In this document: in pieces, positions 1 through 44,199 of the stretch
How positions within the stretch are numbered: position 1 is the first letter of the stretch
Layout of the letters: each line of letters starts with the position of its first letter
Source: an uncultured Chloroflexus sp.
Lineage (GTDB): Bacteria > Chloroflexota > Chloroflexia > Chloroflexales > Chloroflexaceae
DNA length: 44,199 bases
Direction: 5' to 3'
Assembly: GCF_937951745.1 (NCBI RefSeq)
Contig: NZ_CALFBQ010000063.1
Location: forward strand, 1-44,199
Notes under the pieces: generated by a model
Told to the model about the DNA's origin: nothing
Database searches by the model: none
The model's input: the letters and a program-made list of their open reading frames with translations, nothing else
Position numbers and translations under genes: made by a program

Positions 1-547
1 ATATTCCTCATCAGCCGCAACCGTTGAGCCATCAGCTAACGGTCTGGTCATACCATACAGACCGTGCAGATCCGGGCCTACGCCACCACCAGCCGGGTGA
101 CAACTCATACACCCAAGATTAGCGAAGAGCTGACCGCCAGCCGATGACGCTAGATCCCTCACTACCGACCCGTCATTTGTTGCCGAACTTCCCGATGATG
201 ATCCGTCGGTTGTCGTTGTACTACTTGACGTTGGTGCGGCGGAGGTGGACTGCCCATCACCAAGCGACTTAATATAGGCAACTAACTGGTTTAGTTGATC
301 ATTACTTACCTGTCCATCATACGAAGGCATTACCGGCCCGTAGCCAGCCGCAACTTTAGCCGTCGGATTAAGGATCGACTCGCGCAGGTAATTTTCATCA
401 ACCGCAACCGTCGAACCATCAGCTAACGGCCGAGTTGTACCGAACAGGCCGTGCAAGCTTGGGCCTACACCGCCGCCAGCCGGATGACAACTGACACACC
501 CAAGACTAGCGAAGAGCTGGCCACCAGCGGCTGCCATCGGATCACCT
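1..547 (-). repeat. Tandem duplication of the cytochrome c domain inside coxB
   Basis: Two DNA segments, about 1-160 and 388-547, are clearly alike at nucleotide level with a constant offset of 387 bases (129 codons). Each encodes one CxxCH cytochrome c domain with the same PAGGGVGP and RPLADGSTVA stretches. The offset is a multiple of three, so the reading frame is kept. The segment between them encodes the end of one domain and the low-complexity linker. The left copy may continue past the window edge. Confidence 0.85.
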
Positions 548-1236
548 GACGAGGCCGGCGCCACAACCGGTTTACCGGTGTCTATGGTGCCATCGGGTAA
601 CACGACAAGACCGGGAGTAGCCAACCAGCGCTCATAATCGGCCAATGGCAACGCAACAACCCGCCCTATCATCAGTGAATGCTCGGTACCGCAATACTCG
701 GCACAGAAGAGATGATATTCGCCGGGTTTCGTTGCTTCAAACCACATCACTGTGTAGCGACCGGGCAAGACATCTTGCTTTACCCGAAATGCTGGGATGT
801 AGAAGCTGTGAATGACATCTTGTGATGTCATGATCAACTTCACCGGCTGACCAATCGGGACGTGCAATTCGTTATTTTCGCGCTTGCCATTCGGATGCTG
901 TACGTGCCACATCCACTGCTTGCCGATCACATAGATATCAAGCGTGCGCGCAGGCGATGTGCGCATCTGCACGTACAAAAATGCGCCCCAGAAGAAGACT
1001 AGCATGACTAAAGCCAGTGGAATCAATGTCCACGTCAGCTCAAGTTTCAGGTTAGAGTCAACCGGATTGCTGCGATCAACCTTCTGGCTCCGATGATAGC
1101 GAACGATCAGGTAGAGAATAACGAACGGCAACACCCCAGCGAAGATCAGGCTTAGGGCCACCAGAAAGAAGTAGAGTTGGTCAACCTGCGATGCAAAGGT
1201 TGACGCCTGATCGGGAAATAACGGAAAATCGCGCAT
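1..1236 (-). CDS. coxB: Cytochrome c oxidase subunit II with two tandem cytochrome c domains (3' end cut by window edge)
   Basis: This is the CuA subunit of a haem-copper oxidase; it takes electrons from cytochrome c on the outer face of the membrane and passes them to subunit I. The frame starts at an ATG at 1236 and stays open for 412 codons to the window edge, so the C-terminus is missing. Two N-terminal membrane spans (about residues 17-45 and 67-90) precede a cupredoxin domain with the CuA ligand pattern C178-A-E-Y-C182, H186 and M189. After it come two cytochrome c domains with CxxCH haem sites at C247-H251 and C376-H380, joined by a Ser/Thr/Gly-rich linker. A caa3-type subunit II usually has one such domain; the second is an unusual extension. 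It is the last gene seen of the ACIII operon, 45 bases after the SCO1 gene. Subunits I and III presumably lie beyond the left edge. Confidence 0.95.
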   Translation of the reverse strand, partial: MRDFPLFPDQASTFASQVDQLYFFLVALSLIFAGVLPFVILYLIVRYHRSQKVDRSNPVDSNLKLELTWTLIPLALVMLVFFWGAFLYVQMRTSPARTLDIYVIGKQWMWHVQHPNGKRENNELHVPIGQPVKLIMTSQDVIHSFYIPAFRVKQDVLPGRYTVMWFEATKPGEYHLFCAEYCGTEHSLMIGRVVALPLADYERWLATPGLVVLPDGTIDTGKPVVAPASSGDPMAAAGGQLFASLGCVSCHPAGGGVGPSLHGLFGTTRPLADGSTVAVDENYLRESILNPTAKVAAGYGPVMPSYDGQVSNDQLNQLVAYIKSLGDGQSTSAAPTSSSTTTTDGSSSGSSATNDGSVVRDLASSAGGQLFANLGCMSCHPAGGGVGPDLHGLYGMTRPLADGSTVAADEEY

Positions 1237-1281
1237 ACCTCTTCCTATCTGGGGGCACAGCGGCCCCGGTCGCTCCTACCA

Positions 1282-2121
1282 CTAGGCCGGCGCCGCTTCA
1301 CGCGGCGGCGGCAGATTGCCGCCAGGAGTCGAACGGCTTAACACTACGATTAGCGTAACAATCCCGATGACGGTCAGAATACCGGCGATTCGCACAATGG
1401 TCATAATGGTCGGCGTATATTTGCCGGTGATCGGATTATACTGATAGCAGAGGAGCAATATCTGATCGATTGGATTGCCCACCTTGCCGGCTGATGCCTC
1501 GACAATACCGAGCCGGACATCAGACACATTAAACTCGATCCCAAAAAAGTACCGCGCAGTTTTTCCTGCTGGCGTCAATACCACCATACCGGCAGCGTGC
1601 GCATACTGCTTGATCGTCTCGTCGTAGAAATACTTGAACCCAATCGCATCAGCCACTCGCCGAATCTGTTCTTCGCTACCAGTGAGAAAATGCCAACCAT
1701 TTTCACTGCCGGCACGAGCATAGCGCTGGACGGTCAATGTCTTAACGCCTGCTGCCATCATTGGCGTCTCGAGCGGATCGATGCTGATATTGACTACCTG
1801 AAAATCACGTCCCGCTGTGAGGGGGACTTGTTGTAGCGCAGCCAGCACTCCTTCGCGCACAAACGAGCAGAGCATGGGGCACTCGTAGTAACTCATGACG
1901 AGAATGACCGGCTGACCAGCAGCAAAGAATTGACCAAGCCGCACCTCAACCCCTTGCTCGTCTATGAAGATAGCATCGAGCGGCACCTGCTCGCCCATGC
2001 GCTGCTCGAAGGCAACGCCATCAGTCGGATTGGGCTTAGTACCTTGTGCCAACGCCACTACCGGCGTAAGCAAGAAGGCTGCCAACCAACCGATCACCGT
2101 CAGAGCAACCCAACCTCTCAT
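1282..2121 (-). CDS. SCO1/SenC/PrrC family copper chaperone
   Basis: SCO proteins deliver copper to, or reduce, the CuA site of cytochrome c oxidase subunit II, which fits the coxB gene just downstream. The 279-residue protein begins with a signal or anchor segment (residues 5-25). A thioredoxin-like fold follows, carrying the CPMLC copper site (C81 and C85, the CxxxC of the family) and a conserved histidine at H175 in the motif YAHAAG. A hydrophobic segment near residues 243-264 suggests a second, C-terminal membrane anchor, which is common in the longer SCO-like proteins of cox operons. The ATG start at 2121 follows the upstream small-protein stop by 32 bases. Confidence 0.9.
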   Translation of the reverse strand: MRGWVALTVIGWLAAFLLTPVVALAQGTKPNPTDGVAFEQRMGEQVPLDAIFIDEQGVEVRLGQFFAAGQPVILVMSYYECPMLCSFVREGVLAALQQVPLTAGRDFQVVNISIDPLETPMMAAGVKTLTVQRYARAGSENGWHFLTGSEEQIRRVADAIGFKYFYDETIKQYAHAAGMVVLTPAGKTARYFFGIEFNVSDVRLGIVEASAGKVGNPIDQILLLCYQYNPITGKYTPTIMTIVRIAGILTVIGIVTLIVVLSRSTPGGNLPPPREAAPA

Positions 2122-2153
2122 ATACCTGCTCTCGATCTCGTAATGACTGTAAG

Positions 2154-2558
2154 CTATTTCACCGCATCTAACCCATGTTCGAGCAACAGTTCCATTGCAC
2201 GCTCGATCGGAATATGAGCCCGTTCGGCCTGCTCATTCACCCAGCCATAACTTTCGAGTCGCGCAGTCGCTTCAGCAATGATCCGATCACCGTCAACCCG
2301 TGGATTTTGCTCAAGCCGTGGCGCCGGCGGCAATTGTAATTGGGTCACTTCGCTATCAGAAAGAGTATTGCTCGCATCGGTAATTGATCCTGCGGTGATA
2401 GCCAACAAGCCCCCCATAAAGACGAAGGCAAGGATCAGAACGCCAAACACCATCACCACGCCCCAAATCACCGGTTGCGAACGCGCGTCGCTTATTTCGT
2501 GATTGAGGGCCAAACTCTCAGCAGAAGGACCTTCACTGTGCGCATGAGCGTGACTCAT
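2154..2558 (-). CDS. Small single-span membrane protein of ACIII/cox operons (possibly the ActG position)
   Basis: The 134-residue protein has a His-rich N-terminus (MSHAHAHSEG), one strong membrane span (about residues 30-55) and a soluble tail. The tail contains SYGWVNEQAERAHIPIERAM, a pattern I recognise from small proteins encoded beside SCO and caa3 oxidase genes in many bacteria. Its biochemical role is unknown to me; a part in ACIII or oxidase assembly is inferred from position. I chose the ATG at 2558 because a GGGGAG ribosome site lies six bases upstream; a TTG two codons earlier is less likely. It sits 13 bases after actA and 32 bases before the SCO gene. It may correspond to the small single-span subunit called ActG, but I cannot show that from sequence. 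Confidence 0.75.
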   Translation of the reverse strand: MSHAHAHSEGPSAESLALNHEISDARSQPVIWGVVMVFGVLILAFVFMGGLLAITAGSITDASNTLSDSEVTQLQLPPAPRLEQNPRVDGDRIIAEATARLESYGWVNEQAERAHIPIERAMELLLEHGLDAVK

Positions 2559-2571
2559 GTTCAACTCCCCT

Positions 2572-3234
2572 CTAGCGGTGGCACACGAAACAGTTGGTCA
2601 ACCGGCCATCGGTGGGAATTTGGTACTCAATTACCAGTTGCTGCCGTTGGGCCAGTGACAACGCATTCACATCCCACTCCATATTGAAAACCTCTTCGCG
2701 CGGGCGAATGTGATCTTCCGGCGCACGATGGCAACCTAAGCACCATCCCATATAGAGCGGTTGGGCTTTGGCAGCCAACTGTTGCTGGTCAATCCGGCCA
2801 TGGCACGAGCTACAGCCGATACCTTTAGCCACATGCACCGAATGGTTGAAGTAAACAAAATCGGGCAGATCGTAAATCCGGTTCCACACGACCGGCTCGC
2901 CGGTCTGATAACTGGTGCGCACCACCTCTAGCAACGGGCTGTTCGTCCAAACTTGCGAGTGGCACGACATACAGGTTTCGGTGGCCGGAAAACCGGCGTG
3001 TGCCGCCTTCTCAACCGTCGCATGGCAATAGCGGCAATCGATCTTCAACTCGCTGACGTGGTGCTTGTGGCTAAAAGGAACTGGCTGGGCTTTAGCAACA
3101 CCAACATCAGTGTACCACGGCGAAAGGTAAAACCCGACCATGGCGGCAATGATGCCGATCACCAGCATCACAAGGCCAAAGAGGCTGGCCAGAAAGATCG
3201 CGTTGGCATTACGCGGAAAGATTTGGGCAGACAT
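2572..3234 (-). CDS. actA: Alternative complex III subunit A, pentahaem cytochrome c
   Basis: ActA is the multihaem cytochrome that carries electrons from ACIII to periplasmic acceptors. The 220-residue protein has one N-terminal membrane span (about residues 13-35) and five CxxCH haem-binding sites: CRYCH, CMSCH, CSSCH, CLGCH and CFVCH, the last at the very C-terminus. Additional histidines (SHKHHVSEL, FNHSVHV) are plausible distal haem ligands. Five haems and about 220 residues match the ActA family. The start is an ATG at 3234, 24 bases after the actE stop. The neighbours ActB and ActE make the assignment firm. In this operon ActA follows ActB and ActE instead of leading, which differs from the classical actABCDEFG order. 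Confidence 0.9.
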   Translation of the reverse strand: MSAQIFPRNANAIFLASLFGLVMLVIGIIAAMVGFYLSPWYTDVGVAKAQPVPFSHKHHVSELKIDCRYCHATVEKAAHAGFPATETCMSCHSQVWTNSPLLEVVRTSYQTGEPVVWNRIYDLPDFVYFNHSVHVAKGIGCSSCHGRIDQQQLAAKAQPLYMGWCLGCHRAPEDHIRPREEVFNMEWDVNALSLAQRQQLVIEYQIPTDGRLTNCFVCHR

Positions 3235-3258
3235 AGGTTGCGTCTCTCGCTCTCTAGC

Positions 3259-3864
3259 CTAGCGGCCGGCTCTGACTTGCTGCAACTCAGCCTCGGTCAA
3301 TAAGGCAATATCGGCATTCTGGCTCAATTGCAAGGCGCGCACATACGCGGCAATTGCCCAGCGATCTTCGGGTGGAATACGTGACGCATAGCTATACATT
3401 TTGCCAATCCCGTTCGTGATGACGTCAAAGAAGTAGCCAACCTGTACTGTCCGCAACCGATCGCTATGCAAACTTGTGACTGTCATTGGGCCACGATACG
3501 CGATAACCCCCTTACCATCGCCGACCAATCCGTGGCATGGCGCGCAGAAGGCGTTGTAGCGCGACTGGCCATGTGCAAGCAGCGCCGCGTCAAGCTTGAT
3601 CTCTGGCGGCAATTGATCGGCCAATTGCCCCTCGATCCGCCCAGTCATCAACGGCGATTCAGGGTTATAGCTGTTCATCGGCACCGTATTGGCTGGCGGC
3701 GGCTGCATTGCTCGTCCGTCTGGGAAGAAGTTGCTGACCGCGTTCGGCTTATACTTTGGCTGATCGTACATATCAACGTGACAAGCGACCAGCAGCAAAC
3801 AGAGCGGCAACCACGCGAGCCGCGCTACTCGGGTAAAGAACGATCTACGGATAGCGTGCATCAT
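3259..3864 (-). CDS. actE: Alternative complex III subunit E, monohaem cytochrome c lipoprotein
   Basis: ActE is the single-haem cytochrome of ACIII. The 201-residue protein opens with a hydrophobic signal ending in the lipobox LVAC (about residue 28), so it is probably a lipid-anchored exported protein. The mature N-terminus has the DGRAMQPPPANTVP stretch that is typical of ActE. A single haem site CAPCH lies in the middle, and a downstream methionine (in GKMYSYASRIPPEDRW) is the likely sixth haem ligand. Two adjacent ATG codons (3864 and 3861) can serve as start. It is 50 bases downstream of actB, where many ACIII operons have the NrfD-like membrane subunit ActC instead. Confidence 0.9.
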   Translation of the reverse strand: MMHAIRRSFFTRVARLAWLPLCLLLVACHVDMYDQPKYKPNAVSNFFPDGRAMQPPPANTVPMNSYNPESPLMTGRIEGQLADQLPPEIKLDAALLAHGQSRYNAFCAPCHGLVGDGKGVIAYRGPMTVTSLHSDRLRTVQVGYFFDVITNGIGKMYSYASRIPPEDRWAIAAYVRALQLSQNADIALLTEAELQQVRAGR

Positions 3865-3914
3865 AGGCGATAACTCATTTCTACCATTGGCCAGTTGCTT
3901 CGGCCAGCCTACTT

Positions 3915-6900
3915 CTACCCGGCGTGACCACTGCCATCAAGCGCCTGATCAGGATTCCGTACTCGCGCTAGATAACTCGTGCGCGGTTTGAGATTTAGCT
4001 CATCGAAGACGGTATAGTTATGCGGCTGCTGCTTAATCTGGGCCACCCGGCTGTTTGGATCGTTAATATCGCCAAAGATGATCGCTTCGGTCGGGCAGAC
4101 CTGCTGGCAAGCGGTGGTGACCTCGCCATCGCGAATTGGGCGATTACCCTCAACTTTGGCCTTAATCCGCGCCGCGCTGATCCGTTGTACGCAGAAGCTG
4201 CACTTCTCCATCACGCCACGGTTCCGCACCGTCACGTCAGGGTTGCGCATCAGTTTTAAGCTCTCGCTGGTGAGATCGCTGTACTGCAAGAAGTTAAACC
4301 GGCGTACCTTGAAGGGGCAGTTGTTCGAGCAGTACTTGGTACCGACACAGCGGTTATAGACCATATTGTTGATGCCTTCGGCGTCATGCACCGTCGCTGC
4401 AACTGGGCAGACCAATTCGCACGGCGCTTGCTCGCAGTGGGCACAGGTCATTGGCATCATGTAGGCTTCTGGATTATCGAGGTCTGCGCCAGCGTAGTAG
4501 CGATCAATCCGAATCCAGTGCATTTCGCGACCACGGGCCACTTCCTGCTTGCCAACAATCGGGATATTGTTTTCAGCTTGGCAAGCCACGACACAGGCGT
4601 TACAGCCAATGCACGCCGAGAGATCGATCACCATGCCCCACTGGTTGCCGGTGCTGTAATCAAAACCGGGCAAGAGCGATTGGTATTTTGGTTTTTGTTC
4701 GGGTGAACCGTATTTCTCGGTGTAGACCTCTTTGGCAATGTACTTCGGATCTTGCTTAAAGCGGGCAAACTCACCAACCCGCACTACATCACGCCCTTCC
4801 AGCGTCCAGTGATCTTGCGTGCTGACCAATTGATAACGTTCTTGAGTTGCGCTCACGCTGACGTTAGTCACGAACCACGGACTATCACTCTGCCGCAAGC
4901 GGTAGACGTTGAAACCGGCTCCTTCAGCAACCCGCCCACCGTGAGTACGACCATAGCCGAGGGTTACGGTAATGGTATCATCAGCGTGGCCGGGCACAAT
5001 CCAGATCGGCAGCCGAAGCGTGCCGACCGGTGTGGTCACATCTATCATCCGTCCGTTCTCGCGAATGAGACGCTCGAGCGCCTGCTCACGCGCGCGACCG
5101 GGGGCAGCGAGATTTGCCGGATCGAAGGGAAGACGCAACAAACGAATGGCAGTGCGCGGGCTAACTAATGCGGCATTATCCCACGTGAGCTTGGTCATTG
5201 GCCGCGGCAGCTCTTGCAACCAGCCATTATTTGCGAAGCGACCATCCCAGATCGCCGGATCAGGACGGAAATTCAACTCAAGCTCGCTCGCTGGCGCTGG
5301 GGCTTGCAAAGACAAGTCAGGCACCAACTCAACCGACAGCGCTTCAAACCGCGAATCGGCAATGACGCCGGTGCTAAGCGCCCGCTTGAAGAAATCATCG
5401 AATGCAACCCCTTCAAGGCCGGTCTGCTGCTGCCAGTAGTTACGGACAATATCATAGTCAGTCGTTCCGACAGAACCGTTCAATAACGCCAACAACTCGT
5501 GAGCAGTGCGCGAACCGTAGAGCGGCATAATCAGCGGTTGAACGATACTCGCCGTGCCGTCATAGCTACGCGCGTCCGACCACGACTCGAGCGAATGAGC
5601 TAGCGGAATGAACCACGTCGCCATCGCCGCTGTCTCATCTTCGTAAGGATTGAGCACAACGATCTGCTTGGCCAACCGCATCGCCTCGGCAAAACCAAGA
5701 TCGGCCGGCGCAGTAAAGGCTGGATTGCTATCAATAATCACCAGTAACTCAACGCTACCGGCGCGCAAATCGTTCACTAATGTCGCGAGATCCTGCGGAT
5801 CGGACGGCTGGGCGACCGGATCGGTATACTCAACCGTCGTGCCGACAGCGCCAAGCTGCACATTAATCGCATGCGCAATCGCATGTACCACCGGCGGTTG
5901 TTCTTCACCAACCACAACGACCGCTCGATTGCCGGCACGACGCAGATCGGCAGCGACCACCGTAGCCCACTTCTGCTGTGCTTCGCTAAGACCGGTCGGC
6001 GGAGCAACTGCCGAAACACCTAACTGATTCGCAACCGCAGCGGCCAATTGGCCGATCAGGCTTGCCTTCACCGCCAGCCGGTGATCGGCAATTGCGCCAA
6101 TGGGCGAAAAGACCGGCTCGGCAACGTACAACCGACTCATCGCCTCGGTATTGGCGCGAACACGGCGGCGCTGCATCAGATCGCGAGCGTAGCGCACACG
6201 CCCCGGCCCCTCGCTGACAACGTCGGCATCGAGCGCCAAGACAACCTCGGCCTCGGCAAAGTTGTAGCGCGGTTCGTATGGCTTGCCGAAGGCCAACCCA
6301 GTGCCGGCATAGGTATTGCTACGACCAACCGGATCGTGTTGCACCCAACGCGCCGCCGGGAAATTCGTCAGCAATTCAGCAATCTGGGCTCGCAATGTCG
6401 GCGAGGTAATGGTCGGCGTCAACAACCGCATCCCTTGACCTTGCAAGGCGCGCTGCACCTGCAAGGTCTCGGTAATGGCGGTGACGAAGCTTTGCCACGT
6501 ACTCAGCAAGCCACTCCGACGCACTGTCTCAGGCCGATCGGGATCGTACAGGGCGAGCAGTTCTGCCTGCGCAAAAGCATCGGTTGCGCCGAGGCTGGCC
6601 GGATGGACCGGATTACCCTCGATCTTGATCGGACGTCCTTCCCGGCTCTTCACCGTCACACCAAGGGCAAACCCATCAAGCGTTACAGCGGTCGCGTAAT
6701 AGTTAGGAATGCCCGGCATCTGATCGCGTGGTGCGCGGGCAAATGGGGCAACCTTTTCTTGCGGCTGCCTCATTGCAAAGGTACAACCCGACAAACCGGC
6801 AAGCGCCAGCGATGCCCCCATCAGCTTGAGGAAGGTGCGGCGTGAAACCGGATCGGCTAGCTCGCTCGCACCTTGCGGAAATTCACGCGCGACTAGCTCA

Positions 6901-7025
6901 CGGAACGCAGGCGTGTCGACCAATTGGTCGAGCGAACGCCAGAACTGTTTGCCGCGCGCCTGTTGCAGTTGAGCGCGCACGGCCTCGATTTCGGACGCAG
7001 CAGGGTGAAGATTGATCTCACTCAT
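3915..7025 (-). CDS. actB: Alternative complex III subunit B, molybdopterin-oxidoreductase-like Fe-S protein
   Basis: ActB is the large peripheral subunit of ACIII, the menaquinol:electron-acceptor oxidoreductase that replaces the bc1 complex. The 1036-residue protein has a twin-arginine-type signal (SRRTFLK at 61-67) running into a hydrophobic stretch that ends in a lipobox-like LSGC at C81. Residues of about 100-720 form the molybdopterin oxidoreductase-like part, which in characterised ActB carries no Mo cofactor. The C-terminal third is an NrfC-type Fe-S domain with four cysteine clusters: C805, C808, C811 and C815, then CAHCEQAPCELVC, CVGTKYCSNNC, and CSFC paired with CQQVC. Characterised ActB binds three [4Fe-4S] clusters and one [3Fe-4S] cluster. 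It is the first gene of the operon, preceded by a promoter-like sequence at 7107-7134. Confidence 0.92.
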   Translation of the reverse strand: MSEINLHPAASEIEAVRAQLQQARGKQFWRSLDQLVDTPAFRELVAREFPQGASELADPVSRRTFLKLMGASLALAGLSGCTFAMRQPQEKVAPFARAPRDQMPGIPNYYATAVTLDGFALGVTVKSREGRPIKIEGNPVHPASLGATDAFAQAELLALYDPDRPETVRRSGLLSTWQSFVTAITETLQVQRALQGQGMRLLTPTITSPTLRAQIAELLTNFPAARWVQHDPVGRSNTYAGTGLAFGKPYEPRYNFAEAEVVLALDADVVSEGPGRVRYARDLMQRRRVRANTEAMSRLYVAEPVFSPIGAIADHRLAVKASLIGQLAAAVANQLGVSAVAPPTGLSEAQQKWATVVAADLRRAGNRAVVVVGEEQPPVVHAIAHAINVQLGAVGTTVEYTDPVAQPSDPQDLATLVNDLRAGSVELLVIIDSNPAFTAPADLGFAEAMRLAKQIVVLNPYEDETAAMATWFIPLAHSLESWSDARSYDGTASIVQPLIMPLYGSRTAHELLALLNGSVGTTDYDIVRNYWQQQTGLEGVAFDDFFKRALSTGVIADSRFEALSVELVPDLSLQAPAPASELELNFRPDPAIWDGRFANNGWLQELPRPMTKLTWDNAALVSPRTAIRLLRLPFDPANLAAPGRAREQALERLIRENGRMIDVTTPVGTLRLPIWIVPGHADDTITVTLGYGRTHGGRVAEGAGFNVYRLRQSDSPWFVTNVSVSATQERYQLVSTQDHWTLEGRDVVRVGEFARFKQDPKYIAKEVYTEKYGSPEQKPKYQSLLPGFDYSTGNQWGMVIDLSACIGCNACVVACQAENNIPIVGKQEVARGREMHWIRIDRYYAGADLDNPEAYMMPMTCAHCEQAPCELVCPVAATVHDAEGINNMVYNRCVGTKYCSNNCPFKVRRFNFLQYSDLTSESLKLMRNPDVTVRNRGVMEKCSFCVQRISAARIKAKVEGNRPIRDGEVTTACQQVCPTEAIIFGDINDPNSRVAQIKQQPHNYTVFDELNLKPRTSYLARVRNPDQALDGSGHAG

Positions 7026-7106
7026 TGGCGTGGCCAGACTAGATATGGGGCGAATCCTTCATCCGCACACAAACTTGTGAATTTAAGCACATTATATCGC
7101 TGCCAC

Positions 7107-7134
7107 ATTATAGCAGAAGCCGTGGATTGATCAA
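7107..7134 (-). promoter_or_regulatory. Candidate sigma-70-type promoter of the ACIII operon
   Basis: On the minus strand TTGATC (7134 to 7129) and a perfect TATAAT (7112 to 7107) are separated by 16 bases. The predicted transcript would start near 7100, about 75 bases ahead of the actB ATG. A second TATAAT lies at 7096-7091. The -35 matches consensus at four of six positions. Assignment is by sequence match only. Confidence 0.45.
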
Positions 7135-7355
7135 CACTGTGCGTTCGGTTCCTGTTACATCACGCTGTCACATCGGCTAGGCTTGACAAGTGTGGTCGCA
7201 CTCGATCCTAGACCGTTTTACTAAGATTGTCACCTATCCTGTTTTCTGCTGTGTGATGAGATTTGGTAGCGGTATTACAGTACTGACGCGATATTTGTGC
7301 CAATTGATGCAATTATAATAACATACGTTGAACTATCTTCGCAACATGAACAAGC

Positions 7356-7384
7356 CCTGTGCAACTCTCGCATGGCTGCACAGG
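7356..7384 (-). terminator. Stem-loop downstream of glcF, possible weak terminator
   Basis: CCTGTGCA (7356-7363) and TGCACAGG (7377-7384) form a perfect eight-base-pair stem with a 13-base loop, 27 bases past the glcF stop. No clear run of T follows on the minus strand, so intrinsic termination would be weak. It may instead be a processing signal. Confidence 0.35.
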
Positions 7385-7411
7385 ACTGTTAGAAATCACT
7401 TGCTCAGATTG

Positions 7412-8815
7412 TTAGGCAGTCGTTGCAGATTTTCGATACGCTTCATCGAGCAATTCGATAATATATCGCACCTGCACCTTCTTACCACGCCGACGCAGCT
7501 CACCAGCCAGTTGGAGGGCGCAGCCGGGGTTGGCCGTCGCAATAATTTCAGCTCCAGTTGTCAGCGCATTGTCGATTTTACGTGCGCCAAGGCTCATCGC
7601 CATGTCAGGCTGGGTGACATTGTAAATACCGGCACTGCCGCAACACAACGACGACTCAGGCATCTCTTTCAGCGTGAGGCCGGGGATAGCCGTGAGCAGC
7701 GCACGCGGTTGGGCACTAATTCGTTGGGCATGCACGAGGTGGCATGGCTCTTGGTAGGTAACGGTGAGATCGAGCCGACCCAACGCTGCACGGTTGAAGT
7801 CGATGCCAGCGAGAAATTCATGCACATCCTTCACCTTCGCGCTGAACCGTTCTGCCCGCTCGCGCCACGCCGGATCGTCGTGCAAGAGATGGCCGTACTC
7901 TTTGAGGGTGCTGCCGCAACCGGCAGCATTGACAATGATGGCATCCACTCCCAAACCTTCAAACGCGGCAATATTACGCCGTGCCAACTCGCGCCCGCCA
8001 TCGAGATCGCCGCCGTGGGTATGCAGCGCACCGCAGCAACCTTGATCGGGTGGGACGATTACCTCACAACCGTTCTTGCGTAATACACGAATTGTCGCCT
8101 CGTGAACGTGAGCGAAGGCGGTACTCATAATACAGCCGGTGAGTAGAGCGACGCTGTAACGCCGTTCGCCTTCAGCAGGCAATATCTGTCCCTGCGGGAC
8201 GCTGAAGTGGTCGCTGATCGGGGGCAACATTGCCTCAGTGTCGGCTAACCCAAGCAGCTTGAGGAGACCGCTCTTGCGCGCCAGCCACTGCGCGCCGCTG
8301 CGCTGGTAGAGGCGCATCATCGCTGAAAAGAGGCGGAAGACCTCCATCCGCTTAAACAGCACCCCAAAGACGGCGCCACGCAACGCGCGTTGCCAGAGCG
8401 GACGCGGCGGCAACTTCGGCTCCGGCGCCCCGGGAGTCGCCGGCGGGCCGGCCTTGCCAGCGCGGGCTTGCTCAATTTGAGCCCGGCTCGCTTCAAGGAT
8501 CGCGCCGTACTGCACCCCCGACGGGCACACCGCTTCGCACGCCCGACAGTTAAGACAGAGGCTCATCTGCTCTTGAAAGACCTCGCTGGCGAGGCTGATC
8601 CGACCTTCATCTACCGCCTTCATCAAATAGATCCGGCCACGCGGTGAAGCCATCTCAAGGCCGGTCTCGCGGTAGGTCGGGCACGACGAGAGGCATAACC
8701 CACAGTGAACGCAGGTGTTGATAATGTCAGAGCTGGGTTTATCTTTTGCGCTAAAGCCGATCATCAGCGGAATGACCGGCTGCGATGCAGGCGACGAAGG
8801 TTGAGTCACTGTCAC
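7412..8815 (-). CDS. glcF: Glycolate oxidase iron-sulfur subunit
   Basis: GlcF passes electrons from the flavin subunits GlcD/GlcE to the membrane quinone pool. Near the N-terminus are two [4Fe-4S] ferredoxin motifs, CVHCGLCLSSC (C35, C38, C41, C45) and CLNCRACEAVC (C87, C90, C93, C97). They are followed by two cysteine-rich CCG domains with QGCCGALHTHGG and SSLCCGSAG, the usual GlcF/HdrD architecture. I chose the GTG at 8815 (467 residues) because AGAGGAGA lies seven bases ahead of it. An in-frame GTG at 8839 has no comparable site and overlaps the stop of the upstream fusion gene. The gene is 23 bases after the glcD-glcE fusion, so the two are almost certainly co-transcribed. Confidence 0.9.
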   Translation of the reverse strand: MTVTQPSSPASQPVIPLMIGFSAKDKPSSDIINTCVHCGLCLSSCPTYRETGLEMASPRGRIYLMKAVDEGRISLASEVFQEQMSLCLNCRACEAVCPSGVQYGAILEASRAQIEQARAGKAGPPATPGAPEPKLPPRPLWQRALRGAVFGVLFKRMEVFRLFSAMMRLYQRSGAQWLARKSGLLKLLGLADTEAMLPPISDHFSVPQGQILPAEGERRYSVALLTGCIMSTAFAHVHEATIRVLRKNGCEVIVPPDQGCCGALHTHGGDLDGGRELARRNIAAFEGLGVDAIIVNAAGCGSTLKEYGHLLHDDPAWRERAERFSAKVKDVHEFLAGIDFNRAALGRLDLTVTYQEPCHLVHAQRISAQPRALLTAIPGLTLKEMPESSLCCGSAGIYNVTQPDMAMSLGARKIDNALTTGAEIIATANPGCALQLAGELRRRGKKVQVRYIIELLDEAYRKSATTA

Positions 8816-8838
8816 AGGTGTTTCTCCTCTGATGAACA

Positions 8839-11460
8839 CTAATCAGCAAACCAAAATGCGCCCGGATGCATCCGGTGATAGGGGTCAATCGCAACTTTGA
8901 GCGCACGCATACGGTCAAGCGCCGCCGGCGGCTGGCCCCACACCGGCGCCGGCGGGGTGAGCGCAGGTGGGGCGACGAGCAAGCGAGTATGCGGAAATGC
9001 AACGACTAACTCGGTGTGATAGGCAGCCACTTGCGCTGGATCGCCGGTCACTTGAAGGTAGATGATGCCGTTGAGCGCATGAGCGGTGACGGCAACCGCC
9101 ACCCGCTGGCGTTGAGCAGCCTGCTCGATGGTCTGAATAGCCGCAGCAAAACGGGCCGGCCAGACGCTCAGCCGCAGCAACGCCAGATCGGCAACCGGCG
9201 CATAGCGAGTGACGGTCTGCCGCCAGAACGCGGCCTCATCGGCAGTGCGGACAACCGACACTGCGCCGCCGCGCTGCTGAGCCAGCGCCGCCGCTTCGCG
9301 CAGATGGCGCTCGACCGCCGCCGGATGGCCTTCGGCCCGCATCGCCACCACCACACTATTGCTATCGGCCAGATATTCGACCGCTGTGGGTAACAACCGC
9401 GAGGCGGCCAGCGCGTCGAGCAGAGCGCATGCCGTCGCCGAATCGGGCATCTGCGCAAGCAGGGTCGCGCTATCTGGCGGCTGAGGAAAGACCTTAAGCG
9501 CTACCGCAGTGATCAGGCCAAGGGTACCGGCGCTGCCAACGTAGAGTTTCACCAAATCATAGCCAGTGACATTCTTGACCACCTGTGCGCCGAGCCGCAC
9601 CAGTTCGCCATCGGGTTCGAGCACATCGAGCGCCAGCACCCAATCACGGAACGAACCGTAACCCAAACGGCGCGGGCCATCGGTCGCCATCGCCGCCAGA
9701 CTGCCGATGCTGCGCTGCGGATCAGCAATATCAAGCGGAAGCATCTGGTTATGCGGCGCTAGCAATGCCTGCAACTCGGCCAACGAGGTACCGGCGGCCA
9801 CCTTGATCGTCAGATCGTCTGGCTCGTAGAGCAGTGGCCCGTGCCAGCGCAAGGTTGAGACCGTTACTGCATCCGGCGCACAAGCCGTCGCGCCGCCGGT
9901 CGGAATCACTGCCACGCCAGCGTGATGGCAAGCATTGAGCAACTCGGCAGCATCAGCCGGCGTGTCCGGGGCGACAAACGCACCGGGAGCCGGCGCAGCG
10001 GCAGCGCGGGCTGGATCATGCTGTTGCAAGCGGGCAGCGCGCGCAGCAGCCAACTCGGCGGGGGTCGTGTCAGCGGGAAAGATCTTGGCCGGGTTAAAAC
10101 AGCCGGTTGGATTGAAGACCTGATGAATCGTAGCGTGCAACTGCAACTCAGCCGGTGAGAAGAAGCGCGGCAGATACTCGCACTTTTCCAACCCGATGCC
10201 GTGCTCACCGCTCACCACACCGCCATGTTCAATGCTCAGTTCAAGCACACTTGCTGCCAGATCATGCGCCCGCCGGCGCTGATCAGGGTCACGCGGATCG
10301 TAGAGCACGAGCGGGTGCAAATTACCATCACCGGCATGGGCGACATTGCACACCTCTAGCCGGTACTCGGCGCGCAACCGCTCGACCTGCTCCATCATTA
10401 GCGGTAATTTGGTGCGCGGCACTACCGTATCAACCAGATAGTACGCCGGGGCAAGGCGACCAATCGCGCCGGCTACCGACTTCCGCGCTGTCCAGACCCG
10501 GGCCTGTGTTGCCGGATCGCGGGCCGGGCGCAGATCAAAGGCGCCGTGCGCGCGGCAGATGGCGATAATCTGATCGAGCTGATCGTCAAGGCCATCATTG
10601 ACACCATCAACTTCGATAATCAGCGCGGTCGTACCGGTCGTTTCGGGCAGACCCAGTTCATACGCCTGATTGACGGCCCGGATCGCGTTGTGATCCATCA
10701 ATTCGAGCGAGGTCGGCAGCGAACCGGCAGCAATCACAGCGCTCACTGCCGCCGCCGCCGCCACCACCGACGGGAAAAGCGCCAACACCACTCGCACCGA
10801 TTCAGGCAGTGGTGTCAGGCGCACAATAGCCGCCGTCACCACCCCTAGCGTGCCTTCGCTCCCAGCAATGAGACCAGTCAAGTCATAGCCAACCGGATCA
10901 AGCACGCCATCGCCCGTCCAGTAACGTTGGCCGGTATGATCAACCACCTCGACCGCTAACACATGATTGCTGGTCACGCCATATTTGAGGCAATGGGGGC
11001 CGCCAGCGTTGGTAGCGATATTGCCGCCGATGGTGCTGGCCCGTTGGGAAGAGGGATCAGGCGCGAACTGGTAGCCACGAGGAGCGAGATAGGCATTGAG
11101 TTCAGAGTTGACCACACCGGGTTGCACCACTGCCAAGCGCGAACGCAGATCGACCGACAGAGTTTTATCCATACGCGCAGTGCTGATCATCACGCCGCCA
11201 CGCAGCGGCACTGCGCCGCCGGCAATCCCGGTGCCAGCGCCACGGGCCACGATCGGCATGCCAGCGCGGGCAGCCAACCGCACCGCCTCGGCCGCCTGCT
11301 CGGCGGTGGCCGGCAGCACTACCACGTCCGGCGGATGCGAGACCAGCATACTGCCATCGGAGTCATACGTCAGCAGCGCTTCGGGGGCAGTAACAACGGC
11401 ATCAGCCCCCAGCGCAGCGCGGAGATCATCGATCAAGGTTGCCGGTACAGCAACAGACAC
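8839..11460 (-). CDS. GlcD-GlcE fusion: FAD-linked glycolate/2-hydroxyacid oxidase
   Basis: The 873-residue protein joins two flavoprotein subunits that are normally separate. Residues 1-470 are a full GlcD-type FAD-linked oxidase: FAD-binding motifs VARGAGTGIAGGA, PDPSSQ, TIGGNIATNAGGPH and GSEGTLG, then the C-terminal cap domain with GDGNLHP and SGEHGIGLEK. An Ala-rich linker (about 471-495) leads into a GlcE-type domain (496-873) with GPRRLGYGSFRDW, VVKNVTGYD and GSAGTLG. The start is a GTG at 11460 with AAGGAG eight bases upstream. Free glcD and glcE copies lie directly upstream, so the locus encodes both subunits twice. Substrate is inferred to be glycolate from the glcDEF context; D-lactate or another 2-hydroxyacid is possible. 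Confidence 0.88.
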   Translation of the reverse strand: MSVAVPATLIDDLRAALGADAVVTAPEALLTYDSDGSMLVSHPPDVVVLPATAEQAAEAVRLAARAGMPIVARGAGTGIAGGAVPLRGGVMISTARMDKTLSVDLRSRLAVVQPGVVNSELNAYLAPRGYQFAPDPSSQRASTIGGNIATNAGGPHCLKYGVTSNHVLAVEVVDHTGQRYWTGDGVLDPVGYDLTGLIAGSEGTLGVVTAAIVRLTPLPESVRVVLALFPSVVAAAAAVSAVIAAGSLPTSLELMDHNAIRAVNQAYELGLPETTGTTALIIEVDGVNDGLDDQLDQIIAICRAHGAFDLRPARDPATQARVWTARKSVAGAIGRLAPAYYLVDTVVPRTKLPLMMEQVERLRAEYRLEVCNVAHAGDGNLHPLVLYDPRDPDQRRRAHDLAASVLELSIEHGGVVSGEHGIGLEKCEYLPRFFSPAELQLHATIHQVFNPTGCFNPAKIFPADTTPAELAAARAARLQQHDPARAAAAPAPGAFVAPDTPADAAELLNACHHAGVAVIPTGGATACAPDAVTVSTLRWHGPLLYEPDDLTIKVAAGTSLAELQALLAPHNQMLPLDIADPQRSIGSLAAMATDGPRRLGYGSFRDWVLALDVLEPDGELVRLGAQVVKNVTGYDLVKLYVGSAGTLGLITAVALKVFPQPPDSATLLAQMPDSATACALLDALAASRLLPTAVEYLADSNSVVVAMRAEGHPAAVERHLREAAALAQQRGGAVSVVRTADEAAFWRQTVTRYAPVADLALLRLSVWPARFAAAIQTIEQAAQRQRVAVAVTAHALNGIIYLQVTGDPAQVAAYHTELVVAFPHTRLLVAPPALTPPAPVWGQPPAALDRMRALKVAIDPYHRMHPGAFWFAD

Positions 11461-11695
11461 TATAGATACTCCTTATGATATGCTCAGCGTTTGTGCCTCT
11501 ATGCTACAGTCTTGCCCCTCGGTTTGCCATCGTCGGGCCGGGTGTTCGGCCCTAAAGGGCCGGGCTATCCTTATGCAGCCCGCTGACGCAGGCTGAATGT
11601 GCGATACGTTGTGTACGTGCTCGGGTGCCCAACCTAGAAGGACGGGATCAGCCCGATCCGTTGCGTGGGCGAGAGCTTGAGCCGGGTTGTTACAT
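11461..11695. repeat. Gap between glcE and the fusion gene with a GC-rich palindrome
   Basis: The other junctions measured in this locus are 4 and 23 bases, but this one is 235 bases and holds no gene. It contains CGGCCC-TAAA-GGGCCG (11547-11562), a perfect six-base-pair hairpin, and a second GGGCCG at 11535-11540 that could pair with the same left arm. The layout suggests a mobile palindromic element or an mRNA-processing site placed inside the operon. Confidence 0.5.
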
Positions 11696-12988
11696 CTATC
11701 CTGCTTGATCAACCACAAACCGGCCCGGATTGAGCAGATCGGCGGGATCGAACTCCTGCTTGATTCGGCGCATCAGATCAAGGTTAGCGATGTGCGTGCC
11801 GAAAGCCGGCAGCTCGGCGATCAATGCCAGCGGCGCGGCGAGCAACATCGTCTGGGGCGCGGCTTTGAGCAGGGCAGCGTGCCACTCACGCAACGCTTCC
11901 GCCGGGCCGCGCACACGCAGATAGGCCACACCGTTCAGTGCGCGCGCCGTACCTTGCATCGGCAGATTGGCGCGCTGGGCAGCCGCGCGCGCCGCTGCCA
12001 GTATATTGCTCAGATCGGCAGGCAGGCAGGTCACACGCACTACCAGCTCATCAGCGGCGAGCGTTGCCGTCTGCGGTACATCATTGATCGCGTTCCAAAG
12101 CTGTTCATGGGCGGCGTCGCGCAGCGATTCGGCGCTAACGCCGGCTTGCCGGGCAAACGCAGTGACATCGCGCACATGGCGCTCAACCGCCGCTGGCAAG
12201 CCCTCGCTGCGCACCGCCACCGCACACGGCGCACCAGCGAGATCAACCCCCTCAAGATACTCAACGGCCACCGACACCAGTTGGCTCGCAGCAATCGCAT
12301 TGACCAATTTCCACAGCGGGGCCGGAGTCGCGGCGCGGCAGAGGATGCTAGCTGCAGCCCGTGGCTGCGGAATCAGCTTGAAATTGGCTGACGCAATGAT
12401 TGCCAGCGTACCGAAGCTGCCGAGATAGAGCTTCATCATATCGAAGCCGCTGACGTTCTTGACCACCATCCCGCCAGCTTTCGAGACGCGCCCAGTCGCT
12501 TCAACGACGCGAATGCCGATCAGCAAGTCGCGAGCCGAGCCATACCCCAACCGGCGTGGGCCATCCATTGCGGTGGCGAGCAAGCCACCAATCGTTGCCT
12601 GCGCCGGCAACGGGCAATCGAGCGGCAACATCTGGCCATTGGCAGCCAAAGCGGCGCTCAGTGCGCCCAAGGTCATACCAGCCTCGACCGAAATAGTCAG
12701 GTCGTCAGGGGTATAGTCGAGAATACGGTTTAGGCGACTGGTCTCTACAATCACAAACGGGCGAGCCGGCGGACGGCCCCACGTCTGCTGGGTACCACCG
12801 CCCCACGGTACAATCGCCATTGGTTCGGCAGCGAGACGGGCCACCGTCTGGGCCATCTCTTCGAGTGAACCGGGAGCAATCGCCAACAATGGCGTTTGGC
12901 CGTAGATGCGGCGATCGACAGGATGTTCACGGACGTACTGCTCACCGCTTATTGCTATGAGATCGGCGCGCAACAGTGTGAGGTTCAT
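11696..12988 (-). CDS. glcE: Glycolate oxidase FAD-binding subunit
   Basis: GlcE is the smaller flavin subunit of the GlcDEF complex. The 430-residue protein has a single FAD-binding type 4 domain with MAIVPWGGGTQQTWG, PDDLTISVEAGMTLG, DGPRRLGYGSARDL, VVKNVSGFDMMK and GSFGTL, and lacks the full cap domain of GlcD. It aligns by eye with the second half of the downstream fusion protein (for example GPRRLGYGS and the VVKN(V)(S/T)G(F/Y)D motif occur in both). Its ATG is four bases after the glcD stop, so the two are tightly coupled. The C-terminus ends with EFDPADLLNPGRF, a family-typical flavin-contact motif that is less clear in the fusion. Confidence 0.88.
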   Translation of the reverse strand: MNLTLLRADLIAISGEQYVREHPVDRRIYGQTPLLAIAPGSLEEMAQTVARLAAEPMAIVPWGGGTQQTWGRPPARPFVIVETSRLNRILDYTPDDLTISVEAGMTLGALSAALAANGQMLPLDCPLPAQATIGGLLATAMDGPRRLGYGSARDLLIGIRVVEATGRVSKAGGMVVKNVSGFDMMKLYLGSFGTLAIIASANFKLIPQPRAAASILCRAATPAPLWKLVNAIAASQLVSVAVEYLEGVDLAGAPCAVAVRSEGLPAAVERHVRDVTAFARQAGVSAESLRDAAHEQLWNAINDVPQTATLAADELVVRVTCLPADLSNILAAARAAAQRANLPMQGTARALNGVAYLRVRGPAEALREWHAALLKAAPQTMLLAAPLALIAELPAFGTHIANLDLMRRIKQEFDPADLLNPGRFVVDQAG

Positions 12989-12992
12989 GGGC

Positions 12993-14441
12993 TTAACTCG
13001 ACTTCAAAGCACTCCACGCCACCCCTGACCGGCGCAGCGCAGCCAGCTCGCCGCAACCGCGCCCCTTAGGGAAGACCTTACCGGGATTAAACAGATCGTG
13101 CGGGTCGAAACTCTGGTGTAACCCGGCCATCGCCGCTAGATCATCCGTCGTAAAGAGCAAGGTCATATAATCTTGCTTCTCCACGCCGATGCCATGCTCA
13201 CCACTGATGACGCCACCGAAATCAATACTCACCTTCATCACACTAGTGGCTGCTTCAAGCGCGCGCTGATTTTGGGAACGATCGCGGCGGTCAAAGAGGA
13301 TAATCGGATGCAAGTTACCATCGCCGGCGTGGAAGACATTAGCAATCGGCAGACGAAACTCGCGCGAAATCCGGCCCACTTCATCCATCGTCTGCGGTAG
13401 TTTGGTGCGCGGCACCACTGTATCAACCAGATAGTAGGTCGGCGCGAGGCGGCCCATCGCGCCAAACGCATTCTTGCGCGCCGCCCAGACCTGATTCTGC
13501 TCGGCCATCGTGCGGGCCGGACGAACATCGATCGCGCCGTTGCGCCAACAGATCGCGGTAATATCGTGCAGCAGCTCGTCGAGACCATCTTCGACGCCGT
13601 CAACCTCGATCAGCAACGCAGCACCAGCGGCTTCCGGCAGCCCTAACTTGTACATGTCATTGACGGCCTTAATCGCTAGCCGATCCATAATCTCTAGCGC
13701 CGCCGGCAACAAGCCGCTCGCGATCACTTGTGATACCGTGTTGGAAGCGCCGGCAATATCGGGGAAGAGCGCCAACACTACCCGCACCGCTTCGGGGAGC
13801 CGGGTTAGGCGCAACCATGCCGCCGTGACAAAACCGATCGTCCCTTCCGAGCCAGTGATCACGCCAGTCAGATCATAGCCGGGGGTATGCGCACTGCCAT
13901 CACCCGTCCACACAATCGAACCATCGGGCAACACAACCTGTACGGCCAACACATGGCTGGCGGTAATGCCATACTTAAGGCAATGAGGGCCGCCGGAGTT
14001 GTTGGCGATATTGCCGCCGACAGTGCAGGCTTTTTGCGACGAGGGATCGGGGGCGAATTGGTAGCCGAACGGTTTGAGATACTGTGACAGCTCCCAATTA
14101 ATCACACCGGGCTGGCACAACACACGGCCATTGGCGGTATCAACCTGTAAAATCTTATCCATGCGGGCAGTAGAAATGACAATGCCACCCTGCATCGGGG
14201 TTGCGCCACCCGAAAGGCCGGTGCCAGCGCCACGCGGCACGACTGGCATGCCGGCGCGAGCGGCTAGCCGGACAATCGCTGATACTTGCTCGGCACTAGT
14301 TGGCAAGGCCACCACGTGCGGCTCGTGGGTATCCATCACGCAACCATCAGCATCGTAGGTCAGCAACGCATCGGGTGTGGCCACCACGCCGCGCGGGCCA
14401 AGAATGCGCTCAAGTTCTGCGATCAGTTCAGCACGGTTCAT
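12993..14441 (-). CDS. glcD: Glycolate oxidase FAD-linked subunit
   Basis: GlcD oxidises glycolate (or a similar 2-hydroxyacid) at its FAD. The 482-residue protein has the complete family layout: the FAD-binding domain with VPRGAGTGLSGGA, PDPSSQKACTVGGN and GSEGTIG, then the cap domain with VFHAGDGNLHP and SGEHGIGVEK, ending with FNPGKVFP. It is closely similar over its whole length to residues 1-470 of the downstream fusion. The start is an ATG at 14441 with AGGAG six bases upstream. It is the first gene of the locus, and a divergent gene lies beyond the 352-base upstream gap. Confidence 0.9.
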   Translation of the reverse strand: MNRAELIAELERILGPRGVVATPDALLTYDADGCVMDTHEPHVVALPTSAEQVSAIVRLAARAGMPVVPRGAGTGLSGGATPMQGGIVISTARMDKILQVDTANGRVLCQPGVINWELSQYLKPFGYQFAPDPSSQKACTVGGNIANNSGGPHCLKYGITASHVLAVQVVLPDGSIVWTGDGSAHTPGYDLTGVITGSEGTIGFVTAAWLRLTRLPEAVRVVLALFPDIAGASNTVSQVIASGLLPAALEIMDRLAIKAVNDMYKLGLPEAAGAALLIEVDGVEDGLDELLHDITAICWRNGAIDVRPARTMAEQNQVWAARKNAFGAMGRLAPTYYLVDTVVPRTKLPQTMDEVGRISREFRLPIANVFHAGDGNLHPIILFDRRDRSQNQRALEAATSVMKVSIDFGGVISGEHGIGVEKQDYMTLLFTTDDLAAMAGLHQSFDPHDLFNPGKVFPKGRGCGELAALRRSGVAWSALKSS

Positions 14442-14793
14442 TCCGCACTCCTGCGGCTAGCGGGCCGCACCTTTGATTTTTGATAGGAAAAACTTTTGCA
14501 AGTGGGTGCTATGTCTTAGTATACCATGAAATATGGTAGGGATACGGTGGAAGTAGGGCTATGAGCCATCGCATTGGGGTGAGGGTTTGTTGACCGCGGC
14601 GGGTGAAGAGAACGCAGAGAGTTGTGAGCGCGGCTAGACAGTTGGGCAGGTCAGGGTGCCGCAGAAGGTGCGAAACGCGCAGCGGGGGCCCTCACCGGGC
14701 GGTGTAGCAGTTGCAGCCTTTGCGCCTCGGCTCTTGAGTCCACTGCGCCGTGCGATAGCATAGCTCGAACTGCACGAGTTAAGGGTATCATCT
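14442..14793. promoter_or_regulatory. Divergent intergenic region between glcD and the Rsm22-type gene, with an inverted repeat
   Basis: The 352-base gap must hold promoters for both directions. The clearest feature is the inverted repeat TACCAT-GAAAT-ATGGTA (14522-14538), about 80 bases ahead of glcD, which overlaps a minus-strand TATACT (14524-14519). This would suit a repressor or activator site for the glycolate genes, but no regulator gene is adjacent. Apart from this I see no gene and no other clear signal. Confidence 0.35.
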
Positions 14794-15798
14794 ATGCAAT
14801 TACCACCTTCACTACAGCGCGCCCTAGAGCGTGTGATCGCCACCCAGCCGGCGGCGACGCTTGAGCAGACCGCCACTGCATTATCGAATCGCTACCGGGA
14901 AGCGAGCACCGGCAGCACGCCGGTCATCACTTCGCCGCTTGAGGCAATAGCGTATGCGGCATGGCGCATGCCGGCCACCTACGCCGCGCTACGAGCTGTG
15001 TTCAAGCGGTTGGCAGAGGCACAACCCAATTTTGCTCCGACCCGCATGCTCGATGTTGGCGCGGGCAGCGGTGCCGCAATCTGGGCCGCTGCCGAACAGT
15101 GGCCGTCGCTGCGCCGGATCGTCGCGATCGAACGGCAACCGGCCATGGCGCGCCTCGCTGAGCAATTGGCCGCCGGTGCCGATCTACCTCCCATCACGTG
15201 GCAGCGCAGTGATGTGCTTGCCCTCGACCGGCTGCCAGAAAGCGATCTCGTGGTCGCCGGGTATGTCTACGGCGAGATCGAGCCGGCGGTGCGTATACTA
15301 TTGCTCAGCCGGCTCTGGAAAGGAACAAACGGTGCGTTGGTGATGGTTGAACCGGGCACCCCGGCAGGCTATGCAACTATGTTGAGTATCCGCAGTGAAC
15401 TGATCAAACGTGATGCCAAGATACTAGCGCCGTGCCCGCACACCGGTGAGTGCCCGCTCGCCGCCCGTAATGATTGGTGTCATTTTGGGCAACGGATTGC
15501 GCGGCCTGCCTTCCAACGTCGCCTCAAAGGCGCCGCAGCGCCGTTTGAAGACGAAAAGTTCGCTTATCTCATTGCGGCACGCCGTGGCGTGCCGCCGGCT
15601 AACGGGCGGATCGTGCGCCACCCCGTTACCCGCAGCGGGCGGATCGAACTCCAAGTTTGCACTGCGCAGGGCCTGCAACACATCACCATCACTCGTAGCC
15701 AAGGCGACGCATGGCGACGAGCGCGCGACAGCGCATGGGGTGATGGGTGGCAAAACGAGCATCTGTCTCAGGCTATAGGCGATAGTGAAGCAGAGTGA
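14794..15798 (+). CDS. Rsm22/METTL17-family SAM-dependent methyltransferase with Fe-S cysteine motif
   Basis: Rsm22-family proteins are associated with the small ribosomal subunit and have a methyltransferase fold. The 334-residue protein has a SAM-binding motif MLDVGAGSGAAIWAA (residues 85-99), an acidic strand-2 end (AIERQ) and a motif-IV-like region around YVYGEI. The family-specific C-terminal part carries C214, C220 and C229 in the stretch CPHTGECPLAARNDWC, plus a distant C289. This spacing resembles the four cysteines that hold a [4Fe-4S] cluster in mitochondrial METTL17. The start is an ATG with AAGGG about eight bases upstream. A histidine kinase gene follows 57 bases later on the same strand. 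Whether this protein methylates rRNA or only aids assembly cannot be told from sequence. Confidence 0.82.
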   Translation: MQLPPSLQRALERVIATQPAATLEQTATALSNRYREASTGSTPVITSPLEAIAYAAWRMPATYAALRAVFKRLAEAQPNFAPTRMLDVGAGSGAAIWAAAEQWPSLRRIVAIERQPAMARLAEQLAAGADLPPITWQRSDVLALDRLPESDLVVAGYVYGEIEPAVRILLLSRLWKGTNGALVMVEPGTPAGYATMLSIRSELIKRDAKILAPCPHTGECPLAARNDWCHFGQRIARPAFQRRLKGAAAPFEDEKFAYLIAARRGVPPANGRIVRHPVTRSGRIELQVCTAQGLQHITITRSQGDAWRRARDSAWGDGWQNEHLSQAIGDSEAE

Positions 15799-15804
15799 TA
15801 TAAT
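15796..15804 (+). promoter_or_regulatory. Extended -10 promoter candidate for the histidine kinase gene
   Basis: TGATATAAT is an extended -10 element (TGn followed by a perfect TATAAT). Its first three bases are the TGA stop codon of the preceding gene. The predicted start point near 15811 would leave a leader of about 45 bases before the kinase ATG. No -35 match is seen at the proper distance, as expected for extended -10 promoters. Confidence 0.4.
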
Positions 15805-15855
15805 ATTAAATACCCGGTGCGATCTGTCGCCTCGGTGTACGCATAGGATACCACC

Positions 15856-18800
15856 ATGGCCGGCACTCGCACCCACCTCCTTTTCTTCGCCGTTGATGAT
15901 CTGCGGGAGTCGCTCATCCAGACGTTTGTTCCTTTTCCCCAGATTAGCTATTCCTTCGCTCCTACGCTGAGCGACCTGATCACCCATCTCGAAACTCAAC
16001 CATCGGCCCTAATCGCCTGCCGGCCAGCCGCGCGCTACAGCCTGCCGGTAGGCATTGCGCTCGTGCTCATCTGCACCTTGGAAGAATATGATGTCACGCA
16101 TTTTGTCAACGAGCAGGCAATTGTCGATCTCGTGATCGAGAGCGATCTGGCGCGCCTGCCATTGATCGCGCAGCGCGAGGAGCGGATGCAGCGCTGGGCC
16201 GACCGCGAAACGAGCCGGTTGCGCACCGTCGTCGAACATGCGCCGCACGGCGTGATCGAAGCCGAGCTGGTCAGCCGACAGGTACGTTGGGCCAACCGCG
16301 CTATGCACGTACTCTTCGGATATTCGGCAGCGGAAATGACCACCCTGCTGATCGAAGAGTTACACCCAAGCGAATCCCGCTCAGCAATCATTGACGCCTT
16401 TCAGCGCATGAGCACCGGCGATGACGCACCACTACTCAATACCATTTGTCAGCGGCGCGATGGCACAATCTTCTACTGCAATATCGCACCGGGAGGCACT
16501 TATGGCAACGGCCAAACTTTTCTTTTTGTTTTTTTCACCGATGTCACCACTGAATACGAAAGTTTGCAAACGCTTCAGATCAATGCACGCCGGCTCGAAC
16601 TAGCGTTACGTGCCGCCAATCAAGGGTTGTACGATCTCGATCTGCGCGATGGCAACATCGTTGTCAATGATGAATATGCAACGATGTTGGGGTACGATCC
16701 GGCTGCGTTCACCGAAACCAACCAGCAATGGCGCGACCGCTTGCACCCCAACGATGCGACCGCTGTCTACCAGACCTACCTCGATTATATCAGCGGGCGC
16801 ATTCCCGAATATCGGGTCGAATTTCGCTCGCGGATGCGGCAGGGAGGATGGAAATGGATCCTATCGGTGGGGGCGATTGTTGAGCGCGATACCGATGGCA
16901 AGCCGGTGCGCATGCTCGGCACTCATACCGACATCAGCGCCTTGAAACGACTCGAATTACACGAACGGCTCCGGGTCCAACTCTTCACCAACCTATTAGG
17001 AGGTGAAAGTTTGCAAACCCTGATGAACACGTTAATCCAAGCCTTTGAAGAAGAACAACCTGACACCCGCTGCGCAATTGTGTTCTTCGATCTCGCCACC
17101 CGCCAGCCACACCACGTCATCGCCCCCAACCTGCCGTCTACGCTCAGCCAGATGCTTGAGCAGAGCCTTCAATCGGGGCAAGACGCTATCTGGTATCCGC
17201 TGCTCGCGCAGCAGCGCGTGATCGTGCCGGAATTGCACTCTGATTCCGGCTGGGCGCGTTTTGCGTCCGCTGCGCAAGAGAGCAGCTTGTCTACGCTCTG
17301 GGCGGAACCGATCCTCGGCGCCGGCGGCGCAGTGATCGGCGCTTTTACCGTTTGGTCGGCGCGGGCTACGTCACCATCCAGCGAGGATCGCACGCTCCTC
17401 CAATTTATCAGCCATCTCGCCGGGCCAGTGATCGAGCAGCATGTGATTGCTGAACGGCTCCGGCTGAGCGAGGAACGGTACGCGCTGGCTGAACGCGCGG
17501 TGCAAGAGGGCGTATGGGATTGGGATATTGTGAACGGCGTGACCTATCTCTCGCCGCAGTGGAAAGCGCTGTTTGGATTTGGCGAGGATGAGCTGCCCAA
17601 TACCATCACTACCTTCTTCGAGCGCATCCATCCCGACGACTGGCCAGAAGTGACAAAGGCGCTCGATCGCCACATTGCCGGCAGCGAACCCTTCAACATA
17701 GAATTTCGGATGCGCTACCGCGATGGTAACTATCGCTGGATCTTGGCGCGGGGTGAAGCGTTGCGCGACGCTGACAGCAAGGTGACGCGCATGGTCGGCG
17801 CCTTGAGCGACATTACCGAGCGCAAACAGCTCGATGAGCGCATCCGCGAAACGCAGAAACTCGAAGCGCTAGGCTTACTCACCGGCGGGTTAGCCCACGA
17901 TTTCAACAACCTGCTCGGCATCATCATCGGCAATCTTGATCTTTCGCTCAATGATTGGCAAGGCGATGAAGCGACGCGGCAGATGATCGAAGCCTCGTTG
18001 CACGCGGCGCTCCGTGGTGCCGAACTGACCAAGAGTCTCTTGGCGGTGGCCCGTCGGCAACCGTTAGCGCCGACCACTATTGATGTCAGTCAAGTATTGC
18101 GTGAATTTTTGCCGCTGATCCAAGTGACCGTCGGTTCGGCGATTAAGCTTGAGTTAATCGAGCAAACCACCTTGCCGGCCCGTGCCGACCGGGCGGGGCT
18201 TGAGGCAGCGATCCTTAATCTGGTCATTAACAGCCGCGACGCTATGCCAAACGGTGGCAACTTAACCATCAAAATCAGAGAGCAGCGCGTCACCAACGAA
18301 GACACGATGTTGCTTGCCATTCTTGCAACCGGCTGCTATATCGTGATCGACGTGATTGATACTGGCACCGGTATGCCGCCAGAGGTGGCCACGCGCGCAT
18401 TTGAACCCTTCTTCACCACCAAAGAGCGCGGGCGCGGCACCGGGCTCGGGTTGGCGATGGTCTATGGCTTTACCCGCCAATCGGGTGGCACGGCGCAAAT
18501 CTACTCGACGCCGGGGATCGGCACTACAGTGCGGCTATATCTGCCGTGCGCCGACCAGCCGGCAGTCGAGGAACCGGTTGTGATCGAGCCAACATCGCGC
18601 CGCGAGGCGCAGATATTGGTGGTGGATGATGATCCGGATCTGTTACGTATGACTGTCACCACGTTACGCAATCTTGGCTACACCGCTTTCGCCGCCCAAG
18701 ATAGCAAGACGGCGCTAGAGATCCTGCGCAACGAGCAGATCGATCTCCTCCTTACCGATGTGGTGATGCCAGAGATAAACGGACGGGCTTTAGTGAAGCA

Positions 18801-18951
18801 AGCGCGGCAGATAGTACCGGCGATCAAGGTGCTTTATATGAGCGGGTTTGCCGCATTGCAAGGAATTGAGATTACCGATGCGCCGCTGATTGAGAAGCCG
18901 TTTCGGGCTAGTTCGTTGGAAGTGGCGGTGCAACAGGCGTTAGAGCAGTGA
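15856..18951 (+). CDS. Hybrid sensor histidine kinase with PAS-PAS-GAF-PAS input and C-terminal receiver
   Basis: The 1031-residue soluble sensor has, in order: an N-terminal segment (1-110) that looks like a degenerate receiver; PAS (about 117-235); PAS (about 250-370) ending in GTHTDIS; a GAF-like domain (about 385-535); a third PAS (about 545-665) with WDWDIVNG and GALSDITERK; HisKA with the phospho-acceptor H681 in GGLAHDFNN; a HATPase domain with N-box NLVINSRDAMPNG, DTGTGMP and GTGLGLAMV; and a receiver with VVDDDPD, phospho-acceptor D968 in LTDVVMPE and the later lysine in IEKPF. No membrane span is visible, so the signal is probably cytoplasmic. The ATG has AGGA about eight bases upstream. 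The receiver may pass phosphate to an unlinked partner; no response regulator gene is adjacent. Confidence 0.92.
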   Translation: MAGTRTHLLFFAVDDLRESLIQTFVPFPQISYSFAPTLSDLITHLETQPSALIACRPAARYSLPVGIALVLICTLEEYDVTHFVNEQAIVDLVIESDLARLPLIAQREERMQRWADRETSRLRTVVEHAPHGVIEAELVSRQVRWANRAMHVLFGYSAAEMTTLLIEELHPSESRSAIIDAFQRMSTGDDAPLLNTICQRRDGTIFYCNIAPGGTYGNGQTFLFVFFTDVTTEYESLQTLQINARRLELALRAANQGLYDLDLRDGNIVVNDEYATMLGYDPAAFTETNQQWRDRLHPNDATAVYQTYLDYISGRIPEYRVEFRSRMRQGGWKWILSVGAIVERDTDGKPVRMLGTHTDISALKRLELHERLRVQLFTNLLGGESLQTLMNTLIQAFEEEQPDTRCAIVFFDLATRQPHHVIAPNLPSTLSQMLEQSLQSGQDAIWYPLLAQQRVIVPELHSDSGWARFASAAQESSLSTLWAEPILGAGGAVIGAFTVWSARATSPSSEDRTLLQFISHLAGPVIEQHVIAERLRLSEERYALAERAVQEGVWDWDIVNGVTYLSPQWKALFGFGEDELPNTITTFFERIHPDDWPEVTKALDRHIAGSEPFNIEFRMRYRDGNYRWILARGEALRDADSKVTRMVGALSDITERKQLDERIRETQKLEALGLLTGGLAHDFNNLLGIIIGNLDLSLNDWQGDEATRQMIEASLHAALRGAELTKSLLAVARRQPLAPTTIDVSQVLREFLPLIQVTVGSAIKLELIEQTTLPARADRAGLEAAILNLVINSRDAMPNGGNLTIKIREQRVTNEDTMLLAILATGCYIVIDVIDTGTGMPPEVATRAFEPFFTTKERGRGTGLGLAMVYGFTRQSGGTAQIYSTPGIGTTVRLYLPCADQPAVEEPVVIEPTSRREAQILVVDDDPDLLRMTVTTLRNLGYTAFAAQDSKTALEILRNEQIDLLLTDVVMPEINGRALVKQARQIVPAIKVLYMSGFAALQGIEITDAPLIEKPFRASSLEVAVQQALEQ

Positions 18952-19068
18952 TGGGCGTTCACCGCGCGCCGCGCGCAATGACCGGGCTAGATGTCGTTGC
19001 GAGAGCCCCCAACCCTCAGCCCCGCCCCCTTCCGCGCGCATTCGCGGGGGATTGCTACACCTCGCGGC

Positions 19069-19089
19069 GGGCCGAGCGTTGCTCGGCCC
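19069..19089. terminator. Bidirectional GC-rich hairpin between convergent genes
   Basis: GGGCCGAGC (19069-19077), loop GTT, GCTCGGCCC (19081-19089): a perfect nine-base-pair stem. No T-run follows on either side. The same GAGC-GTT-GCTC core forms the hairpin at 43650-43672, also between convergent genes, so it may belong to a family of palindromic elements serving as terminators. Confidence 0.5.
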
Positions 19090-19183
19090 CTACCGCGCCG
19101 CTCGCACTGACATCAGGAGAGTGGGAGATGGTGGCGCTTGCAATGGCAGGATCACCCAACCTTTAGAAGACACTCTCCGCGTC

Positions 19184-19200
19184 CCCTATCCGTCATAGGG
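19184..19200 (-). terminator. Stem-loop just downstream of the last polysaccharide gene
   Basis: CCCTAT (19184-19189) pairs with ATAGGG (19195-19200) around a five-base loop, 22 bases after the stop of the terminal glycosyltransferase gene. The stem is short and lacks a T-run, so its activity is uncertain. Confidence 0.3.
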
Positions 19201-19222
19201 TTCATGCCCCTGCAACCAACCT

Positions 19223-20446
19223 TTAGCGCAGCGCGCAGGTTTGCAAGACAGCCAACGCCGCCGCCGCCAGTTGCCGGCGATCAAATTGCTGTGTGGCGAG
19301 CGCTCGCGCATTGCAACCGGCTTGGCGGGTGAAATCAGGATGATCGCGCAAGAAGAGGATCTGTGCAGCCAGATCAGCGGGATCACCAGCGCGGGCATAG
19401 CGACCGCATTGATGCTCTTCAACCAATTGGCGCAACCAACCCGGTGTATTGACAATAGCCGGCTTCCCGGCGGCTAGGGTGTCGAACAACTTGTTAGGCG
19501 AACAGGTAGCCAGCACCGGCACCGCTTTGAAAATGGTCAGGCAGACATCGGCAGCGGCGACTAGATCGGCAACTTCAACTTTGGGCAAGGGATCGAGAAA
19601 GCGCACATTGCGCAGACCATACTCATGCGCTAATGCCTCAAGCTGAGAGCGCTGGCGACCTTGCCCGGCCAGTGCGATCAGCACATCGTCACAGCCGCGC
19701 GCTTGCAACACCCGCGCCGCCTCAATCACCTGCCGCACATCGTTGGCGTCTCCCATCGTGCCAAAGTAGAGAGCGAGAAAGGGCGGATTACCCAGCCGCA
19801 CGCGCCACGCGCGGCCATCGCGCTGCGGGTGGAAGAGATCGAGATCGGCAGCGTTAGGTATGACGCTGATCTTTTCCGGCGCAACGCCGGCAGCGATGAT
19901 CCCCTGCCGCATGCCGGGCGAGAGCGCGATAATGTGACATGACCGGCGGTAGATGGCGCGTTCGAGCCAGCGCGCAGCTAGAATCAGCAAGGGTTGGCGC
20001 AGCGCTCCCATCTGGATCGGTGCTTCCGGCCACAGATCGCGCACCTCGAAGACCAGCGGCGCACGATGCCAACGGCTAGCCACCATACCGGGAATGCCAA
20101 TCGTCAGCGGCGTACTGGTAGCAAACACCACATCGGGCCGCTCGACCCGCAACACAGCCAGCAAGCTGGTCAGCGCAAAAAGGATAAAGGCAATAATCCG
20201 CTGCCCATAGCCAATCGCCGTACCACGGCTATAATCGGCATAGCCGGCCCGCACTTCGATGACATGAATACCATCAACGTCGCGCCGCCGCCACCATCCG
20301 CCTGACCACGGCGTCTGCCGATCGGCTGCGGTTATGAGCGTCACCCGATGGCCTTGCTGGATAAAAAAACGGGCAAACTCATACGAGCGGGTGCCACCAA
20401 CACCGGCGCGGGTGGTGAAATATTGGTGCAAGTAGAGGATATGCAT
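19223..20446 (-). CDS. Glycosyltransferase family 4 (WbuB-like)
   Basis: The 407-residue protein is a GT-B retaining glycosyltransferase. It starts with MHILYLHQYFTT and has the early glycine-rich loop VGGTRSYEFARFF seen in WbuB-type amino-sugar transferases. The C-terminal nucleotide-sugar domain has NAADLDLF, YFGTMGDAND, a conserved DPLPKVEVADLVAAADVCL region and a C-terminal nucleotide-sugar site around SPNKLFDTLAAGKPAI. It is the last gene of the polysaccharide cluster; its ATG overlaps the upstream deacetylase stop by one base (TAATG), implying coupled translation. Sugar donor and acceptor cannot be read from the sequence. Confidence 0.88.
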   Translation of the reverse strand: MHILYLHQYFTTRAGVGGTRSYEFARFFIQQGHRVTLITAADRQTPWSGGWWRRRDVDGIHVIEVRAGYADYSRGTAIGYGQRIIAFILFALTSLLAVLRVERPDVVFATSTPLTIGIPGMVASRWHRAPLVFEVRDLWPEAPIQMGALRQPLLILAARWLERAIYRRSCHIIALSPGMRQGIIAAGVAPEKISVIPNAADLDLFHPQRDGRAWRVRLGNPPFLALYFGTMGDANDVRQVIEAARVLQARGCDDVLIALAGQGRQRSQLEALAHEYGLRNVRFLDPLPKVEVADLVAAADVCLTIFKAVPVLATCSPNKLFDTLAAGKPAIVNTPGWLRQLVEEHQCGRYARAGDPADLAAQILFLRDHPDFTRQAGCNARALATQQFDRRQLAAAALAVLQTCALR

Positions 20447-21315
20447 TATACCAATGCCTCGAAGCCAACCGTCTGCACGCCCACGGCAGCCAACCGATCA
20501 ACCAAGCTCGGATCGCGCAACAGGGCATATTCACGCGCCTGCACCTCTGCCAACGCGCCAGAACGTTCGGCGGCACTCTGCAACGCCGGATGCACGACCA
20601 GCTCCACCGGTGCCACGCGCGCACGCGGCATCTGCGCCACCATCTGAGCCAGCGTTATCAGACCCGCTTCAGACTCCGGCAGACCGATCAGACCGGCCGG
20701 CATCCGCATGCCTTGGCGTACCGCCGCTGCCGCCCATCCTGCGATCACCTGCCCTTTAAGCCACGCCAACGGCTGAATCAGCCGATCTCGCAGTGACGCA
20801 CCTCGTAGCGGCAGCCAGAGGCGCTGATGCGAGCGCATCGCCGGAATGGCGAGTTGGCGTGCAACCGCGACCGTTAATGAAAAGAGCTGCGGCAAGAGAT
20901 GAATATTCTGATGCGTATTCCAGAAATCAGGCTGGCCAGCCACCAGCGCCAACCGGTCATACTGCGCGCGCAGTTCACGCAGCACATGCTCCGGCGCGAT
21001 TCGACCCAGCAACCAACGCCGGCGAAAGGCGGCTGCCGGCCAGAAACGCCCCTGCCCATCAATCAGACTAGCCACCTGATCGGGTGGTGCGACCGGCCTG
21101 CCAGCCGTCAGATTCCAATGCAACCCAATCGAGGCATCGGGAAACTGTTGTCGCAGGCGGCTCGCCTCGCCATAGCCCGGCATATTCGCCATCACACACG
21201 TTGCCCGCAGTGCGCCGGCGGCCAGACATGCTTCGATGGCGGCATTGATACGTGGTGAAGCGCCGTAATCATCAGCCGTAATGATGAGGCGCAGCGGATA
21301 ACGGTGATAGCTCAT
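20446..21315 (-). CDS. YdjC/ChbG-family carbohydrate deacetylase
   Basis: YdjC-family enzymes remove acetyl groups from N-acetylated sugars using a metal at a DD...H...H site. The 289-residue protein shows these landmarks: TADDYGAS near the N-terminus, GLHWNLTAG in the middle, and FWNTHQNIHLLP, where the histidines are the expected metal ligands. No signal peptide is visible, so action on a lipid-linked or nucleotide-linked precursor in the cytoplasm is likely. It overlaps the preceding glycosyltransferase by four bases (ATGA) and the following one by one base. A deacetylase here complements the broken polysaccharide deacetylase at 33687-34491, although the two belong to different families. 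Confidence 0.85.
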   Translation of the reverse strand: MSYHRYPLRLIITADDYGASPRINAAIEACLAAGALRATCVMANMPGYGEASRLRQQFPDASIGLHWNLTAGRPVAPPDQVASLIDGQGRFWPAAAFRRRWLLGRIAPEHVLRELRAQYDRLALVAGQPDFWNTHQNIHLLPQLFSLTVAVARQLAIPAMRSHQRLWLPLRGASLRDRLIQPLAWLKGQVIAGWAAAAVRQGMRMPAGLIGLPESEAGLITLAQMVAQMPRARVAPVELVVHPALQSAAERSGALAEVQAREYALLRDPSLVDRLAAVGVQTVGFEALV

Positions 21316-22538
21316 AACAATTCGTGGTACAACGCAAAGAGATACTGCGCTTCCCGTTGCCAGTTGTACTCATGGATCACGCGCCGGCGACCCTCAGCGC
21401 CCATTGCCCGGCGCAAAGCCGGGTCGTCGAGCAAGCGGATGATCGCATCAGCATACGCATCGTAATCGTGCGGCGGCACCATGATCGCGCAGCGGCCATC
21501 ACCGGCAAACGGGCGACTCGGCGGCAAATCACTGAGCACGACCGGCATGCCCAGCGCCATAAATTCAAACAGCTTGGTCGGGATATTGTGTTGAAACTTG
21601 GGTAAATCAGGCAGCGGAATAAACCCGATTTTCGCTTGGCGCACCCGTGCTGCCACTTGATCGTGCGGCACCATCTGGGCATCGATCACGATATCGTCGC
21701 GCAACCCGCGCCGGGCAATCTCTGCCTGCGCCCACTCAGTCTCAAAACATTTCCCAAAGAAATGCCACCGCGCCCGCCGTCCGCGCCGGCGCAACGCCTC
21801 GGCGACCGCAAAGGTCACTTCGAGGTTGTAGCGCGGAAATGTGCCGTGGAAGACTAGATCGAACGGGGCATCATCGGCAGGCGGCGGTTGTTGCAAAAAG
21901 AGATCGAGGTGAGGAAAGTTGTGAATAGTGATCACCCGGCGAGCACGAAACCGGCGCAGATAGAGATCGGCCACCCCGCGATCGGCCGTGATGATTGTAT
22001 CAAAAACGCGCGCCGCCAACCGCTCAAGCGCCTCCATACTGACCAACAACGGGCCGCGCACAAGCGGGTGCAGATAATATTTCTGGCGCAGGTAGGCCGT
22101 ATTATTTTCGTGGCTGTCAAACACGACCCTTGCTCGCGTGGTCGCCTTCAACCAAAGACCCAGCGGGATCAGTTCAGGATCGTGGAGATGATATAGGTCG
22201 GCCCGCAATTGGCGCGCCAACTGCGCCGCCTGCCACACTCGCCGCCAACGCCGTTTGAGGCCCAACGCCAACTGTTGCTCAGCCGGCACGCCCACGCTGT
22301 GCAACTGCACCCCTTGCCGCTCCAGCTCCGTTACCGGCAACGGCACGAGCAAATGCGTTTCATAGCCTGCCGCAGCCAAACTCGCGCACTCGCGGTAAAA
22401 AATGCGCTGATCAAACGGCTGGTGAACAGTCGAGATATGCACAATCCGGCGCCTAGCCGTCAGAGACCGCTCAGTCGGGCACGGAGCCGTTCGGGCAACA
22501 GCGGGATCATTGGGTAGATAAGAGTGCGGTTGAGCCAT
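21312..22538 (-). CDS. Glycosyltransferase family 4
   Basis: The 408-residue protein has a GT-B fold with HISTVHQPFDQRIFYRECASLAAAGYE at the start of the conserved part, a YHLHDPELIPLG segment, and the C-terminal donor domain with PTKLFEFMALGMPVVLSD. The ATG at 22538 has AGGGGA five bases upstream but makes the gene overlap the preceding one by 79 bases and adds about 30 unconserved residues. A GTG at 22442 would begin right at the conserved HISTVHQ stretch, 17 bases after the upstream stop, and is a real alternative. The stop overlaps the following ATG by four bases. The sugar transferred is unknown. Confidence 0.86.
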   Translation of the reverse strand: MAQPHSYLPNDPAVARTAPCPTERSLTARRRIVHISTVHQPFDQRIFYRECASLAAAGYETHLLVPLPVTELERQGVQLHSVGVPAEQQLALGLKRRWRRVWQAAQLARQLRADLYHLHDPELIPLGLWLKATTRARVVFDSHENNTAYLRQKYYLHPLVRGPLLVSMEALERLAARVFDTIITADRGVADLYLRRFRARRVITIHNFPHLDLFLQQPPPADDAPFDLVFHGTFPRYNLEVTFAVAEALRRRGRRARWHFFGKCFETEWAQAEIARRGLRDDIVIDAQMVPHDQVAARVRQAKIGFIPLPDLPKFQHNIPTKLFEFMALGMPVVLSDLPPSRPFAGDGRCAIMVPPHDYDAYADAIIRLLDDPALRRAMGAEGRRRVIHEYNWQREAQYLFALYHELL

Positions 22539-23272
22539 CGCATTCCCCTGAAGATCATCTCATACGCTTGGCGTTCCCACGGTGCATAGACCGTTGCCAA
22601 CGCGCGCGCCCGTTCGGCATCACGCCGCGGTGAGCGTTGGCTACTGATTCCGTCGCCGGCAAAATGCGCAATCTCTTTCGGCAGATGGCCGTAGCGCACC
22701 CGTCGGCGCAAGATCATATCGAGCAGATAGGCATAATCGGCGAGGATGCGGTAATCGGTTGCGAACGGCTGGGCGGCATAAATCTCGCGGCGCACAAACC
22801 AGCTCTGGTGGCAGATCATTTTGCGATAGAGCCAAAACCGGTTAAGCCGATCAGGATAGATGATCAAACGGCCTTCACCGGCACGCCCGCGTCCAAGGTA
22901 GGGATGGTGGCCAAACGAGCGGACATCGCCGTACAGAAAATCGGGTTCGCTATAGAGGGCTAGCGCCGCAGCGACCGCGCTCAGCGCATCAGGCCCGGCA
23001 AACCTGTCACCGGCATTCATAAAACAGATGTAGCGCCCGCGGGCATGGGCAATGCCCTGATTCATCGCCTCGTAAATCCCGCTATCAGGCGCAACGATCA
23101 CACGCACGCCGAGCGCCCGCAACCGTTCTGGAGTGCCGTCGGTTGAACAGCCATCCTTCACAAAATACTCAACATCGCTAAAATCTTGTCCTAACACGCT
23201 GCGCGCCGTCTGTTCGGCATCGTCTGCACAGTTGAGGGTAATCGTAATAATGCTAAAGAGCGGTTGGTTCAT
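22460..23272 (-). CDS. Glycosyltransferase family 2
   Basis: The 270-residue protein is a GT-A inverting transferase of the WcaA type. It begins with FSIITITLNCADDAEQTARSVL, then YFVKDGCSTDGTPE (the nucleotide-binding DG...S..G motif), DSGIYEAMNQGI and FMNAGDRF, which occupies the place of the metal-binding DxD and here reads NAGD, a common variant. There is no membrane span beyond a weak C-terminal amphipathic stretch. Its ATG overlaps the upstream small ORF stop by four bases. Substrate unknown. Confidence 0.87.
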   Translation of the reverse strand: MNQPLFSIITITLNCADDAEQTARSVLGQDFSDVEYFVKDGCSTDGTPERLRALGVRVIVAPDSGIYEAMNQGIAHARGRYICFMNAGDRFAGPDALSAVAAALALYSEPDFLYGDVRSFGHHPYLGRGRAGEGRLIIYPDRLNRFWLYRKMICHQSWFVRREIYAAQPFATDYRILADYAYLLDMILRRRVRYGHLPKEIAHFAGDGISSQRSPRRDAERARALATVYAPWERQAYEMIFRGMRWLNRTLIYPMIPLLPERLRARLSGL

Positions 23273-23457
23273 GCGGTATCTCCTGAACGCAGAGAACGCT
23301 GATAGCGGGCAAGCTGCTCTTGATAGCGCCGGCGATGTTCAGGAATAAACTTGCGTTGCACAGCAGGCGGCAACCGCTTCACCACCGCAGGCGGGGTTTG
23401 CTCACGCACCCATTGCACCACCTGCGCGCGCGGTCGCCACCACAGCAGATAGATCAT
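23269..23457 (-). CDS. Short ORF of 62 residues between two glycosyltransferases, unknown
   Basis: This basic, proline-containing protein starts MIYLLWWRPRAQ and ends with an arginine-rich helical stretch. It matches nothing I recognise. Its start overlaps the end of the upstream GT2 gene by 56 bases in a different frame, and its stop overlaps the next ATG by four bases (ATGA), as expected for a translated, coupled gene. An alternative is that it is the true C-terminus of the upstream GT2, separated by a frameshift. No good ribosome site precedes the ATG. Confidence 0.45.
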   Translation of the reverse strand: MIYLLWWRPRAQVVQWVREQTPPAVVKRLPPAVQRKFIPEHRRRYQEQLARYQRSLRSGDTA

Positions 23458-24463
23458 AATGATCTCGCCATGTCCGCAGCCATTCCCGCCGGGCCGCTGC
23501 CTGCACCATCTGCGCATAGCGAGGATCGGCGAGTAAACGCTCGATATCATCGGTGCGGCGCAATTCGGTCGTGATCCTGCCAGCCGCAAGATCGGCGCGC
23601 AAATCAAGAATGGGCTGCGGATGCTGGCCGGTAAAGCGAACGAGCCAATTCTGCGTGCCATACTGATCCATGATGCGCAATCCATTCGATATATTGACCT
23701 CTTGCAGCAAATCCAAATTCTTTCGCAGCCGTTCTCGTTCTCGTGGCCAAGGCTGGTTCTGATAGTACGCGCCTTTGCGAGTGAATTGATGCGGAAAGAC
23801 CAAATAGTAATGGTACATCCACACACCAAAAGCATCAGCGTGATAGATACGACGACGAGTAATATTGCGCCCCCGCTCATCAACGATGGTTGGCGGACGA
23901 TGGCTATCATAGACATAACCCGGACGCCAGCGGAACACCCGTCGGTATCGGCCCCACGGTTCACCTTGGTATTGGCGATGCCAGAAAAGGCCCCCGTCGG
24001 CGACATAATCGAACCCGCCCCAGAAGTTGTAGGCGCGAAAGCAGAGGCAGGTCGTATCGGGATGCTGGTGGAGAAAGGCCATGACCCGCTCGATATCAGC
24101 CGGATGGTAAAACTCATCGACATCGATCTGCCATAGCCAATCGCCGGTCGCCCGTTCGGCATAGGCCCGGCTCTGCTCATCCTTTTCGCCCGGCCAAAAG
24201 CCGTTGGGATGGCCGCACATCTCGGCTGTGACAATGATCAGTTTATCGTCGGGATCTTCTTCGGCTTTAAAGCGATACAACGCTTGCAAGGTGCCATCGA
24301 TCGAATGGCCGTCGGGCGTAGCGGCGTGGGTTGCGCGCGGGCTTGCGCCCTCGGCCACAATAATCTGGTGGGCAAACGGATAGATGGCACGCAGGTTGTA
24401 GCGCAGAAACGGCTCGCCATTGAGTACGATCATGCCGAAGGTTATACGCGTTTCATGACTCAC
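23402..24463 (-). CDS. Glycosyltransferase family 2-like protein
   Basis: The 353-residue protein begins RITFGMIVLNGEPFLRYNL, the N-terminus of a GT2 subgroup often annotated as a family 2 transferase. DWLWQIDVDEFYHP supplies a DxD-type metal site (DVDEF). The middle is rich in aromatic residues (RAYNFWGGFDYV, MYHYYLVFPHQF), as in other members. The ATG overlaps the stop of the upstream ligase gene by four bases. The last 19 codons overlap the short ORF in another frame, so the C-terminal boundary is less certain than the rest. Donor and acceptor are unknown. Confidence 0.82.
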   Translation of the reverse strand: MSHETRITFGMIVLNGEPFLRYNLRAIYPFAHQIIVAEGASPRATHAATPDGHSIDGTLQALYRFKAEEDPDDKLIIVTAEMCGHPNGFWPGEKDEQSRAYAERATGDWLWQIDVDEFYHPADIERVMAFLHQHPDTTCLCFRAYNFWGGFDYVADGGLFWHRQYQGEPWGRYRRVFRWRPGYVYDSHRPPTIVDERGRNITRRRIYHADAFGVWMYHYYLVFPHQFTRKGAYYQNQPWPRERERLRKNLDLLQEVNISNGLRIMDQYGTQNWLVRFTGQHPQPILDLRADLAAGRITTELRRTDDIERLLADPRYAQMVQAAARREWLRTWRDHYDLSAVVATARAGGAMGA

Positions 24464-25815
24464 GGTTGCACTCCTGCCTGTAGCTCACGCTGGCGCGCAT
24501 ACGACGGGATTGGTCGCGGTTGCGCCGCTGACACCCCCACCCCGCCGGTGCTCAAAGCCCACACTGCCCACATCGGCCAGTGCAAATGGGCGGTGGACAT
24601 GGTGTTGCCTGAAGCTTGCCCATGCACGAGGGCAAAGATGACAACGGCAAAGAAGGTTGCCTGCCAGATGCCACGATCATCGGCGGCAGTCTGCGCCCAA
24701 ATCGACGGCAACCGTCGCCCGGCCCAAATCAAATAGCCAACAAAAAAGACCATGCCCACAAGCCCTTGATCGGCCAGTGTCCCAATAAACAAATTGTGCG
24801 ACCAAAGCTTCTGCTCAAACCCCCACCCCCACACCGGCGAAGCGAGGAAATAACTCCAGCCGATCTGCCACAGCCAGCCCCGATCGGCGAAGACATTGAA
24901 CGAATCGCCCAATCCGTTCTCGCCCTCCCGGACAATCAAATGCGGCGCCACTTGATAGATCCAAATGACCGCAATCAGCGTCGTCGCGAGCGCCACTGAC
25001 ACCCGACGCAGCCGTGCGCCCCGGCGCACCACGACCCAAGCAAAGATCAACAGCGACGCAATCCCAATACCGCTGAGTGATTGGCGCGCCCCGGTGAGGA
25101 AAATGCCGTAGCCGCAGACGATGGCTAACGCTAGAAACGCCGCTATGGCAAGCAACCGGCGCGCTTGCAAGAACAGACCGACCCCGCACAGAAAGGCAAC
25201 GCCGAGATGGTGCGAAAAGTGATGGTAATTCCGGATGCCAAGGTTGCGGTACGGTAATGACGACAAGCCGGGATCGGTTAGCAGATGGTCGAGCGGCACA
25301 TTGATAAACTGTAATGCCGCGTACAACCCGTATACGCTGGTCAACAGATAGGTCAGAGCAAACCGGCGGGCAGCAGCCGCATCGCGCACCGCCAAGAGCG
25401 CAACCAGCGAACCGATAATAATGTAGAGTATGAGCGAACGGGCAATTTGCATCTTATCGCTCAACCCAAACTGGAAGAGGACACAGAGCGCCCACCCCCA
25501 CCACAATCCCATCCACGGCACGATCCACCGATCGCTTGCCGGCAAGATTCGCTCGATCGTGCGATCGAACTGGCGGGGTAGCAACGACCACGATTGCGTA
25601 GTGTGCATATACCGGATCAGCGCCAGCACTATCATCGCCAACAGCGGCCAGACGGCTGCGATCGGTCCGACAAACACGGTACGCGCCCATAACGAGACCG
25701 ACAGGTAGAGTGCCAGCGGAATCTCTGGCCGACCACGCCAGATCGCATAGCCGCAGACCAAGCCGAGCACCGCGAGTGCAAATGGATTTAGTGCAATCGA
25801 TCCGTCAACAACCAT
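24460..25815 (-). CDS. O-antigen ligase / polysaccharide polymerase (Wzy/WaaL family)
   Basis: The 451-residue protein is almost entirely membrane-embedded, with about ten to twelve hydrophobic spans. The conserved middle has FLTGARQSLSGIGIA, close to the short arginine motif of O-antigen ligase/polymerase (Wzy_C) proteins. A larger outward-facing loop follows (about residues 275-335), with VREGENGLGDSFNVFADRGWLWQIGW and then the histidine-containing WSHNLFIGTLADQG, which matches the H-N-x-(F/Y)-L pattern of the family. It probably joins or polymerises repeat units outside the membrane. The gene lies 12 bases after the GT2 at 25828-26736 and overlaps the next GT2. Confidence 0.85.
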   Translation of the reverse strand: MVVDGSIALNPFALAVLGLVCGYAIWRGRPEIPLALYLSVSLWARTVFVGPIAAVWPLLAMIVLALIRYMHTTQSWSLLPRQFDRTIERILPASDRWIVPWMGLWWGWALCVLFQFGLSDKMQIARSLILYIIIGSLVALLAVRDAAAARRFALTYLLTSVYGLYAALQFINVPLDHLLTDPGLSSLPYRNLGIRNYHHFSHHLGVAFLCGVGLFLQARRLLAIAAFLALAIVCGYGIFLTGARQSLSGIGIASLLIFAWVVVRRGARLRRVSVALATTLIAVIWIYQVAPHLIVREGENGLGDSFNVFADRGWLWQIGWSYFLASPVWGWGFEQKLWSHNLFIGTLADQGLVGMVFFVGYLIWAGRRLPSIWAQTAADDRGIWQATFFAVVIFALVHGQASGNTMSTAHLHWPMWAVWALSTGGVGVSAAQPRPIPSYARQRELQAGVQP

Positions 25816-25827
25816 AGCAACACCACG

Positions 25828-26736
25828 CTAGCACTCAAGTCCATAGCTCAAGTAGAGACGCCTGCGCACCCCAGCGTGCTTTTTCCATAACCACCAGAGT
25901 ACACGCAGCCCAGCGTATTGTTGCGCGCTTAACGGTCGCCCATACCGGCGCAATAAGAGCGCATGCTCGCGCCGCCAGATGGTCAGCAGCGTCGCAGTCT
26001 TCGCATCATCGTGCAGACGAAAATCGCCCAATGGCGGCCCCGGCAAACGCCGACTCGGACCGGCGGCGCTCAGGCGAATGAAGAGATCGCGATCCATGCA
26101 GAAACGCAAGCTGCGATCAACGCCACCCACTCGTTCGTAGACGCTGCGCCGCCAGAAACAGCCTTGTTGCGGCCAGCGATGCACCCCTAACCACGCGGTC
26201 AGCGTCGGGTTGGGCGGCAAAGCAAAAATTCGCTCGATAACTTGCCCCTGAGCGTCGATAAAATTGACATCACCACTCGCAAACGCCAACCATGGCCGAT
26301 CGGCAAAGAAACGACCGACCCGTTGCAAGGCTCCCGGCAGCAAGCGATCATCCGAATTGATCCACGCCAGAATCTCGCCAGTGGCACGGGCAAAACCATC
26401 GGCCAACGCCGCCGACTGACCACCATCAGGCTGCGATTGCCAATACGTTAGCCACGGCTCATAGCGCCGGATAATCTCGACGCTACCGTCATGGCTGCCC
26501 CCATCCATCACGATATATTCAAGATTGGGATAGCCCTGCAAGAGAACGGAACGGATTGCCTCTTCGAGGTAGTGCGCTTGCTGGTACGACGGGGTAACAA
26601 TCGTGATCCGTGGCCATGGCCGGCCATTCGGCAGCAACGACGGCGCCGGCGGCGTCGCCACCGTCCACGGCCAGCCTTGCCGCGTTGAGAGTGGCAGCGC
26701 GCTCAGGGACGGAGTAGCATACGTCGTGACAAGCAT
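25828..26736 (-). CDS. Glycosyltransferase family 2
   Basis: The 302-residue protein has a GT-A domain starting after about 40 non-conserved residues: ITIVTPSYQQAHYLEEAIRS, YIVMDGGSHDGS, a QPDGGQSAALADGF stretch typical of WcaA-like rhamnosyl- and related transferases, and the metal site WINSDDRLLPGA (SDD). Its ATG is one base after the stop of the GDP-fucose synthase gene, a tight operon junction. A GTG or ATG nearer the conserved domain was not obvious, so the long N-terminus may be real. Acceptor unknown. Confidence 0.87.
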   Translation of the reverse strand: MLVTTYATPSLSALPLSTRQGWPWTVATPPAPSLLPNGRPWPRITIVTPSYQQAHYLEEAIRSVLLQGYPNLEYIVMDGGSHDGSVEIIRRYEPWLTYWQSQPDGGQSAALADGFARATGEILAWINSDDRLLPGALQRVGRFFADRPWLAFASGDVNFIDAQGQVIERIFALPPNPTLTAWLGVHRWPQQGCFWRRSVYERVGGVDRSLRFCMDRDLFIRLSAAGPSRRLPGPPLGDFRLHDDAKTATLLTIWRREHALLLRRYGRPLSAQQYAGLRVLWWLWKKHAGVRRRLYLSYGLEC

Positions 26737-26737
26737 A

Positions 26738-27772
<1,035 letters not shown>

Positions 27773-27804
27773 TTACTGGGATGGGTGCAGCGGCGCTAGG
27801 CCGC

Positions 27805-28845
27805 CTACTGGACGATAAACTGCGCGTTGCGATATTGGCTATCGAGCGCGTCTTTGATCACGCCATTCAACAACACTCCTGCCACCTCGCGGATCCCCTC
27901 CTCGACGCTGATGCGAGGCCGAAAACCGAGCTGTTCGCGAATCTTGGCGAATGAAACACGAATATCACGCATGTCGCCGCCAAAGGTGAGGTCTTTATAC
28001 TCCACGATCGTCCCCGTAACATAGCGTTGCACCAACGCCACGATCTCATCTTTGGTGTAATTCCCCTCGTCACTGCCGACGTTAAAAATCTGGCGATTGA
28101 TCGTCGCTGGCGGCGCCATTAAACCGAGCAAAATTGCATCGCAGACATCACGCACATGCACGAACGAACGGGCATACCCGCGCTGGTAGATGATCAGCTT
28201 GCGGCGCGTGATGGCTTCGAGCACGAACTGGTTGATGATCAGATCAAACCGGGTGCGCGGCGAGATCCCAAAGAGGGTCGCAAACCGGAAGAGGACCGGG
28301 ATCGTCGTCGCGCCGGCAGTCTGGTCACGCAGAAACTGCTCAGCGGCGACCTTGGTCTCGGCGTAGAGCGATTGCGGGTTGAGCGGCGACTCTTCCGTTA
28401 CCGGCGTGCCATCTGGCGACAACCCATAGTTGCTGTAGGTTGACGCGAAGATCAACCGTCCGACCCGCGCGGCGTCAGCCGCAGCAAAGACCCGTTTCGT
28501 GCCCTCGAAGTTGTAGCGCCACGCCACCTGCGGCCCTACCATCTGGCAGGCCGGAAAGCCGACAATCGCAGCTAAATGGACGACCGCATCAAAGTGAGCT
28601 GGCGGCAGATCACCCACAGCGATACCCTCAGCGCTCGCCCGCAAAACAGCCGGATCGCAAACATCACCTTTAGCAAAGCGGAACTGCGGATGATGCCAGT
28701 ACCCAAGCAGCGACGCGCCGCCGAAGAGCAGATCGTCAACCACCGTTACCGACCAACCCTGCTGCAAGAATACGCCGGTCAACAGGGAACCAATATACCC
28801 CGCGCCGCCAGTAATCAGTACGTGAGGCGTTGTATCAGTTTTCAC
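27805..28845 (-). CDS. NAD-dependent epimerase/dehydratase (UDP-glucose 4-epimerase-like)
   Basis: The 346-residue extended SDR protein has the NAD-binding loop ITGGAGYIGSLLTG, an acidic VVDDLLFGG end of strand 2 (NAD preference), VHLAAIVG, and the catalytic YAETK (residues near 157-161) preceded by STYSNYG. These fit sugar-nucleotide 4-epimerases or 4,6-dehydratases; the TGGAGYIG start favours the GalE side, but the exact substrate is open. The GTG start at 28845 has a GGAAGG ribosome site six to eight bases upstream. It lies 30 bases after the kinase gene stop and 59 bases before the fucose synthase start. Confidence 0.82.
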   Translation of the reverse strand: MKTDTTPHVLITGGAGYIGSLLTGVFLQQGWSVTVVDDLLFGGASLLGYWHHPQFRFAKGDVCDPAVLRASAEGIAVGDLPPAHFDAVVHLAAIVGFPACQMVGPQVAWRYNFEGTKRVFAAADAARVGRLIFASTYSNYGLSPDGTPVTEESPLNPQSLYAETKVAAEQFLRDQTAGATTIPVLFRFATLFGISPRTRFDLIINQFVLEAITRRKLIIYQRGYARSFVHVRDVCDAILLGLMAPPATINRQIFNVGSDEGNYTKDEIVALVQRYVTGTIVEYKDLTFGGDMRDIRVSFAKIREQLGFRPRISVEEGIREVAGVLLNGVIKDALDSQYRNAQFIVQ

Positions 28846-28875
28846 GGCTTACCTTCCCCTGTCGAAAACATCTGT

Positions 28876-30287
28876 TCAATCGCCAGTCTCGCCGGCAATC
28901 TCACCCGGCTGCGCCAGCGCAGTTGGCGCCGCTGACCGGGCGAAACGAACCTTCATCGCTGGCCAACGCCAGCGCCGCTTCACCCCATTGAGCACAACCC
29001 CCAAACATGCCACCTTGGTCTGGCTGAGCATATCGAATGTTCGGCGCAACGCCTCCTCGTTGGTATGGTTCGCGCGCACGACGAGCAATGTCGCGTCAAC
29101 TGCACCCAGCAAGAGTGCGGTATCGGCGAAGGGGAACAGCGGTGCTGTGTCGATAATGACCACATCGGCAGATTGACGCAACGTCGCCAGCACCGTTTCC
29201 AATTGGGGGCATCCCAACAGTTGAGCCGGCAACCCACTCATCATCCCTGCTGTTAGCACATACAAATTTGGTTGCGGCGTCACCTGTAAAAATGACTCCA
29301 AGGGCCGTACACTCACCCGCAGCAGATTGGTCAAGCCGCTCTGATAGGGAAGGTTAAAGAAGGTATGCAAGGTAGGGTTGCGGAGATTCGCATCAACTAA
29401 CACTACCCGGCGTCCCGTCTGCGCCAAGGCCACCGCCAGATTGGCCGCCGTCAAACTCCGCCCTTCACCGGGCGCCGCGCTAATTACGGCAATCACCTGC
29501 GGGCGTTTAGCAGCCTCCAGCCTATCAAGATAGAGACGAAACGTCCGGTAGCTTTCGGCCTCTAGCGCAGCCGGATTACTTAAGGTAATCAATTGGGCCG
29601 CCGGCGTATTGCCTTTGATAGTACCGATCGTCAAGAGTGGCCGCCCGCCGCCCCGTCGATCGAGATCGTCTTCATCGTTGATGCGGGTATTGAAATAGTC
29701 GTACAGAAACCCGATCGCAATTGCGATCAAGATCGCAATGACCACGCTCAGGATGATGTTGCGGGTATAGTTAGGGCCAACCGGCTGCGGTTCAGCATAG
29801 GCTGGATCAACCACGATGAGGATCGAATGCTCGGCAAACTCAGCATCAAGCAGATCGCGCTCGAGAGCTTGAAACGAGGTGACAATGGCGTCTGCCAGTG
29901 CAACCGCTCGCTGCCGGTCAGTATCTTGAACGGTCAGCAGAAACAACTCTGTTTTGCCCACCTCAGTAATACTGGCCCGCGCCAACAATTGCGAGGCGGT
30001 TATGTTTCCGACCATTGCTGCCGCGCGTTCGAGCATTGGCCGCACCAACAAAAGCTGGCGCACCGTGAGCGAATAGCGTTCACGCCCCCGCAGCTCGTCA
30101 AACGTTGGCGGACGGGTATTGCCCTGATTCTGATTGACCATCAGCATCGTTGAGGCAACGTATTGGGGGGTTGTCGTTGGGAAAAGACAAAGCCCACGCT
30201 GGCGCCAATAACGGCGAATAGGATAATGAGCCATATCCAGCGCCAAACAAAAAGGAGATACTGTTTGAGTTCCAAGCGACCCTCCAA
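28876..30287 (-). CDS. Wzz-type chain-length regulator fused to BY-kinase-like ATPase; apparent frameshift in a C6 tract
   Basis: Such proteins control polysaccharide chain length and export. The N-terminal Wzz region reads LELKQYLLFVWRWIWL, spans the membrane and ends FVFSQ, using a TTG at 30287 or 30275 after GGAGGG. The rest lies one frame away, and the switch maps to or near the six-C tract at 30165-30170. One extra base there gives SQRQPPQYVAST and a protein of about 466 residues. Downstream come a second span (about NIILSVVIAILIAIAIG) and a CpsD-type P-loop domain: SAAPGEGRSLTAANLA, where arginine replaces the Walker A lysine, VVLVDANLRNP and VVIIDTAPLFP. No tyrosine cluster exists at the C-terminus. 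An ATG-less alternative in the downstream frame, extending to 30330, lacks the first membrane span and looks spurious. Confidence 0.75.
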
Positions 30288-30580
30288 GCGATGTGGGCGT
30301 TGCTATTGGCACAGTGAGGTGCAATAACATACAGCAAGCTCCGGTCTGTAGGAGGGGGGAATTGCTGGCAGTAAGGAGAACAGACCGCTTAAGCTAGCAT
30401 ATTTAATCTTGTGTTCCGCATCCTAGTTGTAACGATCTCATGTGACAGGAAGATGTCATCACTCAGAGAAGGTTATGACAAAACCGTCACATCCTTGAGA
30501 GATTATCTCAATTGAAAAACGCTCCAAAAACTTCATCAAACTGTTTACGGTACGCGCCGCCAACACACTGTAATGCCATC
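30288..30580. promoter_or_regulatory. Gap within the polysaccharide cluster with TGACA/TGTCA repeats
   Basis: This 293-base, AT-rich gap upstream of the Wzz/kinase gene is one of the longest inside the cluster and may hold an internal promoter. It contains TGACA (30443-30447) and TGTCA (30454-30458) as an inverted pair, with further TGACA and GTCACA copies at about 30476 and 30487. No gene is seen, and no promoter pair matched well enough to call. Confidence 0.3.
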
Positions 30581-31894
30581 TTAGGAAGGTCGCTGATTGT
30601 AGCGATTGTTCGCGCGTGCTGCGCTTTCGTTCGCCTCTGCCACAATCCGGTGGTACAGCTCAAGATAACGCTGGGCCTGCACCTCTTGCCGATATTCGGC
30701 AAGCGCAATCTCGCGACACATGCGGCTCATCAGCAGACGCTCATCTTCGTTGCGCAACAGCCGGCGGATCGCTTCGCGCAGCGCGGTGACATCACCAACC
30801 GGCGCTAACCAACCCGTCTGGCCGGGACGCACCAATTCGCCGATCCCACCAGTATCAAACCCGACTACTGGGGTCGCGCAAGCCAACGCCTCCAGCGCCG
30901 TGCTAGGCATATTATCTTGCAGAGAAGGGATGACGAATAGATCAGCGGCGCTATACGCCAATGCTAACCGAGGATCATCGGCGATCACACCTAGCGCGTG
31001 GTGCCGGATCGGCGCCGCGATCGGCGGCGGGTTGCGCCCAATCGAAACCAACAGCAGATCGGGTTCATCAGCGAGGCCGGCAAGGGCAGCGGCAAGTTCG
31101 GCGAACCCTTTCCGGCGATTATTGACCGAAACCGCCACGAACAACACAATCCTCGCGTGTAGCGGTAAACCCAACGCAGCGCGCGCGCTTGCGCGGTCGT
31201 TCGGCGCAAACACGGCGGTATCAAGGCCGTTTGGAATGATATGCACCGGAAACCGGCTTAAGAGCGAGCTACGCTGCACTTCAGCAGCCATCCACCGGTT
31301 GAGCGCCACGATATGCAGCCTCCCAGCAGGCACCGCCGCCAGCGCAGCTCGCTTTCGCTGCCAGATCTGGCGTGAGAGATCGTGTTCATCACGCGAACCG
31401 AGTTGCGGGCAAGCGCCACATGCGTCTGCATAGCGACCGCAACCGTCATCGTAATGGCACCCTCCGCTAAAAGGCTGCTGATCCGAGAGCCGCCACACCA
31501 CCGGCGCACGTCGCGGCGCCAACCGGAAGAACGAGGTGTAGTCAACAAAACCAGCCACCCAATGCAGGTTGATCACCTCACACGGCGGCAGCGCGCGCAC
31601 CACCTCACCGCCGTACCGGCTGCGATCATCGCTAAACTGCTCAAACCCATCAGGGCGGGTCTGGTGGTACGGTTGAAACGCGCGCCGGATTTGCCAACCC
31701 CGCCAGCGCCGCAGCCAATGACTAAACCAATGCACCGCCGATGGGATGGCCTGCACTGTCGGGTCGTCACTGCGTCGGTTGGCGACCACCATCGTTGATT
31801 GGCAACCACTAGCCAGCAACGCCCGATGGAGCCGGTAGGCCGCCCGCGCTGCGCCGCCGCTGATGTCATTCGTGCTGAGATGAACAACCCGCAT
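30581..31894 (-). CDS. Glycosyltransferase family 4 with cysteine-rich insert
   Basis: The 437-residue GT-B protein begins MRVVHLSTNDISGGAARAAYRLH, as in WcaC/WcaL-like transferases. Between residues of about 140 and 175 is a cysteine-rich insert, GGCHYDDGCGRYADACGACPQL, a recurrent feature of this subgroup and perhaps a metal-binding loop. The donor domain has IPNGLDTAVFAP, the phosphate-binding VSVNNRRKGF and PSLQDNMPSTALEALACATPVVGFDTGG, with the EX7E-type glutamate in ALEALA. It lies 73 bases after the sat-cysC stop. Sugar unknown. Confidence 0.87.
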   Translation of the reverse strand: MRVVHLSTNDISGGAARAAYRLHRALLASGCQSTMVVANRRSDDPTVQAIPSAVHWFSHWLRRWRGWQIRRAFQPYHQTRPDGFEQFSDDRSRYGGEVVRALPPCEVINLHWVAGFVDYTSFFRLAPRRAPVVWRLSDQQPFSGGCHYDDGCGRYADACGACPQLGSRDEHDLSRQIWQRKRAALAAVPAGRLHIVALNRWMAAEVQRSSLLSRFPVHIIPNGLDTAVFAPNDRASARAALGLPLHARIVLFVAVSVNNRRKGFAELAAALAGLADEPDLLLVSIGRNPPPIAAPIRHHALGVIADDPRLALAYSAADLFVIPSLQDNMPSTALEALACATPVVGFDTGGIGELVRPGQTGWLAPVGDVTALREAIRRLLRNEDERLLMSRMCREIALAEYRQEVQAQRYLELYHRIVAEANESAARANNRYNQRPS

Positions 31895-31967
31895 GCACCA
31901 ACCGCCTTGCTAGCAAATGAACCGATGCCTCGCGCGCAACGCCGGCGTTATGATGGCAAGCGCGCGC

Positions 31968-33686
<1,719 letters not shown>

Positions 33687-34491
33687 CTATCCTAATTGAG
33701 GCTGTACTATAAGGCACAGCATGTCGATACGTAAGTATTGTGACGTTTCGCCTATCTGCAACCACAACTCGCGCACCAGCTTGCTAGTGCGGAGCAATTC
33801 AAGCACGGTTACAAAGCGATAGATTGCATGCAATTGCGCCAACGCAATGCCCAATGCTTCGCTCAACAGACGGTGATCAACCGCCGCTGGATCGCTTGGT
33901 GTAGCGATCCGGTCATACAGCAAAACGATGCTGCCCGGACGAACGTGCGTAATCAACCGTTCCGCTCACCGCTCAGATGGTTGGGCCAGCTAATCTTCGA
34001 TATGTGCCGTCCAACCGCCAATATCACAGCCAACCAACCGCGTACCAAGCCACGAGCTGTACCAATGGCTGCCGTCAGGCGGGCGAAAGAGGGACGCACC
34101 GTATGGTGCCACCGCCTGCTGGGTTAAGCGCAGCTCACGCCAACGTTGAGCGTAGGAAATCTTGGTCATGCGCACGCGATGAAAGGTGTAATTGCCAATT
34201 GCATAGCCGCCCGCCGCGATTCGGGCCACCAGATCGCGCCGCTCGACTGCATGTTGCCCGACCAGAAAAAAGTGGCGCGCACCTGATGCACACCTAGCCG
34301 ATCGAGGATGAGCGGCGGTAAAACAGGTGCGCCCCATCAGCAAACGTGAGCGCTACCACCGATGCAGTCGTCTCGCCCCGTACCAGCACACCAAAAGGGC
34401 GTTGCGCCAACGGCGCTAGCCAACACCGGACCGCCCTTGGGCGGGATTGACCTGACGATTGTGGGGAAGCCATCACCCGGTTACTCCTCAA
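33687..34491 (-). pseudogene. Decayed polysaccharide deacetylase (NodB family)
   Basis: Three segments in different frames together spell a NodB-type deacetylase. Frame one gives FGVLVRGETTASVVALTFADGAHLFY. A one-base loss near 34317 moves to another frame with TPLILDRLGVHQVRATFF when the missing base is restored. A second one-base loss in the six-A tract at 34266-34271 then leads to LVGQHAVERRDLVARIAAGGYAIGN and onward. This last frame is cut by TAG (about 33990) and TGA (about 33966) before VRPGSIVLLYD and the FVTVLELL tail. The catalytic motifs are also degenerate: TFDDGP has become TFADGA, the metal-binding GNHT has become GNYT, and HD is YD. So it is a true pseudogene and not only a misread sequence. 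Confidence 0.85.
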
Positions 34492-34601
34492 GGTGCAGTG
34501 CTTGCAAGAAGTGCTCCGGCAATGTAACTGACCAGCCTCTCGGTCCCATCAGCCACCGCTTCACTGCCGGTTGCGTAATACCACAGTAGCATTCGCCAGC
34601 A

Positions 34602-35924
34602 CTACAACACGACAATCTTTGCCCGTAAGGGGCCTTGGATCGATCGGGTCGCATTGCGCGTATCCACCACCACCGGCGCCAACGTCACGATCCGCTCGTA
34701 ATCAAACGCGCGATGGTTCGTGACAATCACTGCGCAATCACATTGGCGCAAGAGATCATCGGTTAACGGCACCGTGCGCATCCGGCGACCATCGTGCAGC
34801 TCGAATTCGTCAATATGCGGATCGCACGGAATCACCGTAGCACCATCAGCCACCAAGAGATCGTAGACTTTGAAAGCCGGCGACTCACGGTAATCATCCA
34901 CATCGGGCTTATAAGCCACGCCAAGCAACACAATTGCGCTGCCATTGAGTGGCTTGCGCGCGCGATTGAGCGCACGCACCACCAGATCACGCACGTGGCG
35001 CGGCATCTGCGTATTAATCTCACCGGCGAGCTCAATAAACCGCGTAGTGAGATCATACGCACGCGCCTTCCACGTCAGATAGAAGGGGTCGATCGGAATG
35101 CAATGGCCGCCAAGGCCCGGGCCGGGCGTGAACTTCATAAAGCCATACGGCTTGGTTGCCGCCGCTTCGATCACCTCCCACACATTGAGGCCCATGCGAT
35201 CGCACAGCAACGCCAGCTCGTTGACCAGCGCAATATTGACCGCGCGAAAGACATTCTCGAACAACTTGGTGAGTTCGGCCACATCAGGCGAACTGACTGG
35301 CACCACCCGGCTGGTAATGTAGCCGTAGAAGGCGCTGGCTAGCTCGGTGCAATGCGCCGTCACCCCACCGACGACCTTCGGCGTATTTTCAACGCTAAAG
35401 CCTTGGCTGCTGGTCTGGCCGGGATCAATCCGTTCAGGCGAAAACGCGAGAAAAATCTGTTCGCCGACCCGCAACCCGTTGCGTTCAATCCGCGGCAAAA
35501 TTAGCTCGCGGGTTGTGCCGGGGTAGGTGGTGCTCTCAAGGATAACCAATTGGCCGGGCCGAATGCTGGCCGCCACATTCTCGCTCGCCGCTTCGATATA
35601 GCGCATATCAGGCTCGCGGTTTGGATTAAGCGGCGTAGGCACACAGATAACGAGAATGTCACATTCACGCATCCGGCGCACATCAGTCGTCGCCTCAATC
35701 AGGTTTCGTTCACGCAGCGCGACCAATGCGTCACTCGCGACATCGCCAATATAACTCTCGCCGCGATTAATCTGTGCTACTCGCTCGGCGCTGACATCAA
35801 AACCCAAGACCGCAAAACCGGCCCGGCCAGCCCGTTCAGCCAGCGGCAAACCGACATACCCAAGTCCAATCACGCCAACTTTTGCGCTACGACCGTGGAT
35901 ACGATTCATTAATTCGTGAACCAT
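34602..35924 (-). CDS. Nucleotide-sugar dehydrogenase (UDP-GlcNAc 6-dehydrogenase, WbpA-like)
   Basis: This enzyme oxidises C6 of a UDP-hexose to a uronic acid in two NAD-dependent steps. The 440-residue protein has the Rossmann loop VGVIGLGYVGLPLAERAGRAG, VPTPLNPNREPD, a STTYPGTT segment, SPERIDPG, a KLFENVFRAVNIALVNE helix and the catalytic-cysteine motif GPGLGGHCIPIDPFYL. The GGHCIP(I)DP form with SPERIDPG is closest to WbpA/WecC-like dehydrogenases of N-acetyl sugars, more than to plain UDP-glucose dehydrogenase. The ATG at 35924 has GGAG about ten bases upstream; an upstream TTG (35933) is less likely. The product would be a UDP-HexNAcA for the polymer. Confidence 0.87.
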   Translation of the reverse strand: MVHELMNRIHGRSAKVGVIGLGYVGLPLAERAGRAGFAVLGFDVSAERVAQINRGESYIGDVASDALVALRERNLIEATTDVRRMRECDILVICVPTPLNPNREPDMRYIEAASENVAASIRPGQLVILESTTYPGTTRELILPRIERNGLRVGEQIFLAFSPERIDPGQTSSQGFSVENTPKVVGGVTAHCTELASAFYGYITSRVVPVSSPDVAELTKLFENVFRAVNIALVNELALLCDRMGLNVWEVIEAAATKPYGFMKFTPGPGLGGHCIPIDPFYLTWKARAYDLTTRFIELAGEINTQMPRHVRDLVVRALNRARKPLNGSAIVLLGVAYKPDVDDYRESPAFKVYDLLVADGATVIPCDPHIDEFELHDGRRMRTVPLTDDLLRQCDCAVIVTNHRAFDYERIVTLAPVVVDTRNATRSIQGPLRAKIVVL

Positions 35925-36015
35925 GAGCGACAATCTCCGTTTGACAGTGGCCTCATTCCACAGCCGCTCATTATAGACGAAATGGTCAATCCGAACGCAA
36001 GCCTAGCGCTGCGCA

Positions 36016-37281
36016 TCAACCAAGCGGCGTATAGGTCGTCTGCCATGGCAAGAGCGGTCGTACCACCCCAGCAATGTTACCGCCCCAATCACCGCGCGCC
36101 GAATCGCCTTCAAGACTATCGATCACTTGAAACGCGACCGCATCGCGTTCGGCAAATTGACCCATCGGCGGGTCGAGTGTCGTCAACCCGGCCTCGACGT
36201 ACAACAACCCCTCAGCGAAGAAATTGCCGGGGATCGTCACCCGCGCCCAATAATGGCCGGGAGGACGGGGCCGGCGACGCCAAGCCGGATCAAGATCAAA
36301 CGTGGTTAAGACTGCCACACTATCTTCGTTATACAGGCGAAAATAGGGCTGCAACACGTACCCACCGATCGTGACAACAAACTCCATCTCAAGCGTCACC
36401 GGTGTGCGAATGTCAATGGTATCGCTGATGTCGCCATCAACATCTCGCACCCGCACCGCTCGCAGATGGGCAATATCGTGACCCGGCGCTTTGTCACGGT
36501 GGGGCCAGACCCGCTCGGCGATCGAATGCTCGCCTTTGCCAAGATACACGCCCACAACCTGCTGTGCCGGTCCATCAGCCGCTACCTTCCCCTGATTGAG
36601 CAAAATCACACGCTGGCACATGCGCAAAATCGACTGCATACTGTGCGAGACAAACAAAACCGTCCGCCCCTGCTGGCCGACATCTTGCATCTTGTTGAGG
36701 CACTTCTTCTGAAAGCGGGCATCGCCAACCGCCAGCACCTCGTCAACAATCAGAATTTCTGGTTCAAGATGGGCAGCAACCGCAAACGCCAAGCGCACGT
36801 ACATCCCCGATGAGTAGAACTTGACCGGCGTGTCGATAAATTGCTCGACCTCGGCAAAATCAACGATAGCATCAAAATTGCGTTCGATCTCGCGCTTACG
36901 CATACCAAGAATCGCGCCATTCAGATAGATATTCTCGCGTCCGGTCAATTCGGGGTGAAAGCCGGTGCCAACTTCGAGCAGCGAGGCTACCCGACCGTAC
37001 AGTTCGGCCCGTCCGCGCGTCGGCTCGGTAATACGTGAGAGCACCTTGAGCAACGTGCTCTTGCCGGCGCCGTTGCGGCCAATGATGCCAACCAGCTCAC
37101 CCTGTTTAATCTCAAACGAAACATCGTCGAGCGCCCACAGTTCCTTGTACGCACTTGCGGGGCCTTTGCGAAACCAATCCGTGATGGTATCGCGCAGAGT
37201 GGTGTAGCCGGTAATCCGATGCTTGACAGCGCCGATCCGGTATTGCTTCGCCAGATGTTGAGCGCGAATTGCGTAACTCAT
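36016..37281 (-). CDS. wzt: Polysaccharide ABC exporter ATPase with Wzt-type C-terminal domain
   Basis: This ATPase drives export of a lipid-linked polysaccharide through the Wzm permease. The 421-residue protein has an unusual N-terminus shared with the family (AKQYRIGAVKHRITGY), Walker A GRNGAGKST (68-76), signature SSGMY (157-161) and Walker B ILIVDE (176-181) followed by a D-loop and switch H in FVSHSM. A C-terminal extension of about 170 residues resembles the Wzt carbohydrate-binding domain that recognises the finished glycan end. It lies four bases after the wzm stop. It is transcribed before the sugar-activating and transferase genes. Confidence 0.9.
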   Translation of the reverse strand: MSYAIRAQHLAKQYRIGAVKHRITGYTTLRDTITDWFRKGPASAYKELWALDDVSFEIKQGELVGIIGRNGAGKSTLLKVLSRITEPTRGRAELYGRVASLLEVGTGFHPELTGRENIYLNGAILGMRKREIERNFDAIVDFAEVEQFIDTPVKFYSSGMYVRLAFAVAAHLEPEILIVDEVLAVGDARFQKKCLNKMQDVGQQGRTVLFVSHSMQSILRMCQRVILLNQGKVAADGPAQQVVGVYLGKGEHSIAERVWPHRDKAPGHDIAHLRAVRVRDVDGDISDTIDIRTPVTLEMEFVVTIGGYVLQPYFRLYNEDSVAVLTTFDLDPAWRRRPRPPGHYWARVTIPGNFFAEGLLYVEAGLTTLDPPMGQFAERDAVAFQVIDSLEGDSARGDWGGNIAGVVRPLLPWQTTYTPLG

Positions 37282-37285
37282 AGCG

Positions 37286-38173
37286 TTAGATCAGGTCTGC
37301 GAATTTGCGTTCTGCCGCTTGGAAATACAGCCATCCGGTCATAAAGATGGTCAGAGCAACCGTCACCGAGATCAGCATCGCCAAACTCGGCGCTTGCGTA
37401 CCGAGCAATGCCCAGCGAAACCCTTCCACTACGCCAACCATCGGGTTGAGAGCATACACCAACTGCCACGGCCCTTGGATCAAGCTGGTCGGGTAAACGA
37501 CTGGCGTGGCAAAGAGCCAGAGCTGGATCATAAACGGCGTCGCATGGCGCACGTCACGGTATTTGACGTGAATGGCCGATAACCAGTAACCGACGCCGAG
37601 CGCCGTCAGCATAGCCAACACCAAAAACATCGGCAAGAGGAATATGGCTGGCGTTGGCGGCCATTGAAACCAGAGCAATAACACCAGCAGAATGACAAAG
37701 GCTAGTCCAAAATCGACCAAGCCTGAACCGATAGTCGCTGTGGGAATGAGGATGCGCGGGAAGTACACTTTCCGCACAATCCCGGCATTGATAACCAGAC
37801 TGTTCGCCGCCTGCGTGACAGTGTTCGCAAAGAACTGCCATGGCAACAAGCCGGCAAGATTAAAGAGCGGGTAGGGTATGCCGTTGGTACTGATCCCGGC
37901 CAGCCGGCCAAAGATCACGGTAAACACGACCAGTTGCAAGACCGGCTGAATAATCGCCCAGCTTGCTCCGAGCAGCGTTTGCTTGTAACGCACCTTCACG
38001 TCGCGCCAAACAAGGAAGAAGAGCAATTCGCGGTAGAACCATAGTTCCCGCCAGTTAAACTGCCACCAGCCCCTCTGCGGTTCGATAATCGTTGGAGTAT
38101 GTGAACTATCTGATGGCAGTGTGGAGTTTGTCACCCCGGTGATCGATGTGGTCGGCGGTTCCAATGCTGCCAT
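37286..38173 (-). CDS. wzm: Polysaccharide ABC exporter permease (ABC-2 type)
   Basis: Wzm forms the membrane channel of ABC-dependent O-antigen or capsule export. The 295-residue protein has a 50-residue cytoplasmic N-terminus and six hydrophobic spans. WRDVKVRYKQTLLGASWAIIQPVLQ is the ABC-2 family signature after the first helix. Further on, YRDVRHATPFMIQLW and FATPVVYPTSLI are typical of RfbA/KpsM-like permeases. It is the first gene of the 19 kb cluster, with a promoter-like pair about 130-160 bases upstream. Confidence 0.9.
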   Translation of the reverse strand: MAALEPPTTSITGVTNSTLPSDSSHTPTIIEPQRGWWQFNWRELWFYRELLFFLVWRDVKVRYKQTLLGASWAIIQPVLQLVVFTVIFGRLAGISTNGIPYPLFNLAGLLPWQFFANTVTQAANSLVINAGIVRKVYFPRILIPTATIGSGLVDFGLAFVILLVLLLWFQWPPTPAIFLLPMFLVLAMLTALGVGYWLSAIHVKYRDVRHATPFMIQLWLFATPVVYPTSLIQGPWQLVYALNPMVGVVEGFRWALLGTQAPSLAMLISVTVALTIFMTGWLYFQAAERKFADLI

Positions 38174-38478
38174 ATATGATGATATCCTTGCGACACGTCC
38201 ATTCGGGCCGCAACTAATCGCGATGTGAGCAGGGGCGGATGTTGGCAGGTCGGTTCACATCAACCAAACGATACTAATAAAGACGTTGTAGCTTGCCTCT
38301 TTGCGTAGCATAGCCGGTTCTAGACGATTGTGCAATTACAATTTCGTCAATCATACCAACGCTGTCAATCAGCAAGCAAGGATTAATCAGGCGCAACCAG
38401 TTGGGCTGTAAATCTGGTATCATACCAATAGCACCTTCATCACACCGCTACTAACAAAAATGAAAGGTAGTCTATTCT
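38174..38478. other. Divergent intergenic region between wzm and the molybdenum enzyme gene
   Basis: The 305-base gap is AT-rich in its right half. It holds the wzm-side promoter candidate (38307-38335) and the palindrome GGTAT-C-ATACC (38416-38426), about 53 bases ahead of the plus-strand ATG. CATACC recurs at about 38353, so a regulator site is possible. I found no good plus-strand promoter pair and no gene. Confidence 0.45.
38307..38335 (-). promoter_or_regulatory. Candidate sigma-70-type promoter of the polysaccharide cluster
   Basis: On the minus strand TTGCAC (38335 to 38330) and TATGCT (38312 to 38307) are separated by 17 bases, the ideal spacing; each hexamer matches consensus at four of six positions. 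The predicted transcript starts near 38300, leaving a leader of about 127 bases before wzm. It faces the right way for the whole cluster. Confidence 0.5.
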
Positions 38479-40791
38479 ATGGCTTATGCAGCCCTGATTG
38501 GCGCTGAAGTCAAGCGCCGTGAAGACCCGCGCCTTCTTCGGGGGCAGGGCACGTATGTGAGCGACTTGCGCCTGCCGGGGATGTTGTATGTCGCCATTAC
38601 CCGCAGCCCGTATGCCCATGCCCGAATTGTGGCCATTGATAAGGCAGCCGCGCTAGCGATGCCTGAAGTGGTGGCTGTCTACACCGGTGCCGACCTACTC
38701 GACTACTGTCAGCCGCTCCCACTGGCAAGTTCAGGGGAGGGGGGCAGTGGGCCACAACGCTACACCGGTCGAACTCGCTACGCTTTAGCAGTTGAACGCG
38801 CACGCTATGTTGGCGAGGCAGTCGCCGCCGTGATTGCTCGCACCCCAGAGGCTGCGCTCGATGCGGCACTGGCCTTGCCCATCGAATGGGAACCGCTGCC
38901 GGCAGTGGTTGATCCGCTCGCCGCCATTGCCCCCGACGCGCCGATCATCTTCGATGGCTTGCCCGACAATATTGATCATCGCCGCCGCCGCCAGAAGGGT
39001 GATGTCGAGGCCGCGTTCGCCGCCGCCCATCGCATTGTGCGCCAACGCATGGTCAATCAGCGCCTGCTCGGCTTCCCGATGGAGGGGCGCGCAGTGGTGG
39101 CCGCCCCTGATCCGGCAAGCGATGGCGTGACCGTATGGACGAGTACCCAAACGCCACATCAGGTGCGCGGCGAGATCGCTAAGGTGATCGGCCTCGACGA
39201 AAATCGGGTGCGCGTGATCGCACCGGATGTTGGCGGCGGGTTTGGCGTTAAGATCGGTATTTACCCCGAAGAAGCTATCTTAGCCGCACTAGCCCGTCAG
39301 CTCAATGCCCCGTTGCGCTGGATCGAGCATCGTCTCGAAAACGTGCAAGCGACAACCCACGGACGCGGGCAGATTTGTGACATCGAGGCTGCTGTTACTG
39401 TCAAAGGCGAAGTGACGGCATTGCGGATGCGGATTGTGGCCGATCTTGGCGCGTACCCGCTCGCCCCCGGCTTGCCCGATTTGACTACCGCAATGGCGGT
39501 TGGCGTTTACAAGATTCCCGTCATCGATCTCGAAGCGATCTGTGTCTACACCAATACCACACCGGTGGCCGCCTATCGTGGTGCAGGCCGGCCTGAAGCT
39601 GCCTATTACATTGAGCGACTCATGGATCTGGTCGCGGCAGAGCTAGGGTTAGACCCAGCGGAAGTACGTCGACGCAACTTTATTCCGCCCGATGCCTTCC
39701 CCTACAAGACGCCGACCGGCCTAACGTATGATAGTGGCGAGTATGACCGCGCCCTCACCAAAGCCCTATCGCTTGCGAAGTACGAGCAGTTGCGCGCCGA
39801 GCAGTCCGCCCGCCGCGTCGCCGGCGACCGTATGCTGCTTGGTATCGGCATTGCCTGCTATGTCGAAATGTGCGGCTTCGGCCCCTATGAAAGCGCCCAA
39901 ATCAAGGTTGAACCGAGCGGTACGGTAACGGTCACGACTGGCATTTCGCCGCACGGGCAAGGCACGGCGACCACGTTTGCCCAGATCGTCGCCGACCAGA
40001 TCGGGGCCGATTTCGAGCGGATTGTGGTCAAACACAGCGACACCGCAATCACGCCGATGGGGGTTGGTACAATGGGATCGCGCTCGCTGGCCGTTGGCGG
40101 TGCAGCGCTGGTGCGGGCTGCGGCCAAAGTACGCGAGAAGGCGTGTCAGATTGCTGCGGCGATGCTCGAGGCCAGTGTGGCCGACATCGAATTGCACGAG
40201 GGCCGCTATCGCGTGCGTGGTGTGCCTGATCGCGCATTGACTCTCACCGAGATTGCACGTCGGGCGTACAGTAACAAGTTGCCGCCCGAACTCGACCCCG
40301 GCCTCGAAGCGGTAGACTACTTCCGTCCGCCCGACTTGATTTATCCCTTTGGTGCGCACGTCGCCGTAGTCGAGGTTGATCGCGAAACCGGCCAAATCCG
40401 TATCCGCGAGTACTACTCGGTTGATGATTGCGGGCCGCGCATTAGTCCGCTAATCGTCACCGGTCAGGTACACGGCGGGTTGGCCCAAGGTATTGCCCAA
40501 GCCCTGCTTGAAGAGGTAGTATACGATGCCAACGGCCAGTTGCTTAGCGGCACGCTGATGGATTACGCGCTGCCGCGGGCCGATCTCTTCCCGCCGTTTA
40601 CGGTTGACAAGACCGAAACGCCGACTCCGCTGAACCCGCTGGGGGTCAAGGGGATCGGCGAAGCGGCGACGATTGGCTCGACGCCGGCTATTGCCAATGC
40701 GGTGATCGATGCGCTGGCGCCGTTCGGCGTGCGCCATATCGACATCCCGCTTCGTTCGGAAAAGGTGTGGCGGGCGATGAATCTTTTGTAA
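38479..40791 (+). CDS. Xanthine/CO-dehydrogenase-family molybdopterin-binding large subunit (form II CoxL-like)
   Basis: Members bind the molybdopterin cytosine dinucleotide cofactor and hydroxylate or oxidise small substrates. The 770-residue protein has the N-terminal hammerhead domain (RREDPRLLRGQGTYVSD, SPYAHARI, VGEAVAAVIA) and the Mo-binding domains with GGGFGVKIGIYPEE, AYRGAGRPEA (from A365), GQGTATTFAQI and the catalytic glutamate near E728 in GVKGIGEAA. AYRGAGR in place of AYRCSFR means it is not a true form I CO dehydrogenase; the substrate is unknown. The Fe-S small subunit and FAD medium subunit that normally accompany it are not adjacent. MoeA follows 166 bases downstream. AAAGG lies about ten bases before the ATG. 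Confidence 0.88.
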   Translation: MAYAALIGAEVKRREDPRLLRGQGTYVSDLRLPGMLYVAITRSPYAHARIVAIDKAAALAMPEVVAVYTGADLLDYCQPLPLASSGEGGSGPQRYTGRTRYALAVERARYVGEAVAAVIARTPEAALDAALALPIEWEPLPAVVDPLAAIAPDAPIIFDGLPDNIDHRRRRQKGDVEAAFAAAHRIVRQRMVNQRLLGFPMEGRAVVAAPDPASDGVTVWTSTQTPHQVRGEIAKVIGLDENRVRVIAPDVGGGFGVKIGIYPEEAILAALARQLNAPLRWIEHRLENVQATTHGRGQICDIEAAVTVKGEVTALRMRIVADLGAYPLAPGLPDLTTAMAVGVYKIPVIDLEAICVYTNTTPVAAYRGAGRPEAAYYIERLMDLVAAELGLDPAEVRRRNFIPPDAFPYKTPTGLTYDSGEYDRALTKALSLAKYEQLRAEQSARRVAGDRMLLGIGIACYVEMCGFGPYESAQIKVEPSGTVTVTTGISPHGQGTATTFAQIVADQIGADFERIVVKHSDTAITPMGVGTMGSRSLAVGGAALVRAAAKVREKACQIAAAMLEASVADIELHEGRYRVRGVPDRALTLTEIARRAYSNKLPPELDPGLEAVDYFRPPDLIYPFGAHVAVVEVDRETGQIRIREYYSVDDCGPRISPLIVTGQVHGGLAQGIAQALLEEVVYDANGQLLSGTLMDYALPRADLFPPFTVDKTETPTPLNPLGVKGIGEAATIGSTPAIANAVIDALAPFGVRHIDIPLRSEKVWRAMNLL

Positions 40792-40792
40792 G

Positions 40793-40867
40793 GCGCAAAG
40801 CGGGCCGAGGCGCAGAGGAGGTTTAACGCAAAGGACGCAAACGCAAAGGGCGCAAAGGGCGCAGAGG
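40793..40867. repeat. Degenerate GCAAAGG / GCAGAGG repeats
   Basis: The gap between the Mo enzyme and moeA contains several copies of a CGCAAAGG(G/A) or CGCAGAGG unit: CGCAAAG, CGCAGAGG, CGCAAAGGA, CGCAAA, CGCAAAGGG twice and CGCAGAGG. A reverse-complement trace (CCTCTGCGT) follows at about 40903. It looks like a dispersed noncoding repeat of the kind seen between genes in several bacterial phyla. It carries no coding potential. Confidence 0.6.
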
Positions 40868-40957
40868 TTGCGAAAATGGGAAAGAGCGCGTCCTGCCTAT
40901 TAACCCTCTGCGTTCCCCGCGCCCGCTGTGGTATACCCCTAATCGAGGAGATCAACC

Positions 40958-42193
40958 GTGTCTAACATGCTCCGTGAATCACCATACCCGATGGTCAGCA
41001 TCGCCGATGCCACGGCGATGATCATGGCGCACGCCCAACCACTGGGCGGCGAAGAGATTGACGCGCTCACCGCGCTGGGCCGAGTGCTGGCCACCGATAT
41101 TGCCGCGCCAGAAGACATTCCCGACGTGCCCAAAGCGGCCATGGACGGCTACGCTCTCCGGGCCGGCGATGGCCTCGCCCCACGCCGCGTGGTGGGTGAA
41201 TTGACCGCCGGCGGCGATACGACGGTGGCGCTTGGCCCCGGCGAAGCGACCCGAATTATGACCGGCGCACCGATGCCACCCGGCGCTGACGCAATGATTC
41301 CGGTTGAGCTGACCGAAGAGCGTGATAGGATGCTCTATATCAAGCGCGAGCTGAAGCCCGGCGACTATGTGCATGTGGTCGGGCAAGATGTCGCTCGCGG
41401 TCAGATTGCCCTTACCACTGGCACGACGCTGGGCGCGGCTGAGATTGGCATCCTCGCTACCCTCGGCATCACTCGTATCACTGCTTACCGCCGACCACGA
41501 GTCGCCGTGCTCGCTACCGGCGATGAGGTGGTCGAGCCGGGTGAAACCCGACCGGGCGGCGCAGTGCGCGATAGCAATCGCTACGCGCTGATGGCGGCTG
41601 TACGCGAAGCCGGCTGCGAGCCGATCTCGCTCGGCATTGCCCGCGATGACATTGCCGTGCAGCGCCAAGCCATTTTGCGCGGCCTTGAGCAGGCCGATGT
41701 CTTGATCACTAGTGGCGGCGTAAGCATGGGTACCCGCGACCTTATCAAGCCGCTGCTGGCCGAACTCGGCACCGTTCACTTTGGCCGCATCGCCTTCAAA
41801 CCGGGTAAGCCCACCACCTTCGCCACTGTGAACGGCAAGCTCGTCTTTGGTCTGCCGGGATTCCCCGTCTCGTCATTGGTCTCGTTTGAAGTCTTTGTCC
41901 GTCCGGCCCTGCGCGCGCTGCAAGGCGATGCTAACCCGTTCCGCCCGCACGTCGAAGTGACGTTGGCAAGCCCGATCACCCCGGCCTCCGACCGGCCTGA
42001 ATACCAGCGTATCATCGTCACCTACCGCCAAGGCCGGCTCTTCGCTACCAGCACTGGCGGCCAAAGTAGCTCGCGCATCCTCTCGCTGCGCGGGGCCAAT
42101 GGTCTCCTACTCGTGCCTGCCGGCGAGACCGTCTACCCGGTTGGCAGTGTGCTGCCGGCGCTGATCACTGGCCCGCTTCTGAGCGAAGGATAA
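40958..42193 (+). CDS. moeA: Molybdopterin molybdotransferase
   Basis: MoeA inserts molybdate into adenylated molybdopterin, the last common step of Mo-cofactor synthesis. The 411-residue protein has the usual four-domain layout: an N-terminal segment with PLGGEEIDALTALGRVLA and PKAAMDGYALRA, GEATRIMTGAPMPPGADAMIPVE, the MogA-like domain with ATGDEVVEPGE, DSNRYAL and ITSGGVSMGTRD, then FKPGKPTTFA and GLPGFPVSSLVSFE, and a C-terminal beta domain. The GTG at 40958 has GAGGAG about seven bases upstream and was chosen over the later ATG. Its placement beside a molybdenum enzyme gene suggests joint function. Confidence 0.93.
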   Translation: MSNMLRESPYPMVSIADATAMIMAHAQPLGGEEIDALTALGRVLATDIAAPEDIPDVPKAAMDGYALRAGDGLAPRRVVGELTAGGDTTVALGPGEATRIMTGAPMPPGADAMIPVELTEERDRMLYIKRELKPGDYVHVVGQDVARGQIALTTGTTLGAAEIGILATLGITRITAYRRPRVAVLATGDEVVEPGETRPGGAVRDSNRYALMAAVREAGCEPISLGIARDDIAVQRQAILRGLEQADVLITSGGVSMGTRDLIKPLLAELGTVHFGRIAFKPGKPTTFATVNGKLVFGLPGFPVSSLVSFEVFVRPALRALQGDANPFRPHVEVTLASPITPASDRPEYQRIIVTYRQGRLFATSTGGQSSSRILSLRGANGLLLVPAGETVYPVGSVLPALITGPLLSEG

Positions 42194-42196
42194 CCC

Positions 42197-42331
42197 GTGG
42201 AATATGATGCCGTGTTACTCAGGGTATGGCAGCAAGAGCCGGAACCATGGCCCGGTCCGCTGACCTATCTGGGGTTGGCGTTGTTGCTGGTCGCTGTCAT
42301 TATGACGCTGTATAGCCGGCGTCGCAAATAA
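42197..42331 (+). CDS. Small single-span membrane protein, 44 residues
   Basis: A GTG three bases after the moeA stop opens a 44-codon frame ending in TAA. AAGGA lies six bases upstream of the GTG, within the end of moeA. The protein has a 20-residue acidic and tryptophan-containing N-terminus (VWQQEPEPWPG), one strong hydrophobic span (LTYLGLALLLVAVIMTLY) and a positively charged SRRRK tail, which predicts a cytoplasmic C-terminus. I know no family for it. The clean ribosome site and the topology support a real, moeA-coupled gene. Confidence 0.6.
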   Translation: MEYDAVLLRVWQQEPEPWPGPLTYLGLALLLVAVIMTLYSRRRK

Positions 42332-42350
42332 CGATTGCCTTGGTATGGCA

Positions 42351-42402
42351 TGCGGCAGTCTTACCGTTCTAGACGTTGGCGTGCGGCAGTGAAACTGCCG
42401 CA
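42351..42402. repeat. Hairpin with duplicated arm before aroB
   Basis: TGCGGCAGT (42382-42390), loop GAA, ACTGCCGCA (42394-42402) form a perfect nine-base-pair stem. The left arm is repeated at 42351-42359, so two alternative pairings with the right arm are possible. It lies between the small membrane protein gene and aroB and could end the moeA transcript, though no T-run follows. Confidence 0.45.
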
Positions 42403-42522
42403 TCCCCTCCCCGGTGCTCGTGCTCGCCAAGTAATGGTATGATTGAGCCTTACTCACGCCCGCCTAATCGCCTGAGCGCAACGAGCGACAAGATGCAGAT
42501 ACGTGTACCCAAGGCTATCACC

Positions 42523-43650
42523 ATGACAACTACCCTCACCGTCACCACCAGCACCACCCAATACCCGGTCGTCATCGGCGCAGGAGTGTTGGCGACCCTC
42601 GCCGACCGGCTGGCCGCGCTCGGCCTGCGCGGTACGTTGTGGCTGATCGCCGACGAGCATCTGGCGGCGGTCGCCGAGCAGACGGCAGCAACGCTGCGCG
42701 CCGCCGGCTACTGCGTGCATACCATGACCGTTCCGTCGGGGGAAACCAGCAAGTCATTCGCCGAACTACACCGGCTCTACGATTGGATGATCGGGAACGG
42801 TATTGAACGGCGCGATACGGTACTCGCGCTCGGCGGCGGCGTGATCGGCGATCTGGCCGGCTTCGCCGCGGCGACCGTCTTGCGCGGCGTCGCACTGGTG
42901 CAATTACCAAGCACTTTGTTGGCAATGGTGGATGCGGCAGTGGGCGGTAAGACCGGGATTAATCACCCCTTGGGCAAGAACCTGATCGGTGCGTTCCATC
43001 AACCACGATTGGTGCTAGCCGACACTAACCTGTTGGCAACCCTGCCACCCCGCGAACTACGTGCCGGCTGGGCCGAGGTGATCAAGCACGGTGTCATCCG
43101 CGACGCCGACCTGTTTGCCGCCCTCGAAGACCTCGCTGCCGCGCGCGGCTGGCACACCACCAACCCCGCTAGCTGGCATGCTGCCGATGCCGAATTGACA
43201 GCGCACCTGACCAACATTATCGCCCGTGCTGTTGCAGTCAAGGTTGAGGTCGTTTCAATCGATGAATTCGAGCGCGGCGAGCGGATGACGCTCAATTATG
43301 GCCACACTATCGGCCACGCGGTCGAGCAACTGCTTGGCTACCGTCTGCTGCACGGTGAATGCGTTGCGATTGGTATGGATGCAGCGGCGCGGATCGCGGT
43401 CGTGCTCGGTATGTGTGCGCCAGAGCTAGTCGAACGGCAACGCGCCTTGCTCGCCGCTTACGGCCTCGCCACTACAATGCCGCCAGATATTGACCGCGCT
43501 GCGATCTTGGCTCTCATCACGCGCGACAAAAAAGTGCAGGCCGGCAAGGTGCGCTGGGTGTTACCAACCGCCATCGGGCAAGTCACCGTGCGCAGCGATG
43601 TGCCTATCGACGTGATCGAGGCGGTGTTATCGTCGGCGCCGGTGGCGTAG
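42523..43650 (+). CDS. aroB: 3-dehydroquinate synthase
   Basis: AroB converts DAHP to 3-dehydroquinate, the second step of the shikimate pathway. From the ATG at 42523 the protein has 375 residues, a normal length. Motifs include VPSGETSKS, the NAD-binding GGGVIGDLAGFAAA, LPSTLLAMVDAAVGGKTGIN, the lysine-containing GKNLIGAFHQP, the metal ligands in WAEVIKHG and NYGHTIGHAVE, and HGECVAIGM. AAGG lies nine bases ahead of this ATG. The frame is open upstream to 42376, but the extra 49 residues are low-complexity and unlike the family, so I exclude them. Its stop codon is the left edge of a hairpin shared with the convergent gene. Confidence 0.93.
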   Translation: MTTTLTVTTSTTQYPVVIGAGVLATLADRLAALGLRGTLWLIADEHLAAVAEQTAATLRAAGYCVHTMTVPSGETSKSFAELHRLYDWMIGNGIERRDTVLALGGGVIGDLAGFAAATVLRGVALVQLPSTLLAMVDAAVGGKTGINHPLGKNLIGAFHQPRLVLADTNLLATLPPRELRAGWAEVIKHGVIRDADLFAALEDLAAARGWHTTNPASWHAADAELTAHLTNIIARAVAVKVEVVSIDEFERGERMTLNYGHTIGHAVEQLLGYRLLHGECVAIGMDAAARIAVVLGMCAPELVERQRALLAAYGLATTMPPDIDRAAILALITRDKKVQAGKVRWVLPTAIGQVTVRSDVPIDVIEAVLSSAPVA

Positions 43651-43678
43651 GGATAGAGCGTTGCTCTATCCCCCTACG
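43646..43678. terminator. Bidirectional terminator-like hairpin overlapping both stop codons
   Basis: GGGATAGAGC (43650-43659), loop GTT, GCTCTATCCC (43663-43672): a perfect ten-base-pair stem, extended by CGTA/TACG past a two-base bulge. The aroB stop (43648-43650) and the stop of the convergent gene (43674-43676) both lie in or against the stem. No T-run is present. The GAGC-GTT-GCTC core matches the hairpin at 19069-19089. Confidence 0.55.
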
Positions 43679-44199
43679 CTACCGCTTTCGCCTGCACAAT
43701 CTCGCGCACCGTCACAAAATTCTCGGCGGTGCAAGCCAGCAGAAATGGCGGCCCACTCTTGCGGTAGAGGGTCATTTGGCGCTGCCGTTCATCAACTTCA
43801 ACCTTCGCCACATCGCACCAGCGAATCGCATCACCAGTGCGCATCAGCAACCCTGCCCCCATCGCTGAACGCCGGCCACTGAACAGCAAGCCAATTCGCA
43901 CCAGTTTCAAAAAGGCGTTCGTGCGCCCGCTGACTTTCGCCTGTACACCCTCTTCGTTAAGCTGAAAATGCTGCTCGTACCCAACGAGGGTGAACACCAG
44001 CATTACCACTACCAATAATCCCAGAATCACGCCGCCGGTCACCGCCATGACCCGCAAGGCGACTTGCCACCGATTCTGCTCGGTAATGGCAGCCAGAAAT
44101 AGCCCTAGCAACACGATCGGGACACCAAACGCAATCCCAAGCTGTTGCCATATCAATCGATTCCGAAATGGCGACGCATTAACGTTCCATTCGAGGAGT
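43674..44199 (-). CDS. Membrane protein with two N-terminal spans and a PH-like tail (5' end cut by window edge)
   Basis: The frame is open to the right edge, so the true start is probably outside the window. A TTG at 44156 is possible but cuts into a plausible N-terminus reading EWNVNASPFRNRLIWQQLG. The visible protein has two hydrophobic spans (IAFGVPIVLLGLFLAAI and VMAVTGGVILGLLVVVMLVFTLV). A soluble part of about 100 residues follows (HFQLNEEGVQAKVSGR, DAIRWCDVAKVEVDERQRQMTLYRK), whose strand pattern recalls bacterial PH-like domains. I do not recognise the family and assign no function. It converges with aroB. Confidence 0.65.
   Translation of the reverse strand, partial: LLEWNVNASPFRNRLIWQQLGIAFGVPIVLLGLFLAAITEQNRWQVALRVMAVTGGVILGLLVVVMLVFTLVGYEQHFQLNEEGVQAKVSGRTNAFLKLVRIGLLFSGRRSAMGAGLLMRTGDAIRWCDVAKVEVDERQRQMTLYRKSGPPFLLACTAENFVTVREIVQAKAVA

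Follow-up and report, generated by a model that had tools for sequence, protein, structure and literature searches.

Why would a photosynthetic bacterium encode two sets of glycolate oxidase flavoproteins, one of them fused into a single chain, beside only one gene for the iron-sulfur subunit GlcF? The locus that raises this question lies in the window analyzed here, a 44,199-nucleotide stretch of DNA from an uncultured Chloroflexus sp. (contig NZ_CALFBQ010000063.1). The initial annotation gave the gene order as glcD, glcE, glcD-glcE fusion, glcF, and we recovered this order with every gene on the minus strand. The interval assigned to the locus, 8839-14441, contains the first three genes, but glcF (7412-8839) lies beyond it. 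From glcF, the gene block runs on along the same strand into genes for alternative complex III (ACIII). The features are as follows, with act names assigned by gene order from the sections of Tang et al. 2011 (PMC3150298) drawn on here:

12993..14441, minus strand: glcD1, 482 aa, FAD- and substrate-binding subunit
11696..12988, minus strand: glcE1, 430 aa, actK by gene order
12776..12808, minus strand: intact FAD loop of GlcE1, residues 61-71
8839..11460, minus strand: glcD2-glcE2 fusion, 873 aa, GTG start, actL by gene order (there a D-lactate dehydrogenase)
10075..11460, minus strand: GlcD2 half, fusion residues 1-462
10471..10473, minus strand: codon of Ala330, the gate position of GlcD2
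9970..10074, minus strand: junction of the D2 and E2 halves, about 35 residues (463-497, limits placed by eye), stop-free
8842..9969, minus strand: GlcE2 half, fusion residues 498-873
9874..9903, minus strand: remnant of the E2 FAD loop, PTGGATACAP, residues 520-529
8854..8868, minus strand: HPGAF replacing the NPGR[FY] end in E2, residues 865-869
7412..8839, minus strand: glcF, 475 aa, actM by gene order
3915..7025, minus strand: ActB of ACIII, 1036 aa, 386 bp past glcF
3259..3864, minus strand: mono-haem cytochrome c, ActE by gene order
2572..3234, minus strand: multihaem cytochrome c, ActA by gene order
1282..2121, minus strand: SCO1/SenC protein, part of the respiratory gene block

By Pfam, GlcD1 consists of FAD_binding_4 and FAD-oxidase_C, the fusion carries FAD_binding_4 twice and FAD-oxidase_C once, and GlcF has a 4Fe-4S dicluster domain with two CCG stretches. 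The top NCBIfam families for the subunits are GlcD, GlcE and GlcF, with every score under the equivalog cut-off: 460.3 for D1 and 521.2 for the fusion against 567.9 (GlcD), 160.5 for E1 and 197.0 for the fusion against 284 (GlcE), and 301.8 against 333 (GlcF). We therefore describe the proteins as GlcDEF-type and not as certified equivalogs. The catalytic Arg and the HxGDGNxH and GEHG motifs are present in both D1 and D2; the FAD-binding domain of GlcE is present in E1, and the E2 half lacks both the FAD loop and NPGR. An Rfam scan of the window returned no match at the gathering threshold. The three subunits encoded by the glc operon of E. coli are homologous to these, come in the same D, E, F order and share their catalytic motifs. 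However, E. coli GlcDEF has one D, one E and one F, all unfused, whereas this locus has two D, two E and one F; the second pair is fused, its D domain has a gate Ala and its E domain no FAD loop, and ACIII genes lie downstream.

The fusion frame is free of internal stops in all eight genomes of the genus (80-100% identity), which makes a sequencing error near 10020 very unlikely, and we reject the idea that the junction is an artefact of sequencing or of a frameshift. The proposal that a glcDE duplication was followed by fusion is supported by the trees of both halves. The 25 fused D2 rows form a single clade in the D tree (99/100), as do the 22 fused E2 rows in the E tree (92/96), and the D and E trees of a wider set also agree. 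Since D2 groups with GlcD1 in a 47-row clade (100/99), the possibility that the fusion belongs to a different hydroxyacid dehydrogenase family is ruled out. Most simply, these trees suggest that the glcDE pair underwent duplication and then fusion of one copy, both predating the divergence of the family's genera. A second class of GlcD-GlcE fusion in the Chloroflexota (L057, L059 and L062) also has its D and E halves on a single polypeptide. It is 40-43% identical to the window fusion, forms its own clade in both trees, and in the loci examined never adjoins a D1-E1 pair. The simplest reading is an independent fusion, with D-E fusions arising at least twice in the phylum.

The initial annotation also suggested that the two GlcD domains might differ in specificity, and the substrate pocket supports this. 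D1 retains Arg322, the gate residue Phe326 and Tyr336, which correspond to Arg337, Phe341 and Tyr351 of E. coli GlcD, together with the HAGDGNLH and GEHGIG motifs. The GlcD2 half retains its FAD loop, Arg326, Tyr340 and the same two motifs, and the metal-site His and Glu are kept in the window-type rows listed. The gate, by contrast, is Ala in 22/22 window-type D2 sequences and Phe in 28/28 D1 sequences. For E. coli GlcD, the part of the published account used here proposes that Phe341, pushed in by Tyr351, confines the enzyme to glycolate, a proposal derived from docking on a predicted model (PMC10589216). Ala330 of D2 aligns with this Phe341, with Trp351 of mouse LDHD and with Thr390 of human D2HGDH. 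The latter two enzymes and A. woodii LctD, which partners with EtfAB, are among the best PDB matches and share their flavoprotein family with the D halves, but unlike the fusion they have no GlcE-like half attached. Relative to the large hydrophobic subsite B of LDHD (Trp351 and Ala363), Ala330 of D2 occupies the position of Trp351, and its Tyr340 sits where GlcD has Tyr351 and LDHD has Ala363. Lys401 and Thr390, which bind the second carboxylate in human D2HGDH, are absent from D2, where the aligned places hold Leu342 and Ala330. From these comparisons, the D2 pocket looks to have been opened by the Phe-to-Ala change. One could instead regard the locus as an ordinary gene fusion of unchanged function, with neutral gate and loop changes, given that D-E fusion appears to have recurred in the phylum and is hence unremarkable. 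The strict division of the gate residue between D2 and D1, though possibly a single event, makes us consider this improbable.

The second half of the fusion has changed in a different way. The claim that the fusion contains complete motifs for both flavin domains stands for D2 but fails for E2, which has neither the GGGT loop nor the NPGR end. In GlcE1, the FAD loop PWGGGTQQTWG and the C-terminal NPGR are both intact, and E1-type loops are intact in all 32 assessable rows (3 further rows were not assessable). Using a loop-counting pattern drawn up only after the sequences had been inspected, we found the glycine-rich loop of E2 lost in 20 of the 22 window-type fusions assessed. This loss is partial in three of the 20 (G010, G044 and G045), where the glycines remain and the rest is gone, and the NPGR end is gone in 19 of the 20, the last being not assessable. 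Two window-type fusions (G008 and G013) have an intact loop despite adjoining D1 and E1 genes; the loop of G013 was read separately from the pattern-based count, because a frame change interrupts its fusion in a draft assembly. Fragments from G023 and G024 were excluded; those of G024 have an intact loop and a gate Phe, and the loop region of G023 is unreadable.

With the E2 loop lost, the suggestion of four complete flavin domains is not supported. E2 might still bind FAD in an altered manner, giving a complex with four flavins, and it does keep the conserved stretches VVKNVTGYDL and DGPRRLGYG near the flavin site; the structure model of the fusion also has a mean pLDDT of 82.3. We nevertheless regard four flavins as unlikely, because the loop was deleted or swapped for differing sequences in different genera, with NPGR disappearing as well, and because the beta2-beta3 loop of D2HGDH, which in our reading is the same loop as that lost in E2, takes a direct part in FAD binding according to the portion of that study consulted (PMC7801405). 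The predicted models, with alignments of 16 and 17 rows, add a pattern that is no more than suggestive: the flavin loops of D2 and E1 have a lower pLDDT than that of E2. In a fold search, the 50 matches listed covered about half of the model, with TM-scores by query of 0.39-0.49; they came without ranges and hence are silent on E2.

The second set could also be redundant or decaying, contributing dosage only. In six pairs drawn from four close genomes, omega was 0.096-0.130 for E2, 0.066-0.101 for E1 and 0.017-0.037 for D2. The E2 values are on average the highest of the five parts, which would fit decay, but their range overlaps that of E1. All lie far under 1, indicating that E2 is under purifying selection, and the open frame throughout the genus and the retained metal-site residues of the D domain also speak against degeneration, leaving this explanation highly improbable.

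We then compared gene content across the family. Exactly one close GlcF (66-100% identity) occurs in 38 of 41 family genomes, in agreement with the earlier view that a single GlcF is available to two flavoprotein sets. Three genomes from two genera (G016, G021 and G046) have D2E2 and F with no detected D1 or E1, and three others (G015, G053 and G055) have D1, E1 and F without a window-type fusion. Because each set is found without the other, each is probably able to function with F alone. This distribution and the differing gate residues favor two self-sufficient complexes, D1-E1-F and D2E2-F, that act on unlike substrates and compete for one GlcF. However, in all three genomes without detected D1 and E1, the fusion has an intact FAD loop and NPGR as well as the gate Phe, in contrast to the window-type fusions, and a self-sufficient D2E2-F in Chloroflexus would have no E flavin. 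We consider competing complexes possible but rather unlikely. As the genomes without D1 and E1 represent two genera, the gate and loop changes amount to few evolutionary events and are not independent tests.

The association between the two E domains is also imperfect. Loop loss accompanies E1 in only 18 of 20 cases, which slightly lowers our confidence in the reading favored below, and a strict rule that E2 loses its loop wherever E1 is present is ruled out by the two fusions with adjoining E1 and an intact loop. It is broken again by G047 and G049, in which the loop is lost and no E1 was found; if E1 is truly absent there, these genomes would favor the competing complexes. Their contigs break inside the fusion gene, and in three sister genomes of the same genus D1 and E1 adjoin the fusion, so the absent E1 may reflect missing assembly. 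In one further genome, G018, D1 is missing while E1 still adjoins D2E2, a pattern that would follow if D2E2 is served by E1. GlcF itself may have other partners, since no D or E gene was found near it in the examined flank of 15/15 family f4 loci or in six f1 loci whose upstream flank reaches 1.8 kb or more.

Part of this locus has already been published as actKLM. In the sections of Tang et al. 2011 drawn on here (PMC3150298), the Cr ACIII operon of Chloroflexus aurantiacus (Caur_2132/2133-2144) includes components K, an FAD-dependent oxidase, L, a "D-lactate dehydrogenase" (Caur_2134), and M, a Cys-rich Fe-S protein, which by gene order are GlcE1, the fusion and GlcF; actB, E, A, G, SCO1 and COX come after M. 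Nothing in those sections identifies L as a fusion of GlcD with GlcE or mentions the duplication of the pair, the gate or the FAD loop, and their gene list places 2133 and 2135, but not 2134, under glcDEF. They already propose the link from glycolate to the 3-hydroxypropionate bicycle. In literature on GlcD-GlcE fusions, GlcDEF structure and GlcE, we recognized no description of the locus in titles or abstract openings. Within the window, actB, E, A and SCO1 all lie downstream of glcF on the minus strand, and the contig ends at base 1; a second ActB (58% identity) is encoded elsewhere in the genome, on contig C2. The 386-bp gap between glcF and actB contains three promoter-like matches. Of 38 family loci, 16 have ActB as the gene right after GlcF; in the other 22 it was not seen there, five of these having less than 3.2 kb downstream.

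Taken together, the opened look of the D2 pocket and the loss of one flavin-binding loop suggest that the enzyme was probably rebuilt and not merely doubled. The reading we favor, with confidence just short of an even chance, is one asymmetric complex centered on GlcF, containing D1, E1, D2E2 and F with three flavins, in which D2 has a wider pocket and E2 is structural. In such a scheme, an ancestral glcDE pair would have duplicated and the two genes of one copy fused. D1, with its gate Phe, would oxidize glycolate, while D2, with its gate Ala, would take larger D-2-hydroxyacids. E2 would no longer bind FAD and would act as a structural partner, so that both D domains would send electrons to GlcF via the E1 flavin, and from there to menaquinone, ACIII and cytochrome oxidase. 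A fuller proposition is less likely: the single Fe-S subunit would be fed by one GlcE flavin and by two GlcD sites that differ in the substrates they accept, E2 would be a flavin-free scaffold and D2E2 would need E1, so that two formerly alternative complexes would now be a single obligate one passing electrons to ACIII.

These results offer a testable answer for the role of K, L and M in the respiratory ACIII operon of Chloroflexus, in which a gene labelled D-lactate dehydrogenase becomes a GlcD-GlcE fusion with an altered pocket. The family also provides a natural series, comprising D2E2-F alone, D1-E1-F alone, both sets, both sets with the E2 loop lost, and E1 surviving the loss of D1, that opens the division of labor between GlcD and GlcE flavins to experiment.

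The locus holds separate genes for GlcD1 and GlcE1 (D1 and E1), a gene for an 873-residue GlcD2-GlcE2 fusion (halves D2 and E2), glcF, and the gene for ActB, an alternative complex III (ACIII) protein:

12993-14441, minus strand: glcD1
11696-12988, minus strand: glcE1, 4 bp after glcD1
8839-11460, minus strand: glcD2-glcE2 fusion, 235 bp after glcE1
7412-8839, minus strand: glcF, overlapping the fusion by 1 bp
3915-7025, minus strand: actB, 386 bp after glcF
Beyond actB, minus strand, in this order: mono-haem cytochrome c, multihaem cytochrome c, SCO1/SenC

Within the window, D1 and D2 share 60% identity over 464 aligned residues, and E1 and E2 share 42% over 371. Named relatives of the fusion include those of Chloroflexus islandicus (95%), Oscillochloris, Chloroploca and Viridilinea. 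Across the genus, the glcE1-fusion gap (11461-11695 in the window) ranges from a 1-bp overlap to 501 bp. The divergent neighbor is an Rsm22-family methyltransferase gene (14794-15798, plus strand; Pfam 6.7e-81), with a homologue upstream of glcD1 in seven of eight Chloroflexus loci.

A stop codon between the fusion halves, near 10020, had been flagged as a point to check, and the fusion frame proved free of stops in all eight genus genomes (80-100% identity). Purifying selection acts on all five parts and is weakest on E2: by NG86, in six pairs drawn from four close genomes, omega is 0.009-0.021 for D1, 0.017-0.037 for D2, 0.018-0.033 for GlcF, 0.066-0.101 for E1 and 0.096-0.130 for E2, whose range touches that of E1. 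Frame changes split the fusion of genome G013 (L044 8084-10904) and glcE1 of G052 (L122 5708-6998); both are draft assemblies, and assembly error is the probable cause.

The initial annotation proposed that glcDE was duplicated and then fused, and our trees, from which near-identical, short and fragmentary rows were removed beforehand, bear this out. In the D tree (54 rows), the 25 fused D2 rows, including the contig-cut and hand-assigned L133, form a single clade (support 99/100); together with the separate D1 rows, which do not resolve as a single clade, they make up a 47-row clade (100/99). In the E tree (52 rows), a clade of 22 fused E2 rows (92/96, unstarred) is next to one of 24 E1 rows (99/98); the program warned that long branches meet at a second fusion class. 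In the simplest history, the pair was duplicated once and fused once, both events predating the split of the family's genera. Another family, f4, has the D1-E1 kind (four genomes in the trees), and no window-type fusion appeared among the matches listed for five of its genomes.

The second GlcD-GlcE fusion class (L057, L059, L061, L062, L065, L066 and L074), represented in the trees by L057, L059 and L062, forms its own clade. As long as the fragment L086 is not scored as a separate gene, a wider D tree needs fewer changes under two fusions than under one fusion plus two splits; change counts alone cannot separate gain from loss. Several other Chloroflexota families have unbroken frames of 877-988 codons matching both halves. 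In the D tree, a third set (L054, L055, L063, L064 and L067) nests within the first fused clade and looks as if it arose by a later duplication of the fusion. This paralogue co-occurs in some of the same genomes and has PDPASW instead of PDPSSQ; no close GlcF lies beside it in the flanking sequence examined.

Both fused flavin domains had been described as carrying complete motifs, making four in all with D1 and E1, and on this point the E2 half disagrees. Using a pattern drawn up after the sequences were seen, we found the E1-type FAD loop (like PWGGGTQQTWG) intact in all 32 assessable separate rows; of three non-assessable ones, at least L044 10050 is a fusion piece and L139 probably is. Among 29 fused E rows, the loop is intact in eight, lost in 20 and not assessable in one. 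All 20 losses are window-type (eight Chloroflexus genomes, G010, G011, G018, G019, G044, G045 and G047-G052), and the mildest are those of G010, G044 and G045, where the glycines remain (GGGTPPEL, GGGLPPEL). Counting G013, read separately and intact, the loop is lost in 20 of 22 window-type fusions, and the other fusion to keep it is that of G008. Of the 20 losses, 19 also lack NPGR, and one is not assessable for it. The β2-β3 loop of human D2HGDH takes a direct part in binding FAD (PMC7801405), and we infer that E2 lacks FAD. Because the lesion varies by genus (Chloroflexus has a deletion, several g5 genomes a PCSD-like sequence, the Chloroploca kind GGGTPPEL) and G013 adjoins Chloroflexus in the D tree, albeit weakly (87/74), the pattern suggests either repeated erosion or repair in G013 by exchange with E1. 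The loop is also altered in the second-class fusions L057 and L061, as if fused E halves lose it repeatedly, and is intact in all four assessable members of the third set.

E1 was detected in 18 of the 20 loop-loss genomes; it was not found in G047 and G049, whose contigs end inside the fusion gene. Three genomes with the fusion and GlcF in which D1 and E1 were not found (G016, G021 and G046; 86-97% complete) have both loop and NPGR intact. D1 (at least 73% identity) was detected in 25 of 41 family genomes. It was found neither by a search of the G018 genome (99% complete) nor within the 3.4 kb that precede E1 there; in G018, E1 and the fusion are adjacent, with GlcF on a different contig. This retention of E1 fits the proposed role of E1 as supplier of a flavin no longer carried by E2. 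A second genome of that genus, G056, shares this gene set but carries little weight, as only 0.2 kb of contig remains before E1 and GlcF was not found.

The fused D half differs from D1 in its predicted substrate pocket. In E. coli GlcD, Phe341 (four residues past Arg337; numbering checked) was proposed, with Tyr351, to limit the substrate to glycolate, from docking on a predicted model (PMC10589216); this gate is Trp351 in LDHD and Thr390 in D2HGDH (PMC10589216, PMC7801405). D1 has Arg322, Phe326 and Tyr336, and D2 has Arg326, Ala330 and Tyr340, with Ala330 aligned to the LDHD Trp and D2HGDH Thr. The gate is Phe in 28/28 D1 rows and Ala in 22/22 window-type D2 rows (the cut L133 and 21 rows labeled as fused; this region is missing from G049). 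It is also Phe in the three fusions from genomes without detected D1 and E1 and in the third set (5/5); the second class has Ala in six members and Val in one. From these residues, the D2 pocket would be wider than that of D1. The D2HGDH Lys is replaced by Leu342, so D-2-hydroxyglutarate would not be our first guess as substrate.

A single close GlcF (66-100% identity, E at most 1e-60) was detected in 38 of 41 family genomes; none was found in G042 or G056, and G022 shows just a fragment where a contig ends. Five genomes carry an additional distant match (43-47%). GlcF may have further partners, since no D or E gene was seen in the available flank in any of 15 f4 loci (L151-L165; upstream flank 167-7,935 bp, two below 1 kb) or in six loci of family f1 (L142-L147; at least 1.8 kb); among these loci, the GlcF of G012 adjoins a citrate synthase gene. 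At L148 and L149, also f1, the flank is too short for a verdict.

In 16 of 38 family loci the gene immediately after glcF is actB (gap 94-482 bp), and five of the other 22 have less than 3.2 kb of downstream sequence. The window genome encodes a second ActB (58% identity). Three sigma-70-like promoter matches lie in the 386-bp glcF-actB gap (7107-7344, minus strand; one 10/12), so actB may be transcribed from a start site of its own; 8 kb holds six such matches against a shuffled mean of 2.8. With G002, which we take to be C. aurantiacus, gene order would make GlcE1, the fusion and GlcF components K, L and M of a partly published operon. For C. aurantiacus, Tang et al. (2011) describe the same gene block as the Cr ACIII operon, headed by K, L and M, and propose glycolate assimilation (PMC3150298). 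In C. aggregans, Cagg_1528, 1530-1531 and 1892-1893 are listed as glcDEF, with a midday transcription peak in a hot-spring mat (PMC8004040); from gene order, the skipped number would be the fusion. A library search on Caur_2134, Cagg_1529 and Caur_2132 retrieved a single paper, that of Tang et al. (PMC3150298).

Alongside these observed parts, motifs, history and selection, we infer a complex, with its flavin count, electron path and substrates, in which D1 would take glycolate and D2 a larger D-2-hydroxyacid, each reducing its own FAD. Electrons from both would pass to the FAD of E1 and on to the 4Fe-4S clusters of GlcF, and from there through menaquinone and ACIII to an oxidase. The locus is real, conserved and partly known; what is new is the GlcDEF variant.
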